Below, piece by piece: positions 1-64,000 of a stretch of DNA of 64,000 bases (position 1 is the stretch's first letter; each line of letters starts with the position of its first letter). The stretch lies in assembly GCF_900109575.1 (NCBI RefSeq), contig NZ_FOAF01000008.1, positions 62,001 to 126,000 of the forward strand, given 5' to 3'. The DNA comes from Olivibacter domesticus. Lineage in GTDB: Bacteria > Bacteroidota > Bacteroidia > Sphingobacteriales > Sphingobacteriaceae. The notes under the pieces were generated by a model that made no database searches, was not told the origin of the DNA, and saw only the letters and a program-made list of their open reading frames with translations. A program made the position numbers and the translations under genes.

Positions 1-60
1 TTAAAATTTTGGATGGCAAAGTTTGTTGAGATAGGTTTTTATTCCTACTTTGGCTCCATC

Positions 61-92
61 TTTGAAAAATATAGGCGGAACTGTTATGTTTA
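61..92 (+). promoter_or_regulatory. Bacteroidota-type promoter of the histone-like gene
   Basis: A TTTG at 61-64 is followed after exactly 20 bases by TATGTTTA at 85-92, close to the Bacteroidota consensus TTTG-N19-21-TAnnTTTG. Transcription would begin near position 99-100, leaving a leader of about 30 bases before the ATG at 129. The match is seen in the sequence; promoter activity is inferred. Confidence 0.6.
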
Positions 93-128
93 GTTCCGTA
101 AAGCGTTAACCTTTAATTTTTAAACAAA

Positions 129-305
129 ATGGAAAAATTTAATGAATTAAAAGAATTGCTGGCTTCAGCAGAACAAGATGCAGTAGCATTTTACGAAAAG
201 GGAAATAAAGCAGCTGGTACTCGACTTCGCAATGCTTTACAACAAACTAAAAATTTGGCACAAGATATTCGTAATCACGTAACAGAGATTAAGAATAAAA
301 AATAA
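129..305 (+). CDS. Histone H1-like (Hc1 family) nucleoid protein, 58 aa
   Basis: This short frame encodes 58 residues beginning MEKFNELKELLASAEQDA and ending in a lysine-rich tail (EIKNKK). It matches my recollection of the small Bacteroidota Hc1/histone H1-like proteins, which share an N-terminal acidic helix, a central GNKAAGTRLRNALQQ segment and a basic C-terminus. Such proteins are expected to bind DNA and help compact the nucleoid. It is shorter than chlamydial Hc1 and lacks the long lysine/alanine tail. The start is the only ATG in frame and lies about 30 bases after a good promoter. A strong terminator hairpin follows at 331-372. The family call is fairly firm; the DNA-binding role is inferred. 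Confidence 0.85.
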   Translation: MEKFNELKELLASAEQDAVAFYEKGNKAAGTRLRNALQQTKNLAQDIRNHVTEIKNKK

Positions 306-330
306 TAAGCTATAAAAATATAGGATTTTG

Positions 331-372
331 AAAAAGAGGTTGTATCATCGATAAAATGATCAACCTCTTTTT
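331..372. terminator. Bidirectional rho-independent terminator
   Basis: AAAAAGAGGTTG at 331-342 pairs perfectly with CAACCTCTTTTT at 361-372, and ATCAT/ATGAT extends the stem inside. It has a T run on the plus strand and an A run on the other side, so it can end both the histone-like gene and the convergent heme oxygenase gene. Confidence 0.85.
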
Positions 373-391
373 GTACTGAGTATGTGGTAGT

Positions 392-958
392 CTAGTTGTT
401 TGGTACTTCTTCTTGTTCGAATACTTTACCAAATTGCTCGAACGTGTTTCCTGCGGCATTGATCGCTAGCGCCTCTTCTCCCTCACTACTTGCGTTTTTA
501 TTTAGAACCTCAATGAACAAAGCCCATTTTTGTCCTGTTCCCTCACCATAACCAGAAAAAAAGGAAATGCCTTTAGTAATACCTAATTTTTCAAGCATCT
601 TCACAATAATGCTTCCCCCCATAATTGATCCCTCCAATACATAAAGGGCACCAAGCGCTTCCTGGATATTGCCAATAGCTGGAGCATGTGCTTCCGGTGA
701 ATCGTCGATAGTTCCTTTTAATGCTTCGATGTCATTTCTGAGATAAGAAGAATTTCTCCTATCGCCATAATCTGGTAAAACCTCTTTGGTAATATATGGT
801 TTAATAGCTTTTTCTACCGCATTGAAATAGGCATAGAAGTATTTAAGAAAATCTGCATAATCGCCTTCATTTTTTATAGCTTTTAATTTCCTGACAACAA
901 CTCCCTCCAATTGTTGATGAGGTGCTTTAGTTGCTTCTTTTATTTTTGTACTTAACAT
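392..958 (-). CDS. Biliverdin-producing heme oxygenase family protein
   Basis: The 188-residue protein has the expected features of a soluble bacterial heme oxygenase. His14 in the N-terminal helix (ATKAPHQQLE) is the probable proximal heme ligand, and residues 103-116 (GALYVLEGSIMGGS) form the glycine-rich distal helix that kinks over the heme. It would cleave heme to biliverdin, CO and free iron in the cytoplasm, using an electron donor not encoded nearby. The gene stands alone and ends at a bidirectional terminator. About 150 bases upstream lies a direct-repeat operator almost identical in layout to that before the TonB heme receptor at 10750, which ties it to the heme uptake genes. The related BphO-type proteins feed bacteriophytochromes, but no phytochrome is visible here. 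Confidence 0.88.
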   Translation of the reverse strand: MLSTKIKEATKAPHQQLEGVVVRKLKAIKNEGDYADFLKYFYAYFNAVEKAIKPYITKEVLPDYGDRRNSSYLRNDIEALKGTIDDSPEAHAPAIGNIQEALGALYVLEGSIMGGSIIVKMLEKLGITKGISFFSGYGEGTGQKWALFIEVLNKNASSEGEEALAINAAGNTFEQFGKVFEQEEVPNN

Positions 959-965
959 ATTCTTA

Positions 966-999
966 TTTGTTATTCGTTATTGTTTGTTATTCGTTATTC
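966..999. repeat. 17-bp tandem direct repeat upstream of heme oxygenase
   Basis: TTTGTTATTCGTTATTG at 966-982 is repeated immediately at 983-999 with only the last base changed. It lies in the 5' leader of the heme oxygenase gene, 8 bases from its start codon. I see no coding or hairpin potential; it may be slippage-prone leader DNA. Confidence 0.6.
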
Positions 1000-1105
1000 T
1001 CCGGCATGCTGCGCGGAATTGAGTAGCTGTCTATACATCTTTTTATTCCTTATTCCGTAGTCACCACTAAATTTTGGTGTCACTATTTTAAACGGTCAAC
1101 CCTAA

Positions 1106-1168
1106 CAAAGATTGCAAAATTTGAAGCAAAAGTTGTATGCAATCCGCTTAATTTTGTATCAATTTCGC
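1106..1168 (-). promoter_or_regulatory. Putative AraC direct-repeat operator and -7 box for heme oxygenase
   Basis: Two half-sites, TTGTATGCAATCCGC (1133-1147) and TTGTATCAATTTCGC (1154-1168), are spaced 21 bp start to start, two helical turns. Facing the heme oxygenase gene, a box reading AATCTTTG on the minus strand (1106-1113) resembles the Bacteroidota -7 element and lies 20 bases from the proximal half-site. The same arrangement occurs upstream of the heme receptor. AraC-family activators typically bind such phased direct repeats; the AraC gene at 13671 is the obvious candidate. Binding is inferred. Confidence 0.55.
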
Positions 1169-1229
1169 TGGCTTATAATGAATGGAATAAGCAAACTTTA
1201 ATTAAAAAGAGTTCTCAATGGAGTCTATT

Positions 1230-1780
1230 TTTAGTATAATCCCAACAGACTTTATTGTAAACCTAAGCAGCTTTGGGGTAAATCCGACTGTTTTTAATGT
1301 CAACCCAATTGGCATTACGCCAAATCGGGTTGACATTGTTGCAAACCCAACAGGCTTCGTTGTAAACCCAACCGTCTTTAATGTCAACCCAACCGGCATT
1401 GTGCCAAATCGGGTTGACATCGTTGCAAGCCCAACATACTTTGTTGCAAACCCAACCGTCTTTAAGGTCAACCCAACCAGCATTGTTTCAAATCAGGTTG
1501 ACATTGTTGCAAACCCAACATACTTCGTTACAAACCCAACCGTCTTTAATGTCAATCCAATCGGCATTGCGTCAAATCGGGTTGTCCTTGTTGCAAACCC
1601 AACAGACTTCATTGTAAACCTAAGCGTCTTTAAGGTCAACCCAACCGGCATTGTTTCAAATCAGGTTGCCCTTGTTGTAACACCAACAGACTTCGTTGTA
1701 AACCTAACTATCTTTGGGGTAAATCCAACCGGCATCGTAGCAGATCCAATTGTCTTTATACTAAATATAACCGTCTCCCA
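1230..1780. repeat. Helically phased tandem array: 84-bp units of four 21-bp subunits with embedded palindromes
   Basis: Degenerate 21-bp subunits fill this stretch and group into 84-bp higher-order units. Each unit contains a 42-bp near-palindrome with arms like AATGTCAACCC and GGGTTGACATT; the cores start at 1296, 1380, 1464, 1548 and 1632, exactly 84 bp apart, with a decayed version at 1716. The fourth subunit is thus roughly an inverted copy of the third. Because 21 is a multiple of three, long open frames appear on both strands (for example 1218-1790 on plus, with seven-residue repeats like PTVFNVN, and 1202-1483 on minus, with VGLTLKT-like repeats). I cannot tell whether either is translated, so I annotate a repeat rather than a gene. 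There is no spacer diversity as in CRISPR. Confidence 0.85.
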
Positions 1781-1790
1781 GCGGACTTAA

Positions 1791-2054
1791 TTTACTTTGT
1801 TATAAATCCGTTCGTTCTTATTATAACTGCATCAATCTACAATATGACCCGTCCATGCTTATCCACCAACTGGTGGATTAATCACATAGGTAAATATGGA
1901 TTTATTCACGGATTTTAAATATTCAATTGTGTTCATGATCCCTTCGGGGTTTAAACATGGTAAGTCCCTCTGACCGATAGATAAAAGCTATTTATTAGTG
2001 TATATTGAAAGGGATTGAATTTACTTCAATGTTGTACAGGAAAAAATGTGCTGA
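1791..2054. other. Intergenic stretch with an 18-bp palindrome
   Basis: No gene is evident. ATCCACCA at 1861-1868 and TGGTGGAT at 1871-1878 form a perfect 8-bp inverted repeat with two central bases, and CCCTTCGGGG near 1941 is a small hairpin. This is downstream of the minus-strand Fur-like gene, so either could act in transcript ending or as a protein site. Confidence 0.4.
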
Positions 2055-2351
2055 TTAATTTTCCGTCTCGTTACTATTCAGCCTATAACACACGTCCATG
2101 ACCTGTTTGTGTCCTTCTTTCATTACCAATCCGATCTCAATAAACAACCTCATATTAGTGTACACCGTTGCCCAGGAAATCCCATGACTTAGACGTAAAT
2201 CCATCCAAAAGGCCTCAATATTTTTAATTTTTCTTTGCTCACACAGTGCCTCAATCAATACCTTCCGTTGTGAACTGATTATATGCCCTCTATTTGTCAA
2301 GGTCTTATAGATTTTTTCACACTGTTGTTTTGTTTTTGTGGATTGTTTCAT
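2055..2351 (-). CDS. Truncated Fur-family regulator (winged-helix domain only), 98 aa
   Basis: The protein reads as the N-terminal winged helix of a ferric uptake regulator: CEKIYKTLTNRGHIISSQRK is followed by an ISWATVYTNMRLFIEIGLV recognition region, equivalent to the Fur segment S.aTVYrtL..l...Glv. A full Fur protein has about 140-160 residues. Here the frame stops soon after the wing, so the HHDH metal site, the C-terminal CxxC motifs and most of the dimerisation domain are absent. It could bind DNA without metal sensing, or interfere with full-length Fur. It follows the S41 protease gene by 29 bases on the same strand and is probably the last gene of the heme receptor run. The family call is moderately firm and the function is inferred. 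Confidence 0.72.
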   Translation of the reverse strand: MKQSTKTKQQCEKIYKTLTNRGHIISSQRKVLIEALCEQRKIKNIEAFWMDLRLSHGISWATVYTNMRLFIEIGLVMKEGHKQVMDVCYRLNSNETEN

Positions 2352-2380
2352 AAAATGGTTGTTTCGGTTAGTTATAAACG

Positions 2381-3679
2381 TTATTTTAATTTGAATCGCT
2401 GTTTATATATTGGCGCGTAATTCTCAGGGGGGAGCTTCTGTGTTATAGGCGAAGCTTGTTTGTCTGTATACCCTTGATAGTTATATACAGAAGATAGGTC
2501 TCTTGAAAAATTGTTTGAAAAGGAAGTGTTTTTTATTGCCGTAAGTGCCGTATGCAAACCAGCCTCCTCTAGGTTACCCAACGAAGCATGTGCAGAAAGA
2601 GCTTGTTCCACATCTGGCTGCATACCGTCAAAATAATCACACCAACCTGTCGCATTTTGTAAAGTAAAACTGCTGAGATAAAGTGTATAGTTATCAATAT
2701 GGATACCAAAGAAACCTACCGGTTTACCATATGTTTTTTCGCCGATCAACTGTACATTAAGATAGGGTTTTAAGCTGCTTATCAATAATTCGCTGGCAGA
2801 GGCAGTATTACCCGAAACAATAAAATAAACTGTTTGTATAGATGTTAGATCACCGGCTTTGATAAAGCGATTCGTATTAGCACTTTTGCTGAAATCTACA
2901 TCGGCCATAGTGGCCAACCGTCCTTTATAAGTTACTGTATTACCATTTGTGTTGCGATACAATTGGTTTTTCAATATTGTTGCCTTTCCATTTTGCATAA
3001 GGCTATTGAATTGTTCGCTATACATTACTTTACCCGTTAAGTTGACTGGGACAATCAAGTTGGCCAAATATTCAGCGGTCTCTACGTAACCGCCACCATT
3101 GGATCGAAGGTCAATAATGATATTTGTAATCTCTTCGGCAGCAAAAGACACAAAAATACCATCTAACTGTTCTTTGCAGCTAACAAGCGTAGGAAAAGAT
3201 GTGAGGGCTATATAGCCTACTTTTTTATTATCTATTTCGATTATTTTATATACTGGTATAACATCAGAAGAAATGCCTGAAATTGCAGCAATACTGGTTG
3301 CACTCCTATTGGTATTTCCTTGGTCCAAATAAGAATATTTAGGCCTACCCACATATAAAGGCAATTCATAAGAACTGCCTGTTTGCGGGTTGCTATTCAT
3401 CTGCGAAATATCATACAGCTCGGTTTTATAAGCCGTCAGCTCGGGGTTGATTGTTCCATAACGGCTCCGTGGATCGAAATCGGCGTAGCTTGGCAAGACT
3501 TCGTTCCATAGATAGACTTGCTTTGCATAGAGAAAAATAGAGTCTAAAGTGAACTCCATACGGGTGCCTGTGATAGGAGAAGCTAAGTCATCTATTAGCA
3601 CTTGTTTTTCCTTTTTGCAGGAAACAGCAAGAAGTAATGAGATATATAGCAAATATATGGCAGCTTTATTTACTTTCAT
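2381..3679 (-). CDS. S41 family (C-terminal-processing-type) peptidase lipoprotein
   Basis: A lipoprotein signal ends at Cys21 (LLLAVSCKKEK), placing the 432-residue protein in an outer or inner membrane leaflet. Residues about 150-330 form the S41 catalytic core, including IIIDLRSNGGG (187-197), TASASELL with the probable nucleophile Ser294, and GEKTYGKPVG with the general base Lys319. The 25-residue Ser-Lys spacing equals that of E. coli Prc. I see only a weak or no PDZ domain, so substrates may be selected by the N-terminal region. It lies between a DUF5018-like lipoprotein and the mini-Fur gene at the end of the heme locus. A role in trimming or opening heme-carrying proteins is possible but purely inferred; many Bacteroidota S41 lipoproteins have unknown substrates. 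Confidence 0.85.
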   Translation of the reverse strand: MKVNKAAIYLLYISLLLAVSCKKEKQVLIDDLASPITGTRMEFTLDSIFLYAKQVYLWNEVLPSYADFDPRSRYGTINPELTAYKTELYDISQMNSNPQTGSSYELPLYVGRPKYSYLDQGNTNRSATSIAAISGISSDVIPVYKIIEIDNKKVGYIALTSFPTLVSCKEQLDGIFVSFAAEEITNIIIDLRSNGGGYVETAEYLANLIVPVNLTGKVMYSEQFNSLMQNGKATILKNQLYRNTNGNTVTYKGRLATMADVDFSKSANTNRFIKAGDLTSIQTVYFIVSGNTASASELLISSLKPYLNVQLIGEKTYGKPVGFFGIHIDNYTLYLSSFTLQNATGWCDYFDGMQPDVEQALSAHASLGNLEEAGLHTALTAIKNTSFSNNFSRDLSSVYNYQGYTDKQASPITQKLPPENYAPIYKQRFKLK

Positions 3680-3723
3680 TATATGGTCTTAGCTTATGCC
3701 TTGGCATCCAATATATTCACTCA

Positions 3724-4722
3724 TTAATCCACAATACGAGTAGTATAAGGAGCGGTATAATTTTGCGAGAATTTCGAAGCCCTCGCGCCTGTGCTTAATC
3801 GTTTTCCATAGATAACAAGGCGGGTAATACTTCCGGCAGGTACGTCGTTACCCAATTGATAAGTTAACTTTGTATCCGTTGCACGCGCGAGCGGTGCCTG
3901 ATAAGTCACCGTCGTACTTGCTTCAGCAGGCAGTATCGTCAGTTGTACATAATAATCTTCGTAAGAGAAATATTGCTTATCGATAGGGGAGGCGTCATAC
4001 GTAAAACTAATAATAGACCCTTTTTGAATAGTTGTGTTCTCCTGATCAAGACTATATCCGATATTGGAAAGCCCTGTACTACTTAATGATGCTTTAAAAG
4101 GACCGTAGTTGAAACGTTGGCTTCCCGAAATTAGCTGAACCTCATATTCTTCATCTAACAACACAGAACCATCAATTGGAACCAAAGCACTAATATAGAC
4201 TGAGCTCAGTGCTTCTTTGCTTTCCAACTTTGTAGGTATAAGTCGTTGTTCCTTATCGATCAGATTAACCTTTATTCGATTTGTATCTGTGCTGAAATAT
4301 TGGCCTCTTATCCGTATTGTACTACCTAATGTTATAAAAGAAGGAGGAGTTGTCACAGTAGCCGATGGTTGATTGGAGGCCACTTTAAGATAGTATGCCT
4401 TCGTGTGGCCGTTTTCCGAAACCACTGTATAAGCAAGTCCCGAGGTGAAGGGCGTTTTCTCTCCTGAGGCCGGGCTTATTGTGGCATTCTTAGAAATAAT
4501 GATGTTTGGACTAATACTGTCGGGTATCACCTGTAGAGGAGGCCAGTACAGCCAGATACTATCATTCACTAAGGCGGCCTTCAAGGTATTGCCTTCCTGA
4601 TCTAAGATCGTAAATTCTTCAATATCGTTATAAGGATAGTCTGCATATTCCTTTTTGCAAGAGCTGAAAGTCGTCATGACTAACGCAACCAGGCAACAGC
4701 CAATAAATGTTGAAAAACGCAT
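3724..4722 (-). CDS. Lipoprotein with DUF5018-like N-terminal domain and IPT/TIG-like region
   Basis: The 332-residue precursor has a lipoprotein signal (LVMTTFSSCKKEY). Next comes a domain of the type often seen at the start of Bacteroidota surface lipoproteins: an IEEFTILDQEG strand, PDSISPNIIISKNATISP, and a SGLAYTVVSENGHTKAYYL close, all typical of DUF5018/DUF4971-like beta-sandwiches. A segment starting PPSFITLGSTIRIRGQYF resembles an IPT/TIG immunoglobulin-like fold. No catalytic motif is visible. It probably sits on the cell surface as a binding or scaffold partner of the heme receptor. Between it and the preceding gene lies a GC-rich hairpin pair, so its transcription may be partly uncoupled from the genes above. 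Confidence 0.7.
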   Translation of the reverse strand: MRFSTFIGCCLVALVMTTFSSCKKEYADYPYNDIEEFTILDQEGNTLKAALVNDSIWLYWPPLQVIPDSISPNIIISKNATISPASGEKTPFTSGLAYTVVSENGHTKAYYLKVASNQPSATVTTPPSFITLGSTIRIRGQYFSTDTNRIKVNLIDKEQRLIPTKLESKEALSSVYISALVPIDGSVLLDEEYEVQLISGSQRFNYGPFKASLSSTGLSNIGYSLDQENTTIQKGSIISFTYDASPIDKQYFSYEDYYVQLTILPAEASTTVTYQAPLARATDTKLTYQLGNDVPAGSITRLVIYGKRLSTGARASKFSQNYTAPYTTRIVD

Positions 4723-4808
4723 TGTAGGTTATTCTAATTTGTTAATGAATATTATCAAGGGTTTAAGCACCTTGAAATGTCTTTAAATAATGTACCTTTG
4801 TAGAAAAT

Positions 4809-4882
4809 GAACAGCCCGGCCGGCATCTTCACATGGGACGGACTGTTCGGGTAAAGTCCCGTGGCATCTAAAATGCTGCGGG
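4809..4882. other. Two GC-rich hairpins in the heme lipoprotein run
   Basis: GAACAG (4809-4814) pairs with CTGTTC (4843-4848) around an imperfect inner helix. TCCCG-TG-GCAT (4857-4867) pairs with ATGC-TG-CGGGA (4873-4883) around a CTAAA loop. The GC content contrasts sharply with the AT-rich flanks. On the minus strand these could form an intercistronic terminator or processing site after the gene at 4917. The second hairpin keeps G-U pairs only if the plus strand is transcribed. A small RNA is therefore possible but unproven. Confidence 0.45.
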
Positions 4883-4916
4883 ATAAGAGCCTAAAGTATT
4901 ATTACCTGTTTTTTAA

Positions 4917-5519
4917 CTATTCTACTATTCCATAATTAAAAGTATATACACCGCGATTGTTCGTTGCAGTGCCTTCACCCACAGCATTAGTTGCCTGAAA
5001 AGCATACGTAGTAGTACCATTGCTCGCAAATAATACTACATTATTTACTTTTTCCACAACATGGGTAGTTTCATTATAGCCCCACCAACCATTTGGCGTA
5101 GATGTAGTACTCGTGTTTCTTCCTAAAGAAGATACTGTTGTAGCGGCATTGTAATGAGATAAATCGATGTCGGCTAAATCACCAGTGTAATTTGGTAGAT
5201 ACTTAAGTGTATAACCCGAGGCCGGAAATATAGTCGAATTATTTGTGCTAGTGAAACGTACATGCCAGGTACCGGTTCCAGTGGTATTGGTTGCGCCTGT
5301 AGATAAATTCAAATATACAGTACCAAAAACTGCCGGACCAGAAGCAGGATTGCCATAGTTACCGGTAACCACCACTGAGTTGACCGGATCAACAACAGCC
5401 GTCTCGTTATTAAGACTTAAATTTGCTGCATCGTCATTTTTTTTATCGCAAGAGACGATAAAAAAAGTTAATACGAGGAAGGCGATCCCCTTAGTCAAAT
5501 TGTTTATTGTTTTTTTCAT
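4917..5519 (-). CDS. Divergent HmuY-like lipoprotein
   Basis: This 200-residue lipoprotein (signal ending FFIVSCDKK) shows the skeleton of an HmuY protein in weakened form. WHVRFTSTNNSTIFPASG (residues about 84-101) aligns with the HmuY WDIaFTGtYNs segment, and GWWGYNETTHVV followed by VVLFASNGTTTYAFQ corresponds to the GWYxYnxxTHvv...vRtadGkYaKl end of the family. HmuY proteins capture heme outside the cell and pass it to the TonB receptor. The methionine or histidine heme ligands cannot be assigned with confidence, so it may have changed ligand. It is third among the putative heme-binding lipoproteins here. The call rests on motif order and context, not a search. Confidence 0.55.
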   Translation of the reverse strand: MKKTINNLTKGIAFLVLTFFIVSCDKKNDDAANLSLNNETAVVDPVNSVVVTGNYGNPASGPAVFGTVYLNLSTGATNTTGTGTWHVRFTSTNNSTIFPASGYTLKYLPNYTGDLADIDLSHYNAATTVSSLGRNTSTTSTPNGWWGYNETTHVVEKVNNVVLFASNGTTTYAFQATNAVGEGTATNNRGVYTFNYGIVE

Positions 5520-5596
5520 TCTTTCTTATTTTTATGATTTGTTGTTTGTTCATCTTTAGGCTCCTATTTCTTTATTGGATGAACCATTATTTTTAT

Positions 5597-6607
5597 TTAT
5601 TGACTTGTAATAGTAAGTGGCACATCTACTTTTAATTCCGGCCAATCACCAAATTGGAAAGTAAATGGAACCCCTTCGTATGCTCCCACTGGGAAATCTT
5701 GAGGCACTTTCAATACTAAATTTGCTCTTGTAGAACCATCTTGGATAGCGAAATCATAAGTTTTACCGTTGAGAAGAGCGGTAACTGATTGAGGATTAAT
5801 GAATAGTAGTTGCGGGCTGCTATTTGGAAGAAAGCTGATCTCTCCACCCTGTATAGCTACTTTAGGGCTCCAGATAGGTGCCAATAGCGGCTCTAAGTAT
5901 ACAACATGTAATGGAACTGGTGTCAATTCTTTATGGCCCAAAAATCCAATTTCAATATCATAGTATCCGCTATCGGCTTCTGTTGGAATGGTTATACCAT
6001 ACAAATAGTAATCCCGTATAAAAGGTAGGGACGAGCCAGTTGAGGGTTCTATACCAGTAGAAGATAGGTTTGGCCTCAAGGTGTCCCCAGTAGTTCTGTG
6101 AATCATTGCAAAATTAAGTGTAGCAATGCTTGTAGATTGAAAATTACCATACAGGAAAGAAAAGGGCATCCCAGAATTATTTACACCCAGCAGATCACCA
6201 GGAGCCCCGGTAGGTAATTCATCCGACCACACTAAAGAAAGATCTGGAGTATTTTGCTGTGTAATAATTAGTTTATAAGTCCGCCTACTGCCGTCCGCGG
6301 CACGTACTGCATAGGTTTGAGATTCATTGTCCAATTCCACCGGGAGCATTTCGGTTTCCAAAATGGCACCTGACTCAACGGTAATTTCTGGCTGAATAAC
6401 GACCATATTCAGATAGAAAGGTACATATACAGTAATCGTATTTTCGATATTGTTAACGGCTCCATATATGAAAGTGTCTTGTAAGTTTACCACCTTGTAT
6501 TCAGTTATTCTATTCTGCGGCACAGCCTCGAAAGGCTCTGTTTTCGTACATGCCCAAAAACTTATGGCCACCAGCCATAACAACATGAATAGGCTTTTAT
6601 TTTTCAT
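5597..6607 (-). CDS. Surface lipoprotein with DUF5018-like domain
   Basis: A 336-residue lipoprotein with its lipobox at AISFWACTK. The first 130 residues (ITEYKVVNLQD, VIQPEITVESGAILETE, SQTYAVRAADGSRRTYKLII) follow the same DUF5018/DUF4971-like beta-sandwich plan as the lipoprotein at 3724. The rest is beta-rich without recognisable catalytic residues, ending in a domain like VLKVPQDFPVGAYEGVPFTF. It is 17 bases downstream of an hmuY gene, so almost certainly co-transcribed. I infer a surface accessory or hemoprotein-binding role; nothing in the sequence shows heme contact directly. Confidence 0.65.
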   Translation of the reverse strand: MKNKSLFMLLWLVAISFWACTKTEPFEAVPQNRITEYKVVNLQDTFIYGAVNNIENTITVYVPFYLNMVVIQPEITVESGAILETEMLPVELDNESQTYAVRAADGSRRTYKLIITQQNTPDLSLVWSDELPTGAPGDLLGVNNSGMPFSFLYGNFQSTSIATLNFAMIHRTTGDTLRPNLSSTGIEPSTGSSLPFIRDYYLYGITIPTEADSGYYDIEIGFLGHKELTPVPLHVVYLEPLLAPIWSPKVAIQGGEISFLPNSSPQLLFINPQSVTALLNGKTYDFAIQDGSTRANLVLKVPQDFPVGAYEGVPFTFQFGDWPELKVDVPLTITSQ

Positions 6608-6624
6608 GATCGTAAGTGTAGATT

Positions 6625-7437
6625 TTATTTAATTTCAAATTTGGTACTACCCGCGGGTACAATTACATATTCGAACGTGAAGAACATGTGCGGTGTGTCT
6701 CTAAACATCTGATCACGGTTGAATGTATCCTTATAGCACGAGATCATTTTAATCTTTGCGTAATCTCCTTTTGCCGTACGCGCAATAATTGTGCGTCCCG
6801 AAATTTCCTTAGTAGTTCCATTAGCTTTTATGCTAATAGGCTCTCCTATGGCATAAGCAACATGCTTTTTCTCTTCACTTCCATCTCCTACCAGCGTGCC
6901 TCCAAAATCATAGAGGTACCAGCCTATTCCTTCGCCAAAAGCGCCATTAATGTCTGTGCCAAACACTCCCGCACCATTTTTAAACTCACTATCCACCGGC
7001 ACATCGACTACTTCATCAAAGCTCTTTTCTACAATCATAACTCCTCCTTTTCCTGGGCCTTGAAATCCTAAGTTCGTTGCATCTGTATTATTGTTCCCAC
7101 CAAAGAAACTGTTATAAAGTCCTGTTAAAGAAATATCCCAAAAGGTCGTTTTGGCGTAACTAAGCGGTTGTTCCTTTTTATATTCTAAACTGAATAGAAC
7201 GGCTGTTTTTGCTTCGGTCGGATTTTCATCATCTGTCTCTACCGCCAAATTCTCTACCCTTTGTAAGGTGTAATAGGGTACTGTAGCGCCTGTTTCCTCA
7301 GGCACTTCTTCTTCTGGCTGCGGATCATTTTTTTTATCCGAGCATGCTGTGACTAAGTTTAGCAGCATCCAGCTACATAGTAGTACGCGAACTATTGAGG
7401 AAATTGTACCCTTTGATTGATTGCTTTTAACATTCAT
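6625..7437 (-). CDS. hmuY: HmuY family heme-binding lipoprotein (first copy)
   Basis: The 270-residue lipoprotein (lipobox NLVTACSDK) carries the full HmuY pattern. FWDISLTGLYNSFFGGNN is followed by GKGGVMIVEKSFDEVVDVP, GWYLYDFGG, GRTIIARTAKGDYAKIKMISCY and a closing FFTFEYVI. HmuY hemophores bind heme in a beta-sandwich and hand it to the partner TonB receptor. The long acidic linker after the lipid anchor (PQPEEEVPEETG) suggests display on the cell surface. It lies 39 bases after the second HmuY gene, in the receptor run. Having two complete paralogues side by side suggests different affinities, ligands or hemoprotein sources. Confidence 0.88.
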   Translation of the reverse strand: MNVKSNQSKGTISSIVRVLLCSWMLLNLVTACSDKKNDPQPEEEVPEETGATVPYYTLQRVENLAVETDDENPTEAKTAVLFSLEYKKEQPLSYAKTTFWDISLTGLYNSFFGGNNNTDATNLGFQGPGKGGVMIVEKSFDEVVDVPVDSEFKNGAGVFGTDINGAFGEGIGWYLYDFGGTLVGDGSEEKKHVAYAIGEPISIKANGTTKEISGRTIIARTAKGDYAKIKMISCYKDTFNRDQMFRDTPHMFFTFEYVIVPAGSTKFEIK

Positions 7438-7476
7438 TTTGTATATTGTATAAGGTGATTAAATTCAATATTTCTA

Positions 7477-8235
7477 TTATTGTGTGTTAAGATTTTTGCT
7501 TCCATCCTGTTGTACGAAATACCGAAACGTATAATAGGGAGCAGGCCAATTGAGATCTGATACAGTTGGTGGGTTGCCTTTATAGACGTTGATCAGCTCA
7601 AGTTTGGCGTATTTACCATCCGCCAATCGGATAACATATATTCTGTTTTTAATAGGTACAACTAGGTGGGTATTTAGGCTGTAATTGAACCAACCACTGG
7701 AGTTTGGTCCAGATGACCAGCCTATTTTACTGATCTCGCTTTGGTTAAATATGTCATCAGCAGGTGCCTCTGTGACTGAGCTATAAAGCTGATCGTATCT
7801 TACTATCGCAGTATTTGTTGCGGGTCCTCCATATCCTGGATTTGATTCGTCATTCGCATTGTTTACATAGACCTCACTGTTATAGGGGCCGGTAAATGCG
7901 AGATCCCATTCACCTGTTTTCAAATACCTCGCGGAATCTGCGGCATTACGTATCCAAATCTGTCTTTTGTCGCTGAAACGGTATAAGAAAATATAAAACG
8001 GTCGTTTTTCTTTCCCGTCTACCCCGTCAGACATAGAGGCATTGGTATCACCAGCCAAATCATATATAGCCGTACTCTTTCCGTCTTCATAGCCTGGAGT
8101 AATTTCCTCATTATTTTTACTGCAGCCGGTACTGAACAAGATACTTATGAAGAGGTATAAGAAGAGCCGTCTATCAGCATCCAATAGCCAATTCAAATAT
8201 CGTAAGCACCAGCATCTCGATTTTGTCGTTTTCAT
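7477..8235 (-). CDS. hmuY: HmuY family heme-binding lipoprotein (second copy)
   Basis: This 252-residue protein has a long N-terminal extension before its lipobox (ILFSTGCSKN, Cys38). It shows the family signature clearly: WDLAFTGPYNSEVYVNN, YGGPATNTAIVRYDQLYSSVTEAP, GWFNYSLNTHLVVP, YVIRLADGKYAKLELINVYK and PYYTFRYFVQQDG. It is the gene closest to the TonB receptor (170 bases downstream), the usual hmuR-hmuY order. The protein would sit on the outer membrane surface and deliver heme to the receptor. The N-terminal extension may indicate a later true start, but no in-frame ATG lies closer to the signal core. Confidence 0.9.
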   Translation of the reverse strand: MKTTKSRCWCLRYLNWLLDADRRLFLYLFISILFSTGCSKNNEEITPGYEDGKSTAIYDLAGDTNASMSDGVDGKEKRPFYIFLYRFSDKRQIWIRNAADSARYLKTGEWDLAFTGPYNSEVYVNNANDESNPGYGGPATNTAIVRYDQLYSSVTEAPADDIFNQSEISKIGWSSGPNSSGWFNYSLNTHLVVPIKNRIYVIRLADGKYAKLELINVYKGNPPTVSDLNWPAPYYTFRYFVQQDGSKNLNTQ

Positions 8236-8404
8236 GTTATTAATTAGTTGTTCTTATTTAGTTGTGAGTTACGAGTTGTGAGTTGTCAGGATGTTTGAAT
8301 AATCACTACTCCCTTTCATTCATTTATTATACATTTTGGTCTGTAAGCTTTACGCTATCCACTCTTTGCTTATTCAAGATTTATCGTTCATAACTCTTCA
8401 TTCA

Positions 8405-10750
8405 TCACTTAAAAAATCGATAGGTTATTCCTGCTAGCACCACTCGACCCAATTGTCCGGGCATCAGATAATCTGTATAGTCGGCTATGTTTTCAGCAGT
8501 GATTTGTAAAGCCAAATGTTTTTTAAATATTTTTTTCTCCACGGAAGCATTGAATAAAAAGAAACCATTTACAAAAGTGTCATAACGGTCTATGTAGTAA
8601 TTTCCATTTGCATCTTCAAAGGGGTATTTACCGCGATAATTCACCCGAAATGTAAGTCCTACGTCCCAGGGCTTGTAGTTATAGAAAATCCGCAGATTGG
8701 CCATATGCCTGGAACGGTTTTCCAGCCCCCAATAATCTGCTGTCTTAGAACGGAACGTTTCCCCTGTTGCCGGATTTCGTAGATTGTAATAGGGCCAATT
8801 ACCCGTTCGAATACTGTCTTTTACACTTTGATCTTTAGATAGCAGGTATTGATAGCCGAGTGAAACATCCAAACCAGGCAAGGGCTTATAAGAAACAGAG
8901 GCTTCCAGCCCTTTGTTGTTAACTTTGGGAAGATTTAAATAGGAATAAATCATTTGTCCGTCTGTTGCCGTAGCTACCTGAAAGCTGTTGATCTGATTTT
9001 TTATATGATGATAAAAAGCGCTCAGTTCTACCTGCCATTTACTCGAAGGACTTATTGTAGCAGTCAAGTTAAAGGTATTACTCTGTTCGGCTTGCAAACC
9101 GTCTTGTTGCAACTTATTGAAAGTATAATTCCGTAATTCACTCAACTGACCCGCGTCCCGCATAGCCAATAACTGTGTTCTGGCGATATCGGCGCCTAAT
9201 ACCGTATAACCAACCAATGGGTTCGTAAATACCTGAAAGCGTTGACGAAAATCAGGTGTTTTAAAACCCGAGCCAATGGCTGCTTTGAAGGTTAAAAATG
9301 CAGCAGGAATATACGTAACTCCTAGATTGGGGTTAAAACGGCCACCATAATTGGCGTGATAATCATAACGACCACCACCCAAAAGCTGCAACTGATCTGT
9401 TAGCTGCCATTCGCCTTGCGTATATACAAATCCATTTTTCATAGAGGGGATATCACCTAGCGAGCGGTCGTTCATCGTTTCTAACAAACCTCCAATACCA
9501 CCTGTTAAGGATAAAGCAGCAATCCGATACGCGAATTGTTGCTCTAGACGGAAAACTGATTGTAAAAAATTGTTCTGCTCTCCTAATGTCCCATTATTCC
9601 ACTCAATTTTGGAGTCCCAGTTGTAATGCGTGAAGTAAAAACGGCTAAGAGATTGCAGACCGTTTTTGTACGTGCTATTTAGATAAGCAGATGCGTTCAG
9701 ATCAGCCTCGTCCATATGATCCTTATATATGTCATTACCATATCCACGTGTCATTACCGATTTGCGCAATCCGTAACGACCACTTATACCTGCACTTGTG
9801 CTTTTGGCTAAGCGATAACGCACACGACCTTGTGAGGTGTAATTATCTGACGGTGGAACCGTAGTACCGCTCGTTTGGTACCGATTGTTTACATTGAACC
9901 CGTCAGTATGATAAAAATTCGCCGACAGATTGGCTTCACCCCGATTAGCGGCAAAGGGTGTTTCTCCTTCTAAGGTGGCGTCCACTATTTTTAATGATCC
10001 GTAACGGATGGAAGCCACTCCCTGTGGTTGTAAGGCCCCATGACGGGTGATTATATTGATTGCACCTCCCATAGCTTCACTGCCGAAAAGACAAGAAGCC
10101 GCCCCTTTAATTATTTCAATGCGTTCAATGTTAGTTACACTGATACGTGACAAATCAAAGCTTCCACCATTGCGTCCCACCATAGGCTGGCCATCAATTA
10201 GAATCATCACATATTCGGATGAAAAACCCTGTAGTTGAACGCCAACGGAGCGGTTTCCTCCAGCAATGTTGTTGACGATAGCAATACCTGTTTGCTCTTT
10301 TAAAATTTCATCGAGCCGCCTGCTGCCCATCAATTCAATTTGTTTACGGCTGATAACCGTTACTGGCATAGCCGAATTTGTCGCAGAAATCAGGTTGTCT
10401 GACTGAACAAGCTTATCATTAACCGATACTTCATTCAAAGTATGTGTGTCCTTCTGCAGTTTTATTTTTATCTGCGCTATCTGGCCTGCGGTAATTTCTA
10501 TAGATTGCTCATAATTCTTATACCCCATATGACTGACAGCTAGTGTATATACACCCGCATATAAATCGGCGATTTGGAAAGACCCGTCTTCCTCAACTTC
10601 CAAGAAATGATTATCTGGGTTTAGGGTTATAGTGGCAGCAGCAATGGCTCTTCCTTCTTCGTCGTAAATAACCCCTTGCAAAGAACCTTTGGTTTGACAA
10701 AATACAGTTAATGGGAATAAGTACAACATCAGTAAGTAAAATTTATACAT
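8405..10750 (-). CDS. hmuR: TonB-dependent heme/hemoprotein receptor, HmuR-like
   Basis: The 781-residue protein has a signal peptide, a CarboxypepD_reg-like domain (about 22-100, GSLQGVIYDEEGRAIAAATI), a plug (about 125-240, with GSRRLDEILKEQTGIAIVNN and GAASCLFGSEAMGGAINIIT) and a 22-strand-type barrel ending in a terminal aromatic (GITYRFFK). It imports heme across the outer membrane using TonB energy. Heme specificity is inferred from the two HmuY genes directly downstream and the divergent hmuTUV transporter. The length is somewhat greater than P. gingivalis HmuR because of the extra N-terminal domain. The promoter region (10751-10944) holds a Fur-like dyad, an AraC-type direct repeat and a second Fur-like half-dyad. 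Confidence 0.88.
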   Translation of the reverse strand: MYKFYLLMLYLFPLTVFCQTKGSLQGVIYDEEGRAIAAATITLNPDNHFLEVEEDGSFQIADLYAGVYTLAVSHMGYKNYEQSIEITAGQIAQIKIKLQKDTHTLNEVSVNDKLVQSDNLISATNSAMPVTVISRKQIELMGSRRLDEILKEQTGIAIVNNIAGGNRSVGVQLQGFSSEYVMILIDGQPMVGRNGGSFDLSRISVTNIERIEIIKGAASCLFGSEAMGGAINIITRHGALQPQGVASIRYGSLKIVDATLEGETPFAANRGEANLSANFYHTDGFNVNNRYQTSGTTVPPSDNYTSQGRVRYRLAKSTSAGISGRYGLRKSVMTRGYGNDIYKDHMDEADLNASAYLNSTYKNGLQSLSRFYFTHYNWDSKIEWNNGTLGEQNNFLQSVFRLEQQFAYRIAALSLTGGIGGLLETMNDRSLGDIPSMKNGFVYTQGEWQLTDQLQLLGGGRYDYHANYGGRFNPNLGVTYIPAAFLTFKAAIGSGFKTPDFRQRFQVFTNPLVGYTVLGADIARTQLLAMRDAGQLSELRNYTFNKLQQDGLQAEQSNTFNLTATISPSSKWQVELSAFYHHIKNQINSFQVATATDGQMIYSYLNLPKVNNKGLEASVSYKPLPGLDVSLGYQYLLSKDQSVKDSIRTGNWPYYNLRNPATGETFRSKTADYWGLENRSRHMANLRIFYNYKPWDVGLTFRVNYRGKYPFEDANGNYYIDRYDTFVNGFFLFNASVEKKIFKKHLALQITAENIADYTDYLMPGQLGRVVLAGITYRFFK

Positions 10751-10762
10751 TCATCTTATTTA

Positions 10763-10785
10763 TTATTTTTAATCATTCTAAATAA
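10763..10785. promoter_or_regulatory. Fur/PerR-like box at the receptor promoter
   Basis: The 23 bases match the dyad ATTTAGAATnATTCTAAAT and its flanking TA pairs except for two positions in the left arm (TT for AG). The right half ATTCTAAATAA is exact. The box overlaps or follows the inferred start of the receptor transcript, where a repressor would block it. Assignment to Fur or PerR is by resemblance only. Confidence 0.45.
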
Positions 10786-10790
10786 TAATA

Positions 10791-10854
10791 CAAATGTTGA
10801 GATAATCTGCCAGAAAGGTTGTATGCGAAACGTCTTATTTTGTATGAATTCCGC
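10791..10854 (-). promoter_or_regulatory. Putative AraC direct-repeat operator and -7 box for the heme receptor
   Basis: Half-sites TTGTATGCGAAACGT (10819-10833) and TTGTATGAATTCCGC (10840-10854) are 21 bp apart. On the minus strand AACATTTG (10791-10798) resembles the Bacteroidota -7 box and lies 21 bases from the proximal repeat. I see no TTTG at -33, as expected for a promoter needing an activator. Layout and sequence match the site before heme oxygenase. Confidence 0.6.
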
Positions 10855-10890
10855 CATAAAAGCGAGAATGTGCTGAATATGAAGAGTTAG

Positions 10891-10913
10891 TATTTTGTAA
10901 TTATTCTAAATAA
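10891..10913. promoter_or_regulatory. Fur/PerR-like half-dyad before hmuT
   Basis: ATTCTAAATAA at 10903-10913 repeats the right half of the box at 10763, with a weaker left arm (TATTTTGTAAT). It lies 31 bases before the hmuT start codon, so a bound repressor would cover the promoter or leader. Confidence 0.35.
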
Positions 10914-10944
10914 CAGTTGTTTTGTGAGCGTGATTTAGAAATTT

Positions 10945-11781
10945 ATGAAAAGACGATTTTTTTTAACGATCCTGACAGGGTTTATCGTTACCTATTGTTA
11001 TGGCATTCCGAACAGAATTATAACGCTTAGCGGTGCATTAACAGAAACGGTAGATGCACTGGGCTTAGGGAGCAAGATAGTTGCGACAGACGTGACAAGC
11101 ATTTATCCAACTTATGTGAAACAGCTACCGAAGGTGAGCCGTAATCGATCAGTTTCTACAGAGGGGCTGCTGTCATTCACCCCAGACATCATACTGGCTC
11201 CTGAAGGGCATATCAGTAAGGAGATACAATATCAACTAAAGATGTCTGGTATACAGCTTGTTATGTTTAAACAAGAGTATAGTGCAGCTGGGGCGGTTGA
11301 CTTTATCCAATCTGTGGCGAATGCAGTTGGTGTGCCCGAGAAGGGAAAGATGTTAGCCGAAAAAACTGAAGAACGACTCCAAGTGGCTATTGCGAAAATA
11401 AAGAAATCTAAACAAGTCCAGAAGAAAGTACTATTCATTTATGCACGTGGAACGGGCACTATGAGTGTTGCAGGGAAAGGCAGCAGCATCGATGCTATCA
11501 TCAAGCTGGCAGGAGCACAAAATGCGATTTATGAGTTTTCAGATTTTAAACCCTATACTACGGAGGCCATGGTAAAAGCTGATCCAGATGTTATATTGAT
11601 GTTTGATTTCGGTTTAAGCAGTTTGGGCGGAAAGGCATCTGTTTTGAAGATGCCCGGTATGAAACTTACAAAAGCCGGTAAGAATGAACATATTATAGAT
11701 ATGGATGGTCAATTGCTTACCAATTTCAGTGTGCGTCTGCCTGATGCCATTTTAGCACTTCATCAGGAATTAAGTAGATAG
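10945..11781 (+). CDS. hmuT: Heme ABC transporter substrate-binding protein
   Basis: The 278-residue protein has a cleavable signal peptide (FFLTILTGFIVTYCYG) and the two-lobe cluster A-II binding-protein fold of HmuT/BtuF type. Visible landmarks are RIITLSGALTETVDALGLG, YPTYVKQLPKVSRNRSVSTE, FTPDIILAPEG and, in the second lobe, KKVLFIYARGTGTMSVAGKG. It would carry heme from the outer membrane receptor to the permease. It is the first gene of a tight plus-strand trio (2-base gap to the next), divergent from the receptor. HmuT specificity comes from the neighbourhood; a vitamin B12 or siderophore role is less likely. Confidence 0.87.
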   Translation: MKRRFFLTILTGFIVTYCYGIPNRIITLSGALTETVDALGLGSKIVATDVTSIYPTYVKQLPKVSRNRSVSTEGLLSFTPDIILAPEGHISKEIQYQLKMSGIQLVMFKQEYSAAGAVDFIQSVANAVGVPEKGKMLAEKTEERLQVAIAKIKKSKQVQKKVLFIYARGTGTMSVAGKGSSIDAIIKLAGAQNAIYEFSDFKPYTTEAMVKADPDVILMFDFGLSSLGGKASVLKMPGMKLTKAGKNEHIIDMDGQLLTNFSVRLPDAILALHQELSR

Positions 11782-11783
11782 AA

Positions 11784-12821
11784 ATGAGGAAACTAGCAAT
11801 ATATTGTTTATTAATCTGCAGTTTGTTTTTGGTCATTTTCTCTTCACTCATCTTTGGCGCCATGCACATCCCTATCAAAGAGGTCTTGTCTATATTAAGC
11901 AAGTACCTGGGCTTGCATGATGCGAATGTGAACAATACTTATGAGGGTGTTATCTATATTATAAGGCTTCCGCGTTTATTATTAGGGTTATTAGTTGGAG
12001 CCGCTTTAGGAGTATCTGGTGCGGCCATACAAGGCATCTTTCGCAATCCCCTTGCCGAACCAGGTCTCATAGGTATTTCAGCGGGTGCCTCGTTAATGGC
12101 TGTTATTGTCATCAGCTTGGAATTGAGCCTACTTGCTAGTTTAAGCAATTTATTGGGCTATTATTTATTAGCATTTGGGGCTTTCGTTGGCGCGGGTGTG
12201 GTAGCTTTCCTTGTGTACAATATAGCTAGAACCGATGGAAGGGCGAATGTGGCTACCATGTTATTAGCAGGCATCGCTATTAACGCCTTTGCAGGAGCGT
12301 TAACTGGATTAATAACATACTTGGCCGATGAGCAACAATTACGTACCATTACCTTTTGGATGTTGGGAAGCTTGGGTGGCGCTACGTGGCAAACGGTATG
12401 GAGTGTGATGCCTTTTATTGCTCTTCCCTTAATTGTTCTTCCACTTTTGGGGAAATCACTAAACGCATTTTCTTTGGGGGAGACTCAGGCCAGTATCCTG
12501 GGATTGCGACCGAATAGGGTAAAAACGCAGGTTGTAGTACTCGCTACGCTAGCCGTTGGTGCGTCGGTAGCAGTATCTGGCATAATTGGTTTCGTTGGTT
12601 TGCTAGTACCTCACATTGTTCGTTTAGCAGGGGGTGTTGATCATCGATTTGTGTTGCCGGCCTCTGCACTATTTGGAGCCCTTACCTTAACTTTGGCCGA
12701 TGTATTGGCCCGTAATTTAGCTGCCCCCATCGAATTGCCAATAGGTGTTATCACAGCACTTTTAGGTTCACCTGTTTTCTTATATATACTTATTAAAGAG
12801 AAAAAAAAGCTCTTTAACTAA
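11784..12821 (+). CDS. hmuU: Heme ABC transporter permease (FecCD family)
   Basis: The 345-residue polytopic protein belongs to the FecCD/BtuC permease family, with about ten membrane segments. Characteristic stretches include RLPRLLLGLLVGAALGVSGA (the conserved RLPR entry), IFRNPLAEPGLIGISAGAS (the NPLA..G.iGi.sGA motif) and, near the end, GFVGLLVPHIVRL, which holds the coupling helix to the ATPase. It forms the dimeric channel for heme across the inner membrane. It starts two bases after hmuT and is followed 11 bases later by hmuV, so the three are one operon. Confidence 0.9.
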   Translation: MRKLAIYCLLICSLFLVIFSSLIFGAMHIPIKEVLSILSKYLGLHDANVNNTYEGVIYIIRLPRLLLGLLVGAALGVSGAAIQGIFRNPLAEPGLIGISAGASLMAVIVISLELSLLASLSNLLGYYLLAFGAFVGAGVVAFLVYNIARTDGRANVATMLLAGIAINAFAGALTGLITYLADEQQLRTITFWMLGSLGGATWQTVWSVMPFIALPLIVLPLLGKSLNAFSLGETQASILGLRPNRVKTQVVVLATLAVGASVAVSGIIGFVGLLVPHIVRLAGGVDHRFVLPASALFGALTLTLADVLARNLAAPIELPIGVITALLGSPVFLYILIKEKKKLFN

Positions 12822-12832
12822 TATGATTTAAT

Positions 12833-13678
12833 ATGCTTACCGCCACTGCATTAAACTATAAAATTGGAAAATATTGTCTACTACGTGATGTCAGTTTTCA
12901 GATACAACCCGGAGAGTTTTTGGCCATTCTAGGAGCTAACGGTGCTGGTAAATCTACTTTGATAAATATTCTAAGTGGAGAAAAAAAGCCTAGCTCCGGC
13001 AACGTTTGGCTCTTTAACAAAGAGTTAAACGAATATTTACCACATGAGCTAGCTAAGAAGAGAACGATTCTCCAACAGCACAACAGTGTACAGCTTAGCT
13101 TCTCAGTTGAAGAAGTACTCTTGATGGGGAGATACCCGCATTTTAAACATCGTCCAGGCAAATTTGATTTCATTGTTATAGAGGAAACGATGGAAGTATG
13201 TGGCATTGCACATCTTGCAAAGCGTTCCTATCCCTCCCTTTCTGGTGGAGAACAGCAAAGAGTTCAATATGCACGAATATTATGCCAGATCTGGGATCAA
13301 CCGAAAAGTCTACTACTGATGGACGAACCTGTTGCCGCGCTAGATCCACAATACCAACAACAAACGATGGCGATAGCAAAAGCCTTTAGTACGAGAGGTT
13401 TTATGGTAATTGCTGTATTACATGAAATTAATTTAGCAGCGCAATATGCCGACCGTATCCTGATGTTAAAAGGTGGTCGAAAATGGCTTGATGGCACACC
13501 CATAGAAGTTTTGACACCTGCACATATTTATGCTATTTTTAATACGGATGTTGACGTTATGATAAACAAACAGACTTTGAAACCAATTGTAATACCTAAA
13601 CAGCTAGATCTAGATGTTGGTGGCTTTAACTCCTTATTATCACCTATTTCCGTAGAAAATACGGAGGCTCTTACCTAA
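12833..13678 (+). CDS. hmuV: Heme ABC transporter ATP-binding protein
   Basis: All ABC ATPase motifs are present: Walker A GANGAGKSTL (about 34-43), the signature LSGGEQQRVQYARIL (about 137-151), Walker B SLLLMDEPVAALD and the switch histidine in VIAVLHEINLAAQYADR. The 281 residues match the HmuV/BtuD size. The C-terminal tail beyond the nucleotide-binding domain is not conserved in a way I recognise. It powers the HmuU permease. Its last 8 bases overlap the convergent AraC gene, with no terminator between them, so read-through and transcriptional interference are possible. Confidence 0.92.
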   Translation: MLTATALNYKIGKYCLLRDVSFQIQPGEFLAILGANGAGKSTLINILSGEKKPSSGNVWLFNKELNEYLPHELAKKRTILQQHNSVQLSFSVEEVLLMGRYPHFKHRPGKFDFIVIEETMEVCGIAHLAKRSYPSLSGGEQQRVQYARILCQIWDQPKSLLLMDEPVAALDPQYQQQTMAIAKAFSTRGFMVIAVLHEINLAAQYADRILMLKGGRKWLDGTPIEVLTPAHIYAIFNTDVDVMINKQTLKPIVIPKQLDLDVGGFNSLLSPISVENTEALT

Positions 13679-14642
13679 CATCACTAGGAGCTATGCCAAA
13701 ATATTTCTTAAAAGCTGCACTGAAATTCTGTTGATGGTTATAACCTGTAGCATTCGCTACTTCAGCAATACTTTTGCATGCCTCCAATAAAAGGGAACGA
13801 GCCTTTTCCATACGTACCCTAGTCAAATAGTCATATATAGTAACCGAAAAATAATCTTTAAAAGACTGGCGTAATTTCGATTCGCTCATTCCAATTTCTT
13901 CAGCCAAAGTTCTTTGTGTAGGCGCCTGCGCATAGCGCTCGTCCAATATTGTTCTAGCTTTGAGCAGTTTAATAATGTCGTCGCCCACTAAATGCTCTCT
14001 TTCTTCAGCAAAGCTATCATTTAGCTGCTCTAATTGATAAACTAATAATTCGGATATTTTAGATTCTGTATGAATGCGGCGTAACTCTCCCGTCCTTTTA
14101 TTATCTTTAAGCTCTGAAATAACCTTCAACATTTCATGTGTTACAAACATATCGTCATGAGCAAAAGAGGTATATTCTCCCTTATTTATCTTTTGTACGA
14201 AATCCTCATGTAAAACCGATTCTGGTGCGATTAACTTGAAATAGAAGTCTTTTGATAAAACAACTAAAAAGTAGTCATATTCTGCACCTGATTGAAGCTC
14301 ATAATCTTCCACAAAGGAAGGTATATAACGTACATTATGCCTTCCCCTTCCATGAAATGAGGTTTTAATTTTTCTATTATTATCGTTTCTGTAAAATACA
14401 AACTGACTGGTTACTGTTTCGCCCTCCACCTCTGTATGTATGCGGACTGGTCCTTTAAAGCTCATTTCTGAATATAAAATAAACAAACCGCCAGTAGATA
14501 GCTGATAATTGGACATATGTATTGGATGTCGCTCTATGACGGTCTTTTTTTCATTCAAGGGGCTATTTGGGAGACATATATCAGATATATCTTCAATAAA
14601 TAACCAATCTTGCAAACCTTCTATTTTACTTTTAACTATCAT
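13671..14642 (-). CDS. AraC family regulator, probable heme locus activator
   Basis: A 323-residue protein (from the ATG at 14642; an alternative start at 14678 would add 12 residues). The C-terminal 100 residues are two AraC helix-turn-helix motifs: QRTLAEEIGMSESKLRQSF and IAEVANATGYNHQQNFSAAF, closing KKYFGIAPSDVR. The N-terminal two thirds resembles PchR-type sensory domains, possibly binding a heme- or siderophore-related ligand. It converges with hmuV, overlapping by 8 bases. The phased direct repeats before heme oxygenase and the heme receptor are its most likely binding sites. An ATTCTAAATAA box lies about 50 bases upstream of its start, suggesting iron control of the regulator itself. 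Regulatory targets are inferred. Confidence 0.85.
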   Translation of the reverse strand: MIVKSKIEGLQDWLFIEDISDICLPNSPLNEKKTVIERHPIHMSNYQLSTGGLFILYSEMSFKGPVRIHTEVEGETVTSQFVFYRNDNNRKIKTSFHGRGRHNVRYIPSFVEDYELQSGAEYDYFLVVLSKDFYFKLIAPESVLHEDFVQKINKGEYTSFAHDDMFVTHEMLKVISELKDNKRTGELRRIHTESKISELLVYQLEQLNDSFAEEREHLVGDDIIKLLKARTILDERYAQAPTQRTLAEEIGMSESKLRQSFKDYFSVTIYDYLTRVRMEKARSLLLEACKSIAEVANATGYNHQQNFSAAFKKYFGIAPSDVR

Positions 14643-14684
14643 GGCAAGCACATCTATGCTACAAATATATAAAATCATTTCGTA

Positions 14685-14705
14685 ATTTATACTGATTCTA
14701 AATAA
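14685..14705. promoter_or_regulatory. Fur/PerR-like box before the AraC gene
   Basis: ATTTATACT-G-ATTCTAAAT (14685-14703), extended by AA, differs from the perfect dyad at two left-arm positions. It is the third copy of ATTCTAAATAA in the locus and lies in the short gap between the AraC and ribokinase genes. Confidence 0.4.
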
Positions 14706-14799
14706 TAACCCATAGAGGCCTTACGTAAAAAGAAACCTTAATAACGTGATTTCTGGAAATGTTGTGTTTATTTGTTGTGAATGTTTAACTTGTTCGTGT

Positions 14800-15717
14800 A
14801 TGTCGAGTAAAATTATTGTGGTAGGTAGTTCTAATATGGATATGGTCGTAAAATCAACCCATATACCGGCGCCAGGGGAGACAGTACTTGGAGGTGACTT
14901 TTTAATGAACCCTGGAGGAAAAGGAGCAAACCAGGCAGTTGCTGCTGCGCGCCTAGGAGGGAAGGTCGCATTTATCACTAAAATAGGAAATTATATTTTT
15001 GGTCACCAATTAGCACAGCTATTTGGTGAAGAAGAAATTAATATGAAGGGTATCTTAGCTGATGCCAACAGTCCGTCAGGAATCGCTCTTATCACGGTAG
15101 ATGAAGTAGGTGAGAACAGTATCGTAGTAGCACCGGGAGCTAATGCCCATTTAAATAAACAGGATGTTATTACAAAATTAAAAGCTTATCCTGCTGCAAA
15201 AATTATCTTGTTACAATTAGAAATCCCAATAGAAACGGTAGAGGCTATCCTGAGATATGCGCAGGAAAAAGATATCAGGATAATGGTTAATCCAGCTCCC
15301 GTTAATAAAAGAATATTAAATCTTTTCCCTTTTATCGATATACTTACACCTAATGCAAAAGAAGCCGAAATGTTATCAGGCATCGCTATAAGCGATATAG
15401 AGACAGCAAAATTAGCTGCTAGCGAAATTTGTAAGAAAGGCGTAAAAGAGGTGATTATTACTTTAGGAAAATTGGGCGCTATCCAAGTAAATAAGGACGG
15501 GGCCAGGCACATCGAGGCACCACAGGTAGCGGCTATAGATACAACGGCTGCCGGAGATGTGTTTAATGGAGCGATAGCCGTGTACCTAGCAGAGGGGAAA
15601 ACATTACTTGAAGCCATTTCCTTTGCCTGTAAAGCCGCCGCCATAGCGGTCACAAAGTTAGGTGCATATTCATCGATACCTTATCGAAAGGAAGTGCTCT
15701 TGGCGAATACTGAGTAG
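14800..15717 (+). CDS. rbsK: Ribokinase
   Basis: The protein (305 residues from the ATG at 14800) begins MSSKIIVVGSSNMDMVV, the normal ribokinase start. A longer in-frame start at 14746 would add 18 unusual cysteine-rich residues and I reject it. PfkB family features are complete: NPGGKGANQAVAAARLGG near residue 40, the substrate-binding entry, and AIDTTAAGDVFNGA with the catalytic Asp of signature 2. It phosphorylates D-ribose at O5 for entry into the pentose phosphate pathway. No ribose transporter or hydrolase is adjacent, so it is a stand-alone gene; nucleoside salvage is the likely source of ribose. Confidence 0.92.
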   Translation: MSSKIIVVGSSNMDMVVKSTHIPAPGETVLGGDFLMNPGGKGANQAVAAARLGGKVAFITKIGNYIFGHQLAQLFGEEEINMKGILADANSPSGIALITVDEVGENSIVVAPGANAHLNKQDVITKLKAYPAAKIILLQLEIPIETVEAILRYAQEKDIRIMVNPAPVNKRILNLFPFIDILTPNAKEAEMLSGIAISDIETAKLAASEICKKGVKEVIITLGKLGAIQVNKDGARHIEAPQVAAIDTTAAGDVFNGAIAVYLAEGKTLLEAISFACKAAAIAVTKLGAYSSIPYRKEVLLANTE

Positions 15718-16019
15718 GGGGGCATTTTATCATCTCTCAAATTGATGATCATTTCATATACCGCGATGTAACCCTGTGATGTGAGCATTCAAAAAAGAAT
15801 GTTGAAAGTATTGTATTGATTATCTAAGAAGTGTAGGCAGAACTTAAGCTACCAGAAAACCAGTAGAAAAAATAGCTCATTTACTAGGATTGTACATCTT
15901 GGTGAAATAAAGCATTTTTGTAATAGAACTTGACAAAGTATCTAGTGAGCCGCCTAAAAAATAAAACTTATTGTATTTAAATCTAGAAAAAAACAGACTA
16001 ATATTTAAAAATTTTGACT
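15718..16019. other. Intergenic stretch, no gene seen
   Basis: A weak 6-bp hairpin (ATCATC/GATGAT) lies just after the ribokinase stop and may help end its transcript. I see no coding frame with family resemblance and no further repeat. The promoter of the following secreted protein must lie here. Confidence 0.4.
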
Positions 16020-16472
16020 ATGAAAACGTTGATTATCTCTTGTTTAGCCATGCTCTGTTTTGGCTTAACAGGCTTAAAAGCGCAAAGTCTATTTGACAAG
16101 GTCGATCAAGCCCTGAATAAAGTTGATAAGGCCTCCAACACGGCCGACAAAACCAAAGGTACAAGTGATAAATTACTGGGTTTCTTCAAAAAGAAGGACG
16201 GTGGAGAAGCCGAAGCAATGACAACGATTAATATTTCCGGTATTAATTTGGTAAATCTCAAAAAATTAAATGAAACGATACAAGGCTGTAAAGATGTAGA
16301 AGATACAAAGATGAAATACAGTCCAAACGGTTCAACCATCTTGGTAGCTTATGAAGGTTCAGCGGAAGATTTGTTAGCAGCAATACAAGAATCTTCTAAA
16401 GACATTTTTACGGATGAACATATAGAGGAATTGGATGAACATTCAATTTCCATCAATCTGATAAAGAAATAA
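16020..16472 (+). CDS. Small secreted protein of unknown function
   Basis: The start ATG at 16020 gives 150 residues with a clear signal peptide (MKTLIISCLAMLCFGLTG, cleavage after LKAQ). A lysine/aspartate-rich helical segment (about 20-50) follows, predicted as amphipathic helix or coiled coil. The compact C-terminal domain has alternating strands and helices (TTINISGINLVNL ... STILVAYEGSAEDLLAAIQ ... HSISINLIKK), compatible with a ferredoxin-like beta-alpha-beta fold. I do not recognise the family. It is convergent with the gene at 16487, 14 bases apart. The protein is probably periplasmic. Confidence 0.65.
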   Translation: MKTLIISCLAMLCFGLTGLKAQSLFDKVDQALNKVDKASNTADKTKGTSDKLLGFFKKKDGGEAEAMTTINISGINLVNLKKLNETIQGCKDVEDTKMKYSPNGSTILVAYEGSAEDLLAAIQESSKDIFTDEHIEELDEHSISINLIKK

Positions 16473-16486
16473 AAAAATGGTTAGGC

Positions 16487-17740
16487 TCAATAATGGATGG
16501 TGAAAACTAGAGATCGGTTCTTAGAATCGGTCTCTTTTTGTTTTGCAGGCTCGCTGTCGGTTTTATAACGGTAATCTAGCTGAATACCATCCATATCATC
16601 CAAACGCGCTATAATTCCCCAGCCATAAAAGTAATTGGCTAGGGCAATCATAATTTCGTTGTCACCTTCTTTTAATGGTAATTTGATTGTCGCGTTTTCA
16701 ATTGTGCACCTCCCTCGGAACTCTTTTTGACTGGGTGTACCAAAATAGTTCTTATCTACATAAAGGATTTGTCCGTTAATAAATACCCATACTTCATCGT
16801 TAAAGCCTAAGTGTAATATCTTTTCCCGAGATTTATCTGACCGTATGTTTGTTTTAATCCAAGCCAATCTACGGGCATCATTCTCTACGCCGCCGTACTT
16901 CCTGCTTAGGTTAATAATTCCTCGGTTCTCTGCCATGATTGGCGACCAGGTGGTGGTGCTATCAGGTAAATCGGAATGCACGAGTTTTCCATACATGCTT
17001 GGCAGTGGTATAATGATCTCCCGTCCAAAAGGAAAGGCTATTAATGGACTCACCATCCAATTTCTTAAGTAACGTGTATCATTATAAGTAGAACTATATC
17101 CGGCATCCGAACTTAGGCCTTCGGTGGCATTCGGTTTGATGATGAAATTGGCATAGATAACATTCCCACTCAAGGAAATAGTGCCCGATTTACGCCAACT
17201 TTCCAATTCGGGCACAATAAGAGCTGGTTTTGACATATCATTCACGTAAGCTTTCATTTGCTTGCCAGAAATAACTAGTTTGACATGGTTCCATCCTTCA
17301 CTATAAATGCTGGCTCCTGTTTGATATTCGTCTGTTAAGTCCCACATGCTGACCCCATCAATAACGGCTGCATATTGCAATGTTGTTCTGCTCACTGGAC
17401 TTACTGGTCCAAAGGAACGGATGTAAAAATTTTCTCCATTTTTGCGGTCTTCAGATATTCGGAAATTAATGCCTGGGAATCCCACACCATTAAGTTCTAC
17501 ATCAAATTCAATGGTGCCATTTGTAAAAATCTGATCTTTGAGAAATAGCTGGTAGCCCCGCGCATTTTTAGATTTCGATGCTTTCACATTTCGATGGTTG
17601 GTAAATATAACAGCTGCGGTATCATATTCCCAATAAGTTGGTTCCATTGGAATCTTTATTTCCTTTAAAGCGTCTTTATTTTGGGCAAATAATTGAGCGG
17701 TCATTAATAGGAAAAGAAAAAATAATGAAATGGATTTCAT
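16487..17740 (-). CDS. Secreted jelly-roll (LamG/3-keto-disaccharide hydrolase-like) protein
   Basis: The best start is the ATG at 17740, which directly precedes a signal peptide (MKSISLFFLFLLMTAQLFAQ); longer frames upstream lack one. The mature protein of about 397 residues opens with a concanavalin A-like domain (GTIEFDVELNGVGFPGINFR, WNHVKLVISGKQMKAYVND, GTISLSGNVIYANF), as in LamG or DUF1080/3-keto-disaccharide hydrolase proteins. A second beta-domain resembles a galactose-binding-like fold (VWVFINGQILYVDKNYF, GDNEIMIALANYFYGWGII). I cannot point to catalytic residues, so it may bind carbohydrate rather than hydrolyse it. No neighbouring glycan genes help. Confidence 0.68.
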   Translation of the reverse strand: MKSISLFFLFLLMTAQLFAQNKDALKEIKIPMEPTYWEYDTAAVIFTNHRNVKASKSKNARGYQLFLKDQIFTNGTIEFDVELNGVGFPGINFRISEDRKNGENFYIRSFGPVSPVSRTTLQYAAVIDGVSMWDLTDEYQTGASIYSEGWNHVKLVISGKQMKAYVNDMSKPALIVPELESWRKSGTISLSGNVIYANFIIKPNATEGLSSDAGYSSTYNDTRYLRNWMVSPLIAFPFGREIIIPLPSMYGKLVHSDLPDSTTTWSPIMAENRGIINLSRKYGGVENDARRLAWIKTNIRSDKSREKILHLGFNDEVWVFINGQILYVDKNYFGTPSQKEFRGRCTIENATIKLPLKEGDNEIMIALANYFYGWGIIARLDDMDGIQLDYRYKTDSEPAKQKETDSKNRSLVFTIHY

Positions 17741-17963
17741 GGCGAGCTTATTTTTAAATGAATTTCCAGTCAAATATATCATCTGGCTATTTGCCATGTA
17801 GTTTAAATCCTGTTCAAATCTGTTCAATATTGTTCACTACAGGTTTTATGCTCACCTTTTATTTAATCTTAGGTGTTTACCATCATTCATTTATAGCATG
17901 TTAATTCAAATACTTTATATTAGTATATTTATTGGAGATTATAATTGATAGTAAGTTTAGTAC

Positions 17964-18707
17964 ATGTTTAGACATACAGGGCAGAAAAGAAGTTATAAGC
18001 AAAACTTACGGCTAGCTGTTTTATTGTGTTTAACAGCAGGGATGGTTAATGCGGCGGGTCTTCTCTCCTTTTCAGTGCTCACCACCAATGTCACTGGTCA
18101 CGCAGCCTTATTGGCGCAAACATTGGCGTCAGGAGAGATACGTGCAGCTCGTATGGTTGCTTTATGGCTATTACTTTTTTTGGCAGGAGCATTTTTTTCA
18201 GGTTTTTGTATCCACAAAATTGGAAGGAATAAAAGATATGTCTATACTGTTCCCATAATTGTTGAAATAATCCTGCTGGTTGCCGTAGCTTCCCTGGGAG
18301 ATATTTTCGATGGTTCTATTATAAAAACAGAGTATTTTGCAGGAAGTTTGCTTTTTGCAATGGGGTTACAGAATGCCTTGGTATCAGCCATTTCGGGCTC
18401 AGTAGTAAGAACAACCCACCTTACAGGAATGTTCACCGACCTAGGCATTGATTTGTCGCTCATTATTTCTTCAAGTGGAAAAGATAGCGCGGGCATCAAA
18501 AAAAGGATTGCTCTTCGATTCGTTATTATATCTTTTTTTCTAGCCGGTGGTATTCTTGGTGGTTTTGCATTTTTAAAACTGCGTTACTATACGTTTTTTA
18601 TTCCGGCAGGTGTTCTTATGTTCGCTATGTTTTATGATGCTTTTCGGATCAGATTCCGTAGAACTATTTATAAAATTGTTAATCGAAGACCGGTTAAGAC
18701 AGTATAA
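17964..18707 (+). CDS. YoaK/DUF1275 family membrane protein
   Basis: The 247-residue polytopic protein matches the DUF1275 (YoaK) family: NAAGLLSFSVLTTNVTGHAA in the first helices, ALWLLLFLAGAFFSGFCIH, and FAMGLQNALVSAISGSVVRT with THLTGMFTDLGIDLS, the strongest conserved block of the family. About six membrane segments are visible. The molecular function of the family is unknown. It is convergent with the Crp/Fnr gene (20-base gap) and has no operon partner. Confidence 0.9.
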   Translation: MFRHTGQKRSYKQNLRLAVLLCLTAGMVNAAGLLSFSVLTTNVTGHAALLAQTLASGEIRAARMVALWLLLFLAGAFFSGFCIHKIGRNKRYVYTVPIIVEIILLVAVASLGDIFDGSIIKTEYFAGSLLFAMGLQNALVSAISGSVVRTTHLTGMFTDLGIDLSLIISSSGKDSAGIKKRIALRFVIISFFLAGGILGGFAFLKLRYYTFFIPAGVLMFAMFYDAFRIRFRRTIYKIVNRRPVKTV

Positions 18708-18727
18708 ATTTTTCAACAAGGGGGGAA

Positions 18728-19432
18728 CTATTTATAATTTGTTCTTTTTACAAGCAGTTTAATGTCTTTTATACTGATGTTCCTTCCATGAGTTTCTAGA
18801 ATATGCTCCGATTTGAATTCTTTCAATATGCGGACAACATTTTCTTGGGCAATGCCTGCTATATTAGCTAGATCGCTTCTTGAAATATTAATCGCAACTT
18901 CTTGTTGAAGCCCCTCTTCTTTGAATTTTTCACGTAATACAATGAGTGCAATAGCAAGTCGTTCGGCTGCTGTTCGGTGCGCAAGAACAGAAATGGAATT
19001 GGATAGCACGGTGAATTCATGGCTCATGGCTTTCAGTAACCGTTGAGCAAGAAGGGGTGAGCGATGTAGAACCTCCATAAAATCCTCTTTAGGTATAAAA
19101 CTGATTGTGCAGTTTTCTAGCGCCGCCGCTGAATCGGAATAACGTTCTTCAGATAAAATAGCATGATATCCAATGAGCTCACCCTGATTTGCTATATAAA
19201 TTACCTGTTCTTTTCCATCTTGATCAACCTTGTATTTTTTTATTCTTCCCTTTGTGATAAGAAAAATACCAGAAGGCACCGAGCCTTCCCTAAAAATAAC
19301 ATCGCCTCGTTGATACCGTTCATTACTTCGATTGCTTATTAAATAACTATAGTCCTCATCAGATAGCACATTAAGAATTGATCTAGTGCTAAAATTCCAC
19401 CTATCTATTGGAAATAATTCTGAAAGACTCAT
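18728..19432 (-). CDS. Crp/Fnr family transcriptional regulator
   Basis: A 234-residue regulator with an N-terminal cyclic-nucleotide-binding-type beta-roll (RYQRGDVIFREGSVPSGIFLI, QGELIGYHAIL) and a C-terminal winged helix (about 165-225, INISRSDLANIAGIAQENVVRILKEF). The roll lacks the RxS-type cAMP-binding pair, and there are no Fnr-type N-terminal cysteines. The effector is therefore unknown, as for most Bacteroidota members. It is monocistronic, convergent with DUF1275. Target genes cannot be named from this window. Confidence 0.88.
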   Translation of the reverse strand: MSLSELFPIDRWNFSTRSILNVLSDEDYSYLISNRSNERYQRGDVIFREGSVPSGIFLITKGRIKKYKVDQDGKEQVIYIANQGELIGYHAILSEERYSDSAAALENCTISFIPKEDFMEVLHRSPLLAQRLLKAMSHEFTVLSNSISVLAHRTAAERLAIALIVLREKFKEEGLQQEVAINISRSDLANIAGIAQENVVRILKEFKSEHILETHGRNISIKDIKLLVKRTNYK

Positions 19433-19628
19433 ACCACAAATTTAAAAAAATGCAGTTGATATGCAATGTTAGGTCTGATGCCTGCCTTTGGTATCTATTC
19501 AAAAGGTTTTTAATAATTGATTTTTATCAGTTTTTTTTATGATGTTTTTCGGTGCTGAAAGTAGTCTGTTAAACTATCTTTGCATATGCCAAAATGTAAA
19601 GTTCAACATCTTTTATTGGTTCTTCTAT

Positions 19629-19760
19629 ATGGCTAAACGAGAGACATCTAATAGCGATTATTCCTTTTGGACTAAGTATAAGAAATTTGCTGCCAACGAA
19701 ATTCTTTTATATGTCATCATGATTGTTGGTATTTTACTTGGTATCTTGATTTTCAGTTGA
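19629..19760 (+). CDS. Small single-pass membrane protein, 43 aa
   Basis: Starting at the ATG at 19629 gives MAKRETSNSDYSFWTKYKKF followed by a hydrophobic helix (LLYVIMIVGILLGILIF) and an immediate stop: a tail-anchored or single-pass peptide with a positively charged, cytosolic N-terminus. Upstream in-frame codons to 19539 are low-complexity and contain poor candidates, so the short form is preferred. It lies 100 bases before the methyltransferase gene on the same strand. I do not recognise a family. Confidence 0.55.
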   Translation: MAKRETSNSDYSFWTKYKKFAANEILLYVIMIVGILLGILIFS

Positions 19761-19860
19761 ACAAATAGATTTTAAGGTTCTTTGATTTTTTATGGAAGTC
19801 GTGTATTTTTTGTTTAGGAGATAGAATGATAGACCAAACGAGTGAACTTATTTAATTTTT

Positions 19861-20457
19861 ATGCCTCTTACTTTTTTATCCGCAGATTATTACATAGACG
19901 ACAAGACGTTTGATAGTATTTTTCCAGCGCACATACAAAACCTTTCGAGCGTGCACTGGACCCCTTTGGCTGTTGCAAAGATAGCGGCAGGATTTTTAGC
20001 ATCTTTTGAAGGCGCTAAGATTGTAGATGTCGGCAGTGGAATTGGTAAATTTTGTCTAGCAGGGGCTAATTATTATGCACACGCTGAGTTTTATGGGATA
20101 GAACAACGAAAAGACCTAGTGGAATACGCAGCGATCGCGAAAGAAAAATGTAGTGTAGAAAATGCCCATTTTATTCATGCGAATCTCATGCATCAATCTC
20201 TTGAAAACTACGATAATATCTACTTTTATAATTCGTTTTGTGAAAATTTAAGAAGTTCTGCCAGCATTGATAATACTATTGAGCTTTCTCCTGAGTTATA
20301 TATTTTATATACTACACATTTACGAAAGCTTCTTAGTGATAAGCCAAAAGGTACGCGCTTGGTTACATTTCATAGCTTAAACGCGGAAGTACCTTCGAGT
20401 TACGAGATGGTAGCCACTTATATGGGGAGAAGGTTAAAAATGTGGATAAAGAAATAA
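19861..20457 (+). CDS. Class I SAM-dependent methyltransferase
   Basis: The 198-residue protein has a Rossmann-fold methyltransferase core. Motif I is GAKIVDVGSGIGKFCLAGA (about 54-72), the acidic residue closing strand 2 lies in FYGIEQRKDLVEYA, and NAHFIHANLM resembles motif II/III. The C-terminal part (YTTHLRKLLSDKPKGTRLVT) is short. The substrate cannot be deduced; the ENLRS stretch after motif IV has no NPPY-like pair, so DNA amino-methylation is unlikely. A small or protein substrate is the best guess. It is a single gene between the 43-residue membrane protein and the PhnA-like gene. Confidence 0.8.
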   Translation: MPLTFLSADYYIDDKTFDSIFPAHIQNLSSVHWTPLAVAKIAAGFLASFEGAKIVDVGSGIGKFCLAGANYYAHAEFYGIEQRKDLVEYAAIAKEKCSVENAHFIHANLMHQSLENYDNIYFYNSFCENLRSSASIDNTIELSPELYILYTTHLRKLLSDKPKGTRLVTFHSLNAEVPSSYEMVATYMGRRLKMWIKK

Positions 20458-20607
20458 ATCATTCTAAGTGATAATGTGGTCTTTTTATGGATTTGTTTGA
20501 AAAAATAATCAAAAATACACCTGCGTCGAGTAAACGCTCGTTATGGTCACGAAATACAAAAAGTACTATTTTTGTCAGCCCTTTACCGCAAATAAATAAT
20601 AATAAAA

Positions 20608-21186
20608 ATGGAAGAAAAATTAAGAGATAGAAGTGGGAATAAATGCGAGTTATGCAAGTCGGATACTAATCTGACGGTCTATACAGTGCCTCCAACAACA
20701 GGTAATTATAGTGATAGCGACATTTTAATATGTGATCGTTGCTTAGCGCAGGTTGACAAGAAAGTAGAACTGGAAAATAACTATTGGCATTTTCTTTCAG
20801 AGATCATGTGGAGTGAAATTCCAGCTATCCAGGTACTTTCTTGGCGTATGCTTAATCGCTTACAACAAGAAAGCTGGGCGGCTGATAATTTGGATATGTT
20901 GTATCTGGATGAACAAACATTGGAATGGGCTAAAGCTACGGGAGATCATGAAAATAGTGCGGCAGTAGTGTTGCATAAAGACAGTAACGGTAACCTGCTT
21001 CAAAATGGCGATTCGGTGGTGTTAATTAAATCGCTCGATGTAAAAGGAAGCTCGCTGAATGCGAAATTGGGTACGGTTGTTAAAAATATTAAGTTGGTGG
21101 AAGATAATGCGGAACAGATTGAAGGCAGAGTAGAAGGTCAATTGATCGTTATACTTACAAAATATTTAAGAAAGCAGCATAACTAA
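20608..21186 (+). CDS. PhnA-like (YjdM family) zinc-ribbon protein
   Basis: The 192-residue protein starts with a zinc ribbon (CELCKSD near residue 13 and CDRC near 43) and ends with the PhnA SH3-like domain (VVLHKDSNGNLLQNGDSVVL, DVKGSSLNAKLGTVVKNIKL, VEGQLIVILTKYLRK). The family was named after the E. coli phn region but is not a phosphonatase; its function remains unclear. Between the two domains is a helical segment (NNYWHFLSEIMWSEIPAIQV) typical of the longer Bacteroidota form. A strong bidirectional terminator follows at 21296. Confidence 0.9.
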   Translation: MEEKLRDRSGNKCELCKSDTNLTVYTVPPTTGNYSDSDILICDRCLAQVDKKVELENNYWHFLSEIMWSEIPAIQVLSWRMLNRLQQESWAADNLDMLYLDEQTLEWAKATGDHENSAAVVLHKDSNGNLLQNGDSVVLIKSLDVKGSSLNAKLGTVVKNIKLVEDNAEQIEGRVEGQLIVILTKYLRKQHN

Positions 21187-21295
21187 ATAACAGGTCTTAA
21201 TTTAAAATGATAGCCAACTGTTATAACATAGGTTAATTTTAAAAGAATTCAAAAAAAGGTAATTTGGGTGTTTACGACATTTACTCCATTATACA

Positions 21296-21330
21296 AATAA
21301 AGGCCTTACTGGTGAATGAAGGCCTTTATT
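21296..21330. terminator. Bidirectional terminator
   Basis: AATAAAGGCCTT (21296-21307) and AAGGCCTTTATT (21319-21330) form a perfect 12-bp stem with an 11-base loop. It sits between the convergent PhnA-like and S41 peptidase genes and can serve both. Confidence 0.85.
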
Positions 21331-21387
21331 AACTAATATTGAAAGATGACTCAAACCTTTATAAGTTAACAGCCAGCTTAGTAAAGC

Positions 21388-22560
21388 TTACTGTGTGAGC
21401 TTTAAAGCAGCCTCCAATTGTGGGTCAGTGCCCACTTCTAAAGCTGCTTCATCATATTTCACTTCAATGTCGGGAGGAAAGCCAATACCCTCATATATTT
21501 TTCCATCTCTGTATTTAAACATCAGGGATGACGTATAGGTCTGATTTATAAAGCCGGTAGAAAACTGACCTCCATTGTAAAATTTATTAGCAGTTAAAGG
21601 CCCATTACCTCCCCAGGTACGCTCTCCTACGAAATGCCCGTTGGGTAAAGATTTTACCGCCATGGTCGTTATTTCGGACATGCTTACAGACCAGGCATCA
21701 GCAAGCATAACAATAGGTGCCGTGATATTACGTGCGCTGTCTTGAGGTGTTACAAAAGCCGGTGTCCAAGGCGAATAATCGAGACGGCCATTACCTTGCT
21801 TCGAACGCGTAAAACCAAAATCTAAACGTTTATCGATCATTCTTCCTAATAGAAAATTCAGATCAGCTAAGGCACCACCCCCATTGCCACGCACATCCAA
21901 GATAATTCCTTTTATATCTGGGGTATTGTTAATCATGTCGAAGAAATACTGTTCCACTGTTTTTACAGCATTATCGCCGTCTGCCTCGTATAAACTTTTT
22001 AAATTAAAACTATTAAAATAAAAATATAAAGTGTGTTGATCAATAGTTCCTGCGACGGCTACATATTGGCTATTGCCAACATTAACGAAGCCTCTTTTCC
22101 AACCTTCATCAAGGTAATTATCGGGTAATGTATAATAAAAATGAAGAACACTTATTGGGTCATGGTAATCTGGTTTAGCTAATTTACGTTGATAAGCGGG
22201 ATTAATGCTACTTGAGTCGGCCAGCCAAGAGTCATTGAAGGAAAGATCATAATGCGAGTCTATTAACCCTGAGGTCATTTCCTTGAAATAGGTATAACCC
22301 GTTCGTACATCAATAGAATCTGCAAGGTTGAGCTTCGCAAAAAGTGGTTTATATTGTTTGTAAACACGGTCCCAATTGGTAGTGTCGATATCCCAAAAAA
22401 CATAATTATTGTTCATACCATTCCAGTAGGCATCGAAAACTTCACTAAAGTTGCCTTCTACGTAATCTTCCGGCCTGTTGATCTCCGGGATTTCTTTACG
22501 ACAGGAAGTCATTATAAAGAATACAAATAGGACTAAAATATATTTATTGAATTGATTCAT
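21388..22560 (-). CDS. S41 family (tricorn/IRBP-type) peptidase lipoprotein
   Basis: A 390-residue lipoprotein (FFIMTSCRKE, Cys20). The N-terminal region has the FDAYWNGMNNNYVFWDID and GLIDSHYDL (His103) segments of tricorn/IRBP-like S41 proteins. The core has ILDVRGNGGG (220-229) and WSVSMSEI with nucleophile Ser293. Where Prc-type enzymes have their Lys 25 residues later, this protein has Gly318 (GERTWGGNG), so a Ser-His-Glu arrangement as in tricorn is more likely. It follows the outer membrane barrel gene by 18 bases, so the two are probably one operon. The substrate is unknown. Confidence 0.85.
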   Translation of the reverse strand: MNQFNKYILVLFVFFIMTSCRKEIPEINRPEDYVEGNFSEVFDAYWNGMNNNYVFWDIDTTNWDRVYKQYKPLFAKLNLADSIDVRTGYTYFKEMTSGLIDSHYDLSFNDSWLADSSSINPAYQRKLAKPDYHDPISVLHFYYTLPDNYLDEGWKRGFVNVGNSQYVAVAGTIDQHTLYFYFNSFNLKSLYEADGDNAVKTVEQYFFDMINNTPDIKGIILDVRGNGGGALADLNFLLGRMIDKRLDFGFTRSKQGNGRLDYSPWTPAFVTPQDSARNITAPIVMLADAWSVSMSEITTMAVKSLPNGHFVGERTWGGNGPLTANKFYNGGQFSTGFINQTYTSSLMFKYRDGKIYEGIGFPPDIEVKYDEAALEVGTDPQLEAALKLTQ

Positions 22561-22578
22561 CTTGTGTTTATTAAATTT

Positions 22579-23349
22579 TCAATCTTTAATGAGTGTTTGT
22601 GTCTCCTGTTTACGGAAAATATTCTTTATGTTAAACAGGCAACCAATACGTACACCGTAGGTGTCATTATAACGCGGTATCTGATTAATCATGTAATTCT
22701 TCTGTTGATCGGATAAGCTATAATAATACCGTCCTTCCACAAAAAGTCTATATTTATTAAGGATAGCGTACTCTATTCCGATGCCTGCCATTAGACCTAA
22801 CTCTAAACGGCGATCGCGGCGGCTATCGAAAGTGTATTTTTCATTATAATGATGCGGCTGATTTAGCTGGAAATATTCATCGATATCCTGGTCGTCTGGT
22901 ATTTCAGGGCCATTATCAAATACATTAGCCACTGCTCCTTTAACCTTGCCAGATGCCCAGTAGGCTCCATATCCACCAATATTCAAAAAACCTCTTAATT
23001 GCTTCCCCCCAAAGGAGAAATGAGCCATAAGGGGTAGCTGGATATAACTGTTGGTGTTTTTTTGGTAAACACCTTCAAAAAAGTGACTGCGGTTCTGCTC
23101 ATAATTTTTTTGAATGTAGGAGGGTTCCGCCTGTATAGCCAGCCACTCATTAAAGTGGTATTGTATAGGAACACCTAGCTCAAAACCACTCACGGCATCG
23201 TATTTTGTAAATGCACGGTACCCTGTGCTCGTATACAGATAATTTTTGTTATATCCTCCTGAAATACCTACTTCGAGTTGGGCTTGTGTTTTCAGGGCAA
23301 TAAAATTACAACAAAATAGTATCGCAAAAGTAAATAGTTTACAATTCAT
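22579..23349 (-). CDS. PorT-like outer membrane beta-barrel protein
   Basis: A signal peptide (FAILFCCNFIALKTQAQ) precedes a 235-residue barrel. Alternating strands such as LEVGISGGYNKNYLY, YDAVSGFELGVPIQYHFNEWLA, SYIQLPLMAHFSFGG, LRGFLNIGGYGAYWASG and LELGLMAGIGIEYAILNKYRLFVEGRY (in separate stretches) are typical of the small outer membrane barrel (OMP_b-brl_2/PorT) family. An acidic insertion (PEIPDDQDIDEYF) probably forms a surface loop. It is the first gene of a pair with the S41 lipoprotein. Function unknown; no transport motif is visible. Confidence 0.82.
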   Translation of the reverse strand: MNCKLFTFAILFCCNFIALKTQAQLEVGISGGYNKNYLYTSTGYRAFTKYDAVSGFELGVPIQYHFNEWLAIQAEPSYIQKNYEQNRSHFFEGVYQKNTNSYIQLPLMAHFSFGGKQLRGFLNIGGYGAYWASGKVKGAVANVFDNGPEIPDDQDIDEYFQLNQPHHYNEKYTFDSRRDRRLELGLMAGIGIEYAILNKYRLFVEGRYYYSLSDQQKNYMINQIPRYNDTYGVRIGCLFNIKNIFRKQETQTLIKD

Positions 23350-23795
23350 AGTATAATAAATTCATAATATAATAATTAAAAATAAAGCCTATTAAGCCAG
23401 TTGATGCTAGGTTTTTGCGGTTTTATGGTTAGTGTGCGCTAATTTAGATATTTTTACGCTTAATTAAAGAGATAATTTAAGATTGTCTTGTAATATGATT
23501 TGAAATATGGCAAAACATTAAAAATGACTATCCAGGTTCGGAATTTTGCTCGATCTTTCCTAAATCAAACACTCCTAAATTGAATAGTTTCATAATAATC
23601 AAGGTACATACAGGTTGAAATAGCTGAAAAAAAGGTGTGGAGAAATAAAAAATGAAATTTGAAAAACAAAACATCTATAATCACGTTTAAGATGATAGGT
23701 TTAGGTTGATTTATAGACAAGGGCTCTCGCTTCCTCATAAACGGGGCCCTTGTTTTTTAAATATGGTCATGCTATGATTGACGTTGCGCCACTTT
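23350..23795. other. 446-bp gap with an orphan plus-strand terminator
   Basis: Flanked by two minus-strand genes, the stretch has no recognisable CDS beyond a 12-codon frame near 23652. It contains a terminator pointing along the plus strand (see 23717-23758), implying a plus-strand transcript of unknown start. The promoter of the barrel/S41 pair must lie in the first part. Confidence 0.45.
23717..23758 (+). terminator. Plus-strand terminator without an annotated upstream gene
   Basis: ACAAGGGC (23717-23724) pairs with GCCCTTGT (23746-23753), followed by a run of T. The T run exists only on the plus strand; the neighbouring genes are on minus. Confidence 0.65.
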
Positions 23796-25136
23796 TTATA
23801 AAATTTTGTCTGAAAGGAACATAGCAGCAACAGAGAAATAAATAATAAGCCCCGTTACATCTACCAAGGTCGCTACAAATGGTGCAGAGGCAGTGGCTGG
23901 GTCGAGACCAGCTCTTCGCAAAAGAAATGGGATCAAAGAACCGGATAGAGATCCCCATAGAACAATGAAAATAAGTGAGATGGAAACGCTTAAAGCAACC
24001 CATATCCAATAAATGCCATAGTCATATAAGCCGGTTTGCTGCCAGATAAAAATTCTTAAAAAACCAATGGTGCCTAATATTAAACCCAAAAAGAAACCTG
24101 ATAAAATTTCTTTACGCATTACATACCACCAATCTTTTAATTTTAATTCACCCAAGGCCATTGCTCGAATAATCAAAGAGGCCGCTTGGGATCCCGAATT
24201 TCCACCACTTGATATTATTAACGGCACAAACAATGCTAATACAACAGCTTTCTCTATTTCAGCATCAAAATAACCCATGGCAGAAGCCGTGAACATCTCT
24301 CCGATAAAGAGAATAATTAACCATCCCGCCCTTTTTCTAACAAGCTCAACCAACGATGTTTTGGTGTAGGAGAGGTCAAGCCCTTCCACACCACCGAACT
24401 TTTGGATGTCCTCTGTATCCCGTTCTTTCATCTTATTCAGAATATCATCCGCCGTTACAATACCTACCAGAACACCTTTTTCCGTTGTGATAGGTAATGC
24501 TGCACGGTCATATTTTTCAAAGATATCCAATGCTGTTTCAATAGGCGTTGTGGTAGTGATGGAGATAAAGTTTTCATCCATCAGTTTTAACATGGTATCC
24601 TCGTGATCTGCCATTAGCAATTGACCAATCCGCAGGTCATCAATCAGTTTATTATGCTTGTCTACAATATAAATATAATTGAGTGTTTCCGCTTTTTTGC
24701 CAAATTTCTTGATATGCGTAAAGACTTGTTTAACAGTCCAATCGCTTTTGGCCTGTACATAATTAGGTGTCATCAACCGAGCAATACAGTCAATGGGATA
24801 CCCGATCAAACTGAGTGCTATTTCTTTTTCCTCCTCATTTAAAAGATTTATACTTCGCTTTATGAGGTCGTCGGGAAAGTTTTCAAAAAGTAAGGTTCGA
24901 TCGTCAGGTTTGATGTTGTTTAAAACCTCCGATAAATCTCTATCTCCTAAACTTTTAATAATCTCTTTTTGAGTATTGATGTCTAAATAAGAAAAGACCT
25001 CCACTTTTTCTTCGCCATTTAACATGATAAAGGCGATGTTCCTTTCTCTTACATCAACTAAGCTTAGTTGCTCTGCAATATCAGCAGGATGGGTATCTTG
25101 AAAGTTCATTGTTTCTTTGCTTATGCTATCCTTCAA
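23796..25136 (-). CDS. mgtE: Magnesium transporter MgtE
   Basis: The 446-residue protein has the full MgtE plan: an N domain of short helical repeats (about 15-120), paired CBS domains (about 125-235, LMTPNYVQAKSDWTVKQVF and FISITTTTPIETALDIF) and a five-helix membrane domain (about 270-446) with the family signature PLIISSGGNSGSQAASLIIR, LSGSLIPFLLRRAGLDPATA and a final VDVTGLIIYF. It passes Mg2+ through the inner membrane, gated by Mg2+ bound to the cytosolic domains. A second ATG nine codons in (25109) is an alternative start. I saw no M-box-like leader; only a small hairpin (ATACT/AGTAT) lies upstream. Confidence 0.94.
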   Translation of the reverse strand: MKDSISKETMNFQDTHPADIAEQLSLVDVRERNIAFIMLNGEEKVEVFSYLDINTQKEIIKSLGDRDLSEVLNNIKPDDRTLLFENFPDDLIKRSINLLNEEEKEIALSLIGYPIDCIARLMTPNYVQAKSDWTVKQVFTHIKKFGKKAETLNYIYIVDKHNKLIDDLRIGQLLMADHEDTMLKLMDENFISITTTTPIETALDIFEKYDRAALPITTEKGVLVGIVTADDILNKMKERDTEDIQKFGGVEGLDLSYTKTSLVELVRKRAGWLIILFIGEMFTASAMGYFDAEIEKAVVLALFVPLIISSGGNSGSQAASLIIRAMALGELKLKDWWYVMRKEILSGFFLGLILGTIGFLRIFIWQQTGLYDYGIYWIWVALSVSISLIFIVLWGSLSGSLIPFLLRRAGLDPATASAPFVATLVDVTGLIIYFSVAAMFLSDKIL

Positions 25137-25352
25137 CTAATTGCATAGCTTCAAAGAACAAAGACTATACTCCTTAGTATGAAAGTCGGCTTGTTGTATA
25201 ATCTGGACCTGTATCCATTTATATGTGTTTTATATGGTGTAAAGGTAAAGTAATAACTTGTAAAATACTGTTAGAAAAATTTTGGAAAAAGATTAGATTT
25301 TTATTAGAAAATTTCTGCACCAAACTGCCCGACAAGAAAGTCTAAAAGAGAA

Positions 25353-25392
25353 CCCGTAAGCATGTATGTGCGAAACATCTTATGCCTACGGG
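25353..25392 (-). terminator. Terminator of the phosphodiesterase gene
   Basis: CCCGTAAGCAT (25353-25363) pairs with ATGCCTACGGG (25382-25392); the one mismatch becomes a G-U pair when the minus strand is transcribed. It begins just after the stop of the gene at 25404. Confidence 0.65.
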
Positions 25393-25403
25393 GCTTTAGC
25401 AGA

Positions 25404-26645
25404 TTATTTTACGACTGTCGCTTCCTTTACCCAACGATTTACTGTGTTCTGTGGTGTTTCCAATACTACCTTATAAAAAGTCGAGGGTATATCTTTAATG
25501 GAAATAAGAGCATGTTTTCGGCTTAGGGGAAAAGTACCCATGAGTTTATAGTTGTCGTCACTACCTGTTTTTTTGTTGTTGGTAGTCGAAAGCCATATTT
25601 TCACTGTTCCTTCTTGCGTTAAAGGCATCCAGGAAATATCCAAATGCTCTTTTAAACGGTGGACCTGAGGCGCTGCTAGTGTGACGTCTCCCATCAGCGG
25701 CACGCCATCCAGTTCACGTAGGGTCGTCACAGGAACCGGAATTTCCATAAACTTGGTAATAGTTGGTAGTATATCAACTACCGAAGGGTATACCATTTTA
25801 CTATAGCTGTTTTCGAGCGCTCTGTTACTAAGTATCCAGGCTGAACGTTGACGAAAAGACTGTCCGCCATGTCCCTTGCCATCTTTCTCGGTTCGGCCGT
25901 GATCCGTTGTTACCAGCATTAACCAATCTTCGTTAAACTTTTTTTCACGTTCCTCAATAGCCGTTAAAATCTGTCCCACTTCGTTATCGACATTTTGTAT
26001 AGCCTTTGTGTATTGAGGGCTGTCGCCATACATGTGTCCCATATCGTCAGTATACTCCAAATACACCCACGAAAGGTCGGGTGCACGCTCCCTGATAGAC
26101 TCAGCTGCTTTTGCAGTAACTGCCTGATCGATCGCCAACATAAAGTTGCGTTCCTCATCATGGGGATAATTTATAGTGTCGAGCTCAAGGCCATCAAAAG
26201 CTTCATCCATCTTTATCTGGTTGGTTTGGGGAAGACCTTCGCCGATTAACTTAGTCCGATTATCCTGCCAGCTGGAGAATACAGCAATTTTTTTTGCTGG
26301 AAAGGCGTCCTTTAATAAACGGAAAACTGTGGGATAATGATAGTTTGGATCTTTAATATCATTGTCTGGAACATTATGTTTATTGTACCATACACCGGTT
26401 AATACATTATTATAGCCTACTGCAGAAATTGTGGGCGACTGGCTGTATTCGCCTGCCTGTCCGCCCTGATAGGCCCGAAGATACGTCCCGCGCTCCATTA
26501 ACTTTTTAATATGTGGGGGATTGGCCTGCTCAAGGGCATCGGCTGCAATTCCGTCCACGATGATGAAAACTACCTTTTTCTGTCGTTGTGCTGAAGCAAA
26601 GCAGGAACAGATGCATAGAAGAAATAAAATACCTAACTTTTTCAT
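25404..26645 (-). CDS. Secreted alkaline phosphatase superfamily (nucleotide pyrophosphatase/phosphodiesterase-like) protein
   Basis: A signal peptide (LGILFLLCICSCFASAQ) precedes an alkaline phosphatase superfamily domain. VVFIIVDGIAADAL supplies the first metal Asp, SPTISAVGYNNVLTG the nucleophile region, EYTDDMGHMYGDS the second metal cluster, and VTTDHGRTEKDGKGHGG the Asp-His and His ligands, in normal order. The 413-residue length fits the type I phosphodiesterase/NPP family, acting on phosphodiesters or nucleotides in the periplasm. The C-terminal 80 residues form an extra beta-domain. It is a single gene with its own terminator, flanked upstream by a MITE-like element. Confidence 0.87.
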   Translation of the reverse strand: MKKLGILFLLCICSCFASAQRQKKVVFIIVDGIAADALEQANPPHIKKLMERGTYLRAYQGGQAGEYSQSPTISAVGYNNVLTGVWYNKHNVPDNDIKDPNYHYPTVFRLLKDAFPAKKIAVFSSWQDNRTKLIGEGLPQTNQIKMDEAFDGLELDTINYPHDEERNFMLAIDQAVTAKAAESIRERAPDLSWVYLEYTDDMGHMYGDSPQYTKAIQNVDNEVGQILTAIEEREKKFNEDWLMLVTTDHGRTEKDGKGHGGQSFRQRSAWILSNRALENSYSKMVYPSVVDILPTITKFMEIPVPVTTLRELDGVPLMGDVTLAAPQVHRLKEHLDISWMPLTQEGTVKIWLSTTNNKKTGSDDNYKLMGTFPLSRKHALISIKDIPSTFYKVVLETPQNTVNRWVKEATVVK

Positions 26646-26667
26646 TAAATTTTTTTAAATGGTTTTA

Positions 26668-26831
26668 AGAGCCTGTTTAAAATTCATCTAATAATTTGTT
26701 TACGCTTCTTTTTGGCTGCGACTTTGTTATGTTTTCTTGAGGTAGACGCAAGCTATCTCTTCAAAAACATGCCTCGTCTCACTCAAAAATAAGCTATAAA
26801 CATTTTTACAATATAAATTTAAACAGGCTCT
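26668..26831. mobile_element. MITE-like non-autonomous element, 164 bp
   Basis: AGAGCCTGTTTAAA (26668-26681) and TTTAAACAGGCTCT (26818-26831) are perfect 14-bp inverted ends. Taking the ends as GAGCCTG...CAGGCTC, the flanking triplet TAA occurs on both sides, a target duplication of TNA type as made by some IS5-family transposases. No transposase frame fits inside. It separates the phosphodiesterase gene from the TetR region. Confidence 0.72.
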
Positions 26832-27001
26832 AAGTATATATTGCCCGGCACTCCACCTTTTATAAGGGCCGGCAATTGACTAACTTGGCCAACAATTTAA
26901 CGATGTTTCACGATATTGATGACCGCGCCTGTAAATAAATCAAGATGAAGGTCAGCTTTGGTTATTAAGCTATGGTTAAGAAATCTTTATTTTATTTATT
27001 A

Positions 27002-27019
27002 ATTGAACATTCGTTCAAT
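27002..27019. promoter_or_regulatory. TetR operator 1 (autoregulatory)
   Basis: ATTGAAC-ATTC-GTTCAAT is an inverted repeat with 7-bp arms, 48 bases before the TetR start codon. It agrees with the site at 27861-27892 at 15 of 18 positions (ATTGAAYRTTCRTTCAAT). Confidence 0.7.
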
Positions 27020-27066
27020 AATAACTTATTTATTTGCAGCTGATCAATGAAATTACGAAAAAGAAT

Positions 27067-27663
27067 ATGGGCAGAAAAAGCATAAAAGATACCCGGAAAC
27101 CGGAAATTATTACAGCCTTTTATAAGGTAGCCAAGAAAATGGGTTACGCTAACACTTCAATCGCAAAAGTGGCAAAAGTGATGAATATTAATCCCAGTCT
27201 TATTATCCATTATTTTAGTACAAAAGAGGATTTAAAGGAAGCGCTGATAGACTATCTATTGGAACGGTATTTATTGATTTTTAAAATTGACCATGAGAAG
27301 GAATATGGGCTTGACGAATTTCATGAGATTATCGATCGTTTGTTTTCCAAAAAATGGAACAAGTTATTTGATGATGGGTTGTTTTATGATTTTTATGCAG
27401 AGAGCTTTCGGAATAAAAAAATTAAACGTAAGTATATTACGATCTTGGACTCCTTGCGATCGGCACTTACTATTGTACTGACCAAATTAAACAACCAGAA
27501 GCTGTTACAGTTGCCCGACCCTGCCCATACTGCCGACCTCATCTTCAATTTTCTAGATGGAGCTTACTTCTATCTATCTCTGGTTGAAGATAAAACTATG
27601 ATAGAAAAAAGATTGAGCCAATACAAGGAAGAGATTTATGTTTTGTTGAGGTTAACTAAATAG
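27067..27663 (+). CDS. TetR family transcriptional regulator
   Basis: The ATG at 27067 gives 198 residues starting MGRKSIKDTRKPEIITAFYK. An upstream TTG at 27034 would fall in promoter DNA and is rejected. The N-terminal helix-turn-helix (ANTSIAKVAKVMNINPSLII followed by HYF, residues about 28-50) is typical of TetR/AcrR. The C-terminal ligand domain (about 60-198) is not conserved enough to name an effector. Palindromes of one type precede both this gene and the SusC gene 300 bases downstream, so it probably represses itself and the SusC/SusD pair until a ligand is present. A strong terminator separates it from that pair. Confidence 0.9.
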   Translation: MGRKSIKDTRKPEIITAFYKVAKKMGYANTSIAKVAKVMNINPSLIIHYFSTKEDLKEALIDYLLERYLLIFKIDHEKEYGLDEFHEIIDRLFSKKWNKLFDDGLFYDFYAESFRNKKIKRKYITILDSLRSALTIVLTKLNNQKLLQLPDPAHTADLIFNFLDGAYFYLSLVEDKTMIEKRLSQYKEEIYVLLRLTK

Positions 27664-27690
27664 ATTCAATTCGACGTTTTTCTTGGGGTT

Positions 27691-27734
27691 AAGAAGGTGT
27701 CCAAATCTGTTATCGTCTTTTCGGACACCTTCTT
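27691..27734 (+). terminator. Terminator of the TetR gene
   Basis: AAGAAGGTGTCC (27691-27702) pairs perfectly with GGACACCTTCTT (27723-27734), 20 bases apart, 28 bases after the TetR stop. The T run is modest (CTCTTCT). Confidence 0.75.
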
Positions 27735-27860
27735 CTCTTCTGCCTGCTATAGGTACCCAAAATAGTATGGTTTCTTTGTTGCTCCCTTGAAGTTACAGCA
27801 TAGCATTTCTTTTCCCGTAAAGTGCTTTGCTCATTCCTTTTTCTTCGCTATGCAGTAATT

Positions 27861-27892
27861 TTATTTAATTGAATGTTCATTCAATTAAATAA
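27861..27892. promoter_or_regulatory. TetR operator 2 before the SusC/SusD pair
   Basis: A 32-bp inverted repeat with perfect 15-bp arms around TT. Its core ATTGAATGTTCATTCAAT matches the TetR self-site at 15 of 18 positions. It ends 67 bases before the SusC start. A possible -7 box, CATCTTTG (27926-27933), follows. Confidence 0.75.
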
Positions 27893-27959
27893 CGAATTTT
27901 TAATTTCTTGTTAACATACGAAGCCCATCTTTGTCCGGAATCCCTAATCTTAAAAATTT

Positions 27960-30900
27960 ATGAAGCAACTTTTATTATTATTGGTCATAAGCCCGCTGAT
28001 CGTGTGGCAGCAAGGTGTATTTGCCCGACAGACACTTCAGGAAGACCGAACAATTTCCGGAACGGTAAAAGATTCAATAGGAGAAACATTGCCCGGCGTA
28101 AGCTTAACTGTTGCCGGAAAAACACAAGGAACTTCAACCAATATTAATGGTTCGTTTTCCTTAAAATCAAAGACAGGTGATGTACTACATGTGTCCGCTG
28201 TAGGTTATCTGCCTAAAGACGTTACGGTAACTGCAGCCGAACATTACGATATCACGCTGGCTGAGGATAAGCAGAGTCTGAATGAAGTAGTAGTTGTTGG
28301 CTATGGCACACAGAAAAAAATAAATCTATCCGGCGCGGTCGACCAGGTAAAAGCCGCTGATTTACAGAACCGTCCGATACAGAATGTTGCACAGGGCTTG
28401 CAAGGAATGGTGCCGAACTTAAATATTCGTTTTGCGTCGGGTGGTCCAGGAGAAGCGGCTGATATTAATATCCGGGGAATTACCTCCATCAACGGTGGTG
28501 GGCCACTCGTATTGGTTGATGGGGTGCAGATTAATGCTGCCGAGCTGAACTTAATAGCTCCGCAAGACATCGAAACTATGTCGGTTATTAAAGACGCTTC
28601 CGCTGCGGCTATTTATGGGGCAAGAGCAGCCTTTGGGGTGATTCTTATTAAAACCAAAACAGGATCCGTAGCTGGTGCCACACTGAGTTATTCTAATAAC
28701 TTCAGTTTAAACAAGCCTACCGTGTTGCCGAAAATGGTCACTGATCCGTATATCTTTTCGCGTTTACTGGAGCTATCTACCGATAATACGCCATGGGATA
28801 ATGTAAACTATAGTGATCAGTTTTATCAATATGCAAAGGAGCGATCTGACAATCCTTCTACACCAGGTGTAAGGGTAAACCCTTCGGACCCTAGTTTATG
28901 GGAGTATATGGGCAATCGCGATTGGAGTCGTTATTTTATGGACGACTACAATTTCAACCAGAATCATGATCTGGCAATCAGTGGAGTGAGTGAAAATAAT
29001 AAAGCCCAATATTATCTATCAGGTGGTTATAACAGGCAGAACAGTCCGCTTACCTTAGCCGACGATTATAATGATCGTTATAGTTTAAGGGCCAAAATTG
29101 ATTATAACTTAAAAAAGTGGCTTAAAGTGGGAAATAATACCTATTACACTTTAACAAACCGAACTTCCCCCACTAGATTTTATAGTTCCCCGGGCGAAGC
29201 TACCGCCTCGCAACCTGCTACCAACACCCCTTTCAGCATTTACGATCTGTATACACTTTTTCCTACTTCATGGGACAAGAATCCAGATGGTACGTGGGCC
29301 AATGAAAGTGTGGGCCGGTTAGCCGCACAGATTGTCGACGGCGGTGCAACCACTGTCAAACAAAACATGATCCAGTCTACCTTTACAACTGAAATGTCTT
29401 TTTGGGATAGACTGTTAACCGTAAACAGTGATTTTACATTCAGAAATACGTCTATCAATACGAATTCCTATAAAACCAAATATCAGATTGGTTACGGCCC
29501 GGATGATGTACGGGAGGAGGGGGAGAATAGTGCCAGAAGAGATGCTGAATCGATTAATTATCAGGTATTCAATATTTATGGTACCTTGAATAAGAGTTTT
29601 GGGAAGCACAGCCTGTCAGCTGTCTTAGGTTACAACCAGGAAAATTATCGTAACGAATTTTTTTACGTCAACAAGCAGGACCTGATTTCATCTAGCTTCC
29701 CGACAATAGGCTTGGCTACCGGATTGACCACCGGTGATGAGGATATTCAGACCTATTCCTTAAGAGGAGCTTTCGGGCGTATCAACTATATCTTTAATGA
29801 TCGCTATATCGTGGAATTTAATGGCAGGTATGACGGTTCATCCCGCTTTCCCAAAAACAAACGCTTTGGGTTTTTTCCGTCTGCATCAGCTGCTTGGCGG
29901 ATTGATCAGGAATCCTTTATGGAAGGCATAAGGCAAACGGTCAATAACCTAAAACTTCGCGCTTCCTATGGTTCACTGGGCAACCAGAATATCTTCAATT
30001 ATGGCTATCTACCGACAATGGAAACTTCCCTGGCTAATTATCTGATCGGTGGTAATCGTCCTGCCATGATTGGCTCTCCAGGTCTTGTTTCGAGCAATTA
30101 TACTTGGGAGAAAGTAAATACACTCAACATTGGTTTAGATATGGGGGTTTTGCAGGATCGCTTTACCCTGACCTTCGATATGTATAAACGGAATACCTTA
30201 AATATGTTGACCTTAGGAAAGGAACTTCCGGGGATATTGGGCGCCATTGAACCAAGTGAAAATGCAGCAGACCTGCAGACGAAAGGCTGGGAGTTATCCT
30301 TGGGTTACCAAGACAAGTATGAAGTAGGAGGTAGCCCGCTTAGTTTCCAAGCTCGGTTTGTTCTTTCGGACTCTAAAACACATATTACGCGTTTCGACAA
30401 CCCGAATGGAAGTATTCTGCAATATTACAAAGGGATGGAACTCGGGGAAATATGGGGCTTGCAAAGCAACGGGCTTTTTGCCAATACCGATGAAATTGCC
30501 CAATTGGACGAATCAGCTATTATCCCTTGGGGCGCCTTGCAGATTGTACCGGGATGGCCAAAATATATTGACCGGGATGGTAATGGCAAAATTGAAAAAG
30601 GATATACCTTGGACAATACCAAAGACCTTACTGTTATCGGAAATTCGACACCACGCTATCAATTTGGCTTAGACCTCAATTCGTCTTGGAAAAATTTTGA
30701 TGTCAGACTTTTTTTACAAGGGGTTGGTAAACGGGATTATTATCCGATCGATTATCTCTATTGGGGTTTTTATCAGCAACCTTATGGTAATATGTACGAG
30801 CATTTACTTGATTTTTATAGACCTACAGGCGACAGCGATGAACAAAGGGCCCGTCATTCACAATCTTATCTGAATCTTGGTCTTGCAGATGCGAATCCGA

Positions 30901-31271
30901 ATGGTAAATATCCTATTATGCAATCCTGGCTGGCCGATGCCAACCTCGGAACAAGAATCGATGATGCCATGGGGCTAGCGATTCCGCAAACAGGTTACCT
31001 GCTTAATGGCTCTTACCTGCGTGTAAAAAACATCACCATTGGTTATACTCTACCCGAAACGCTAACCAAGAAGATAGGTTTTACCCGACTTCGTATTTAT
31101 GCTTCGGGCGAGAATGTCTTTGAATGGTCGGGTATAAAAGATTTTTATGACCCGGAAAGTACCAATGCCAATATCAATACAGATCCGACAAGCGCCGTCG
31201 GCAGAAGGGGAAATGGGATGGCTTATCCTTTCCAAAGAAGTTATTCCGTAGGAATCAATGCCATATTTTAA
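27960..31271 (+). CDS. SusC/RagA family TonB-linked outer membrane protein
   Basis: The 1103-residue precursor has a signal peptide (LLLLLVISPLIVWQQGVFA), a CarboxypepD_reg-like domain (about 30-105), the SusC linker NEVVVVGYGTQKKINLSGAV (about 110-130), a plug with LVLVDGVQINAAELN and SVIKDASAAAIYGARAAFGV, and a large barrel ending SVGINAIF. With the SusD protein encoded next it forms a lidded importer for oligomers. No glycosidase, sulfatase or peptidase follows, so the substrate is not evident. Control by a TetR repressor (27067) rather than an anti-sigma/ECF pair or hybrid sensor is unusual. There is no N-terminal anti-sigma-interacting domain. Confidence 0.93.
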   Translation: MKQLLLLLVISPLIVWQQGVFARQTLQEDRTISGTVKDSIGETLPGVSLTVAGKTQGTSTNINGSFSLKSKTGDVLHVSAVGYLPKDVTVTAAEHYDITLAEDKQSLNEVVVVGYGTQKKINLSGAVDQVKAADLQNRPIQNVAQGLQGMVPNLNIRFASGGPGEAADINIRGITSINGGGPLVLVDGVQINAAELNLIAPQDIETMSVIKDASAAAIYGARAAFGVILIKTKTGSVAGATLSYSNNFSLNKPTVLPKMVTDPYIFSRLLELSTDNTPWDNVNYSDQFYQYAKERSDNPSTPGVRVNPSDPSLWEYMGNRDWSRYFMDDYNFNQNHDLAISGVSENNKAQYYLSGGYNRQNSPLTLADDYNDRYSLRAKIDYNLKKWLKVGNNTYYTLTNRTSPTRFYSSPGEATASQPATNTPFSIYDLYTLFPTSWDKNPDGTWANESVGRLAAQIVDGGATTVKQNMIQSTFTTEMSFWDRLLTVNSDFTFRNTSINTNSYKTKYQIGYGPDDVREEGENSARRDAESINYQVFNIYGTLNKSFGKHSLSAVLGYNQENYRNEFFYVNKQDLISSSFPTIGLATGLTTGDEDIQTYSLRGAFGRINYIFNDRYIVEFNGRYDGSSRFPKNKRFGFFPSASAAWRIDQESFMEGIRQTVNNLKLRASYGSLGNQNIFNYGYLPTMETSLANYLIGGNRPAMIGSPGLVSSNYTWEKVNTLNIGLDMGVLQDRFTLTFDMYKRNTLNMLTLGKELPGILGAIEPSENAADLQTKGWELSLGYQDKYEVGGSPLSFQARFVLSDSKTHITRFDNPNGSILQYYKGMELGEIWGLQSNGLFANTDEIAQLDESAIIPWGALQIVPGWPKYIDRDGNGKIEKGYTLDNTKDLTVIGNSTPRYQFGLDLNSSWKNFDVRLFLQGVGKRDYYPIDYLYWGFYQQPYGNMYEHLLDFYRPTGDSDEQRARHSQSYLNLGLADANPNGKYPIMQSWLADANLGTRIDDAMGLAIPQTGYLLNGSYLRVKNITIGYTLPETLTKKIGFTRLRIYASGENVFEWSGIKDFYDPESTNANINTDPTSAVGRRGNGMAYPFQRSYSVGINAIF

Positions 31272-31281
31272 AAGCAAAAAC

Positions 31282-33123
31282 ATGTCAACTATATTAAATA
31301 AAAACATGAACAAGTTTATCAGCATCCGCCTGTTCATCGGCATTTTGGCCTTTTCAATGGTAGCCTGTAATGACGATTTTTTAGAAAAAACACCGGAAAC
31401 GGATATTGACGCAGGCAGTTTTTTCAATACCGAAGAGGACCTCAACTTATATGTTTACAATCTCTATGATTTTCCTTCTACCGGCATCTATACGGATGAC
31501 GCCTACAGTTTAACGGATAATGCGTTTTCCACTGGCAATGTGGAATTGAAAACAATGATGACTACCAATCCATCCTCTACGACCATCACCAGTGGATGGG
31601 CTAAAGAAGACTGGGAACAGTTAAGAAAGGCGAATTTCTTTTTGGAAAATTTTAATAAAGCTTCCATTTCGCAGGAGCGTCTCCACCATTTTGAAGGATT
31701 GGCGCGCTTTTTTCGTGCGCGTTTTTATGTAGGGAAAGTAAAGAGGTATTCGGACGTTCCCTGGACCGATAAAGCGTTAAGCCAAGATAGTCTGGATGTC
31801 TTGTTTGATGAAAGGGACCCGCGTGAAATAGTCATAAGCAAAATTATGGAGGACTATGAGTTTGCGATGAATAATGTGGATGTTTCTGTGCCTAACGGAG
31901 CTGTAAACCGATGGCTGGTAAAAGCAGATTATGCCCGGTTTCTTCTTTATGAAGGAACCTATAGAAAATACCATGCGGAATTGAATCTATCGGGGTCAGC
32001 AGCTGATCTATTGCAGAAAGCAGTAGACGTGGCCAAAGACATTATGGATAATGGATCATTTAATCTCTACACAACAGGAAAACCCGATCAAGATTATAGT
32101 AGTCTTTTTGCCAGTGCCGATCTTTCGAATAATCCAGAAGTAATCTTTGGCCGTTTTTATCAGGCAAATGTATTGAACGGGGATAGTGGAGAAAATCTAT
32201 TCGGGAACTATGAGACCTATCCTGTGAAAGATCTGGTACAAGCTTATTTAATGAAAGACGGCTCTTTCTATAGTAGTCAGCCTAATTATCAACAGAATCA
32301 ATTTGTAGCGGAATTCAACGACCGTGACCCACGCTTATATCAAACCTTTGCTTATCCGGGATGGGTATTGGTACGTTCCGGTACTTATGCACAGGGAGCC
32401 GGTTTATACGTACAGCAATTGGCCAAAAACTTTTCGGGCTATCACCAGATTAAAGGTTTTTATAATACAACCGATCAGGATGTACGAAACAATATGGATG
32501 TGCCGCTTTATCGCTTTGCCGAAATACTATTAATCTATGCAGAAGCTAAGGCGGAGTTGGGGCAACTTACCCAAGGCGATCTGGATATTACGGTAAATAA
32601 ATTAAGAGATCGGGTAGCGATGCCTCATATGACCTTAGGAGCACCTGTTGATCCTGTAGAAGCTGCCAAGTTTCCGAATGTGACTTCCGGCCAACGAGCA
32701 GAAATTTTAGAAATAAGAAGAGAACGCCGAGTGGAGCTAGCTTTAGAAGGCCGACGATATGATGATCTCATGCGCTGGGAGGCCGGGAAATTTCTGGAGA
32801 AAGAACCGCAAGGCATCTACTTTGCCTCTTTAGGCAAACATGATGTAACCGGTGATGGAATTCCGGATATTTATTTGCTTCCCGCGTCTCAGTCTATCCC
32901 CGAGAAAAAAGAAACCAATAGCCTAGGGAAGGTGCTTCAATACTACCGTGTTGGCACTTTTGGTCAGGATGTATCCGTCTTTTTAGGAGGTACAAACTCT
33001 GGCAATATCCAGATCATAGAAAATAGTGGAACTTTCGTGGCCCCTAAATACTACTATCGCCCAATACCACAGCAACAAATGCAACTTAACCCAAATCTTA
33101 AACAAATTTTCGGATGGGAGTAG
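31282..33123 (+). CDS. SusD/RagB family nutrient-binding lipoprotein
   Basis: Partner of the SusC above. Candidate starts are 31282 (10 bases after the SusC stop, chosen) and 31306, which gives the neat lipoprotein signal MNKFISIRLFIGILAFSMVA followed by Cys; an ATG at 31258 overlaps SusC. The mature protein is about 590 residues. It has the SusD TPR scaffold (FEGLARFFRARFYVGKVKRY, NRWLVKADYARFLLYEGTYR) and the conserved C-terminal block ILEIRRERRVELALEGRRYD followed by DLMRWEAG. It caps the SusC barrel and binds substrate on the cell surface. A G-U-containing terminator follows at 33145. Confidence 0.93.
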   Translation: MSTILNKNMNKFISIRLFIGILAFSMVACNDDFLEKTPETDIDAGSFFNTEEDLNLYVYNLYDFPSTGIYTDDAYSLTDNAFSTGNVELKTMMTTNPSSTTITSGWAKEDWEQLRKANFFLENFNKASISQERLHHFEGLARFFRARFYVGKVKRYSDVPWTDKALSQDSLDVLFDERDPREIVISKIMEDYEFAMNNVDVSVPNGAVNRWLVKADYARFLLYEGTYRKYHAELNLSGSAADLLQKAVDVAKDIMDNGSFNLYTTGKPDQDYSSLFASADLSNNPEVIFGRFYQANVLNGDSGENLFGNYETYPVKDLVQAYLMKDGSFYSSQPNYQQNQFVAEFNDRDPRLYQTFAYPGWVLVRSGTYAQGAGLYVQQLAKNFSGYHQIKGFYNTTDQDVRNNMDVPLYRFAEILLIYAEAKAELGQLTQGDLDITVNKLRDRVAMPHMTLGAPVDPVEAAKFPNVTSGQRAEILEIRRERRVELALEGRRYDDLMRWEAGKFLEKEPQGIYFASLGKHDVTGDGIPDIYLLPASQSIPEKKETNSLGKVLQYYRVGTFGQDVSVFLGGTNSGNIQIIENSGTFVAPKYYYRPIPQQQMQLNPNLKQIFGWE

Positions 33124-33144
33124 TTCGGCCATAAATACCTTTAA

Positions 33145-33178
33145 GTCAGGCTCACTTTAATAAGTGGGCCTGACCTGT
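33145..33178 (+). terminator. Terminator of the SusC/SusD operon
   Basis: GTCAGGCTCACTT (33145-33157) pairs with AAGTGGGCCTGAC (33162-33174), with one G-U pair, a TAAT loop and a short T-rich tail. Confidence 0.8.
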
Positions 33179-33325
33179 TTTCATAGCTGCAAGATATGGG
33201 CTCTTCTTTAACTTGGTACCCAATCGCGGATGATTTAGCAAAAGGAATTTTACCTGGAATGGTACAGAACAGGGAAAATGTATCAGATCGAAGCGATGCC
33301 GCAGTTAGAATGGAGCCCTAAGCCG

Positions 33326-33369
33326 AATAAATTCTATTAAAAACGCTGCACGATAGAATAGAATTTATT
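33326..33369. repeat. 13-bp perfect inverted repeat before the DUF808 gene
   Basis: AATAAATTCTATT (33326-33338) and AATAGAATTTATT (33357-33369) are 18 bases apart, ending 32 bases before the DUF808 start codon. It may be an operator or a leader hairpin; no known motif is recognised. Confidence 0.5.
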
Positions 33370-33401
33370 TCTATTTTTACCTCCACATAATAGAACAGAA
33401 C

Positions 33402-34271
33402 ATGGCATCAGGTTTTTTTGCGATTTTGGATGATATAGCTGCTTTGATGGATGATGTGGCCGTTACCAGTAAAATAGCAACACGTAAAACTGCAGGAATA
33501 TTGGGAGATGATTTAGCCGTCAATGCGGAAAAAGCTACGGGATTTCTGTCTTCACGCGAATTACCGGTACTATGGGCCATCACAAAAGGGTCCTTCATCA
33601 ATAAACTTATCATTATTCCTGTTGCCTTACTGCTCAACGTCTTTTTTCCGGCAGCTATAAAAGTCATTTTGGTTTTTGGAGGGTTCTATTTGGCCTATGA
33701 AGGGGTGGAGAAAATTATTGAATTCCTTTTTCATCGTTCGAAATCGGGTCATCAAGTCATTGAAAATAGTGAAAAAAATAATAGCGATGCCGAAAAAACC
33801 AAAATTAAGTCAGCTGTAACTACCGATTTTATACTATCTGTGGAGATAGTAATTATTGCATTAGGGACGGTTTTGGAAAAAAGTTTAACTATACAGATCA
33901 TAACCGTTTCTGTTGTTGCTTTATTGGCCACAGTGGGCGTTTATGGGATAGTTGCTCTTATTGTTAGGATGGATGATACCGGCTTTAAACTTATAAAAAA
34001 ATCTAATGACGAAGGATTTCTATCCAAAATTGGTCATTTATTAGTTAAGGCATTGCCTATTGTTATCAAAATGTTAGGTTTTGTAGGAACGATCGCCTTG
34101 CTTTTGGTCTCCGGTGGCATTTTTGTTCACAATATTGATTACTTACATCATCTTTTCCCCACAGTACCTTCAACAATTAAAGAATTTGCATTTGGTCTGG
34201 TTGCTGGTCTAGCAGTGATAGCAATTCTTACAATTGGTAAAAAAGTGTTTTCATTTGCTATGCGCCGATAG
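33402..34271 (+). CDS. DUF808 (YedI) family membrane protein
   Basis: The opening MASGFFAILDDIAALMDDVA and the following SKIATRKTAGILGDDLAVNA are the hallmark of the DUF808/YedI family. Several membrane segments are visible (about 60-95, 140-185, 220-250, 260-285) over 289 residues, close to the family size. The molecular role is unknown; a channel or transporter has been guessed for the family. It stands alone, downstream of a 13-bp inverted repeat. Confidence 0.93.
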   Translation: MASGFFAILDDIAALMDDVAVTSKIATRKTAGILGDDLAVNAEKATGFLSSRELPVLWAITKGSFINKLIIIPVALLLNVFFPAAIKVILVFGGFYLAYEGVEKIIEFLFHRSKSGHQVIENSEKNNSDAEKTKIKSAVTTDFILSVEIVIIALGTVLEKSLTIQIITVSVVALLATVGVYGIVALIVRMDDTGFKLIKKSNDEGFLSKIGHLLVKALPIVIKMLGFVGTIALLLVSGGIFVHNIDYLHHLFPTVPSTIKEFAFGLVAGLAVIAILTIGKKVFSFAMRR

Positions 34272-34545
34272 ATAAAAATAGGGGATATATAGCAAAATCA
34301 GCGTCATTCGTGCGATTTAAAGCATTGAACGATCGATATGAATGAAAAGAGCGTTATACCTATTTGTCGGCTATTGTGACAATCGTAATGAACGCAGTAC
34401 GGTAATCAGTAAAATGTACCATAGTTGACATAAATGACACCATAAAATGGACTTCTTTGTCATTAATTTTGTTGTATTCGATAACAGGCTTACGGATGAC
34501 TTGTAACGCATAGGAGCGAGAAGTCATTACTGTAAGATTATAAGG

Positions 34546-34956
34546 ATGAATATGGAAGGTCATAAAGAAACAAGCGAATGGAAAGCGGCAATGCATGCCA
34601 GATGTCCTCGCTGTCGTACAGGTGCAATGTTTACGGGCAAAACTTATGGTTTTAAAGTGCAGAAGATGAATGAGACTTGCCCGCATTGTGGACTTAAATT
34701 TGAACGGGAGCCAGGGTATTTTTATGTGGCAATGTTTGTTAGCTATGCAATGAATGTCGCTGAATTGATAACAGCCTGCGTGGCTACTTATATATTGACT
34801 GGCAATTTAGAATCACCTTGGTTATATCTTGCTGTAGCATTGGGCACAGCTTTCTTGCTAGCGCCTTTAAACTATAGGTATTCAAGAGTCGCGTTGCTTT
34901 TTTGGTTAACACCCGGACTTCAATATAGACCTGATCTTATTCAGGATAAAAAATAG
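34546..34956 (+). CDS. DUF983 zinc-ribbon membrane protein
   Basis: A 136-residue protein with a zinc ribbon (CPRCRTGAMF and CPHCGLKFEREPGYFYVAM), followed by two membrane helices (VAELITACVATYILTG, LYLAVALGTAFLLAPL). This is the DUF983 arrangement; in some proteobacteria members lie near cytochrome oxidase genes, but no such genes are present here. Starts at 34546 or two codons later are equally possible. A strong terminator follows at 34984. Confidence 0.9.
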   Translation: MNMEGHKETSEWKAAMHARCPRCRTGAMFTGKTYGFKVQKMNETCPHCGLKFEREPGYFYVAMFVSYAMNVAELITACVATYILTGNLESPWLYLAVALGTAFLLAPLNYRYSRVALLFWLTPGLQYRPDLIQDKK

Positions 34957-34983
34957 TTCGTTTAAATTCACAATTTTTATTGC

Positions 34984-35010
34984 GGCTCCCTTAGCACAAG
35001 GGAGCCTTTT
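34984..35010 (+). terminator. Terminator of the DUF983 gene
   Basis: GGCTCCCTT (34984-34992) and AAGGGAGCC (34998-35006) form a perfect 9-bp stem with a 5-base loop and TTTT. Confidence 0.85.
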
Positions 35011-35175
35011 ATATTTTAGTACGTTTCTTCCGAAATAAGTGATGGTTTTGATCTTACTGGGCAGGAATTTATCTCGAACCATATTTTTCTAATGAAATCA
35101 TCTTTTAAATAAAAGGTGGCTTAATTTTCGCTTATTTTGTTTTAAACCTGAATTCAGGGTTTAAAGTGATAATTT

Positions 35176-36063
35176 ATGAAGGTTTCGGTAGATAATAATA
35201 TGAAAGTTCTTCCTGTGTATGATATCAAAGGGCTCGGTGTTACACAAAATGATATCTTAGTAAAACCCTTTGCTCCTTATATTGAAGAGCATCAGAAATT
35301 GCTGATCCCACATAGGCATTCATTCTATCATATTGTCTATTTCACAAAAGGAAGCGGGTGGCATACCCTAGATTTTGAACAGTTCGAAGTGAAACCTTTT
35401 CAAATTTATTTTATGATACCTGGGCAGGTGCACCATTGGAATTTTCATGGAGCCGCAGATGGCTATGTGCTGAATTTTTCTGATTCCTTTTTTCAGTCGT
35501 TTTTATTGCGACCTGATTACTTAGAGGATTTCAGTTTCTTTAGAGGGATAAGTGATGAGTCAATAATAGACATTCCTAAAGAACGCAGAGAGAAGGTCGA
35601 GTCGATATTCAACGAAATGATACAGATTAAAGCGACCATCAATTCCATGAATCTTGATAGGTTACGAGTGAAAGCCCTGGAGCTCTTTTTGAATGTAGCA
35701 AGTTTACGGATAAATAAAGGCATGGAAGTATCGGCGTCTAATCAGACGTTGCTGAGAAATTTTCAAAAATTAATTGAAAAACATTTCAATACGATGAGAT
35801 TGCCGAAAGACTATGCAGCTTTATTATATGTTACCCCCAATCATTTAAATGCTATTTGTTCTGATCTGCTAGGGATTTCTGCAGGAGAGTTGATTAGAAA
35901 TAGAGTAATTCTAGAAGCTAAAAGACTCCTTGTTAACCTTCAACTACCAATATCAACCATTGCTTACCAATTGAATTTTAGTGATAATTCCTATTTCACC
36001 AAGTTTTTTAAAAAGAATATGGATATCACTCCCGAAGAGTTTCGAAAACAATTTGAAAGATAA
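35176..36063 (+). CDS. AraC family transcriptional regulator with cupin domain
   Basis: The 295-residue protein has an N-terminal cupin-like sensor (HRHSFYHIVYFTKGSGWHTL, VKPFQIYFMIPGQVHHWNF) and a C-terminal double helix-turn-helix (LPKDYAALLYVTPNHLNAIC, ISTIAYQLNFSDNSYFTKFF). This is the common sugar- or small-molecule-responsive AraC type. It lies 263 bases before the start of the Oar-like TonB receptor on the same strand and may control it. I found no phased direct repeat in that gap. Confidence 0.9.
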   Translation: MKVSVDNNMKVLPVYDIKGLGVTQNDILVKPFAPYIEEHQKLLIPHRHSFYHIVYFTKGSGWHTLDFEQFEVKPFQIYFMIPGQVHHWNFHGAADGYVLNFSDSFFQSFLLRPDYLEDFSFFRGISDESIIDIPKERREKVESIFNEMIQIKATINSMNLDRLRVKALELFLNVASLRINKGMEVSASNQTLLRNFQKLIEKHFNTMRLPKDYAALLYVTPNHLNAICSDLLGISAGELIRNRVILEAKRLLVNLQLPISTIAYQLNFSDNSYFTKFFKKNMDITPEEFRKQFER

Positions 36064-36325
36064 AATGACTAAATGAAACCGGTAAAATAAAAAAATGTAA
36101 TAAATAGTAACTTATTGCTGTTAGAAATTTGTAATTTTATTTTAAAATTATGCTGTATTGTTTTTTTGAGTGAATTAGAATCTTGCTTGATTTAGTGGAA
36201 TTTAGGCTAAATGGTTAAGAAAAAGCGTGACAAATTGTATTGGACATAATTTGTTAACAAAAAGAAATCATTCAATTAATACTATACGGATAGTTTTGCC
36301 AAATATCAAACCGCAATTATTCGAA

Positions 36326-39300
36326 ATGAAACGACTATTCATTGTATTATTAATTTTTTTGTTTGCGCAACAAGACCTCTTCTCGCAAACAACGCAAGCA
36401 TCTATTTCTGGTAAAGTCAATGATGAAACGGACAAGCCCATAGCTGGAGCGTCGGTTCAGGTGCGAAATGAATCAACCGGATTTACCACAAAAACCTCCA
36501 CTAATACCAATGGCGACTTTACATTTAAGGAGCTTCCATTGGGAGGGCCTTATACTGTCCGTATACAATATATAGGCTATGGAGAGCAAGTCCGTACAGG
36601 ATATACCCTGAACCAAGGAGACGTGGTGCGTGTGAGTATCGGAATGGCCGAATCCTCCCAAAACTTAGATGCGGTGGAAATCACTGCGACTACCGGCTTG
36701 AAGGATAAGATCGAGAATTTAGGTGCTGCAACAGCAGTTAGTGCAAAAGATGTAACCCGTTTACCTGTTAACGGGCGTAATTTTACTTCGCTTACAGATT
36801 TATCGCCTTTAGCAACTGGCGGAAGTATTGCCGGACAATTGGGTTCTTCCACAAACTTTACAATTGATGGGATGAATTCAAAAAACCCTACCTCGGCAGG
36901 GTCGACAACAAGTCGAAGTGGTGCACCCTTTTCGATTTCCATAGAAGCGGTACGCGAATTTAAAGTTGTGACCAATCAGTATGATGTTACTTTGGGGCGC
37001 GCTGGAGGTGGTACCATTAGTGCTGTAACCAAAGCTGGTACAAATACACTGAGCGGTAGTGCCTGGAATTATATGCGTGCCGACTGGTTGTCGAGTCCTT
37101 ACGATATCCGTGGCAATAAACGCGACGATGATTTTTCTACTTATCAGTATGGTTTTACCTTGGGAGGACCGATTGTAAAAGACAAGGTACATTTCTTTGT
37201 TGCATGGGATCATCAACGCGATGCTAGGCCGTTGATTATTGCGGATATCAATTCGCCTACAGATGAGCGACGTTTCAATGTCACACAATCGACATTGGAT
37301 GAATTTGTTGAAATCGGTCGCTCAAAATACGGTTTGGGCGCCGGACCGCAGTACGGTTCTTTTGGTAAAAAACGGGGATCGGACGCTGCTTTTGCCCGTA
37401 TTGATTGGCAATTGAATGATCATAACCTATTAACAATTCGTGATAACTATACCAACGACCGCAATAAATTAGGTCTAGGGGATAATACGCGCATCAACTT
37501 ATATGAATCTTATGGGGATGATAAAAATATAGATAATAGCTTTTTAGCAACCTTACGTACAACACTTAGCTCTCGACTTACTAATGAACTAAAGGTGCAA
37601 CATTTGTATACCTACCAAAAAAGTAGTCCGGGTAGCCAATTGCCAGGCGCTAACATTCCACGGGCAATTGTTGAAAACGTAGCTTCTCAGATTGGTGAAG
37701 ATAATTTGTTTACCAATATTCAGCTCGGCGGGCACCGCTTTGCACAGGAGGATTTTACGAATAATGTATTCCAATTGATCGACAATATTTATTACAATAC
37801 GGATAAAATCAATTATACCTTTGGTGTCGATTTAATGTATACCCATGCTAAATCATTGTATGGAAGTGAGGTGAACGGACGTTTCCAATTTAGACCGACA
37901 GCGGCCACGGAGACTAATCCTGGAGCTACGGCATTAGAGAACTTCAACAACCTTGCTCCCTATGCTTTTTATCGTGAAGTGCCTTTGGTAGCTGATCCAA
38001 CCGTTGTTGGAAAGATTTTCAATGCAGGTATTTATGGGCAAATGCAAACAAAATTGGCTACCGGTCTGGAAATGATGGCCGGCTTACGCTTGGACTACGG
38101 GCATTACCCAAAATCACCTTTAAATCAGGAATTATATGATGCAGTGGGCGTACGTACCGATCATAAACTGAAGTCTTTTGTAGTACAGCCACGTTTCCAA
38201 TTTACCTGGGATGTTAACGAGGAACATAAGGATTACATCCGCTTAGGTGCCGGTATCTTCGCTTCCGATATTAATAATTACATGACCATTAATAATCTGA
38301 CCTTCGATGGAAAGCACTTTGCTACCGTAGATGTTCGAGATCCATCTGTGTTAAGACCTGATTTCGCGGCTTATAGGAATGATCCATCGACTATTCCAAC
38401 TTTTGCGGATTATCAGGTGCCAACTATTAATACCTACTCTTCGGATGCTAAAATTCCAATTGTCTATAAAGGGAATATCTCTTATACCCGTTTTATTACC
38501 GATAAACTGAAAGTAGGCGTTACGGGATATGCCACCTTAGGAAGGAATAATTATATGTACGTAGACCGTAATATGGCAGCTGAACCGTTTTTTAGGCTAA
38601 GCAACGAAGATAATAGGGGAGTGTATGTTCCTGCAGAAGCAATCGTGAATGGCGCTGCTGATTGGAAAGCAGGACGGATCAGCGATCGCTTTGGCCGCGT
38701 ATTGGAGCTTAACAGTGAAGGGAAAGTGAACCAATTTGCAGTAGTTGTAGATGGAACTTATCAATACTTTAAAGATGGTGAAATATCAGTAAGTTACACT
38801 TGGAATGACACCAAAGACAATACCTCTTACAATGGTAATGTAGCTAATACAGCAACTCTTTCATTGGCCGTAAAAGATGATCCACGTGACTTAAGTGTTA
38901 TGAGTTACTCCAACAGTCAATTTAGACATAAAGTGGTTTTTTATGGTACTTTACCTAGCTTCCATGGTTTCAATATCGGTGTCCGCTATTCGGGTGTTGC
39001 AGGTACCCGTTATAGCCTCTTGGCCGGGGGTAATACCAATGGCGACTTTGTTACCAATGACAATGATTTGGCATTTATTTTTGATCGTAACAACCAGGGT
39101 ACGGCTGAACAAATACGCACGGGGTTGCAAGCTTTATTGGATAATCCGGAGGCTAGTCAAAGTCTGAAGGATTATATCAATAAATACTCCGGTCAGATAG
39201 CCGAACGGAATGGTGGTATAAATGGATTTTATGGAGTGATCGATTTAAGAGTGACAAAAAAGTTTATGCTCTATAAAACGCATTCCTTGGAGTTATCCTG

Positions 39301-39496
39301 TGATGTCTTTAATGTCGCTAACTTGTTTAAAAAGACTTGGGGTGTAAACGAATCCTTAGGAAATCAGGCATTATATGCTTTGACAGGGTTTGATGCCGCT
39401 ACACAGCAGTTTAATTACCGAGTAAACAATACAGGAATTGTAAACCCGTCTGGAAATCCTTACCAATTCCAATTAGGAGTGCGTTATGGGTTCTAA
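36326..39496 (+). CDS. Oar-like TonB-dependent receptor
   Basis: Translation from the ATG at 36326 gives 1056 residues with a proper signal peptide (MKRLFIVLLIFLFAQQDLFS); the longer frame to 36227 lacks one. A CarboxypepD_reg domain (ASISGKVNDETDKPIAGASV), a plug (LPVNGRNFTSLTDLSPLATG, FSISIEAVREFKVVTNQYD) and a barrel follow. GGPIVKDKVHFFVAWDHQRD is characteristic of the Oar (Myxococcus) type, whose members secrete or import peptides and proteins rather than sugars. The end NPYQFQLGVRYGF has the terminal aromatic. No SusD partner is present. An imperfect terminator follows at 39547. Confidence 0.88.
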   Translation: MKRLFIVLLIFLFAQQDLFSQTTQASISGKVNDETDKPIAGASVQVRNESTGFTTKTSTNTNGDFTFKELPLGGPYTVRIQYIGYGEQVRTGYTLNQGDVVRVSIGMAESSQNLDAVEITATTGLKDKIENLGAATAVSAKDVTRLPVNGRNFTSLTDLSPLATGGSIAGQLGSSTNFTIDGMNSKNPTSAGSTTSRSGAPFSISIEAVREFKVVTNQYDVTLGRAGGGTISAVTKAGTNTLSGSAWNYMRADWLSSPYDIRGNKRDDDFSTYQYGFTLGGPIVKDKVHFFVAWDHQRDARPLIIADINSPTDERRFNVTQSTLDEFVEIGRSKYGLGAGPQYGSFGKKRGSDAAFARIDWQLNDHNLLTIRDNYTNDRNKLGLGDNTRINLYESYGDDKNIDNSFLATLRTTLSSRLTNELKVQHLYTYQKSSPGSQLPGANIPRAIVENVASQIGEDNLFTNIQLGGHRFAQEDFTNNVFQLIDNIYYNTDKINYTFGVDLMYTHAKSLYGSEVNGRFQFRPTAATETNPGATALENFNNLAPYAFYREVPLVADPTVVGKIFNAGIYGQMQTKLATGLEMMAGLRLDYGHYPKSPLNQELYDAVGVRTDHKLKSFVVQPRFQFTWDVNEEHKDYIRLGAGIFASDINNYMTINNLTFDGKHFATVDVRDPSVLRPDFAAYRNDPSTIPTFADYQVPTINTYSSDAKIPIVYKGNISYTRFITDKLKVGVTGYATLGRNNYMYVDRNMAAEPFFRLSNEDNRGVYVPAEAIVNGAADWKAGRISDRFGRVLELNSEGKVNQFAVVVDGTYQYFKDGEISVSYTWNDTKDNTSYNGNVANTATLSLAVKDDPRDLSVMSYSNSQFRHKVVFYGTLPSFHGFNIGVRYSGVAGTRYSLLAGGNTNGDFVTNDNDLAFIFDRNNQGTAEQIRTGLQALLDNPEASQSLKDYINKYSGQIAERNGGINGFYGVIDLRVTKKFMLYKTHSLELSCDVFNVANLFKKTWGVNESLGNQALYALTGFDAATQQFNYRVNNTGIVNPSGNPYQFQLGVRYGF

Positions 39497-39546
39497 TCTG
39501 ATGTTATAATTTATTTAAAACATCGTTTTAATAAATTTTATTAAAC

Positions 39547-39579
39547 AAAAAAGAGCTGCTTAATAAGCGGCCCTTTTTT
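39547..39579 (+). terminator. Terminator of the Oar-like receptor gene
   Basis: GAGCTGCTT pairs with AAGCGGCCC (one G-U pair, one mismatch) around AAT, with A's before and six T's after. Confidence 0.8.
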
Positions 39580-39625
39580 GTTACAGGCTCTATTGACTTC
39601 AATTTTAGCTCATTTAACCACCCTA

Positions 39626-40654
39626 TTAATCGTAGTCAAAACTAAAAGGAACGCTTATCTCGCCACCATAAGGAAACGTGATCTTTAATTGATGTTCAAC
39701 AGTACCGCTTCCTTGAAAAAGATTATTGGCATCCTTTCCTGTTATGGTCCACTCTGTTTGATAATAGATAGCCGTATTGGTTAGTAATTTACCTAAATTA
39801 CCGAAAATACTGATCAGCTGCTTGGCATCTTTTGCATATAAAAACGCTCCGTTTGTTGCCACTGCTTGCTTAAGTAATAAACGGGTATTTACATCTTCCA
39901 ATCCAATATTATACAATTTTACATTTTTATCTTTCGCATGCGCTACTACCTCATCGGATGTAGGTCTATATTCTGTGTCTTCTCCATCTGTAAAGGTTAA
40001 AACAGCTTTGTTCGCTTTCGTAGAGTTATCTCTTGTGTAAGAAATCGCGCCATATTGAGATTTATATAGCGGGGTAGACCCTCCTTCTTGGTTTCTCAGT
40101 TTTTCTATTTCCTGTATAACAGAGGCAGTATCTGTAGTGAAATCTACTAGTTCTGTGTAATTGCTATTAGCAAATGACCACAAGCCTATATTGTTATTAG
40201 CCCCTAAATTAGAACAGAAAATTTTGGCTGCTTCTAGTCTATAGTTTTCTGGGTCTGTACTGCTTATGCTTCCACTTTGATCGAGTAACATTAGGGCAGA
40301 ATAATCTGCTACATTACCTGGAGTGATTAATTGCGTGTGATCATTATTAAAAAGCGTAGTATTTCCTGATAACACAAGTGTGTCAATAAGGAAGTTCGAT
40401 CCATTTAGGTTATCTTCAACATTCTTCGAATCTCTAAACACAGCTAGGTCCATCTGAAACCGCAGGCGATCAGTTGATTTTTCAAGGACCTTTATATTAA
40501 GTATTGCAGCCGAAGGCAATGAATTATCGTTTAAAGGTGCAACGATAGGTGGCGGCTCTTCATTATTGTCTTTTGAGCAGCTGCATAAAAAGAACGTAAG
40601 CATAAAAATGCCGATAAATGAAAGCCTTTGATAGAAGAAATGCGTTTTGTTCAT
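39626..40654 (-). CDS. Lipoprotein with von Willebrand factor A domain
   Basis: The 342-residue lipoprotein (FFLCSCSKD) carries a vWA domain from about residue 117 to 300. The metal ion-dependent adhesion site is intact: D125-x-S127-x-S129 in MLLDQSGSISS, T194 in GGSTPLY and D223 in FTDGEDTEYRP. It should bind a divalent metal and a protein or surface ligand from the outer membrane. The N-terminal 90 residues form an Ig-like module. It is a single gene. A hairpin with a T run on the opposite strand lies just upstream of its start. Confidence 0.85.
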   Translation of the reverse strand: MNKTHFFYQRLSFIGIFMLTFFLCSCSKDNNEEPPPIVAPLNDNSLPSAAILNIKVLEKSTDRLRFQMDLAVFRDSKNVEDNLNGSNFLIDTLVLSGNTTLFNNDHTQLITPGNVADYSALMLLDQSGSISSTDPENYRLEAAKIFCSNLGANNNIGLWSFANSNYTELVDFTTDTASVIQEIEKLRNQEGGSTPLYKSQYGAISYTRDNSTKANKAVLTFTDGEDTEYRPTSDEVVAHAKDKNVKLYNIGLEDVNTRLLLKQAVATNGAFLYAKDAKQLISIFGNLGKLLTNTAIYYQTEWTITGKDANNLFQGSGTVEHQLKITFPYGGEISVPFSFDYD

Positions 40655-40691
40655 AATTCTTAATAATAGAAATTCAAAAGTAAAGCATTAG

Positions 40692-40728
40692 GGTAGGCTA
40701 TGCTATAGAAGCTTACCGTGTTTTTTTT
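40692..40728 (+). terminator. Orphan plus-strand terminator upstream of the vWA gene
   Basis: GGTAGGC (40692-40698) pairs with GCTTACC (40711-40717) with one G-U pair, followed by eight T's from 40721. The upstream gene is on minus, so the transcript it ends is unknown; it may block antisense transcription. Confidence 0.6.
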
Positions 40729-40953
40729 CTACTGGTTTCAAGGGATATTTTCCGGCATGGAAATGACCACTAACCAAATTTAAATAGCCTATATATTCTC
40801 ATAATATTGTAATGCTATGCCTTTTTGATGCATCTTTAAGGGAAAACGCTTGAGAAGAAAAAAATAAAAACGTAATATTGAAAATTAAATCGGTCCATCA
40901 GATCCTAACCCAAAAATGGTATCTGCAGGGAAAAGATGTAATGATTAGCTAGC

Positions 40954-41499
40954 ATGATGGATAATAATATTTTACCGAAGCAACCGCGTACAATCGTTTC
41001 CTACTGGAATGTGGGACGTTTATTGCATTATTCGGTAATATTGTTTGTTTTAGAGTCTTACTTTTATTGGGTAAAGTTTGAGCATGCTTATACGCACGAC
41101 TCGCTTTTAACTGTTTTATTCTGGCTGGGCTGTTTGTTATTTTCTTTCAGCCATATCTTTTTAGTTATCATGGATGCCTGGTCGCGTTTTCAAAACTATA
41201 AGCGAATAAAAGATCATTTGTTTATACATGGTTTTACGCCTAAAATTGCAGAGCATTATAAAGGATCCAAATGTCAACGTAATGCGGTGATAGTGGCAGC
41301 AAAGGAATTAGGGTTGGAAGAGGAGGTACAACGATATTACCTTAAACTAGGTGTTAAGTGGTTTCATCTTATTCCTCATTTTATGATTAATGACCCGCTA
41401 TTTCTATTTAAAAGATATTTCTGGTCGCGAACTTTTATGGAAAAATACTACGAGCCAAAGTTCAATTTCCGAGCACTTAACCAAAAGATTTCTTTATAA
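40954..41499 (+). CDS. Two-TM membrane protein of unknown function, first gene of ABC/LolA-like operon
   Basis: The 181-residue protein has two membrane helices (LLHYSVILFVLESYFYW and LLTVLFWLGCLLFSFSHIFL) and a soluble C-terminal part of about 100 residues rich in basic and aromatic residues (KGSKCQRNAVIVAAKELGLE, KWFHLIPHFMINDP). I do not recognise a named family. Its stop codon overlaps the start of the ABC ATPase gene (TAATG), so the two are translationally coupled. This suggests a structural or regulatory role in that transporter. The start could be 40954 or the next codon. Confidence 0.75.
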   Translation: MMDNNILPKQPRTIVSYWNVGRLLHYSVILFVLESYFYWVKFEHAYTHDSLLTVLFWLGCLLFSFSHIFLVIMDAWSRFQNYKRIKDHLFIHGFTPKIAEHYKGSKCQRNAVIVAAKELGLEEEVQRYYLKLGVKWFHLIPHFMINDPLFLFKRYFWSRTFMEKYYEPKFNFRALNQKISL

Positions 41500-42350
41500 T
41501 GCTTATCGGAAATAACCTGAGTAAAACATATCCATCGAAAAAGGCCCTGGAAGATGTAAGCATAGAGATTGCTGCCGGACAAATATGTGGATTGCTGGGA
41601 CGTAACGGTGCTGGAAAAACTACCTTGTTTAGAATTTTGTGTGGACTTATTAAACCGGATAGTGGAAGCGTAACCATTAATTCTAAACGGTCTAAACCTG
41701 TGGGCGGCATCATTGAAAGACCAGGTTTATATAATTACTTAAGTGCGTACGATAATTTGAAAATATTTGCGGGCATTCAAGGAGCAGCCACCGACACGAA
41801 TACCATTCAACAGCATCTTTTAAGAGTTGGCCTCCCCTTAGACCGGAAAGATCCAGTACGCAATTTTTCGATGGGTATGAAGCAGCGGCTAGGCATTGCT
41901 ATAGCGCTTCTGAATAATCCGGAATGCCTTGTGTTAGACGAGCCTTTTTCAGGGCTTGATCCTATTGGGGTTGCTTCTTTGATTGCCTTGATTCAACGGC
42001 TTGCGGCCGAAGAAAATATTGCTATTCTATTGTCTTCTCACTTAATGGGTGAATTAAGTAAATGCTGTCATTATTTATATGTGATCGATAATGGTCAGAT
42101 CGTAAATGCTGGGACCACTGTGCAGCTGATAAATGAACATATCAGTAGCTTTAGCATTACCGCTAAAAATATTTCATCTTCCTCCACCCTCGAAAAATAC
42201 AAAATAATTCACGGCATTAACGAGGTTAAAGTTATGTGTAAGGCAAAAGAGATTCCGTTTTTATTGAAGGAGTTGCTGAGAGAAGGAATCGAAGTAACCG
42301 CTTGTACACCAGATTTAACTTTAGAACAATTAATTAAACCCGATCGTTAA
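41499..42350 (+). CDS. ABC transporter ATP-binding protein (ABC-2 export type)
   Basis: Walker A GRNGAGKTTL (about 34-43), signature FSMGMKQRLGIAIALL, Walker B CLVLDEPFSGLDP and switch His in LLSSHLMGELSK are all present in 283 residues. The C-terminal 80 residues match the extra domain of ABC-2 (drug, lipid or polymer export) ATPases. It overlaps the gene before and the permease gene after by TAATG junctions. It energises the permease at 42350. Because it resembles bacitracin/antibiotic-export ATPases, a resistance or envelope role is plausible; no two-component system is adjacent. Confidence 0.9.
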   Translation: MLIGNNLSKTYPSKKALEDVSIEIAAGQICGLLGRNGAGKTTLFRILCGLIKPDSGSVTINSKRSKPVGGIIERPGLYNYLSAYDNLKIFAGIQGAATDTNTIQQHLLRVGLPLDRKDPVRNFSMGMKQRLGIAIALLNNPECLVLDEPFSGLDPIGVASLIALIQRLAAEENIAILLSSHLMGELSKCCHYLYVIDNGQIVNAGTTVQLINEHISSFSITAKNISSSSTLEKYKIIHGINEVKVMCKAKEIPFLLKELLREGIEVTACTPDLTLEQLIKPDR

Positions 42351-43180
42351 TGAAGTCGTTATTATTGGCTGAGTCCATGAAGATTGCCAAACAGAGCAAA
42401 ACCTATTATGCTTTGGGCGCTATTTTTCTTATTGAACTTTTAATATTAATTACTGCTTATTATCAGGGAAGTACTATTCTTGATTTGTTGCTTGATAACT
42501 TAAAACAGTCCTTTTACTTTGAAGGAGATTTATTGAATGGTAATCTTATCATGTACATTGTGTTGAACTCATTGTGGTTTAATGTTCCGCTTATACTGAT
42601 GATTGTTACCTCTGGTGTTCTTACCGATGAATATAAAGATGGTACACTTCAAACAGTTATGCTTCAGGCCGTAAAAAAGTGGAAGTTTATGCTTGCAAAA
42701 TACGTCATTGCGGTGTGCTTCACACTTTTTGTCATTATTTTTATGATGATTAGTACCTGCGTGCTAGCTTATTCGCTTTTCGGAAAAGGGGACTTAGTAG
42801 TGTATCTTAACACGCTTAATTTCTTTGAAACGTACGATGCCTTCCACCGTATCTGCCTAGCATTTGCCTCGGGCGCCATTGCAATGGTTTTTTATTGTAC
42901 GGTGAGCATCACGTTGGCAGTGGTAATAAAGGAAGCAGCTAAAACTTGGATCGCCTCCGCCTTATTTTTGGTTATAACGAATTTATTGCTTAAGGTTGAT
43001 TTCGGATTAAAAGTGGTGAACGATTATTTTTTTCCGAAACTTATTGATACTTGGCAGCAACTGTTTTATTATGAAACAGATTGGCCACATATTCTATCCA
43101 ATAATATGGTGCTTATAGCTTATAGCATCGCTTTAATGATATTGGGTATAGTAGTATTTCATAAAAAAGATATTGGATGA
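42350..43180 (+). CDS. ABC-2 type permease
   Basis: The 276-residue protein has about six membrane segments (about 20-38, 75-95, 112-135, 165-190, 200-215, 250-268) and the SGVLTDEYKDGTLQTVMLQA segment typical of ABC-2 permeases of the NatB/BcrB kind, where a coupling helix follows the second segment. Export of a lipid, peptide or ion is expected. It overlaps the LolA-like gene by ATGA. The substrate is unknown. Confidence 0.87.
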   Translation: MKSLLLAESMKIAKQSKTYYALGAIFLIELLILITAYYQGSTILDLLLDNLKQSFYFEGDLLNGNLIMYIVLNSLWFNVPLILMIVTSGVLTDEYKDGTLQTVMLQAVKKWKFMLAKYVIAVCFTLFVIIFMMISTCVLAYSLFGKGDLVVYLNTLNFFETYDAFHRICLAFASGAIAMVFYCTVSITLAVVIKEAAKTWIASALFLVITNLLLKVDFGLKVVNDYFFPKLIDTWQQLFYYETDWPHILSNNMVLIAYSIALMILGIVVFHKKDIG

Positions 43181-43830
43181 TTCGACTTGTTTTTATACTA
43201 TTCTTGTTTGTTGCTCAAATGGGTGCGGCCCAAAGCATTGATGCTGATTTGTTACAGATAAAGGAACGAATGGATGGTGTAAAGCAATTTTCTGCCACAA
43301 TTACACTTAATTTGGAAGTTCCTTTTATTAATATGCCAACCAAATCTGCCAAGGTGAATTATGCGCAGGGTAAAAAGATGATGTTTTCTTCGAGCGATTT
43401 TGTAATGCTCCCTAAACGCGGATTAGACTTCTCCTTATCCGAAATTTTTAAATATCCTTTCATTACTGTGGATAGGGGTTTCGAAACACGAAATGGTAAA
43501 TCGTTAAAGGTAATTAATGTGATTCCGACGGATAAACGATCTGAATTGGCGTTGGCAACGCTCTATATGGATGTGAAAGCGAAGCGTATGGTGGAGTCTG
43601 AGATTAATACTCGTAAAGAAGGATCGTATACACTATTCATGCAATATGCATCCGTCAAAGATATACTTCCAAGTTATGTAGAGGCTACTTTCGCGATAGA
43701 ACGCCTTAAAATACCACTCAATTTTATGGGTAAAGACACAAAGATTGATAGAAAGAAAATGAGAAGTATGGAAACGAAAACCGGCAAAATAAAAATGCAG
43801 ATAACAGATTATGATATTATGTATAAATAA
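43177..43830 (+). CDS. LolA-like periplasmic lipoprotein-carrier fold protein
   Basis: A signal peptide (FILFLFVAQMGAAQ) precedes a 200-residue beta-rich protein. It starts LLQIKERMDGVKQFSATITL, the usual opening of LolA/LolB-like proteins (a helix, then strands of an open half-barrel), and shows FITVDRGFETRNGKSLKVIN and ATLYMDVKAKRMVESEI. The terminal basic stretch (KIDRKKMRSMETKTGKIKM) is unusual. No lipobox is present, so it should be soluble in the periplasm. Sitting in one coupled operon with an ABC exporter, it may accept the exported lipid or lipoprotein. The fold assignment is moderate. Confidence 0.65.
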   Translation: MIRLVFILFLFVAQMGAAQSIDADLLQIKERMDGVKQFSATITLNLEVPFINMPTKSAKVNYAQGKKMMFSSSDFVMLPKRGLDFSLSEIFKYPFITVDRGFETRNGKSLKVINVIPTDKRSELALATLYMDVKAKRMVESEINTRKEGSYTLFMQYASVKDILPSYVEATFAIERLKIPLNFMGKDTKIDRKKMRSMETKTGKIKMQITDYDIMYK

Positions 43831-43983
43831 GTTTATGACTATGCCGTTTTTTCACTAAGGTGGGTGCTGAATTCTCAGAAAAGAATATTATACTTGCTAA
43901 TACGGGCGGTAGGAATCTGTTGCTTGATTTGTATGATAAGTTGCTAGCGTAGAAACCAAATGGTAGATTAACAGCGTAGTTTT

Positions 43984-44736
43984 ATGAAAAAGTTAATTAC
44001 TCTTATTTTTTTGCTGATTGGAGCCGTTAGCCCCACGCTATCGCAAGCGCTTAGGGTTGCTGTTGCGGCCAATGCACAATTCGTTATTGGCGCTCTGCAA
44101 GCCGATTTCAAACAGAAAACAGGTATAGAAATGGAAACCATTATTGGTTCTTCAGGAAAGTTAACCGCACAGATTAAAAATGGTGCTCCCTATGATTTTT
44201 TCTTATCTGCAGATATGGAATTTCCCAATCAATTATTCAAAGATGGTTTTGGCCTTACTGAAGTAAAAGAATATGCTTCGGGAAGTCTCATCATTTGCAG
44301 TATTGATGCGCTGGATTTAAAAAATTGGCAGCAAATATTACTTCAAAGTAAAATAAGTAAAGTTGCCATTGCAAATCCATCGCTTGCGCCTTATGGTAAA
44401 GCTACTGAGCAGGCATTACGTCATTACAAATTATGGGATAAAGTTAACGACAAACTTGTTTTTGGAGAAAGTATTTCACAAGTAAACACCTACATAACGA
44501 CCGGTTCTGTCTCATTAGGCTTTACAACAGAAGCATTAATTCATGAGTATAAATCGAAAGATAAACTGAATTGGGAGCGGTTGGACAGTAAGGTATATGG
44601 GAAAATTAGGCAGGGTATGCTTGTTCTTCGCTATGCCCGAAACCGTAATTTTGAAAAGGCAATGAAATTTTACGATTATCTTTCTTCTGCATCGGCAAAA
44701 CAGCTTCTGAAGAAATATGGATATCAAGTTCCGTAA
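43984..44736 (+). CDS. modA: Molybdate ABC transporter substrate-binding protein
   Basis: A signal peptide (LITLIFLLIGAVSPTLSQ) is followed by the ModA core: LRVAVAANAQFVIGALQADF, IIGSSGKLTAQIKNGAPYDF followed by FLSADMEFP, VAIANPSLAPYGKATEQALR and YITTGSVSLGFTTEAL. These are the family blocks that coordinate the oxyanion. At 250 residues it has normal size. It is first of the modABC operon (14-base gap to modB). It delivers molybdate or tungstate for molybdenum cofactor. Confidence 0.92.
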   Translation: MKKLITLIFLLIGAVSPTLSQALRVAVAANAQFVIGALQADFKQKTGIEMETIIGSSGKLTAQIKNGAPYDFFLSADMEFPNQLFKDGFGLTEVKEYASGSLIICSIDALDLKNWQQILLQSKISKVAIANPSLAPYGKATEQALRHYKLWDKVNDKLVFGESISQVNTYITTGSVSLGFTTEALIHEYKSKDKLNWERLDSKVYGKIRQGMLVLRYARNRNFEKAMKFYDYLSSASAKQLLKKYGYQVP

Positions 44737-44750
44737 ATAATAAGATTACT

Positions 44751-45422
44751 ATGGATTTAGCGCCCCTTTGGCTTAGTTTAAAGCTTTCTTTTATTGCCAC
44801 TTTTATATTGCTGGTGATAGGACTGCCTTTAGCCTATTGGTTGTCAAAAAAAAACTCCATTCCTAAACTTATTTTAGAGGCCATTATTACGATGCCACTT
44901 GTGCTTCCGCCCTCTGTTTTAGGGTTTTATTTATTGTTGGCTTTTAGTCCGAATAGCATGTTAGGGAAACAGCTCCAAACCTTATTTAATGTTCAATTGG
45001 TGTTTTCTTTTGAAGGGTTGATTGTTGCTTCTATTATATATAGTCTCCCATTTATGGTAAGTCCCATCAAATCTGCGTTCATTCACTTGCCTAATTCCCT
45101 ATCTGAGGCATCTTATACAATGGGAAAAAGTAGAGTAGCAACTTTTTTTCATGTGTTAATGCCTAATATTAAATCATCCATTCTTACTGCAATAGTACTA
45201 ACTTTTGCGCATACACTGGGCGAATTTGGTGTGGTGCTGATGATTGGAGGGAATATTCCTGGTGTTACGAAAGTGGCTTCTATCTCTATTTATGATTCTG
45301 TAGAGCGCATGGATTATGCAAGTGCAAATTATTATTCTCTTATACTTTTCTCTATCACCTTTATCATTGTGATTACTGTTTTTATTTTGAATCGGCATTC
45401 AGCCAAAAGCCCACTCGAATGA
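44751..45422 (+). CDS. modB: Molybdate ABC transporter permease
   Basis: The 223-residue inner-membrane protein has five or six helices and the EAA loop of the binding-protein-dependent permeases (EASYTMGKSRVATFFHVLMP). Family hallmarks are ITMPLVLPPSVLGFYLL near the second helix and THAHTLGEFGVVLMIGG-like sequence (here FAHTLGEFGVVLMIGGN). It overlaps modC by four bases (ATGA). It forms the channel for molybdate. Confidence 0.93.
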   Translation: MDLAPLWLSLKLSFIATFILLVIGLPLAYWLSKKNSIPKLILEAIITMPLVLPPSVLGFYLLLAFSPNSMLGKQLQTLFNVQLVFSFEGLIVASIIYSLPFMVSPIKSAFIHLPNSLSEASYTMGKSRVATFFHVLMPNIKSSILTAIVLTFAHTLGEFGVVLMIGGNIPGVTKVASISIYDSVERMDYASANYYSLILFSITFIIVITVFILNRHSAKSPLE

Positions 45423-46036
45423 TCGTTGTTGATGTAAAGAAAAAAATAAAAACCTACAATGGTTTTAATGAATTCCGGCTAAAGGCATCTTTTGCTATGG
45501 CAAAGACTACGAAACTTTATGGGCCTTCGGGTGTTGGTAAAACTACCCTTCTTAAGATAATTGCCGGTTTAATTCATCCGGAGGAAGGAATAATAACGGT
45601 GCATAATGAGGTATGGCTAGATACGCATAAAAAAATCTGTGTGCCCCCGCAAAAAAGAGAAATCGGTTTTGTATTTCAAAACTATGCTCTTTTTCCAAAT
45701 ATGACAGTAGAGCAGCATCTTCGTTACGGTACACAAAATTCATCCTATATTCAGGAGTTATTGACGTTAGGAGAGATGGTAAACTTTAAAAAACATAAGC
45801 CACAGCAGCTCTCCGGTGGACAGCAACAAAGGCTTGCAATTTTACGGGCCTTATCTACGAAACCAAAAATTTTACTTATGGACGAACCTTTTTCTGCACT
45901 GGATAATGCCCTGAAGTATAATTTGATGACCAATTTAAAGCAATTATTAACAAACTTGAACACTACTTGTATAGTTGTAACACATCATCCCTTTGAAACC
46001 GAGGGGTTTGCGGAAAATGCTATTGAATTAAGCTAA
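45419..46036 (+). CDS. modC: Short molybdate ABC transporter ATP-binding protein
   Basis: The protein has 205 residues and contains only the nucleotide-binding domain: Walker A GPSGVGKTTL, signature LSGGQQQRLAILRAL, Walker B ILLMDEPFSALD and the switch His in VTHHPFETEGF. Typical ModC (E. coli about 350 residues) has an added MOP/TOBE domain that senses molybdate; that domain is missing here, as in short ModC/other Bacteroidota forms. Trans-inhibition by substrate is therefore not expected. Last gene of the operon. Confidence 0.9.
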   Translation: MIVVDVKKKIKTYNGFNEFRLKASFAMAKTTKLYGPSGVGKTTLLKIIAGLIHPEEGIITVHNEVWLDTHKKICVPPQKREIGFVFQNYALFPNMTVEQHLRYGTQNSSYIQELLTLGEMVNFKKHKPQQLSGGQQQRLAILRALSTKPKILLMDEPFSALDNALKYNLMTNLKQLLTNLNTTCIVVTHHPFETEGFAENAIELS

Positions 46037-46251
46037 AAGACAATGGAGTGTATTGAATCATTGACAACGTAAAAGATCTATATTTTTCCTTTCATATTGT
46101 CTGTTTATTTTGTACCTTATTATTTCATTTGATATGCATGATATAGTTGAGAAAACAAAAATGATATTTTCGGCTCTAATTCTAACGTGCTACCATTTAG
46201 AGAATAGAATATAAATATGCGCGTGAGCGAATAATATTAAAAGAAAGAATC

Positions 46252-47340
46252 ATGAATCAAAAAACATATGCTGTCATCATCGGCAGTGGTAGCTATATTC
46301 CAACCAGAAAAATATTGAATGAGGATTTTATGAATCATGTTTTTTACGATCGTGAGGGAATGTTGCTTCAAAAAATGAATGTAGATATCATTCAACAGTT
46401 TGGAAAAATAACAGGCATTAACGAACGAAGATATGTGACAGATGATTTAGTAGCCTCTGATATTGCTTTTTATGCTGCAAAAGATGCATTAGAATCGGCA
46501 AAGATAGATGGGGAAACGCTCGATTATATCATTGTTGCTCACAATTTTGGCGATATTCGTGCAGATAACCTTAGGAGTGAATTTGTTCCGGCACTTTCAT
46601 CGAGAGTAAAGCACCATTTAGGTATTAGCAATCCTTATACAGTAGCTTATGATTTACCTTTTGGTTGCGCGGGCTGGCTACAAGGACTTATACAGGCAGA
46701 TTATTTTATCCGGTCGGGTAATGCAAAAAGAATAATGGTGATTGGTACTGAAACACTGTCACGCATATGTGATCCGCATGATCGTGATAGTATGATCTAC
46801 TCCGATGGGGCAGGTGCGGTTATTGTTGAAGCAAGAGAAAGTGATGTACCAGTTGGAATACTATCGCAGGTAGTAAAATCTTACTCGGATGAATTAGCTT
46901 ATGTATTGCGGATGGAAAAATCTTCAAATCCTAACTATGGTAAGGATACCCTGTTTTTGAAAATGAATGGCCGAAAATTATATGAAAATGTGCTGAAAAC
47001 GGTCCCCCAAGTTATCAAAGAATGTCTCGAAAAAGCTGGGTTATCAGTGTTAGATATCAATAAGATATTAATTCATCAGGCTAATGAGAAAATGGATGAT
47101 GCTATTTTGAAACAGCTATTCGCTCTTTATGAGTTGGACATGCCTGCTAAAGATCTTATGCCCATGACTATTTCTTGGTTAGGAAATAGTTCTGTAGCAA
47201 CTTTACCTACTCTTTTTGACCTGATGTTCAAAGGTAAATTCGAAAAGCAAGCCATCAATAAAGGGCAGCACATTGTCTTTGCTTCAGTTGGTGCGGGTGT
47301 TAATATGAATGCAGTGGCTTATAAAATTCCAAATGATTAA
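46252..47340 (+). CDS. Beta-ketoacyl-ACP synthase III family (KAS III) protein
   Basis: The 362-residue protein follows FabH architecture, with the catalytic triad visible: Cys139 in DLPFGCAGWLQG, His275 in ILIHQANEKMDD, Asn312 in WLGNSSVATLP. It condenses an acyl-CoA or acyl thioester with malonyl-ACP or a related acceptor. It is slightly longer than FabH (about 320) because of insertions after residue 30 and in 200-235. It lacks the fab gene neighbourhood of the housekeeping FabH, so it may serve a special lipid, aryl-polyene or quinolone-type pathway. No acyl carrier protein is adjacent. Confidence 0.88.
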   Translation: MNQKTYAVIIGSGSYIPTRKILNEDFMNHVFYDREGMLLQKMNVDIIQQFGKITGINERRYVTDDLVASDIAFYAAKDALESAKIDGETLDYIIVAHNFGDIRADNLRSEFVPALSSRVKHHLGISNPYTVAYDLPFGCAGWLQGLIQADYFIRSGNAKRIMVIGTETLSRICDPHDRDSMIYSDGAGAVIVEARESDVPVGILSQVVKSYSDELAYVLRMEKSSNPNYGKDTLFLKMNGRKLYENVLKTVPQVIKECLEKAGLSVLDINKILIHQANEKMDDAILKQLFALYELDMPAKDLMPMTISWLGNSSVATLPTLFDLMFKGKFEKQAINKGQHIVFASVGAGVNMNAVAYKIPND

Positions 47341-47373
47341 ACTGTTTAAAATACATAGCCTTTAAAAAAGGGT

Positions 47374-47521
47374 TAGCCAAAGCTTGTTCCGGGAAGAGGT
47401 ACTTATCGTGAACAAAATGAACAATTGAAAGAGATAATAAAAGTATATTTTCGCAATGCCTCACACCATGAGGTAATAAACATTTCAGCAAGGCCACCTC
47501 TTCCCGGGGTGGCTTTATTTT
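47374..47521 (+). ncRNA. Structured RNA candidate with competing hairpins and terminator
   Basis: CCGGGAAGAGGT (47389-47400) is perfectly complementary to ACCTCTTCCCGG (47496-47507), and AGCCA/TGGCT extends the outer helix. The 3' strand of that helix also lies in a terminator hairpin (AGGCCACC at 47491-47498 with GGTGGCTT at 47508-47515, then T-rich), so the two cannot form together. Smaller stems TTGTTC/GAACAA and CCTCA/TGAGG lie between. No gene follows on plus. It could be a stand-alone small RNA or the 3' UTR of the KAS III gene. Confidence 0.5.
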
Positions 47522-47634
47522 AATACGGTCCTTATCATGTCAATCTGTTCTGTCTTAACATTGTTTTATTGTTTTGCGCTACTAAGTAATCGGAAACAAT
47601 GGAAATACCTTTGCCAAAAGGGGTTTTTATCTGC

Positions 47635-48732
47635 TTAAGCAAGCACAAAAGAAGTTTGAGCCATTTCCGATCCATTGAGAATAATAGTGAGATGGTGTTG
47701 CCCGGAATAAAATACCCGTGTTGTAATCGGTTTAAAAGAGTGCCTTCTGGTTATCTTTGAGATCTCGTTAGCCTTATAAAGTCTCTCGCTAATCTTAAAT
47801 ACTTTTTTGTAGTGTTTTCCATTAGCCTTAAGATAATGAATGCCGTATTCCAGGCGTATTATTTTTTCAATATTAGCCGTATTCGTGATGATAAAAGAAA
47901 AACTAAGATGACCACCTATATGAACAGTAGGGGTAGATAGTTCAACACCGTTAATCGAAATAAATGTATGTTGAAATCCGAAATAACGAAGTGCTTCTGT
48001 ATTCCCTTGTTTTAATAAGGTTCTGCAACCGTGTTTAATAATAGCATCTGTTTCTTTGCTGATGCCTTTCCATTTATTTGCAATCTCTAATACAACTTGT
48101 GGATGGTCTTTCGCAATATCATTGAGGCTATTTGCTACGCTTTTCCTGACCCATTCAGATGGATCATTTTTCAGATGTTCCAATAGGGGTAGGATAGGTG
48201 CAGGATTTTTCTTTAATGCGGGTATTGCTAAGCCCCAAGGTAAACGGGGTCTGCTTCCTTCGCTAGCAAGGCGTCTGACTTTATGATTTTCATGGTGCGA
48301 CCATTTGGTCATCTCATATATCATTTCATTCCCGTATTTTAATAAAAAAGGACGTACTGCAAATTCAGCACTCACCAATTGCGTTGTTTTTTCTAAAGCA
48401 GGGATTGCCTCTTTAAAACTTTCTAGACCATACATGGCGATGTATTGCGGTAAGAAAATAAGTGCCAAACTATCTTTGCCTTTCTCCGTTACCATTAATT
48501 CATCCACTATTTTGATTAATATCGGTGAGGCTTCCGAAAAATTTTCAGGCATAAAGGTATGGAGTACCCTCGTTGTATGGTGCATTCTTTCTTTCCACTC
48601 CATTTGCTCAAAATTATTGGAAAAAATACGGTCCATAAAGGTCGCCTTTTCTAAAGTAGGAAGTAGTGGGACCATGCGGTCAACAAGGTCGTTATAAAAA
48701 AGTGGGTTATAAATATTTTTAATTAAGCTCAT
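47635..48732 (-). CDS. alkC: DNA alkylation repair glycosylase, AlkC type
   Basis: The 365-residue protein is built of HEAT-like repeats, with the AlkC signature SAEFAVRPFLLKYGN, VRRLASEGSRPRLPWGLAIP and EWVRKSVANSLNDIAKDHP (residues about 130-230). It removes N3- and N7-alkylated bases such as 3-methylcytosine or 3-methyladenine without flipping them out. The C-terminal 100 residues (GVELSTPTVHIGGHLSFSFI, YKVFKISERLY-like stretch) form the immunoglobulin-like domain found in one AlkC subgroup. Single gene, convergent with the KAS III gene. Confidence 0.87.
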   Translation of the reverse strand: MSLIKNIYNPLFYNDLVDRMVPLLPTLEKATFMDRIFSNNFEQMEWKERMHHTTRVLHTFMPENFSEASPILIKIVDELMVTEKGKDSLALIFLPQYIAMYGLESFKEAIPALEKTTQLVSAEFAVRPFLLKYGNEMIYEMTKWSHHENHKVRRLASEGSRPRLPWGLAIPALKKNPAPILPLLEHLKNDPSEWVRKSVANSLNDIAKDHPQVVLEIANKWKGISKETDAIIKHGCRTLLKQGNTEALRYFGFQHTFISINGVELSTPTVHIGGHLSFSFIITNTANIEKIIRLEYGIHYLKANGKHYKKVFKISERLYKANEISKITRRHSFKPITTRVFYSGQHHLTIILNGSEMAQTSFVLA

Positions 48733-49146
48733 ATAGATGTTGGTCTTTTATACGGTCATATGCCCTAAAGGGGTGAAATGAATCATTCTTGCTGACAAAG
48801 GTATAGCTTAATTACCTGAATTCGATTATTATCTTTCGCAAGAGGACAATCTATTCTTTCAAGCTTTCGCAAAAAACAGAATAAGCTATTAAATAACATT
48901 ATTTATGAGCTTCTTTTAGTGATTTAACTGCCGTATCTTACGTTTTTTTTCTTTAAAAATACTCAAACCTGCATAATTGTGAAATAGATTTCTTAAATTG
49001 GCACTACCATTTATAAACCTGTCTTAAATCAGGGAAATTTTTATTTATTACTTATGCCGTTTTAACTTGCATATGCATGTTGGTGTGGCTAATTGTAATC
49101 AACTTTTGTATGCGAAATATTCTGATTATCATATTAAATAAACAAC
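48733..49146. other. 414-bp divergent promoter region of alkC and susC
   Basis: No gene is seen. CTTTCGCAA occurs twice (about 48831 and 48872), TGCATATGCA is a 10-bp palindrome near 49069, and TTGTATGCGAAA at 49106-49117 repeats 12 bases of a half-site from the heme receptor operator. No terminator hairpin was found. Confidence 0.4.
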
Positions 49147-52100
49147 ATGAGTATGCAAAAAAAGATAAGATGGCTGATGCTGAGCATCCTTTTTATTACG
49201 GCGAACGCCTGGGCACAAGAAAAACCAATACAGGGAAAGGTTACTGAAGAGAAGAGCGGTCAAGCATTGCCTGGCGTAACCGTCACGGTAAAAGGTACTT
49301 CACAGCGCACGCAAACAAATGAAGTTGGGCTTTATCAGGTTTCTGCGAAAGCGGGAAATACATTGGTGTTTTCTTATATAGGAATGGAACCCTTGGAGCG
49401 CGTCGTGGGTAACGGAAACATGTTAAATGTAGTTCTCAAGCCGCTTTCCTCCGGCTTAGATGAAGTGGTGGTAACCGCTTTAGGTATTGAGCGACAAGAA
49501 CGTTCACTGGGTTACACCGCACAGAAAGTAACTGCCAAAGAATTAAACTATAATAAGCAACCTAATATGCTCAATGCGCTTCAAGGTAAGGTTGCTGGCG
49601 TAACGATCAGTAGCACAGGAGGATCTCCTGGTCAGGGCGCCCGCATTCAGATTCGAGGAATTAATTCTATTGATCCAACAAGGGATAATCAACCTTTATT
49701 TGTAATTGATGGCGTGTTGATGGACAATAGTACTTCTACGCAGGGAGAGGGGGCAGATGGGAGAGGGATGAGTAACCGTGCTGTAGATATTAACCCGGAC
49801 GATATTGAAACAATCAATATTTTGCGTGGCGGTGCAGCGACAGCTTTATATGGATTGCGAGGGGCTAACGGTGTAGTTGTCATTACCACCAAATCAGGGA
49901 AGTCTGGAAGTATTAAAATTGATTACCAAGGAACGGCCGGTTTTGAAAATGTGGCACGGTTTCCAGCACTGCAAGATACCTATACACAAGGTTGGCAGGG
50001 TGAATACGATCCAGAATCGTTTTGGCCGTCGTGGGGCCCAACGGTAGAGGATGCACGTGCAATAGATCCTACACATCCGGCAAAGCTTTATGATCATGTG
50101 AAAGATGCGTTTACTACAGGTAGTCAGTACAAAAATAGCCTCACTTTTTCTGGCGGTACCGAAAAAGTAACCTTTTTATCTTCTTTATCTCAGCTTAATC
50201 AGAAAGGAGTACTTCCTACAACGGATTTTAAAAATTATCAGGCGCGATTAAATACCACTTTTAAAATGAGCGAAAAATTTACCGCCGGTGTAAATATGAG
50301 TGTAAATAATTCCGGTGGATATCGTGGAAATGCGGGTAGATATATCGAACAGTTAATTTATTGGTCGCCAAGGCACGATGTGAATGACTATCTGGAGGAA
50401 AATGGAACAATGCGTTCCTATGGGGGTACTACCAATCCGCGTTATGCAACTGAATCAAATCGCTTTAAAGATGATGTATTACGTTTTATAGGGAGTGCTA
50501 ATTTTTCTTATCGTCCTGTATCATGGTTAAATCTTTCTTACCGTGCGGGTATAGATACTTACCGGGACAATCGGTTGGGTACTGCCCTGGGTTTTAGAGA
50601 TCTGGTGGGCGAAAGGTTGGTAGACGATAACGGAACTGAAGCAGCGCCTGGCTATGGTTTTGTAAATGTATATAACCAAAATTTTCGTTCCATTAATAGC
50701 ACCTTCGTAGCCAGCGCGGATCATAAATTTTCCGATGATTTCAGTGCAACATTAAGGCTAGGACATGATTTGTATGACCGTTACATGAGAAGAGAATCTA
50801 CAGAAGGTTCTGATTTAACGGTTTATGACTGGTTTTCCCTAGCTAATGCCAAAACACTACAGTCTGAAACTTATCTGGAAAAATATCGTTTAATGGGGAT
50901 ATTCGGAGAGCTTTCTTTCAATTATAAAAATTACTTATACCTAACGCTCACTGGTAGAAATGATGTTACATCATCTTTAGCCAGACCTAATAATTCCTTC
51001 TTTTATCCTTCGTCTACCTTAAGTTATATCTTTTCAGACCATTGGAAGCTTCCTGAGATAATCAATAATGCTAAATTCAGGTTTTCATATGCCCGAATTG
51101 GTAAAGATGCCGATCCTTATTCAACGAGTAGTGGCCTCGCTATTTATACCGACTTACCTACCGGATATAGCGGCTTTACCCGACCTGGATTACTAGGGGA
51201 TCCAGAACTTAAACCTGAGTTTACTTCGACTTGGGAAAGTGGCTTAAGTATGGATTTTTTTAATAGCAGATTAGGCTTTGATTTTAATTATTACCATTCA
51301 GTTAGTAAGGATCAAATTATTAGAATACCTGTTTCCGCGTCTATTGGATATGTAAATGCAGCGGTAAATGCGGGGAGTATGCGTAATCAGGGTATTGAAC
51401 TATCCATTAATGCCAGCCCAATAAAAGGAAATGATTTTAGCTGGGACACGCGTCTGAATTTTTCAGCCAATAGAAACAAGGTCCTGTCTTTAAGGGAAGA
51501 TTTTGAACGGATAGAGGCTGCGAATGAATTTGGCTATTTAAGCTCAAATGTATACATGTGGTTAATTCCTGGCGAAGCATATGGCGATTTATATGGAAGA
51601 GCGCTGAGAAGATATTATTCTCCTGAAGAGATTGCGCAAGGCCTAGATCAGTCGACAGAGATTGATCCAGATAGGCCATTATTGATTGGTGAAGATGGTT
51701 TTCCGATATTGGATGCTGTAGCAAATAAAAAGAAATTAGGTAATGTACAGCCTGATTGGATTGGTGGGTGGAGCAACACTTTTCGTTACAAAGACCTTTC
51801 GCTGTCTTTTCTAATAGATGCAAGGGTAGGCCAGGAACGTTATAATCAATTAGCTAACTTTTACTCTGCATTTGGGATGGCCAAATACACCGAGAATCGG
51901 AATGATCATATGGTATTCAATGGCGTACTGGCAGACGGAAACCCTAATACGAAAGAAGTATGGCTGGGACAGGGCATTGACCCATCCACCGGTTTTAACT
52001 ACGGCGATGGTTACTACCGTATCATACACAGAGGGGTGTCTGAAAATTTTGTTGAAGATGCTTCATGGGTACGATTACGTTCTGTTTCGATTAGTTATAG

Positions 52101-52305
52101 TGTACCACAGAAGTGGATCCAAAATAGTATTGTAAAAAATGTTCAATTATCGCTCACAGGAAACAACCTAGCGTTGTGGACAAACTACGCTGGATTTGAT
52201 CCGGAGAGTACAACAACGAACAGTGGGTCCAATGTTGATGCATTTGCTGGGATGACATATCCTGCGGTTAGAAGTTTTCTATTCACATTAAATGTTGGTT
52301 TTTAA
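49147..52305 (+). CDS. SusC/RagA family TonB-linked outer membrane protein (peptide-type locus)
   Basis: The 1052-residue precursor has a signal peptide (WLMLSILFITANAWA), a CarboxypepD_reg-like domain (PIQGKVTEEKSGQALPGVTV), the linker DEVVVTALGIERQERSLGYT (ALGI rather than GYG, a frequent subgroup), a plug (LFVIDGVLMDNSTSTQ, NILRGGAATALYGLRGANGV) and a barrel ending FLFTLNVGF. It pairs with the SusD-like lipoprotein encoded 10 bases later. Downstream S9 peptidase and double serine-hydrolase genes, rather than glycosidases, point to peptide uptake. No local regulator is encoded. Confidence 0.93.
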   Translation: MSMQKKIRWLMLSILFITANAWAQEKPIQGKVTEEKSGQALPGVTVTVKGTSQRTQTNEVGLYQVSAKAGNTLVFSYIGMEPLERVVGNGNMLNVVLKPLSSGLDEVVVTALGIERQERSLGYTAQKVTAKELNYNKQPNMLNALQGKVAGVTISSTGGSPGQGARIQIRGINSIDPTRDNQPLFVIDGVLMDNSTSTQGEGADGRGMSNRAVDINPDDIETINILRGGAATALYGLRGANGVVVITTKSGKSGSIKIDYQGTAGFENVARFPALQDTYTQGWQGEYDPESFWPSWGPTVEDARAIDPTHPAKLYDHVKDAFTTGSQYKNSLTFSGGTEKVTFLSSLSQLNQKGVLPTTDFKNYQARLNTTFKMSEKFTAGVNMSVNNSGGYRGNAGRYIEQLIYWSPRHDVNDYLEENGTMRSYGGTTNPRYATESNRFKDDVLRFIGSANFSYRPVSWLNLSYRAGIDTYRDNRLGTALGFRDLVGERLVDDNGTEAAPGYGFVNVYNQNFRSINSTFVASADHKFSDDFSATLRLGHDLYDRYMRRESTEGSDLTVYDWFSLANAKTLQSETYLEKYRLMGIFGELSFNYKNYLYLTLTGRNDVTSSLARPNNSFFYPSSTLSYIFSDHWKLPEIINNAKFRFSYARIGKDADPYSTSSGLAIYTDLPTGYSGFTRPGLLGDPELKPEFTSTWESGLSMDFFNSRLGFDFNYYHSVSKDQIIRIPVSASIGYVNAAVNAGSMRNQGIELSINASPIKGNDFSWDTRLNFSANRNKVLSLREDFERIEAANEFGYLSSNVYMWLIPGEAYGDLYGRALRRYYSPEEIAQGLDQSTEIDPDRPLLIGEDGFPILDAVANKKKLGNVQPDWIGGWSNTFRYKDLSLSFLIDARVGQERYNQLANFYSAFGMAKYTENRNDHMVFNGVLADGNPNTKEVWLGQGIDPSTGFNYGDGYYRIIHRGVSENFVEDASWVRLRSVSISYSVPQKWIQNSIVKNVQLSLTGNNLALWTNYAGFDPESTTTNSGSNVDAFAGMTYPAVRSFLFTLNVGF

Positions 52306-52315
52306 GAAAAATACT

Positions 52316-53740
52316 ATGAAGTTATCGAACATAAAAACAGCCATTTTTGGAGGAATTATTGTCTTAAGCTTATTTTCAGGATGTAAAGATTACTTTGATT
52401 TAAATGAAAATCCGAATCTGGTGCAGGATCCTCCCATTAATTCCCTGTTGACAACTGCTACACAGAAAGCAGCTCTTAACATGCAGCAGTTTGCAAACAT
52501 AAATGTCTACTATACACAATATTTGGCAAATGCTTCGGCTAGCGGCGCCGCAGATACCTATCAAGTTACAGACAACTCTACTGCGTGGAATGATGTTTAT
52601 TACGCAATGTCTGACCTTTATGATATGCGACTAAAGGCAGAGGAGGCTGGTGCATTTCAGCATGTAGGCGTAGCTAAATTATTAATGGCTTATCAATTAG
52701 GACTAGTGGCTGATACGTGGGGCAAAGCACCCTATACGCAAGCTTTCTGGACTAACGATATATTAACACCTGCTTATGATACGGAAGAAGAATTATACGC
52801 TTCTTCACTTAAACTAATTGATGAGAGCATAGTTGATTTACAGCGAACAGATCTGAGTATCGTTTTAAACGAAACAGCAGATTTGATGCACCATGGCAAT
52901 GTAAATTCGTGGATCAAGACAGCCTATGGTATCAAGGCACGTTTTTTAAATAAAATATCAAAGAAGCCAACTTACAATCCTGCTGCGGTGCTTGAGGCAA
53001 TAGATAGCTCCTATACGTCGATAGGCGATGAGTCTGCCATGAATGTTTATTTAGGAATTAACCCATGGGCCCAAGTAGCGAAAAATAATGCAAATAATCT
53101 TTTAGGTGGATGGTTGTCGGATAATCTTGTTAATCATTTAAATGGAACAACATACGGTATTGAAGACCCCCGAGTAGCCAAGATAACGGATAAGACGGTT
53201 AATAATGTGTACTTGGGTACACGAAACGGCCAGGGAAATGTGGGTGGAGCGAATACGATACGCGATGAATGTTATATCAGTTTAAACAGTGTAATCACCA
53301 ATGATACATCATCGCTCATAATCATTACTTATCCTGAAATTAAACTTATGGAAGCGGAGGCTGCTTTTAGAATAGGTGATAGATCTCGGTCTTATGCCGC
53401 TTATTTAGAGGGGATTAAAGCCAGTATGGATAAACTGCAAGTTAATTCGGCAGCGCGAGATGCATACATTTCTCACCCAACGGTGTCGGTAGGTGCTACA
53501 AATTTAACATTAGATCTTATTTTCAAAGAAAAATATGTGATTACCTATTTAAATCCGGAAGCATGGAATGATATGCGTAGGCATGATTATCAATATAAGG
53601 ATTTTAGAATGCCCCTAAATGCGTATCTAAGTAGTTTTATTCGGCATGTGGCCTATCCTGCAGATGAAAGAGGAAGAAATAGTAGCAATGTTCCTGCCGA
53701 TGGAAGCTTGGATGCTCCTCTTTGGTGGGATCAGCCTTAA
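52316..53740 (+). CDS. SusD-like lipoprotein (SusD-like_2 type)
   Basis: The start at 52316 gives MKLSNIKTAIFGGIIVLSLF then SGCKDYFDLNENPN, a good lipoprotein signal; the ATG at 52292 overlaps the SusC gene and lacks one. The DLNENPN start, LLTTATQKAALNMQQFANIN and the C-terminal FKEKYVITYLNPEAWNDMRR block are typical of the shorter SusD-like_2 subgroup, about 470-500 residues. It lids the SusC barrel and binds the ligand. The S9 peptidase gene begins 46 bases later. Confidence 0.92.
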   Translation: MKLSNIKTAIFGGIIVLSLFSGCKDYFDLNENPNLVQDPPINSLLTTATQKAALNMQQFANINVYYTQYLANASASGAADTYQVTDNSTAWNDVYYAMSDLYDMRLKAEEAGAFQHVGVAKLLMAYQLGLVADTWGKAPYTQAFWTNDILTPAYDTEEELYASSLKLIDESIVDLQRTDLSIVLNETADLMHHGNVNSWIKTAYGIKARFLNKISKKPTYNPAAVLEAIDSSYTSIGDESAMNVYLGINPWAQVAKNNANNLLGGWLSDNLVNHLNGTTYGIEDPRVAKITDKTVNNVYLGTRNGQGNVGGANTIRDECYISLNSVITNDTSSLIIITYPEIKLMEAEAAFRIGDRSRSYAAYLEGIKASMDKLQVNSAARDAYISHPTVSVGATNLTLDLIFKEKYVITYLNPEAWNDMRRHDYQYKDFRMPLNAYLSSFIRHVAYPADERGRNSSNVPADGSLDAPLWWDQP

Positions 53741-53786
53741 TGAAGTGCTTTTTTATAAGTTAAGAAATACCAGTAAATGATTAGCT

Positions 53787-55892
53787 ATGTTTTTAAAAAA
53801 AATTGTAGGCGTAAGCTTGTGCTTTATCGGATGGATTGTAAGTGCTCATAGCCAGACCTTAAGTCTTGAAACGCTTACTTCATACCCTTTTCCGTCGGCA
53901 TTAACAAGTGCTTCGAGTGCTTCGAACATTGCGTTAGCCATTAATGTGCAGGGCCAACGGAATATTTTTGTTGGAGAAGGACCGGCTTTTAAGTTGAGAA
54001 AACTAACGTCTTATACGACAGACAATGGTGATGAAATCACAGGTGTTAAGCTTTCGCCAAAAGGAGATTGGGTGGTTTATGTTAAGGGAGGCGATCATGG
54101 AGCATTTAATGAGAGTGAAGTTCGAAATCCTGCTTCTGCACCACTAGAACCAAAGGTTCAGGTGTGGAGTGTACCTTTTGCAGGTGGAAAACCTATCTGC
54201 CTTGCTGATGGTGACTATCCCATTATTTCTCCTGATGGGAAGCGTGTCGTTTTCGAGAAAGGGGGGCAGCTCTGGGTGGTTCCTATTGATGGATCAAAGC
54301 AGGCTAGACCTTTATTTTTCGCAAAGGGAAATAATGGCTCTCCACAATGGTCGCCAGATGGTTCGAAGATCGCATTTGTATCGAATAGGGGAGACCATTC
54401 ACTTATTGGAGTATTCGAGGATTCGCAGACACCCATCCAATGGTTGGTACCTGATTTTAGTAGTGATCAATCTCCTTGCTGGTCACCAGATGGACGCTCA
54501 ATCGTTTTTGTACGCGCCCCAGCAAAAGGAGGGGCTCCCGACTCATTGACGGTGACACGGCCACAACCCTGGTCGATATGGCGAGTGGACTTAGCCGATG
54601 GTAACTCGAATCGTTTGTGGTCTGCTCCGAACACGTTAGAAGGATCGGTGCCAGGCACGCATGGTGGCTTTAATCTCCATTGGGCAGCAAAAGACCGAAT
54701 TGTGTTTTTATCTTATCAGGATGGATGGCCTCATCTATACTCAGTAGCTGCAAAAGGTGGTGATGCCCTATTGCTTACACCGGGGAACTTCATGGTGGAG
54801 CATGTGCAGCTTAGTCCCGATCGTAACTGGGTACTATTTAGTGCTAATACCGGTGAAGATTCCGACGATGTCGATCGTAGGCATCTTTATCAGGTGCCAG
54901 TAGATAGACCTATTTTGCAAGCGCTTACAAAAGGTAAAAATATAGAATCATTTCCCATGCTAATGGCTGACGGTAATCAGTTGATATATATACAATCCTC
55001 GGCAACACAGCCACCCATGCCGGCTATGATGTCTATTGGTGAACAAAGCAACGTTCAATTACTGGGGGAAGAGCTGTTACCCACAAGTTTGATCAATGCC
55101 AAACTGGTTCAACCAAAAAGAGTTGAATTCGAAGCTGCAGATGGTGAAACGGTTTATGCCCAGCTTTTTGAACCAGAAAATTCGAACCAAAAACACCCGG
55201 CAATTTTATTTGTTCATGGTGGTCCACAAAGGCAAATGTTGCTTGGGTGGCATTATGGTGATTATTATGCCAATACGTACGCATTGAATCAGTATCTCGT
55301 AAGGAAAGGGTTTGTTGTGCTTTCCGTTAATTATCGTTTGGGAATAGGTTACGGTTATCATTTTCATAAGCCAGCCAATGCAGGAAGATTTGGGGCTTCT
55401 GAATACCAGGATATTAAGGCTGCGGGAGAATGGTTGGCTAAGTCCCCTATAGTAGATGCTAAGCGTATAGGAGTTTATGGAGGGTCTTATGGCGGTTTTT
55501 TAACCGCATTGGCACTAGCTAAGGATGCAGACTTGTTTGCCGCAGGAGTAGATATACATGGCGTCCACAATTATATGGGCAGGATTTCTACGAATGCACC
55601 AGAACCTGCCCCCGACGTTGAGCTGGCCATCGAATTAGCGAAGAATTCTTCGCCAGTTTCATGGCTTGGAGGCTGGACTTCCCCAGCGCTGATTATCCAT
55701 GGAGATGATGATGGAAACGTCGATTTTCATCAAAGTGTGGATCTGATTGAACGCTTAAAAAAGAGAAATGCACCAATAGAAACACTTATGATTCCGGATG
55801 AAACACATCATTGGATGCGCTACGAAAACCAGCTTAAAGTAGATCGAGCGGTGGTGACATTCTTTGAAGAAAAACTTATGAAAACGAACTAA
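53787..55892 (+). CDS. S9 family prolyl oligopeptidase-like peptidase
   Basis: A signal peptide (FLKKIVGVSLCFIGWIVSAHS) precedes a PD40/WD40-like beta-propeller (about 60-430, with repeats like SPQWSPDGSKIAFVSNRG and SPCWSPDGRSIVFVRAP) and an alpha/beta hydrolase domain. The triad is Ser567 (YGGSYGGF), Asp642 (HGDDDGNVDF) and His674 (PDETHH). The propeller restricts access, so small peptides are the substrates, as in DPP-IV/acylaminoacyl peptidases. It lies between SusD and the double serine-hydrolase gene, 38 bases from the latter, and likely digests imported peptides in the periplasm. Specificity cannot be read from the sequence. Confidence 0.9.
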   Translation: MFLKKIVGVSLCFIGWIVSAHSQTLSLETLTSYPFPSALTSASSASNIALAINVQGQRNIFVGEGPAFKLRKLTSYTTDNGDEITGVKLSPKGDWVVYVKGGDHGAFNESEVRNPASAPLEPKVQVWSVPFAGGKPICLADGDYPIISPDGKRVVFEKGGQLWVVPIDGSKQARPLFFAKGNNGSPQWSPDGSKIAFVSNRGDHSLIGVFEDSQTPIQWLVPDFSSDQSPCWSPDGRSIVFVRAPAKGGAPDSLTVTRPQPWSIWRVDLADGNSNRLWSAPNTLEGSVPGTHGGFNLHWAAKDRIVFLSYQDGWPHLYSVAAKGGDALLLTPGNFMVEHVQLSPDRNWVLFSANTGEDSDDVDRRHLYQVPVDRPILQALTKGKNIESFPMLMADGNQLIYIQSSATQPPMPAMMSIGEQSNVQLLGEELLPTSLINAKLVQPKRVEFEAADGETVYAQLFEPENSNQKHPAILFVHGGPQRQMLLGWHYGDYYANTYALNQYLVRKGFVVLSVNYRLGIGYGYHFHKPANAGRFGASEYQDIKAAGEWLAKSPIVDAKRIGVYGGSYGGFLTALALAKDADLFAAGVDIHGVHNYMGRISTNAPEPAPDVELAIELAKNSSPVSWLGGWTSPALIIHGDDDGNVDFHQSVDLIERLKKRNAPIETLMIPDETHHWMRYENQLKVDRAVVTFFEEKLMKTN

Positions 55893-55930
55893 GTCTACCT
55901 TTTTTAATCCTTAATTTATTCTTACCTGCT

Positions 55931-58342
55931 ATGATCAATTATCTGAAAACAATTACTTTTTGTTTCATCCTGTTTTTCTTATCCCCCTTTTTAGTGTTGG
56001 CCCGCCAAGCACCATTACCGCCAGATTTGGACACTTACATCCATCAGGTCCTCAAAACATTTGATGTGCCAGGTGTAAGCGTGGCGATTGTAAAGGGGGG
56101 TAAAATACTATTTGCGAAAGGATATGGCGTAAGGAAAATAGGAGATTCCGCTCCTGTGGACGAGAACACGCTGTTTAGTATTGCTTCTAACAGTAAAGCG
56201 TTCACGGCCTCTGCACTGGCGATATTGGTAGGAGAAGGCAAATTAAAATGGGAAGATAGGGTGGTGAAATTTTTGCCCTGGTTTAAATTGCATGATGGCT
56301 ATGTAACTGAACATTTAACCGTACGTGATTTACTGGTTCATCATAGCGGATTACCTGCCTATGCAAATGATATGTTACTATTTCCTCCGTCTACTTTTAC
56401 CCGCAAAGAGTTATTGCAAAAATTGAAAGACGTACCTCTTCAACACGATTTCCGTTCGGTATATGCTTATGATAATATTCTTTACTTAGCAGCTGGTGAG
56501 GTAGTAGAGGCGGTGTCTGGCGTGGCATGGGAGGATTTTGTAAAACAACGTATTTTTGATGTAGTTGGAATGGATCATAGCATTAGCCGATTTTCAACGT
56601 TAAAGCAACAAGCAAATGTGGCTTATTCACATGTAAAGCGTAAAGGACAGCTCACTGTAATAAATAATTTCTTTGAACAAAATATTGGTGATGCTGGAAA
56701 TCCTGCTGGAGGTGTAGCATCCAGTGCCGCTGATATGGCCAAATGGGTGCTTACACAACTAGATTCCGGACGCACCCCTAGCGGTGCTGCGCTATTTAAG
56801 TCGGCCGCTACTGAAGAACTATGGAAAATTGTGCGACCCATGCCCATAACAAAGGAACCTTCTTGGCTAGCGCCCAATCAGAAAAATTTTTATGGTTATG
56901 CCTTAGGTTTCCGGAAATACGATTATAGAGGTCAACAGATAGTTGGTCATGGAGGTTTGTTGACAGGTTTTGTGTCGCAAATAGCCATGGCACCTCAACT
57001 TAAATTGGGAGTGGTAGTATTAACCAATCAACTATCTTCTGGAGCCTATTGGGCTATTATCAATCATATCTTGGACTATTATATGCATGCATCAACATTT
57101 GATTGGATTGCCGGTTATAAAAAAGAAGCCGATAAATCTATTGCTAAACAAGACTCAGTGGAAAGACAGAAAAAGAAACTGATACCAGATACTAATTTAA
57201 AACGTAGTCTTCCATTGTCGGCCTACACTGGTGTTTACCAAGATCGTTTACTGGGCACAGTAAGCATTTTGAAGCAAGCAGATGTGTTAAGTATAAAATT
57301 CTTAAAATCGCCCCAGTTGGATGCGACACTAACTCATTTTCATGGAGATCTTTTTAAACTCACTTATTTAAACACGAATAGGGGTTCCGGACCTATATTG
57401 TCGTTTGCATTAAACCCTGATAAAACGATACGGGAGGCAAACTTTATTTCTACATTTACGGATGCCGATAGTGATTGGGAAAATATTGTGCTGAAACCTG
57501 ATCAAGAGGCCGTTATCGATACAAATATGCTACGGGAAAAAGTATTAGCGGCATTTGACAAACAACCAACTGGAACCTTTGCGGTAGCGTTTCGTGCTAT
57601 TGACGATGGCGAGACTTTTCTGTTGAATGAGCACCAACTTTTTCATGCTGCCAGTACGATGAAAACATCCGTTTTAGTGGAAGTATTCAAGCAAACTGAA
57701 AAAGGCAAATTTTCTATCAGTGATTCTATAAAAGTCTATAATAAGTTCAAGAGTATTTATGATGGGAGCTCTTATACGTTAAAGCCTATAAATGATAGCG
57801 AGCAGGACCTTTACTCAAAAATTGGGTTAAAAGTAACCATTGAAGACCTCCTTAACAGGATGATTACAGAAAGCAGTAACTTGGCAACGAATATGATGAT
57901 TGACCTTGTTGGTGCCAAAAATGTTATGAAAACAATGCGGAGCATTGGTGCTAATGAGATGAAAGTATTACGCGGTGTAGAAGATGGTAAAGCTTTTGAG
58001 CATAATATGAATAATATGATTACAGCTAATGACTTAATGATATTATTTGATCAAATTGCACAAGGAAAGATGATCAGTAAAAAGGCAAGTGATGCCATGG
58101 TGGCTATTTTATCTAAACAGCATTTTCGCGGTATTATTCCTGCAGGTCTTCCCGCTGATGTAAAAGTAGCTAATAAAACAGGGTCAATTAATAAAATTAG
58201 CCACGATTCCGGTATTGTATACTTGCCTGATGGAAGAAAATATGTGCTTATATTACTGTCTAAAGGTATTGAGGAGGAAGTAGCCAAGCGTACTTTATCT
58301 TCTGTTTCTACCTATGTTTACCGCTATATGATGACTAAGTAA
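55931..58342 (+). CDS. Double serine hydrolase: class C-type plus class A-type beta-lactamase-fold domains in one protein
   Basis: One 803-residue secreted protein carries two penicillin-recognising domains. The first (about 35-390) is class C/D-aminopeptidase-like: Ser86-x-x-Lys89 (SNSK), Tyr180-x-Asn182 and His340-Gly-Gly. A DUF3471-like linker (about 425-515) follows. The second (about 535-803) is class A-like: Ser575-x-x-Lys578 (STMK), Ser648-x-Asn650 (SSN) and Lys749-Thr-Gly (KTG); I do not see a clear Glu166 equivalent, so turnover may differ from true class A enzymes. It may act on D-amino acid peptides, muropeptides or beta-lactams. Last gene of the SusC/SusD-S9 operon. There is no frameshift between the domains. 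Confidence 0.9.
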   Translation: MINYLKTITFCFILFFLSPFLVLARQAPLPPDLDTYIHQVLKTFDVPGVSVAIVKGGKILFAKGYGVRKIGDSAPVDENTLFSIASNSKAFTASALAILVGEGKLKWEDRVVKFLPWFKLHDGYVTEHLTVRDLLVHHSGLPAYANDMLLFPPSTFTRKELLQKLKDVPLQHDFRSVYAYDNILYLAAGEVVEAVSGVAWEDFVKQRIFDVVGMDHSISRFSTLKQQANVAYSHVKRKGQLTVINNFFEQNIGDAGNPAGGVASSAADMAKWVLTQLDSGRTPSGAALFKSAATEELWKIVRPMPITKEPSWLAPNQKNFYGYALGFRKYDYRGQQIVGHGGLLTGFVSQIAMAPQLKLGVVVLTNQLSSGAYWAIINHILDYYMHASTFDWIAGYKKEADKSIAKQDSVERQKKKLIPDTNLKRSLPLSAYTGVYQDRLLGTVSILKQADVLSIKFLKSPQLDATLTHFHGDLFKLTYLNTNRGSGPILSFALNPDKTIREANFISTFTDADSDWENIVLKPDQEAVIDTNMLREKVLAAFDKQPTGTFAVAFRAIDDGETFLLNEHQLFHAASTMKTSVLVEVFKQTEKGKFSISDSIKVYNKFKSIYDGSSYTLKPINDSEQDLYSKIGLKVTIEDLLNRMITESSNLATNMMIDLVGAKNVMKTMRSIGANEMKVLRGVEDGKAFEHNMNNMITANDLMILFDQIAQGKMISKKASDAMVAILSKQHFRGIIPAGLPADVKVANKTGSINKISHDSGIVYLPDGRKYVLILLSKGIEEEVAKRTLSSVSTYVYRYMMTK

Positions 58343-58352
58343 CCTTAGGCTA

Positions 58353-59429
58353 CTAGGCTACACTGAATTTTTTAAGTACTGCATAATGTGATTTAAGTGC
58401 CAATAAGAAAGTAGTATTCTCTATATAAGGAAGTTTATATGCATTGGCGGTATCCTTGATAATGGTGGATATAGCAGGGTAGTGAATATGACTAATCTTC
58501 GGAAAAAGATGGTGTTCAATCTGGCGATTTAAACCACCTAAGAGAAAGGCCGCCAGCTTACTTTTTGATGAAAAATTTGCCGTAGTTTTCATTTGATGCT
58601 CTGCCCAAGCATCTTCAATATTACCGTCTTCATTAGGAATAGGAAAATCTGTTTCTTCTATTAGATGGGCCAACTGAAAAACCAGGCCCATCACTAATCC
58701 CTGTGATAAATGAAGCGCAAAAAAACCGATAAGGACTTGCCACCAGCTTAGATCTGTGAACAGTAAAGGGATGCCTATGAATAAAAAGCAATATAATAAC
58801 TTATAAAAGAATAGATTAAAGTATTCTATTCTCGGATGCTTAGCCTTATGCTGCCCTATTTTAGGTTGGAAAAATTTCTTGTAGTCTTTACGAAAAAGCC
58901 ATGATAAAGAAGCAAGACTATATAAAGGAAATGCATATAGATGTTGGAAGCGGTGGAATTTGTTTAACTTTTCTTCTTTTGATAAACGGATAAGGCCAGG
59001 AGCAACCTCAATATCTTCATCATGTCCGGCTATATTGGTGTAGGTGTGGTGTACTATATTGTGTGAAATGTTCCATATATACGGGTTAGCTCCCACAAGA
59101 TGAAAAGTATAACTGAAAACTTTGTTAATCTTGGGACTTGCAGAAAATGATCCATGCATAGCATCATGGCCTATATTAAAACCGATAAAAGCGCTAAATA
59201 CACCAAGCAATACAGCTAATGGCAACAGAATTATCGGCTGAAAAACACCGGATATAATAAGTGCATATAGTAAGAAATGACCAAAGAGAAAAGTGAATGC
59301 TTTAATCCAGATTGCTTTATTGCCTTGCTTTGATATTTTCTTTTCCTGAAAATAGTTGTCTACTTTTTCTCGGACAGTGGAAAAAAAGGAAGAATGATGA
59401 AGGTTGGTGAATTTTAATTTGGAATTCAT
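58353..59429 (-). CDS. Front-end type fatty acid desaturase
   Basis: The 358-residue membrane protein has the three histidine boxes: HDAMH (88-92), HNIVHH (123-128) and QIEHH (303-307). The QIEHH box (Q for the first His) is characteristic of front-end (delta-5/6-like) desaturases such as the linoleoyl-CoA type. No cytochrome b5 domain is fused. It needs an electron carrier encoded elsewhere. Membrane helices flank the boxes. It is convergent with the serine hydrolase (10-base gap) and the nearest regulator is the LuxR-type gene 262 bases upstream. Confidence 0.92.
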   Translation of the reverse strand: MNSKLKFTNLHHSSFFSTVREKVDNYFQEKKISKQGNKAIWIKAFTFLFGHFLLYALIISGVFQPIILLPLAVLLGVFSAFIGFNIGHDAMHGSFSASPKINKVFSYTFHLVGANPYIWNISHNIVHHTYTNIAGHDEDIEVAPGLIRLSKEEKLNKFHRFQHLYAFPLYSLASLSWLFRKDYKKFFQPKIGQHKAKHPRIEYFNLFFYKLLYCFLFIGIPLLFTDLSWWQVLIGFFALHLSQGLVMGLVFQLAHLIEETDFPIPNEDGNIEDAWAEHQMKTTANFSSKSKLAAFLLGGLNRQIEHHLFPKISHIHYPAISTIIKDTANAYKLPYIENTTFLLALKSHYAVLKKFSVA

Positions 59430-59691
59430 GTTGTTTATTGTTAATGAATTGATAAAATAATTACGGAGATACTTTAACTAATTGATCTACCGCAAATACA
59501 TTATTCATTACTCACAACACATCTGACACTTTTTAAGCGCCTAATCCCCAAGTTTATATCAAACTTATTATAAAGATACCTATAAAAAAGAAGAATTCAA
59601 AGCTAATTCACTTTTAAATTGTGACTGTTTTAAACGGCCCTTATTACGTTAAGGGTTTGATTACAAAGTTTTTATTTTAACTGCCATATTT

Positions 59692-60408
59692 TTATAATAA
59701 ACCAAAAGCAATAGCAAAACGAATGAGTTCAGCTAAACTGCTTGTTCCCAATTTTCGTATAATGTTTTTGCGATGGTTGTTGACTGTATGGATGGATAAA
59801 AATAGTTTTTCGGCCATATAACCACTACTTTTTCCTTCAGCAATCAATATAATAAGTTCCTTTTCCCGCTTAGTGAGGGTACTATAACGTTGGTAATTTT
59901 TGTAAGCATATTCGTTCAGTTGAGTTAAGCATTGGCTACGAAATATTGCCGTCTCAAGGTGTGTAGCAGGTAATGCGATGTGGATGAGTTTATGACCTTT
60001 TTCATCAGCAATGCGACTTGAGGTAAAATACCATTCATAACCACCATTTTTACCCGTTTTTACCCGCTGATAAAAAGGGAAAATCTTATTCGGATCTTGT
60101 AGTTGTAGAAAACAAGTGATTTCTTTTTGAATGATGGAGATTTCCTCTTGTGGGAAGAAGTTGTTGAAATAATCGGGACCTAAGGCTTTTAATTCCTCCG
60201 AAGAATGATGTAGTTTATCGCAACCATATCGATTCATGTAAAGGTTGGTAGCAGTAGGAAGGTCTTGTAACATTACGCTGCCAGGTAAGTAATCGCCAAT
60301 ATCTTCAAGGGTGAATTCCCCTTGGCTTAGGTCATTTCCAATCGCTAATAGTTGTGCCTGTACGCCTAATTGTAGGTCATGCTGGCTCATAGATTTCAGG
60401 TTACCCAT
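59692..60408 (-). CDS. LuxR-type regulator with PAS-like N-terminus
   Basis: The 238-residue protein ends in a LuxR/GerE helix-turn-helix (LTKREKELIILIAEGKSSGY, LFLSIHTVNNHRKNIIRKLG). The first 150 residues look like a PAS-type domain (VMLQDLPTATNLYMNRYGCD, GGYEWYFTSSRIADEKGHKL) but show no receiver aspartate. It is a one-component regulator with unknown ligand. It is divergent from the response regulator at 60683 and upstream of the desaturase on the same strand, a possible target. Confidence 0.87.
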   Translation of the reverse strand: MGNLKSMSQHDLQLGVQAQLLAIGNDLSQGEFTLEDIGDYLPGSVMLQDLPTATNLYMNRYGCDKLHHSSEELKALGPDYFNNFFPQEEISIIQKEITCFLQLQDPNKIFPFYQRVKTGKNGGYEWYFTSSRIADEKGHKLIHIALPATHLETAIFRSQCLTQLNEYAYKNYQRYSTLTKREKELIILIAEGKSSGYMAEKLFLSIHTVNNHRKNIIRKLGTSSLAELIRFAIAFGLL

Positions 60409-60682
60409 GATAACGATAATTAAGTTTTTGAACGGTTGACTTTCAGTAATAAATGTACGAGAAAAATAGTGTAAATCAATGCATTATTTCACAAAAAATG
60501 ACTACAACTAGCTATAGGTTTTGTGTAGGCAATTGATGAAGTTTGAATACAAGCTGCAATCTAACACAAGTGTATTTTTGTTTATTTTAAATTGTTGTGA
60601 ATCAATGTTTTAATTTGAAAACTTGGTTCATTCAGGTTGCGTGGATTTTTGTTTTTAAAATATAATAATAAAAAGGAAGTTT

Positions 60683-61303
60683 ATGAAAGCAACTGTAGGC
60701 CTAATGGATGATCAGCAATTGTTTCTAAAAACGCTTGGTCTATTTATAAATAGCCTGCCTGATTTTCAGGTAAGTTTATATGCTTCAACCGGAACGGAAC
60801 TAGTAGGTTTAATGCGTTTAATAGCCGAAAAACCTACTATCTTATTAATGGATGTTAATATGCCTCTAAAAGAAGGAATTATATTAGTTTCTGACATTAA
60901 AAAAAACTATCCGGAAACGAAGATCGTTGCTCTTTCTACGATTGAAGATCCTCAAAATATCATGAGTATGATACAAGCTGGCTGCTGTGCATATTTATTA
61001 AAGACCATGAATGCGGATGATCTTAAAATAGCTTTACAGGAAGTTGCTCGTAAGGGCTATTATAATAATTATTCCCTTAGCTTAGCCTATCTGAATACGA
61101 AACAGTTAGAACTAAAGGAAAGAGAACGTGAATTTCTAGCTTTGGCCTGCAGTGATTTAACCTATCAGGAAATTGCCGAAAAAATGTACTTATCTTTCAA
61201 AACAATTGATGGTTATCGGGCTGATCTTTTTGGGAAATTCCAAGTGAGGAGTAGAGTAGGTCTAATTATGGAAGCTATTCGGCAGAAAGTGGTTTTGCTT
61301 TAA
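60683..61303 (+). CDS. NarL/FixJ-type response regulator
   Basis: The receiver domain (about 1-125) has Asp9/Asp10, phosphoacceptor Asp57 (LLMDVNMP), Thr86 region (LSTIED) and Lys107 (YLLKTM). The LuxR helix-turn-helix (about 140-206) includes REREFLALACSDLTYQEIAE and MYLSFKTIDGYRADLFGKF. No histidine kinase is encoded in the window, so it is an orphan here. A GGAAG stretch (about 60675-60679) precedes the start codon, unusual for Bacteroidota, which rely little on Shine-Dalgarno pairing. Confidence 0.92.
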   Translation: MKATVGLMDDQQLFLKTLGLFINSLPDFQVSLYASTGTELVGLMRLIAEKPTILLMDVNMPLKEGIILVSDIKKNYPETKIVALSTIEDPQNIMSMIQAGCCAYLLKTMNADDLKIALQEVARKGYYNNYSLSLAYLNTKQLELKEREREFLALACSDLTYQEIAEKMYLSFKTIDGYRADLFGKFQVRSRVGLIMEAIRQKVVLL

Positions 61304-61310
61304 ATATACC

Positions 61311-61346
61311 AACAAAAAACCGCTGGCATCTCTCGACGGCAGCGGT
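61311..61346 (-). terminator. Terminator of the beta-barrel receptor gene
   Basis: ACCGCTG (61319-61325) pairs with CAGCGGT (61340-61346); the run of A on plus (61313-61318) becomes the T tail on minus. Confidence 0.75.
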
Positions 61347-61365
61347 ACAAACACACATGACATAT

Positions 61366-63831
61366 TTATTTTCCTACTCTGTTCTTTTCGCTGCTATCTA
61401 AATTGCGTTCAGAGGTTTTTAATTTTTGGTTACCAAATTTATAAGTAAAGGTAATACGACCCACTCTGCTTTCATATTGATTAAAAATCCTAACATTTAA
61501 GTTGGCATAATCGGTATGTACAGTATTTGGTTTTGTATTGAAGATATCTGTAACAGCCAGTTTGATCTGGGCTTTTTTATTCCAAAACGATTTGTTAAGG
61601 CCGAGGTCTATCCCCCAAGAGGTACCGATTTGATAAATGCTCCAGCGTAAAGGTGATTGGTATTGTGCCGTTGTTTCTACACTGAAAGTCTCAGTAATAT
61701 TAAAGGTATGATTGCTGTTTACCTGTACAGCAAACTTGCCAAAATCAATGGGTGCATTTGCGATGTCGGCTTTGTAGCCCATATAGAAATTGTTAATATT
61801 GGTATTACTTGTCCAAACTTTACCAGCCGATAGCGGGATATTCAGATTCAAAGAATATACGCGTTCTTTTGCAATGTTCTCTTGAGTTAGGAGCAATACA
61901 TTTGTTTCATCATTTTGATACATCACTTCGCCAACCATATCATTCGTTTGTTGGTAACCTGCTGTAATATTATAGCGTTTAAATAAGGTGTATGTTAATT
62001 CATAAGCATTCGTAAATGACGGGTTTAAGAATGGGTTTCCTTGCTCATAGCTATATGGGTCAACATAATATAAGAAGGGATTTAAGTTTCCATAATTTGG
62101 CCTATTGATCCTTCTGCTATAGGATATTCCCAATTGATGGTTATCAGCTATTTTTTGACTAACAGATATATTTGGAAATAAGTTGAGATAATCACGTTTG
62201 TTGCGAGTATTCATAGTAATAGAATTTCCATCGGAATAGGTATGTTCCATACGTAAGCCCATTTTCACTTCAGTGTTATTCAATTGGTGACTGTAAATGG
62301 CGTAAGCAGCGGTAACACGCTCTTTATAAATAAAATGATTCGATCTACCTGCATTGTTTTCCCAGTTGCCGTTGTTTTGTAGCAGAAAAGCCATATCATT
62401 ATCGCTCTTAACACTTCCGTACTTTGCACCGATTTCTAACTTGCTATCTTTATTGAATGGATGTGTGTAGTCGATTTTTGCTGTTTGGATGTTAATTATA
62501 GAGGGCATATCATTCAAGATGAACTCTGGATCGCGTAGGGAATTACCAACAGCGTCATAAAAATAATTATCGTAATAATGTGTGGTCTTATCACTAAAAC
62601 GTGATATATCTACCTCTGCAACCAATTTTCTTCCACTGGTGTCTATATTGAAAGTGTTATTTACATTAAACGAAGTATTATTATAGCGATTTTTTCCATT
62701 GTTTAAAGTTGTTAGGAAAGAGTCAACAGGAGCGTTAATCCCCGAAATTGCATTATTGCTTTCCAGTCGATCTTTTCCGTTAAGGAAGAAACCGGATACC
62801 AGCATGCTTACTGTATTACGTTCACTTGTTTGATAATCAATCCCTGCTCGTGCATTATGACTTGCTCTCCGATTATTCCAATGCAATGTTTGGTCGAATA
62901 CACGGGTATCTTCGCCTTGTCCGATCGTTCTGTATAGTCCTAGATCTCGAATAAAGCGGTTGTTGGTATAACTGTAGTTGGCAAATAAATTAATTTTACC
63001 AGCTTTATGGTTAATTTGCAAGGAATTATTGGTTTTATGGGTTTTTCCGTACCCACCACTGAGGCTGATATTACCATTTGTTCCTTCTACCTTATTCTTT
63101 TTCAGCTTAATATTGATGATGCCTGCAGTACCTGCCGCATCATATTTGGCAGAGGGATTGGTGTTCAACTCGATCGATTGAATATTACCTCCATCCATCG
63201 AACGTAGCAGATTAGCAAGCTGTTCAGCAGATAGGTATGTTTGTTTACCATCTATCATCACGGTTACTCCTTGACGCCCCATCAAACTAATATTGCCATC
63301 TTTGTCGACACTTACACCAGGCGAGCGTTGCAAAATATCTAAGGCCGTATTACCTGCGGCTAGGGCCGAATTTTCAACATTAACAACCAATGCGCCGTCT
63401 TTGCGTTGAACAGGTGGGAGTTGAGCGGTAACCGTTACTTCCCCAAGGGATTGGGCTTCCGTGTGTAACACAAGATCTGGTGCTGCTACTTTCCTTTGTT
63501 CGGTAGAAACGATGATTGGTTGATAACTTTTTCGGTATCCCATCATAGAAGCGACCAAGATGTATTTCCCTTCTTTATCTGCGGGTATTGCATAGACACC
63601 TTTTTCATCCGCGTAAGCCGAACGTACGTAAGATGAGTCGGCCGCTTTTAATAAAGAAACAGTAGCCAGATCTACGGGATGTTCAGCTTGGTCTTTTACA
63701 ACCCCTTGTATGGTTGCTGTTTGTTCTTGCGCCTTTAACGATGTAACACTAAAAGGGAATAGACCAAGTATGCCAACCACAAGGTATTGCCTTATTTTAT
63801 TTGTTTTTTTTAATGTGTTAAGGGCTTTCAT
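61366..63831 (-). CDS. Outer membrane beta-barrel (TonB receptor-like, OMP_b-brl_3) protein
   Basis: From the ATG at 63831 (821 residues), a signal peptide (YLVVGILGLFPFSVTSLKAQ) is followed by a CarboxypepD_reg domain (ATIQGVVKDQAEHPVDLATV, with EKGVYAIPADKEGKYIL), a plug (LDILQRSPGVSVDKDGNISL, RQGVTVMIDGKQTYLSA, NPSAKYDAAGTAGIINI) and a beta-barrel of the OMP_b-brl_3 kind (LNLFPNISVSQKIADNH, YVDPYSYEQGNPFLNP). This family lacks a SusD partner and its ligands are unknown. The start nine codons upstream at 63858 is less likely since it puts charged residues before the signal. Confidence 0.88.
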   Translation of the reverse strand: MKALNTLKKTNKIRQYLVVGILGLFPFSVTSLKAQEQTATIQGVVKDQAEHPVDLATVSLLKAADSSYVRSAYADEKGVYAIPADKEGKYILVASMMGYRKSYQPIIVSTEQRKVAAPDLVLHTEAQSLGEVTVTAQLPPVQRKDGALVVNVENSALAAGNTALDILQRSPGVSVDKDGNISLMGRQGVTVMIDGKQTYLSAEQLANLLRSMDGGNIQSIELNTNPSAKYDAAGTAGIINIKLKKNKVEGTNGNISLSGGYGKTHKTNNSLQINHKAGKINLFANYSYTNNRFIRDLGLYRTIGQGEDTRVFDQTLHWNNRRASHNARAGIDYQTSERNTVSMLVSGFFLNGKDRLESNNAISGINAPVDSFLTTLNNGKNRYNNTSFNVNNTFNIDTSGRKLVAEVDISRFSDKTTHYYDNYFYDAVGNSLRDPEFILNDMPSIINIQTAKIDYTHPFNKDSKLEIGAKYGSVKSDNDMAFLLQNNGNWENNAGRSNHFIYKERVTAAYAIYSHQLNNTEVKMGLRMEHTYSDGNSITMNTRNKRDYLNLFPNISVSQKIADNHQLGISYSRRINRPNYGNLNPFLYYVDPYSYEQGNPFLNPSFTNAYELTYTLFKRYNITAGYQQTNDMVGEVMYQNDETNVLLLTQENIAKERVYSLNLNIPLSAGKVWTSNTNINNFYMGYKADIANAPIDFGKFAVQVNSNHTFNITETFSVETTAQYQSPLRWSIYQIGTSWGIDLGLNKSFWNKKAQIKLAVTDIFNTKPNTVHTDYANLNVRIFNQYESRVGRITFTYKFGNQKLKTSERNLDSSEKNRVGK

Positions 63832-64000
63832 GACTTGTGTGTTTTGATTATGATTCAAAAGTACTGCTCAAGTAGCGACTAGAAAATGGCAATTAGGTGA
63901 GCTTAGCAGACTTCTCGGTAAATGGCCGTTTTTTCTAGGTAAACGCTTTTTAGTCGGGTGCTTTATAAGTTACTTGGTTATTTTAACGTTTATAGCATGA

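Follow-up and report, generated by a model that had tools for sequence, protein, structure and literature searches.

A predicted iron-controlled heme-utilization locus of Olivibacter domesticus encoding a PDZ-less S41 lipoprotein and a truncated Fur

Described systems and gene order of the locus

In Porphyromonas gingivalis, a hemophore lipoprotein and a TonB receptor are under iron control and a protease aids the hemophore, as described in excerpts of two papers (PMC10100897, PMC10913741). According to the first of these excerpts, the gingipains carry out both hemoprotein degradation and hemophore release (PMC10100897); in the source text available, heme capture cooperates with the gingipains, which are not counted among the Hmu proteins. 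The second excerpt calls HmuSTUV proteins of unknown function (PMC10913741). Flavobacterium psychrophilum likewise pairs a TonB receptor with an HmuY-like protein (HfpR/HfpY), induced by iron scarcity; its operon adds a DoxX protein to the receptor and a single HmuY-like protein, and the excerpt mentions neither a protease nor Ig lipoproteins (PMC9331221). Outside heme uptake, Bacteroides levan and dextran utilisomes and PULs are gene sets in which a TonB barrel is encoded with a degrading enzyme and with lipoproteins that bind at the surface (excerpt of PMC7618045), and B12 uptake by BtuB-BtuG joins a TonB transporter to a ligand-binding lipoprotein (excerpt of PMC10404256).

We analyzed a 64-kb stretch of Olivibacter domesticus DNA, referred to here as the window. 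The genes for an HmuR-like TonB receptor, HmuY1, HmuY2, LP336, LP200, LP332, an S41 protease lipoprotein, mini-Fur and heme oxygenase follow one another on the minus strand; those for HmuTUV are divergent from hmuR and lie on the plus strand. The genes named in an earlier note on this DNA are real: each reading frame is open and placed as that note said, as judged from an ORF check and from Pfam and NCBIfam matches. Its gene list missed the end of the locus, omitting heme oxygenase, and its end point (14642) falls within the gene for an AraC-type regulator (13671–14678, minus strand; PF12833 2.2e-24), which it did not include.

Compared with P. gingivalis, the protease gene lies inside the operon and encodes a serine S41 lipoprotein rather than a gingipain, a heme oxygenase is found in the locus while the CobN/HmuS-type gene is on another contig (C10), HmuTUV is a binding-protein ABC importer, and five lipoproteins accompany the protease instead of one. 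The locus differs from BtuB-BtuG in lipoprotein family, ligand and extra enzymes. Its likeness to PULs includes the predicted model of LP336, which appears closest to a PUL SGBP-B and has an N-domain like a levan utilisome chain. In contrast to PULs, no SusC/SusD pair was recognized and a protease replaces the glycoside hydrolase; the likeness to utilisomes is one of gene order and folds. The papers listed on HmuY or hemophores with S41, Sphingobacterium, Pedobacter or Bacteroidetes operons do not, by title and abstract opening, describe the gene set; the supplement legend of one names a Sphingobacterium spiritivorum HmuY homolog.

Lipoproteins, the S41 protease and their recurrence

HmuY1 (7477–8235, minus strand) scores above the PF14064 cut-off (28.9 versus 27 bits). 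HmuY2 (6625–7437, minus strand; 15 bits) falls below it and LP200 (4917–5519, minus strand) has no Pfam match; these two are joined to the HmuY family via profiles only, the HmuY2 family profile matching PDB 8b6a (1.1e-9). His190 of HmuY1 and His192 of HmuY2, candidate axial heme residues, are invariant (26/26 and 20/20 aligned sequences, respectively), and the corresponding LP200 column holds a His in 6 of 26 sequences. The description of LP200 as a divergent HmuY-like protein finds no counterpart in Pfam; compared profile to profile, however, LP200 matches HmuY1 with E 3.1e-13 (P 97.9), in an alignment that takes in some of the signal peptide, and on this match an independent fold for LP200 was set aside. 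The lipobox Cys is absent from some Sphingobacterium relatives of LP200 (5/26 aligned).

LP336 (5597–6607, minus strand), with an N-terminal beta domain followed by Ig-like domains, is homologous to the Ig/TIG-type LP332 (3724–4722, minus strand; hhalign P 99.9, E 1.8e-36). The earlier note was right that two related lipoproteins are present, here of Ig type, but its name for them, DUF5018 (PF16410), was rejected: LP332 scores 16.5 against a cut-off of 38.2 bits (E 0.0041) and LP336 has no match to it or any other Pfam family; the LP332 of genome G119 reaches 22.4 bits. LP336 was the sole lipoprotein modeled (pLDDT 88.6). Its best Foldseek match is SGBP-B 6e57 (E 2.6e-10, TM 0.23, rmsd 18), and comparison with 6e57 by VIA gave Z 8.4 over 235 residues (rmsd 15.3), with unrelated Ig chains scoring close (E 1e-7, Z up to 8.2). 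By this model, LP336 and 6e57 have similar domains in a different arrangement, and the N-domain resembles a chain of a levan utilisome entry. In some Bacteroidota, acidic residues following the lipid Cys roughly indicate surface export. Counted with a lipobox finder that misplaced some starts, they number 0.88 in short heme S41s, 0.70 in LP336, 1.78 in HmuY1, 1.49 in HmuY2 and 0.80 in other S41s; this signal is not supportive for the S41 protein or LP336, and the short heme S41s resemble the other S41s.

The S41 lipoprotein (2381–3679, minus strand; 432 aa) matches PF03572 (3.3e-19) and, by Foldseek, 3k50 (E 3.2e-17; TM 0.44 by query length). Ser294 and Lys319, which we take to be the catalytic dyad from motif and spacing, and the lipobox Cys21 are invariant in all 33 aligned short S41s, out of 42 short rows in a tree built from the matches listed. 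None of these 33 has a PDZ match (E 0.05), versus 11/11 long heme-locus S41s; the gap falls between the N-domain and the core, where C-terminal processing proteases of the Prc/CtpA type have their PDZ domain. PDZ domains gate and aim such proteases, and their loss fits an enzyme no longer reading specific C-termini. In the tree (84 rows, matches listed), the short forms fall into two separate starred groups, and the PDZ domain has apparently been lost twice among heme-operon S41s. The heme label changes 7 times on this tree of the matches listed, compared with a mean of 28.3 after shuffling. Ten of the 84 rows from the matches listed are close kin beside MACPF lipoproteins (with DUF5648), and three short S41s of the same tree lie in other contexts, neither heme nor MACPF. 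On these contexts, heme specificity of the enzyme was rejected.

The gene set recurs in Olivibacter, Pedobacter (where hmuR is often relocated), Sphingobacterium and Pararcticibacter, with variant sets in Mucilaginibacter and Chitinophaga, as found in named relatives and, for the family sample, in 20-kb stretches that cut some loci; this recurrence across genera rules out chance or mis-annotation. Class labels are best BLAST matches to proteins of the window or its relatives; a few reference proteins were first named by operon position and then checked by BLAST, among them the LP200 of G141 (E 1e-46 to the G131 LP200, 2.7e-4 to that of the window). A contig profile search, from which the best 80 matches were used, yielded 39 heme-context S41 loci besides the window; loci near the window S41 are over-represented in these counts and in the tree, and the label itself demands an HmuY or LP336 neighbor. 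Among these listed matches, HmuR is present in 36, heme oxygenase in 34, LP336-type and LP332-type proteins in 31 each and an AraC gene in 21. Four or more lipoproteins belonging to these families occur in 37 of the 39, so the co-occurrence of S41, Ig-type lipoprotein and HmuY that the earlier note had proposed surveying is found in relatives.

Within 151 family genomes, 107 have some S41 match at E 1e-20 and nine encode a full-length short S41, six of them in a full hmu operon and one beside LP336-LP200-LP332. HmuY1-profile matches occur in 35 genomes; mapping, which left out 17 with weaker matches only, gave 20 strong HmuY1-anchored loci, of which 6 have S41 and 14 lack it. Heme uptake thus does not need the protease, which is an accessory to HmuY loci rather than a constant or obligate HmuY partner. 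In this sample, S41 is confined to operons that carry all five lipoproteins (6/8 versus 0/12; Fisher p 7e-4, uncorrected for kinship). Five-lipoprotein loci without it are those of G081 and G125, and the locus G119:C2 has nearly the same lipoproteins without LP200 and without S41.

By analogy with the gingipains, the S41 enzyme could possibly break hemoproteins, a role we rate somewhat below likely; less probably, it would cut HmuY and other lipoproteins of the locus from their anchor. Hemophore release from a lipid anchor would be as well precedented a role as hemoprotein cleavage: in P. gingivalis, Kgp sets lipid-anchored HmuY free through limited proteolysis, and soluble HmuY occurs in the medium (excerpts of PMC10100897 and PMC2873494, respectively). 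We regard as rather unlikely the stricter alternative, in which the enzyme leaves hemoproteins untouched and works purely as a processing protease, trimming HmuY-type lipoproteins (MACPF-type ones elsewhere) or shedding them from the outer membrane. It would suit an enzyme whose close kin adjoin unlike lipoproteins (MACPF with DUF5648), so that the common factor is a lipoprotein neighbor and not heme, and whose presence follows the complete lipoprotein set, not just HmuY. However, PDZ loss is unexpected for a precise processing enzyme, and G081, G125 and, apart from its missing LP200, G119:C2 have these lipoproteins without S41.

Predicted Fur boxes and mini-Fur

Scored against a published flavobacterial consensus of 18 positions (PMC5609570), the 64-kb window holds three sites of at least 15/18 (Markov mean 0.17): before hmuR (10765–10783, 16/18), before hmuT (10893–10911, 15/18) and between araC and a divergent ORF at 14746 (14685–14703, 16/18). 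Of 43 divergent hmu intergenic regions, 38 carry a site scoring 13/18 or better, compared with 6.35 after shuffling. In relatives, a strong site (15/18) lies upstream of hmuR in 9/24 and of hmuT in 10/23, and in 10/15 the 300 bp upstream of araC contain one of at least 15/18. From these sequences we predict that hmuR, hmuT and araC are under iron control via Fur. Scans for sigma-70 promoters (41 versus 41.8 in shuffles) and terminator-like structures (15 versus 11.6) gave nothing usable.

Mini-Fur (2055–2351, minus strand; 98 aa) shares the winged-helix DNA-binding domain of Fur and PgFur but ends after it. It matches FUR (PF01475) at 23.4 versus a cut-off of 23.1 bits, over profile positions 3–75 of 121, and all 14 aligned members stop at this point, missing the C-terminal dimerization/metal domain. 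The relatives L045, L063, L123, L125, L127, L137 and L138 exceed the FUR cut-off; L035 has no match. Mini-Fur recurs in other heme/iron loci of the family; neither this recurrence nor the absent PDZ domain was remarked on in the earlier note. Within the genus it is patchy: the window has an intact copy and G015 a frameshifted relic, and none was found in G063. Among 395 genomes of the class, a strict cut (E 1e-16) with a model built on family members returned only the window's own genome. The Fur recognition helix has an Arg; loss of this residue was dropped as a trait specific to mini-Fur, the genome's canonical Fur (167 aa, encoded elsewhere) seemingly being without it too. The papers listed on Fur without a dimerization domain, or on truncated Fur with heme oxygenase, do not, by title and abstract opening, describe the gene set. 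Mini-Fur probably tunes the operon's iron control as a stand-alone DNA-binding domain.

Ligand and proposed function

It is improbable that this is an ordinary Bacteroidota Hmu locus to which the S41 and Ig lipoproteins, as general accessory genes picked up, add little. The presence of S41 in 6/20 HmuY1 loci, the commonness of S41 lipoproteins (107/151 genomes with some match) and the patchiness of mini-Fur within the genus would fit this; the recurrence of the gene set across genera, a heme label that clusters non-randomly in the S41 tree of matches listed, the dyad intact in 33/33 and the at least four lipoproteins in 37/39 heme-context loci of those matches argue against it.

Heme oxygenase (392–958, minus strand; 188 aa) lies 1,096 bp past mini-Fur, the gap containing a tandem array of an 84-bp unit in 5.5 copies (1278–1735; TRF). 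It matches PF01126 (4e-15; 56.6 versus a cut-off of 23 bits), PDB 1sk7 pa-HO (7.5e-13) and 1j77 HemO (3.5e-8). The receptor (8405–10750, minus strand; 781 aa; PF00593 2.5e-35, PF07715 2.5e-23) stays below the curated heme-receptor cut-offs TIGR01785 (106.0 versus 316.85 bits) and TIGR01786 (105.7 versus 323.75 bits), so its heme role is drawn from gene context. The importer, of the binding-protein/FecCD/ABC kind, consists of HmuT (10945–11781; PF01497 6.6e-30; IsdE/BtuF-like, below those cut-offs), HmuU (11784–12821; PF01032 1.2e-92) and HmuV (12833–13678; NF010068 294.6 versus 261 bits), all on the plus strand. HmuTUV roles had been called established in the family; since HmuSTUV of P. gingivalis is of unknown function in the excerpt of PMC10913741, they cannot be transferred by name. 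An HmuS/CobN gene was sought within the locus and is absent there, the one CobN-family copy being that on C10, and 6/9 relatives tested are without such a gene. That the ligand is another metal-tetrapyrrole, such as cobalamin, is highly improbable: the NCBIfam model scoring best with the receptor is TonB-B12 (131.5 bits against a cut-off of 599.7), HmuU is most similar to BtuC and a CobN-family gene exists, albeit on another contig, but the HmuY proteins, HmuV above the heme-ABC equivalog cut-off, the Fur boxes and heme oxygenase in 34/39 heme-context S41 loci among the matches listed oppose it.

We conclude that the locus is probably, on sequence evidence, an iron-repressed operon for heme or hemoprotein utilization with a PUL-like plan. 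When iron is plentiful, Fur would repress hmuR, hmuT and araC. Otherwise, the lipoproteins may assemble around the TonB receptor, the HmuYs would capture heme and pass it to HmuR, HmuTUV would carry it into the cytosol and heme oxygenase would liberate the iron, with the S41 lipoprotein serving the hemophores. The fuller picture of a 'hemoprotein utilisome', in which the TonB heme receptor nucleates a machine at the cell surface, with hemophores, Ig arms resembling SGBP and a PDZ-less S41 stripping heme from bound hemoproteins, all under Fur and adjusted from within by a Fur of DNA-binding domain only that heme/iron operons of the family retain, is offered tentatively and is unlikely to hold in every part.

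The comparison suggests that heme is handled by the same receptor-plus-helpers plan as complex sugars in these bacteria. In environmental Bacteroidota with the Olivibacter-type locus, the protease gene is part of the heme operon and follows predicted Fur boxes. Should S41 feed the hemophores, the receptor-plus-lipoprotein machines of sugars and B12 would extend to protein-bound heme, and the recurrent Fur consisting of its DNA-binding domain offers a clean case for what half a famous regulator can do.

Layout and predicted regulation of the heme locus

The minus strand carries, from 10750 to 392, the genes for HmuR, HmuY1, HmuY2, the Ig-type lipoprotein LP336 (5597–6607), the HmuY-like lipoprotein LP200 (4917–5519), the Ig-type LP332 (3724–4722), the S41 protease lipoprotein (2381–3679), mini-Fur (2055–2351) and heme oxygenase, separated in that order by gaps of 169, 39, 17, 77, 194, 44, 29 and 1,096 bp. 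HmuTUV starts at 10945 on the opposite (plus) strand, with an AraC gene next. Every gene listed in the earlier note is present in the window; the heme oxygenase gene, at the end of the minus-strand run, was absent from that list. The gap between mini-Fur and heme oxygenase holds an 84-bp tandem repeat array (1278–1735; 5.5 copies, 21-bp sub-period) with several open frames. The matching gap of G015 also contains 21-bp repeats (mapped locus L033, 5935–5976 and 6171–6216), and a scan of locus L032, 11900–12900, found no such repeats.

Words common to the divergent hmu intergenic regions build a palindrome that, except for a free middle base, equals ATTTAGAATTATTCTAAAT. This is the Fur box predicted in Riemerella anatipestifer, where Fur bound promoter fragments bearing it (PMC5609570). 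Matches to the box of at least 13/18 occur in 38 of 43 divergent hmu intergenic regions, compared with 6.35 after shuffling; because the set that yielded our consensus contained the window, the independent support comes from the published box. At 15/18 or better, the whole 64-kb window contains only three sites (Markov mean 0.17), which represent candidate Fur boxes upstream of hmuR (10765), upstream of hmuT (10893) and, at 14685, in the gap that separates araC from the divergent ORF at 14746. In relatives, the 300 bp upstream of the gene contain a 15/18 site for araC in 10/15 cases, for hmuT in 10/23, for hmuR in 9/24 (a count to be read with the many Pedobacter loci in which HmuR is not the first gene), for heme oxygenase in 1/25 and for S41 in 1/38. 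The whole-window scan found no 15/18 site upstream of mini-Fur or heme oxygenase, and both may be transcribed from hmuR or from an unrecognised promoter.

The S41 protease and enlarged heme loci

While 107 of 151 family genomes contain some S41 match, nine have a full-length match to the short form, which is devoid of a PDZ domain. Six of these lie within a full hmu operon (G000, G015, the congener G063, G075, G131 and G141); the others sit beside LP336-LP200-LP332 and AraC (G119), beside MACPF lipoproteins (G144) or elsewhere (G064). For a broader view we used 84 S41s (the window, the best 80 matches as named loci, and three others), a set in which loci near the window S41 are over-represented. 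Their neighbourhoods were labelled heme in 40 cases (window included), MACPF in 10 and other in 34; the 42 short S41s of this set divide into 29, 10 and 3. Since the heme label requires a neighbouring HmuY or LP336, the remaining gene content serves as the test. In this set, the 39 heme-label loci besides the window contain HmuR (36), heme oxygenase (34), LP336 (31), LP332 (31), HmuT (30), LP200 (24) and AraC (21), and 37 of them have at least four HmuY/LP-type lipoproteins.

A search anchored on HmuY1 returned 20 strong loci (E 6.6e-59 or better) in 18 of the 151 genomes. All six that have S41 inside the operon carry the set of HmuY1, HmuY2, LP336, LP200 and LP332, versus 2 of the 14 others (Fisher p = 7e-4, kinship ignored); G015, whose HmuY1 is interrupted by a contig end, and G141, whose LP200 was assigned by operon position and has nearest relatives without a clear lipobox, are counted as having this set. 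S41 also occurs in loci that have four to six copies of HmuY and, in most cases, no Ig lipoproteins. Because S41-bearing HmuY1 loci are this few and always have the full set, and because multi-HmuY loci share the protease, we conclude that S41 is a component of enlarged versions of the heme locus, outside the core. The earlier note named co-occurrence of S41, DUF5018-like lipoproteins and HmuY in relatives as a check: the three do recur together, but HmuY does not always come with S41.

Eight heme operons (L056, L072, L073, L074, L076, L078, L079 and L080) have four to six HmuY-like genes each, and seven of the eight yielded no LP336/LP332 type. Three other enlarged hmu loci (L123 of G086, L127 of G116 and L129 on contig G119:C3) lack S41 and combine two HmuR genes with HmuY-like proteins of 403–463 aa next to LP336/LP332 types. 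Immediately 5' of S41, Sphingobacterium-type hmu operons (L065, L067, L068, L069; L039 10866–11606; L038 8724–9473) have a gene for a di-heme cytochrome c peroxidase (CCP_MauG); such a gene also precedes the stand-alone S41 of G064.

The window S41 retains Ser294, Lys319 and the lipobox Cys, as do 33/33 aligned short homologues. A PDZ model matches none of these 33 and all 11 long forms of heme loci; in the alignment, the domain is missing between the N-domain and the core. The AlphaFold model (pLDDT 80.3) has its best structural match in 3k50, an S41 of Bacteroides fragilis. On the tree of the 84 sequences, the short forms make up one 38-row group (100/98) and one 4-row group joining the long L083 (95/96). 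Both arise from a single polytomy, as do further long forms of heme loci; the group enclosing it is mostly heme-linked, with support (93/93) below star level. Two separate short groups at this fork suggest that the PDZ domain was lost about twice within the mostly heme-linked group. The four heme-locus S41s of Chitinophaga type take a separate, weakly supported position on this tree, and the MACPF-associated S41s are nested within the heme-locus group. MACPF lipoproteins with a DUF5648-like end adjoin short S41s in Pedobacter and Sphingobacterium (L034 5719–7197 and 7750–9177; L042, L043, L050, L052, L053, L058, L062, L064 and L066), two of these proteins having been domain-scanned and the others assigned by BLAST to those two.

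Accessory lipoproteins and mini-Fur

HmuY1 passes the Pfam cut-off, whereas HmuY2 and LP200 join the HmuY family through profile matches only. One histidine is invariant in HmuY1 (26/26 aligned) and one in HmuY2 (20/20); the matching column of LP200 holds histidine in 6/26. The LP200 relatives in L065, L067, L068 and L069 have a signal peptide and no Cys within the first 45 residues, and may therefore be soluble instead of lipid-anchored. LP332 is homologous to LP336, whose predicted model (pLDDT 88.6) strings together small beta domains. Foldseek ranks SGBP-B from a Bacteroides ovatus PUL first for this model (E 2.6e-10, yet TM 0.23 and rmsd 18). The first domain of LP336 resembles BT_2081 (Z 10.9) and, from a levan utilisome entry, chain G (Z 10.8). 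Because Ig-like folds are widespread and unrelated Ig chains score just below these top matches, the modelled fold points to a type of architecture and indicates no ligand.

Mini-Fur consists of the Fur DNA-binding domain with no sequence beyond it. In the 151 genomes, a 14-member profile scored above 100 bits in six places: within hmu/heme oxygenase gene runs of G000, G086, G116 and G131, and twice in G019, once adjoining heme oxygenase and once 5.5 kb further, past TIG- and fasciclin-domain genes. The canonical Fur proteins of the same genomes reach 48–53 bits and are encoded at separate locations. Two weaker matches (106–108 aa; G116:C1 and G086:C7) adjoin other FecCD/ABC-type importer genes. 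Among the 53 mapped loci that contain an HmuY-like gene, 13 have an ORF for this domain; 12 of the 13 (all but G015) provided the profile's own members, so that these counts reflect placement and not abundance. Six Pedobacter loci have the ORF at the end of hmuTUV instead, and its presence is patchy even inside the genus of the window. The G015 copy is a frameshifted relic between S41 and heme oxygenase (L033 5605–5791, from a congener), possibly through an assembly error. We tentatively favour mini-Fur as a modulator of the Fur-controlled operon; it may instead regulate on its own, compete for Fur half-sites or represent a copy in decay.

A proposed model for heme acquisition

As the protein families imply, the HmuY proteins would capture heme and hand it to HmuR, HmuTUV would carry it inward and heme oxygenase would open it. 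For the protease, Porphyromonas gingivalis Kgp offers two precedents in a single enzyme, which both digests hemoproteins and cuts HmuY from its lipid anchor (PMC10100897). By analogy, S41 may cleave hemoproteins, which PDZ loss mildly favours, or release HmuY from its anchor, which the MACPF neighbours of its kin favour. The acidic residues following the lipid Cys give S41 no surface-export mark, which argues against direct attack on external hemoproteins. The attractive idea of the earlier note, that the protease may open hemoproteins as part of a surface complex, is still inference. The locus itself is real and recurrent and, by prediction, iron-regulated, and it is a distinct variant among Bacteroidota heme loci.
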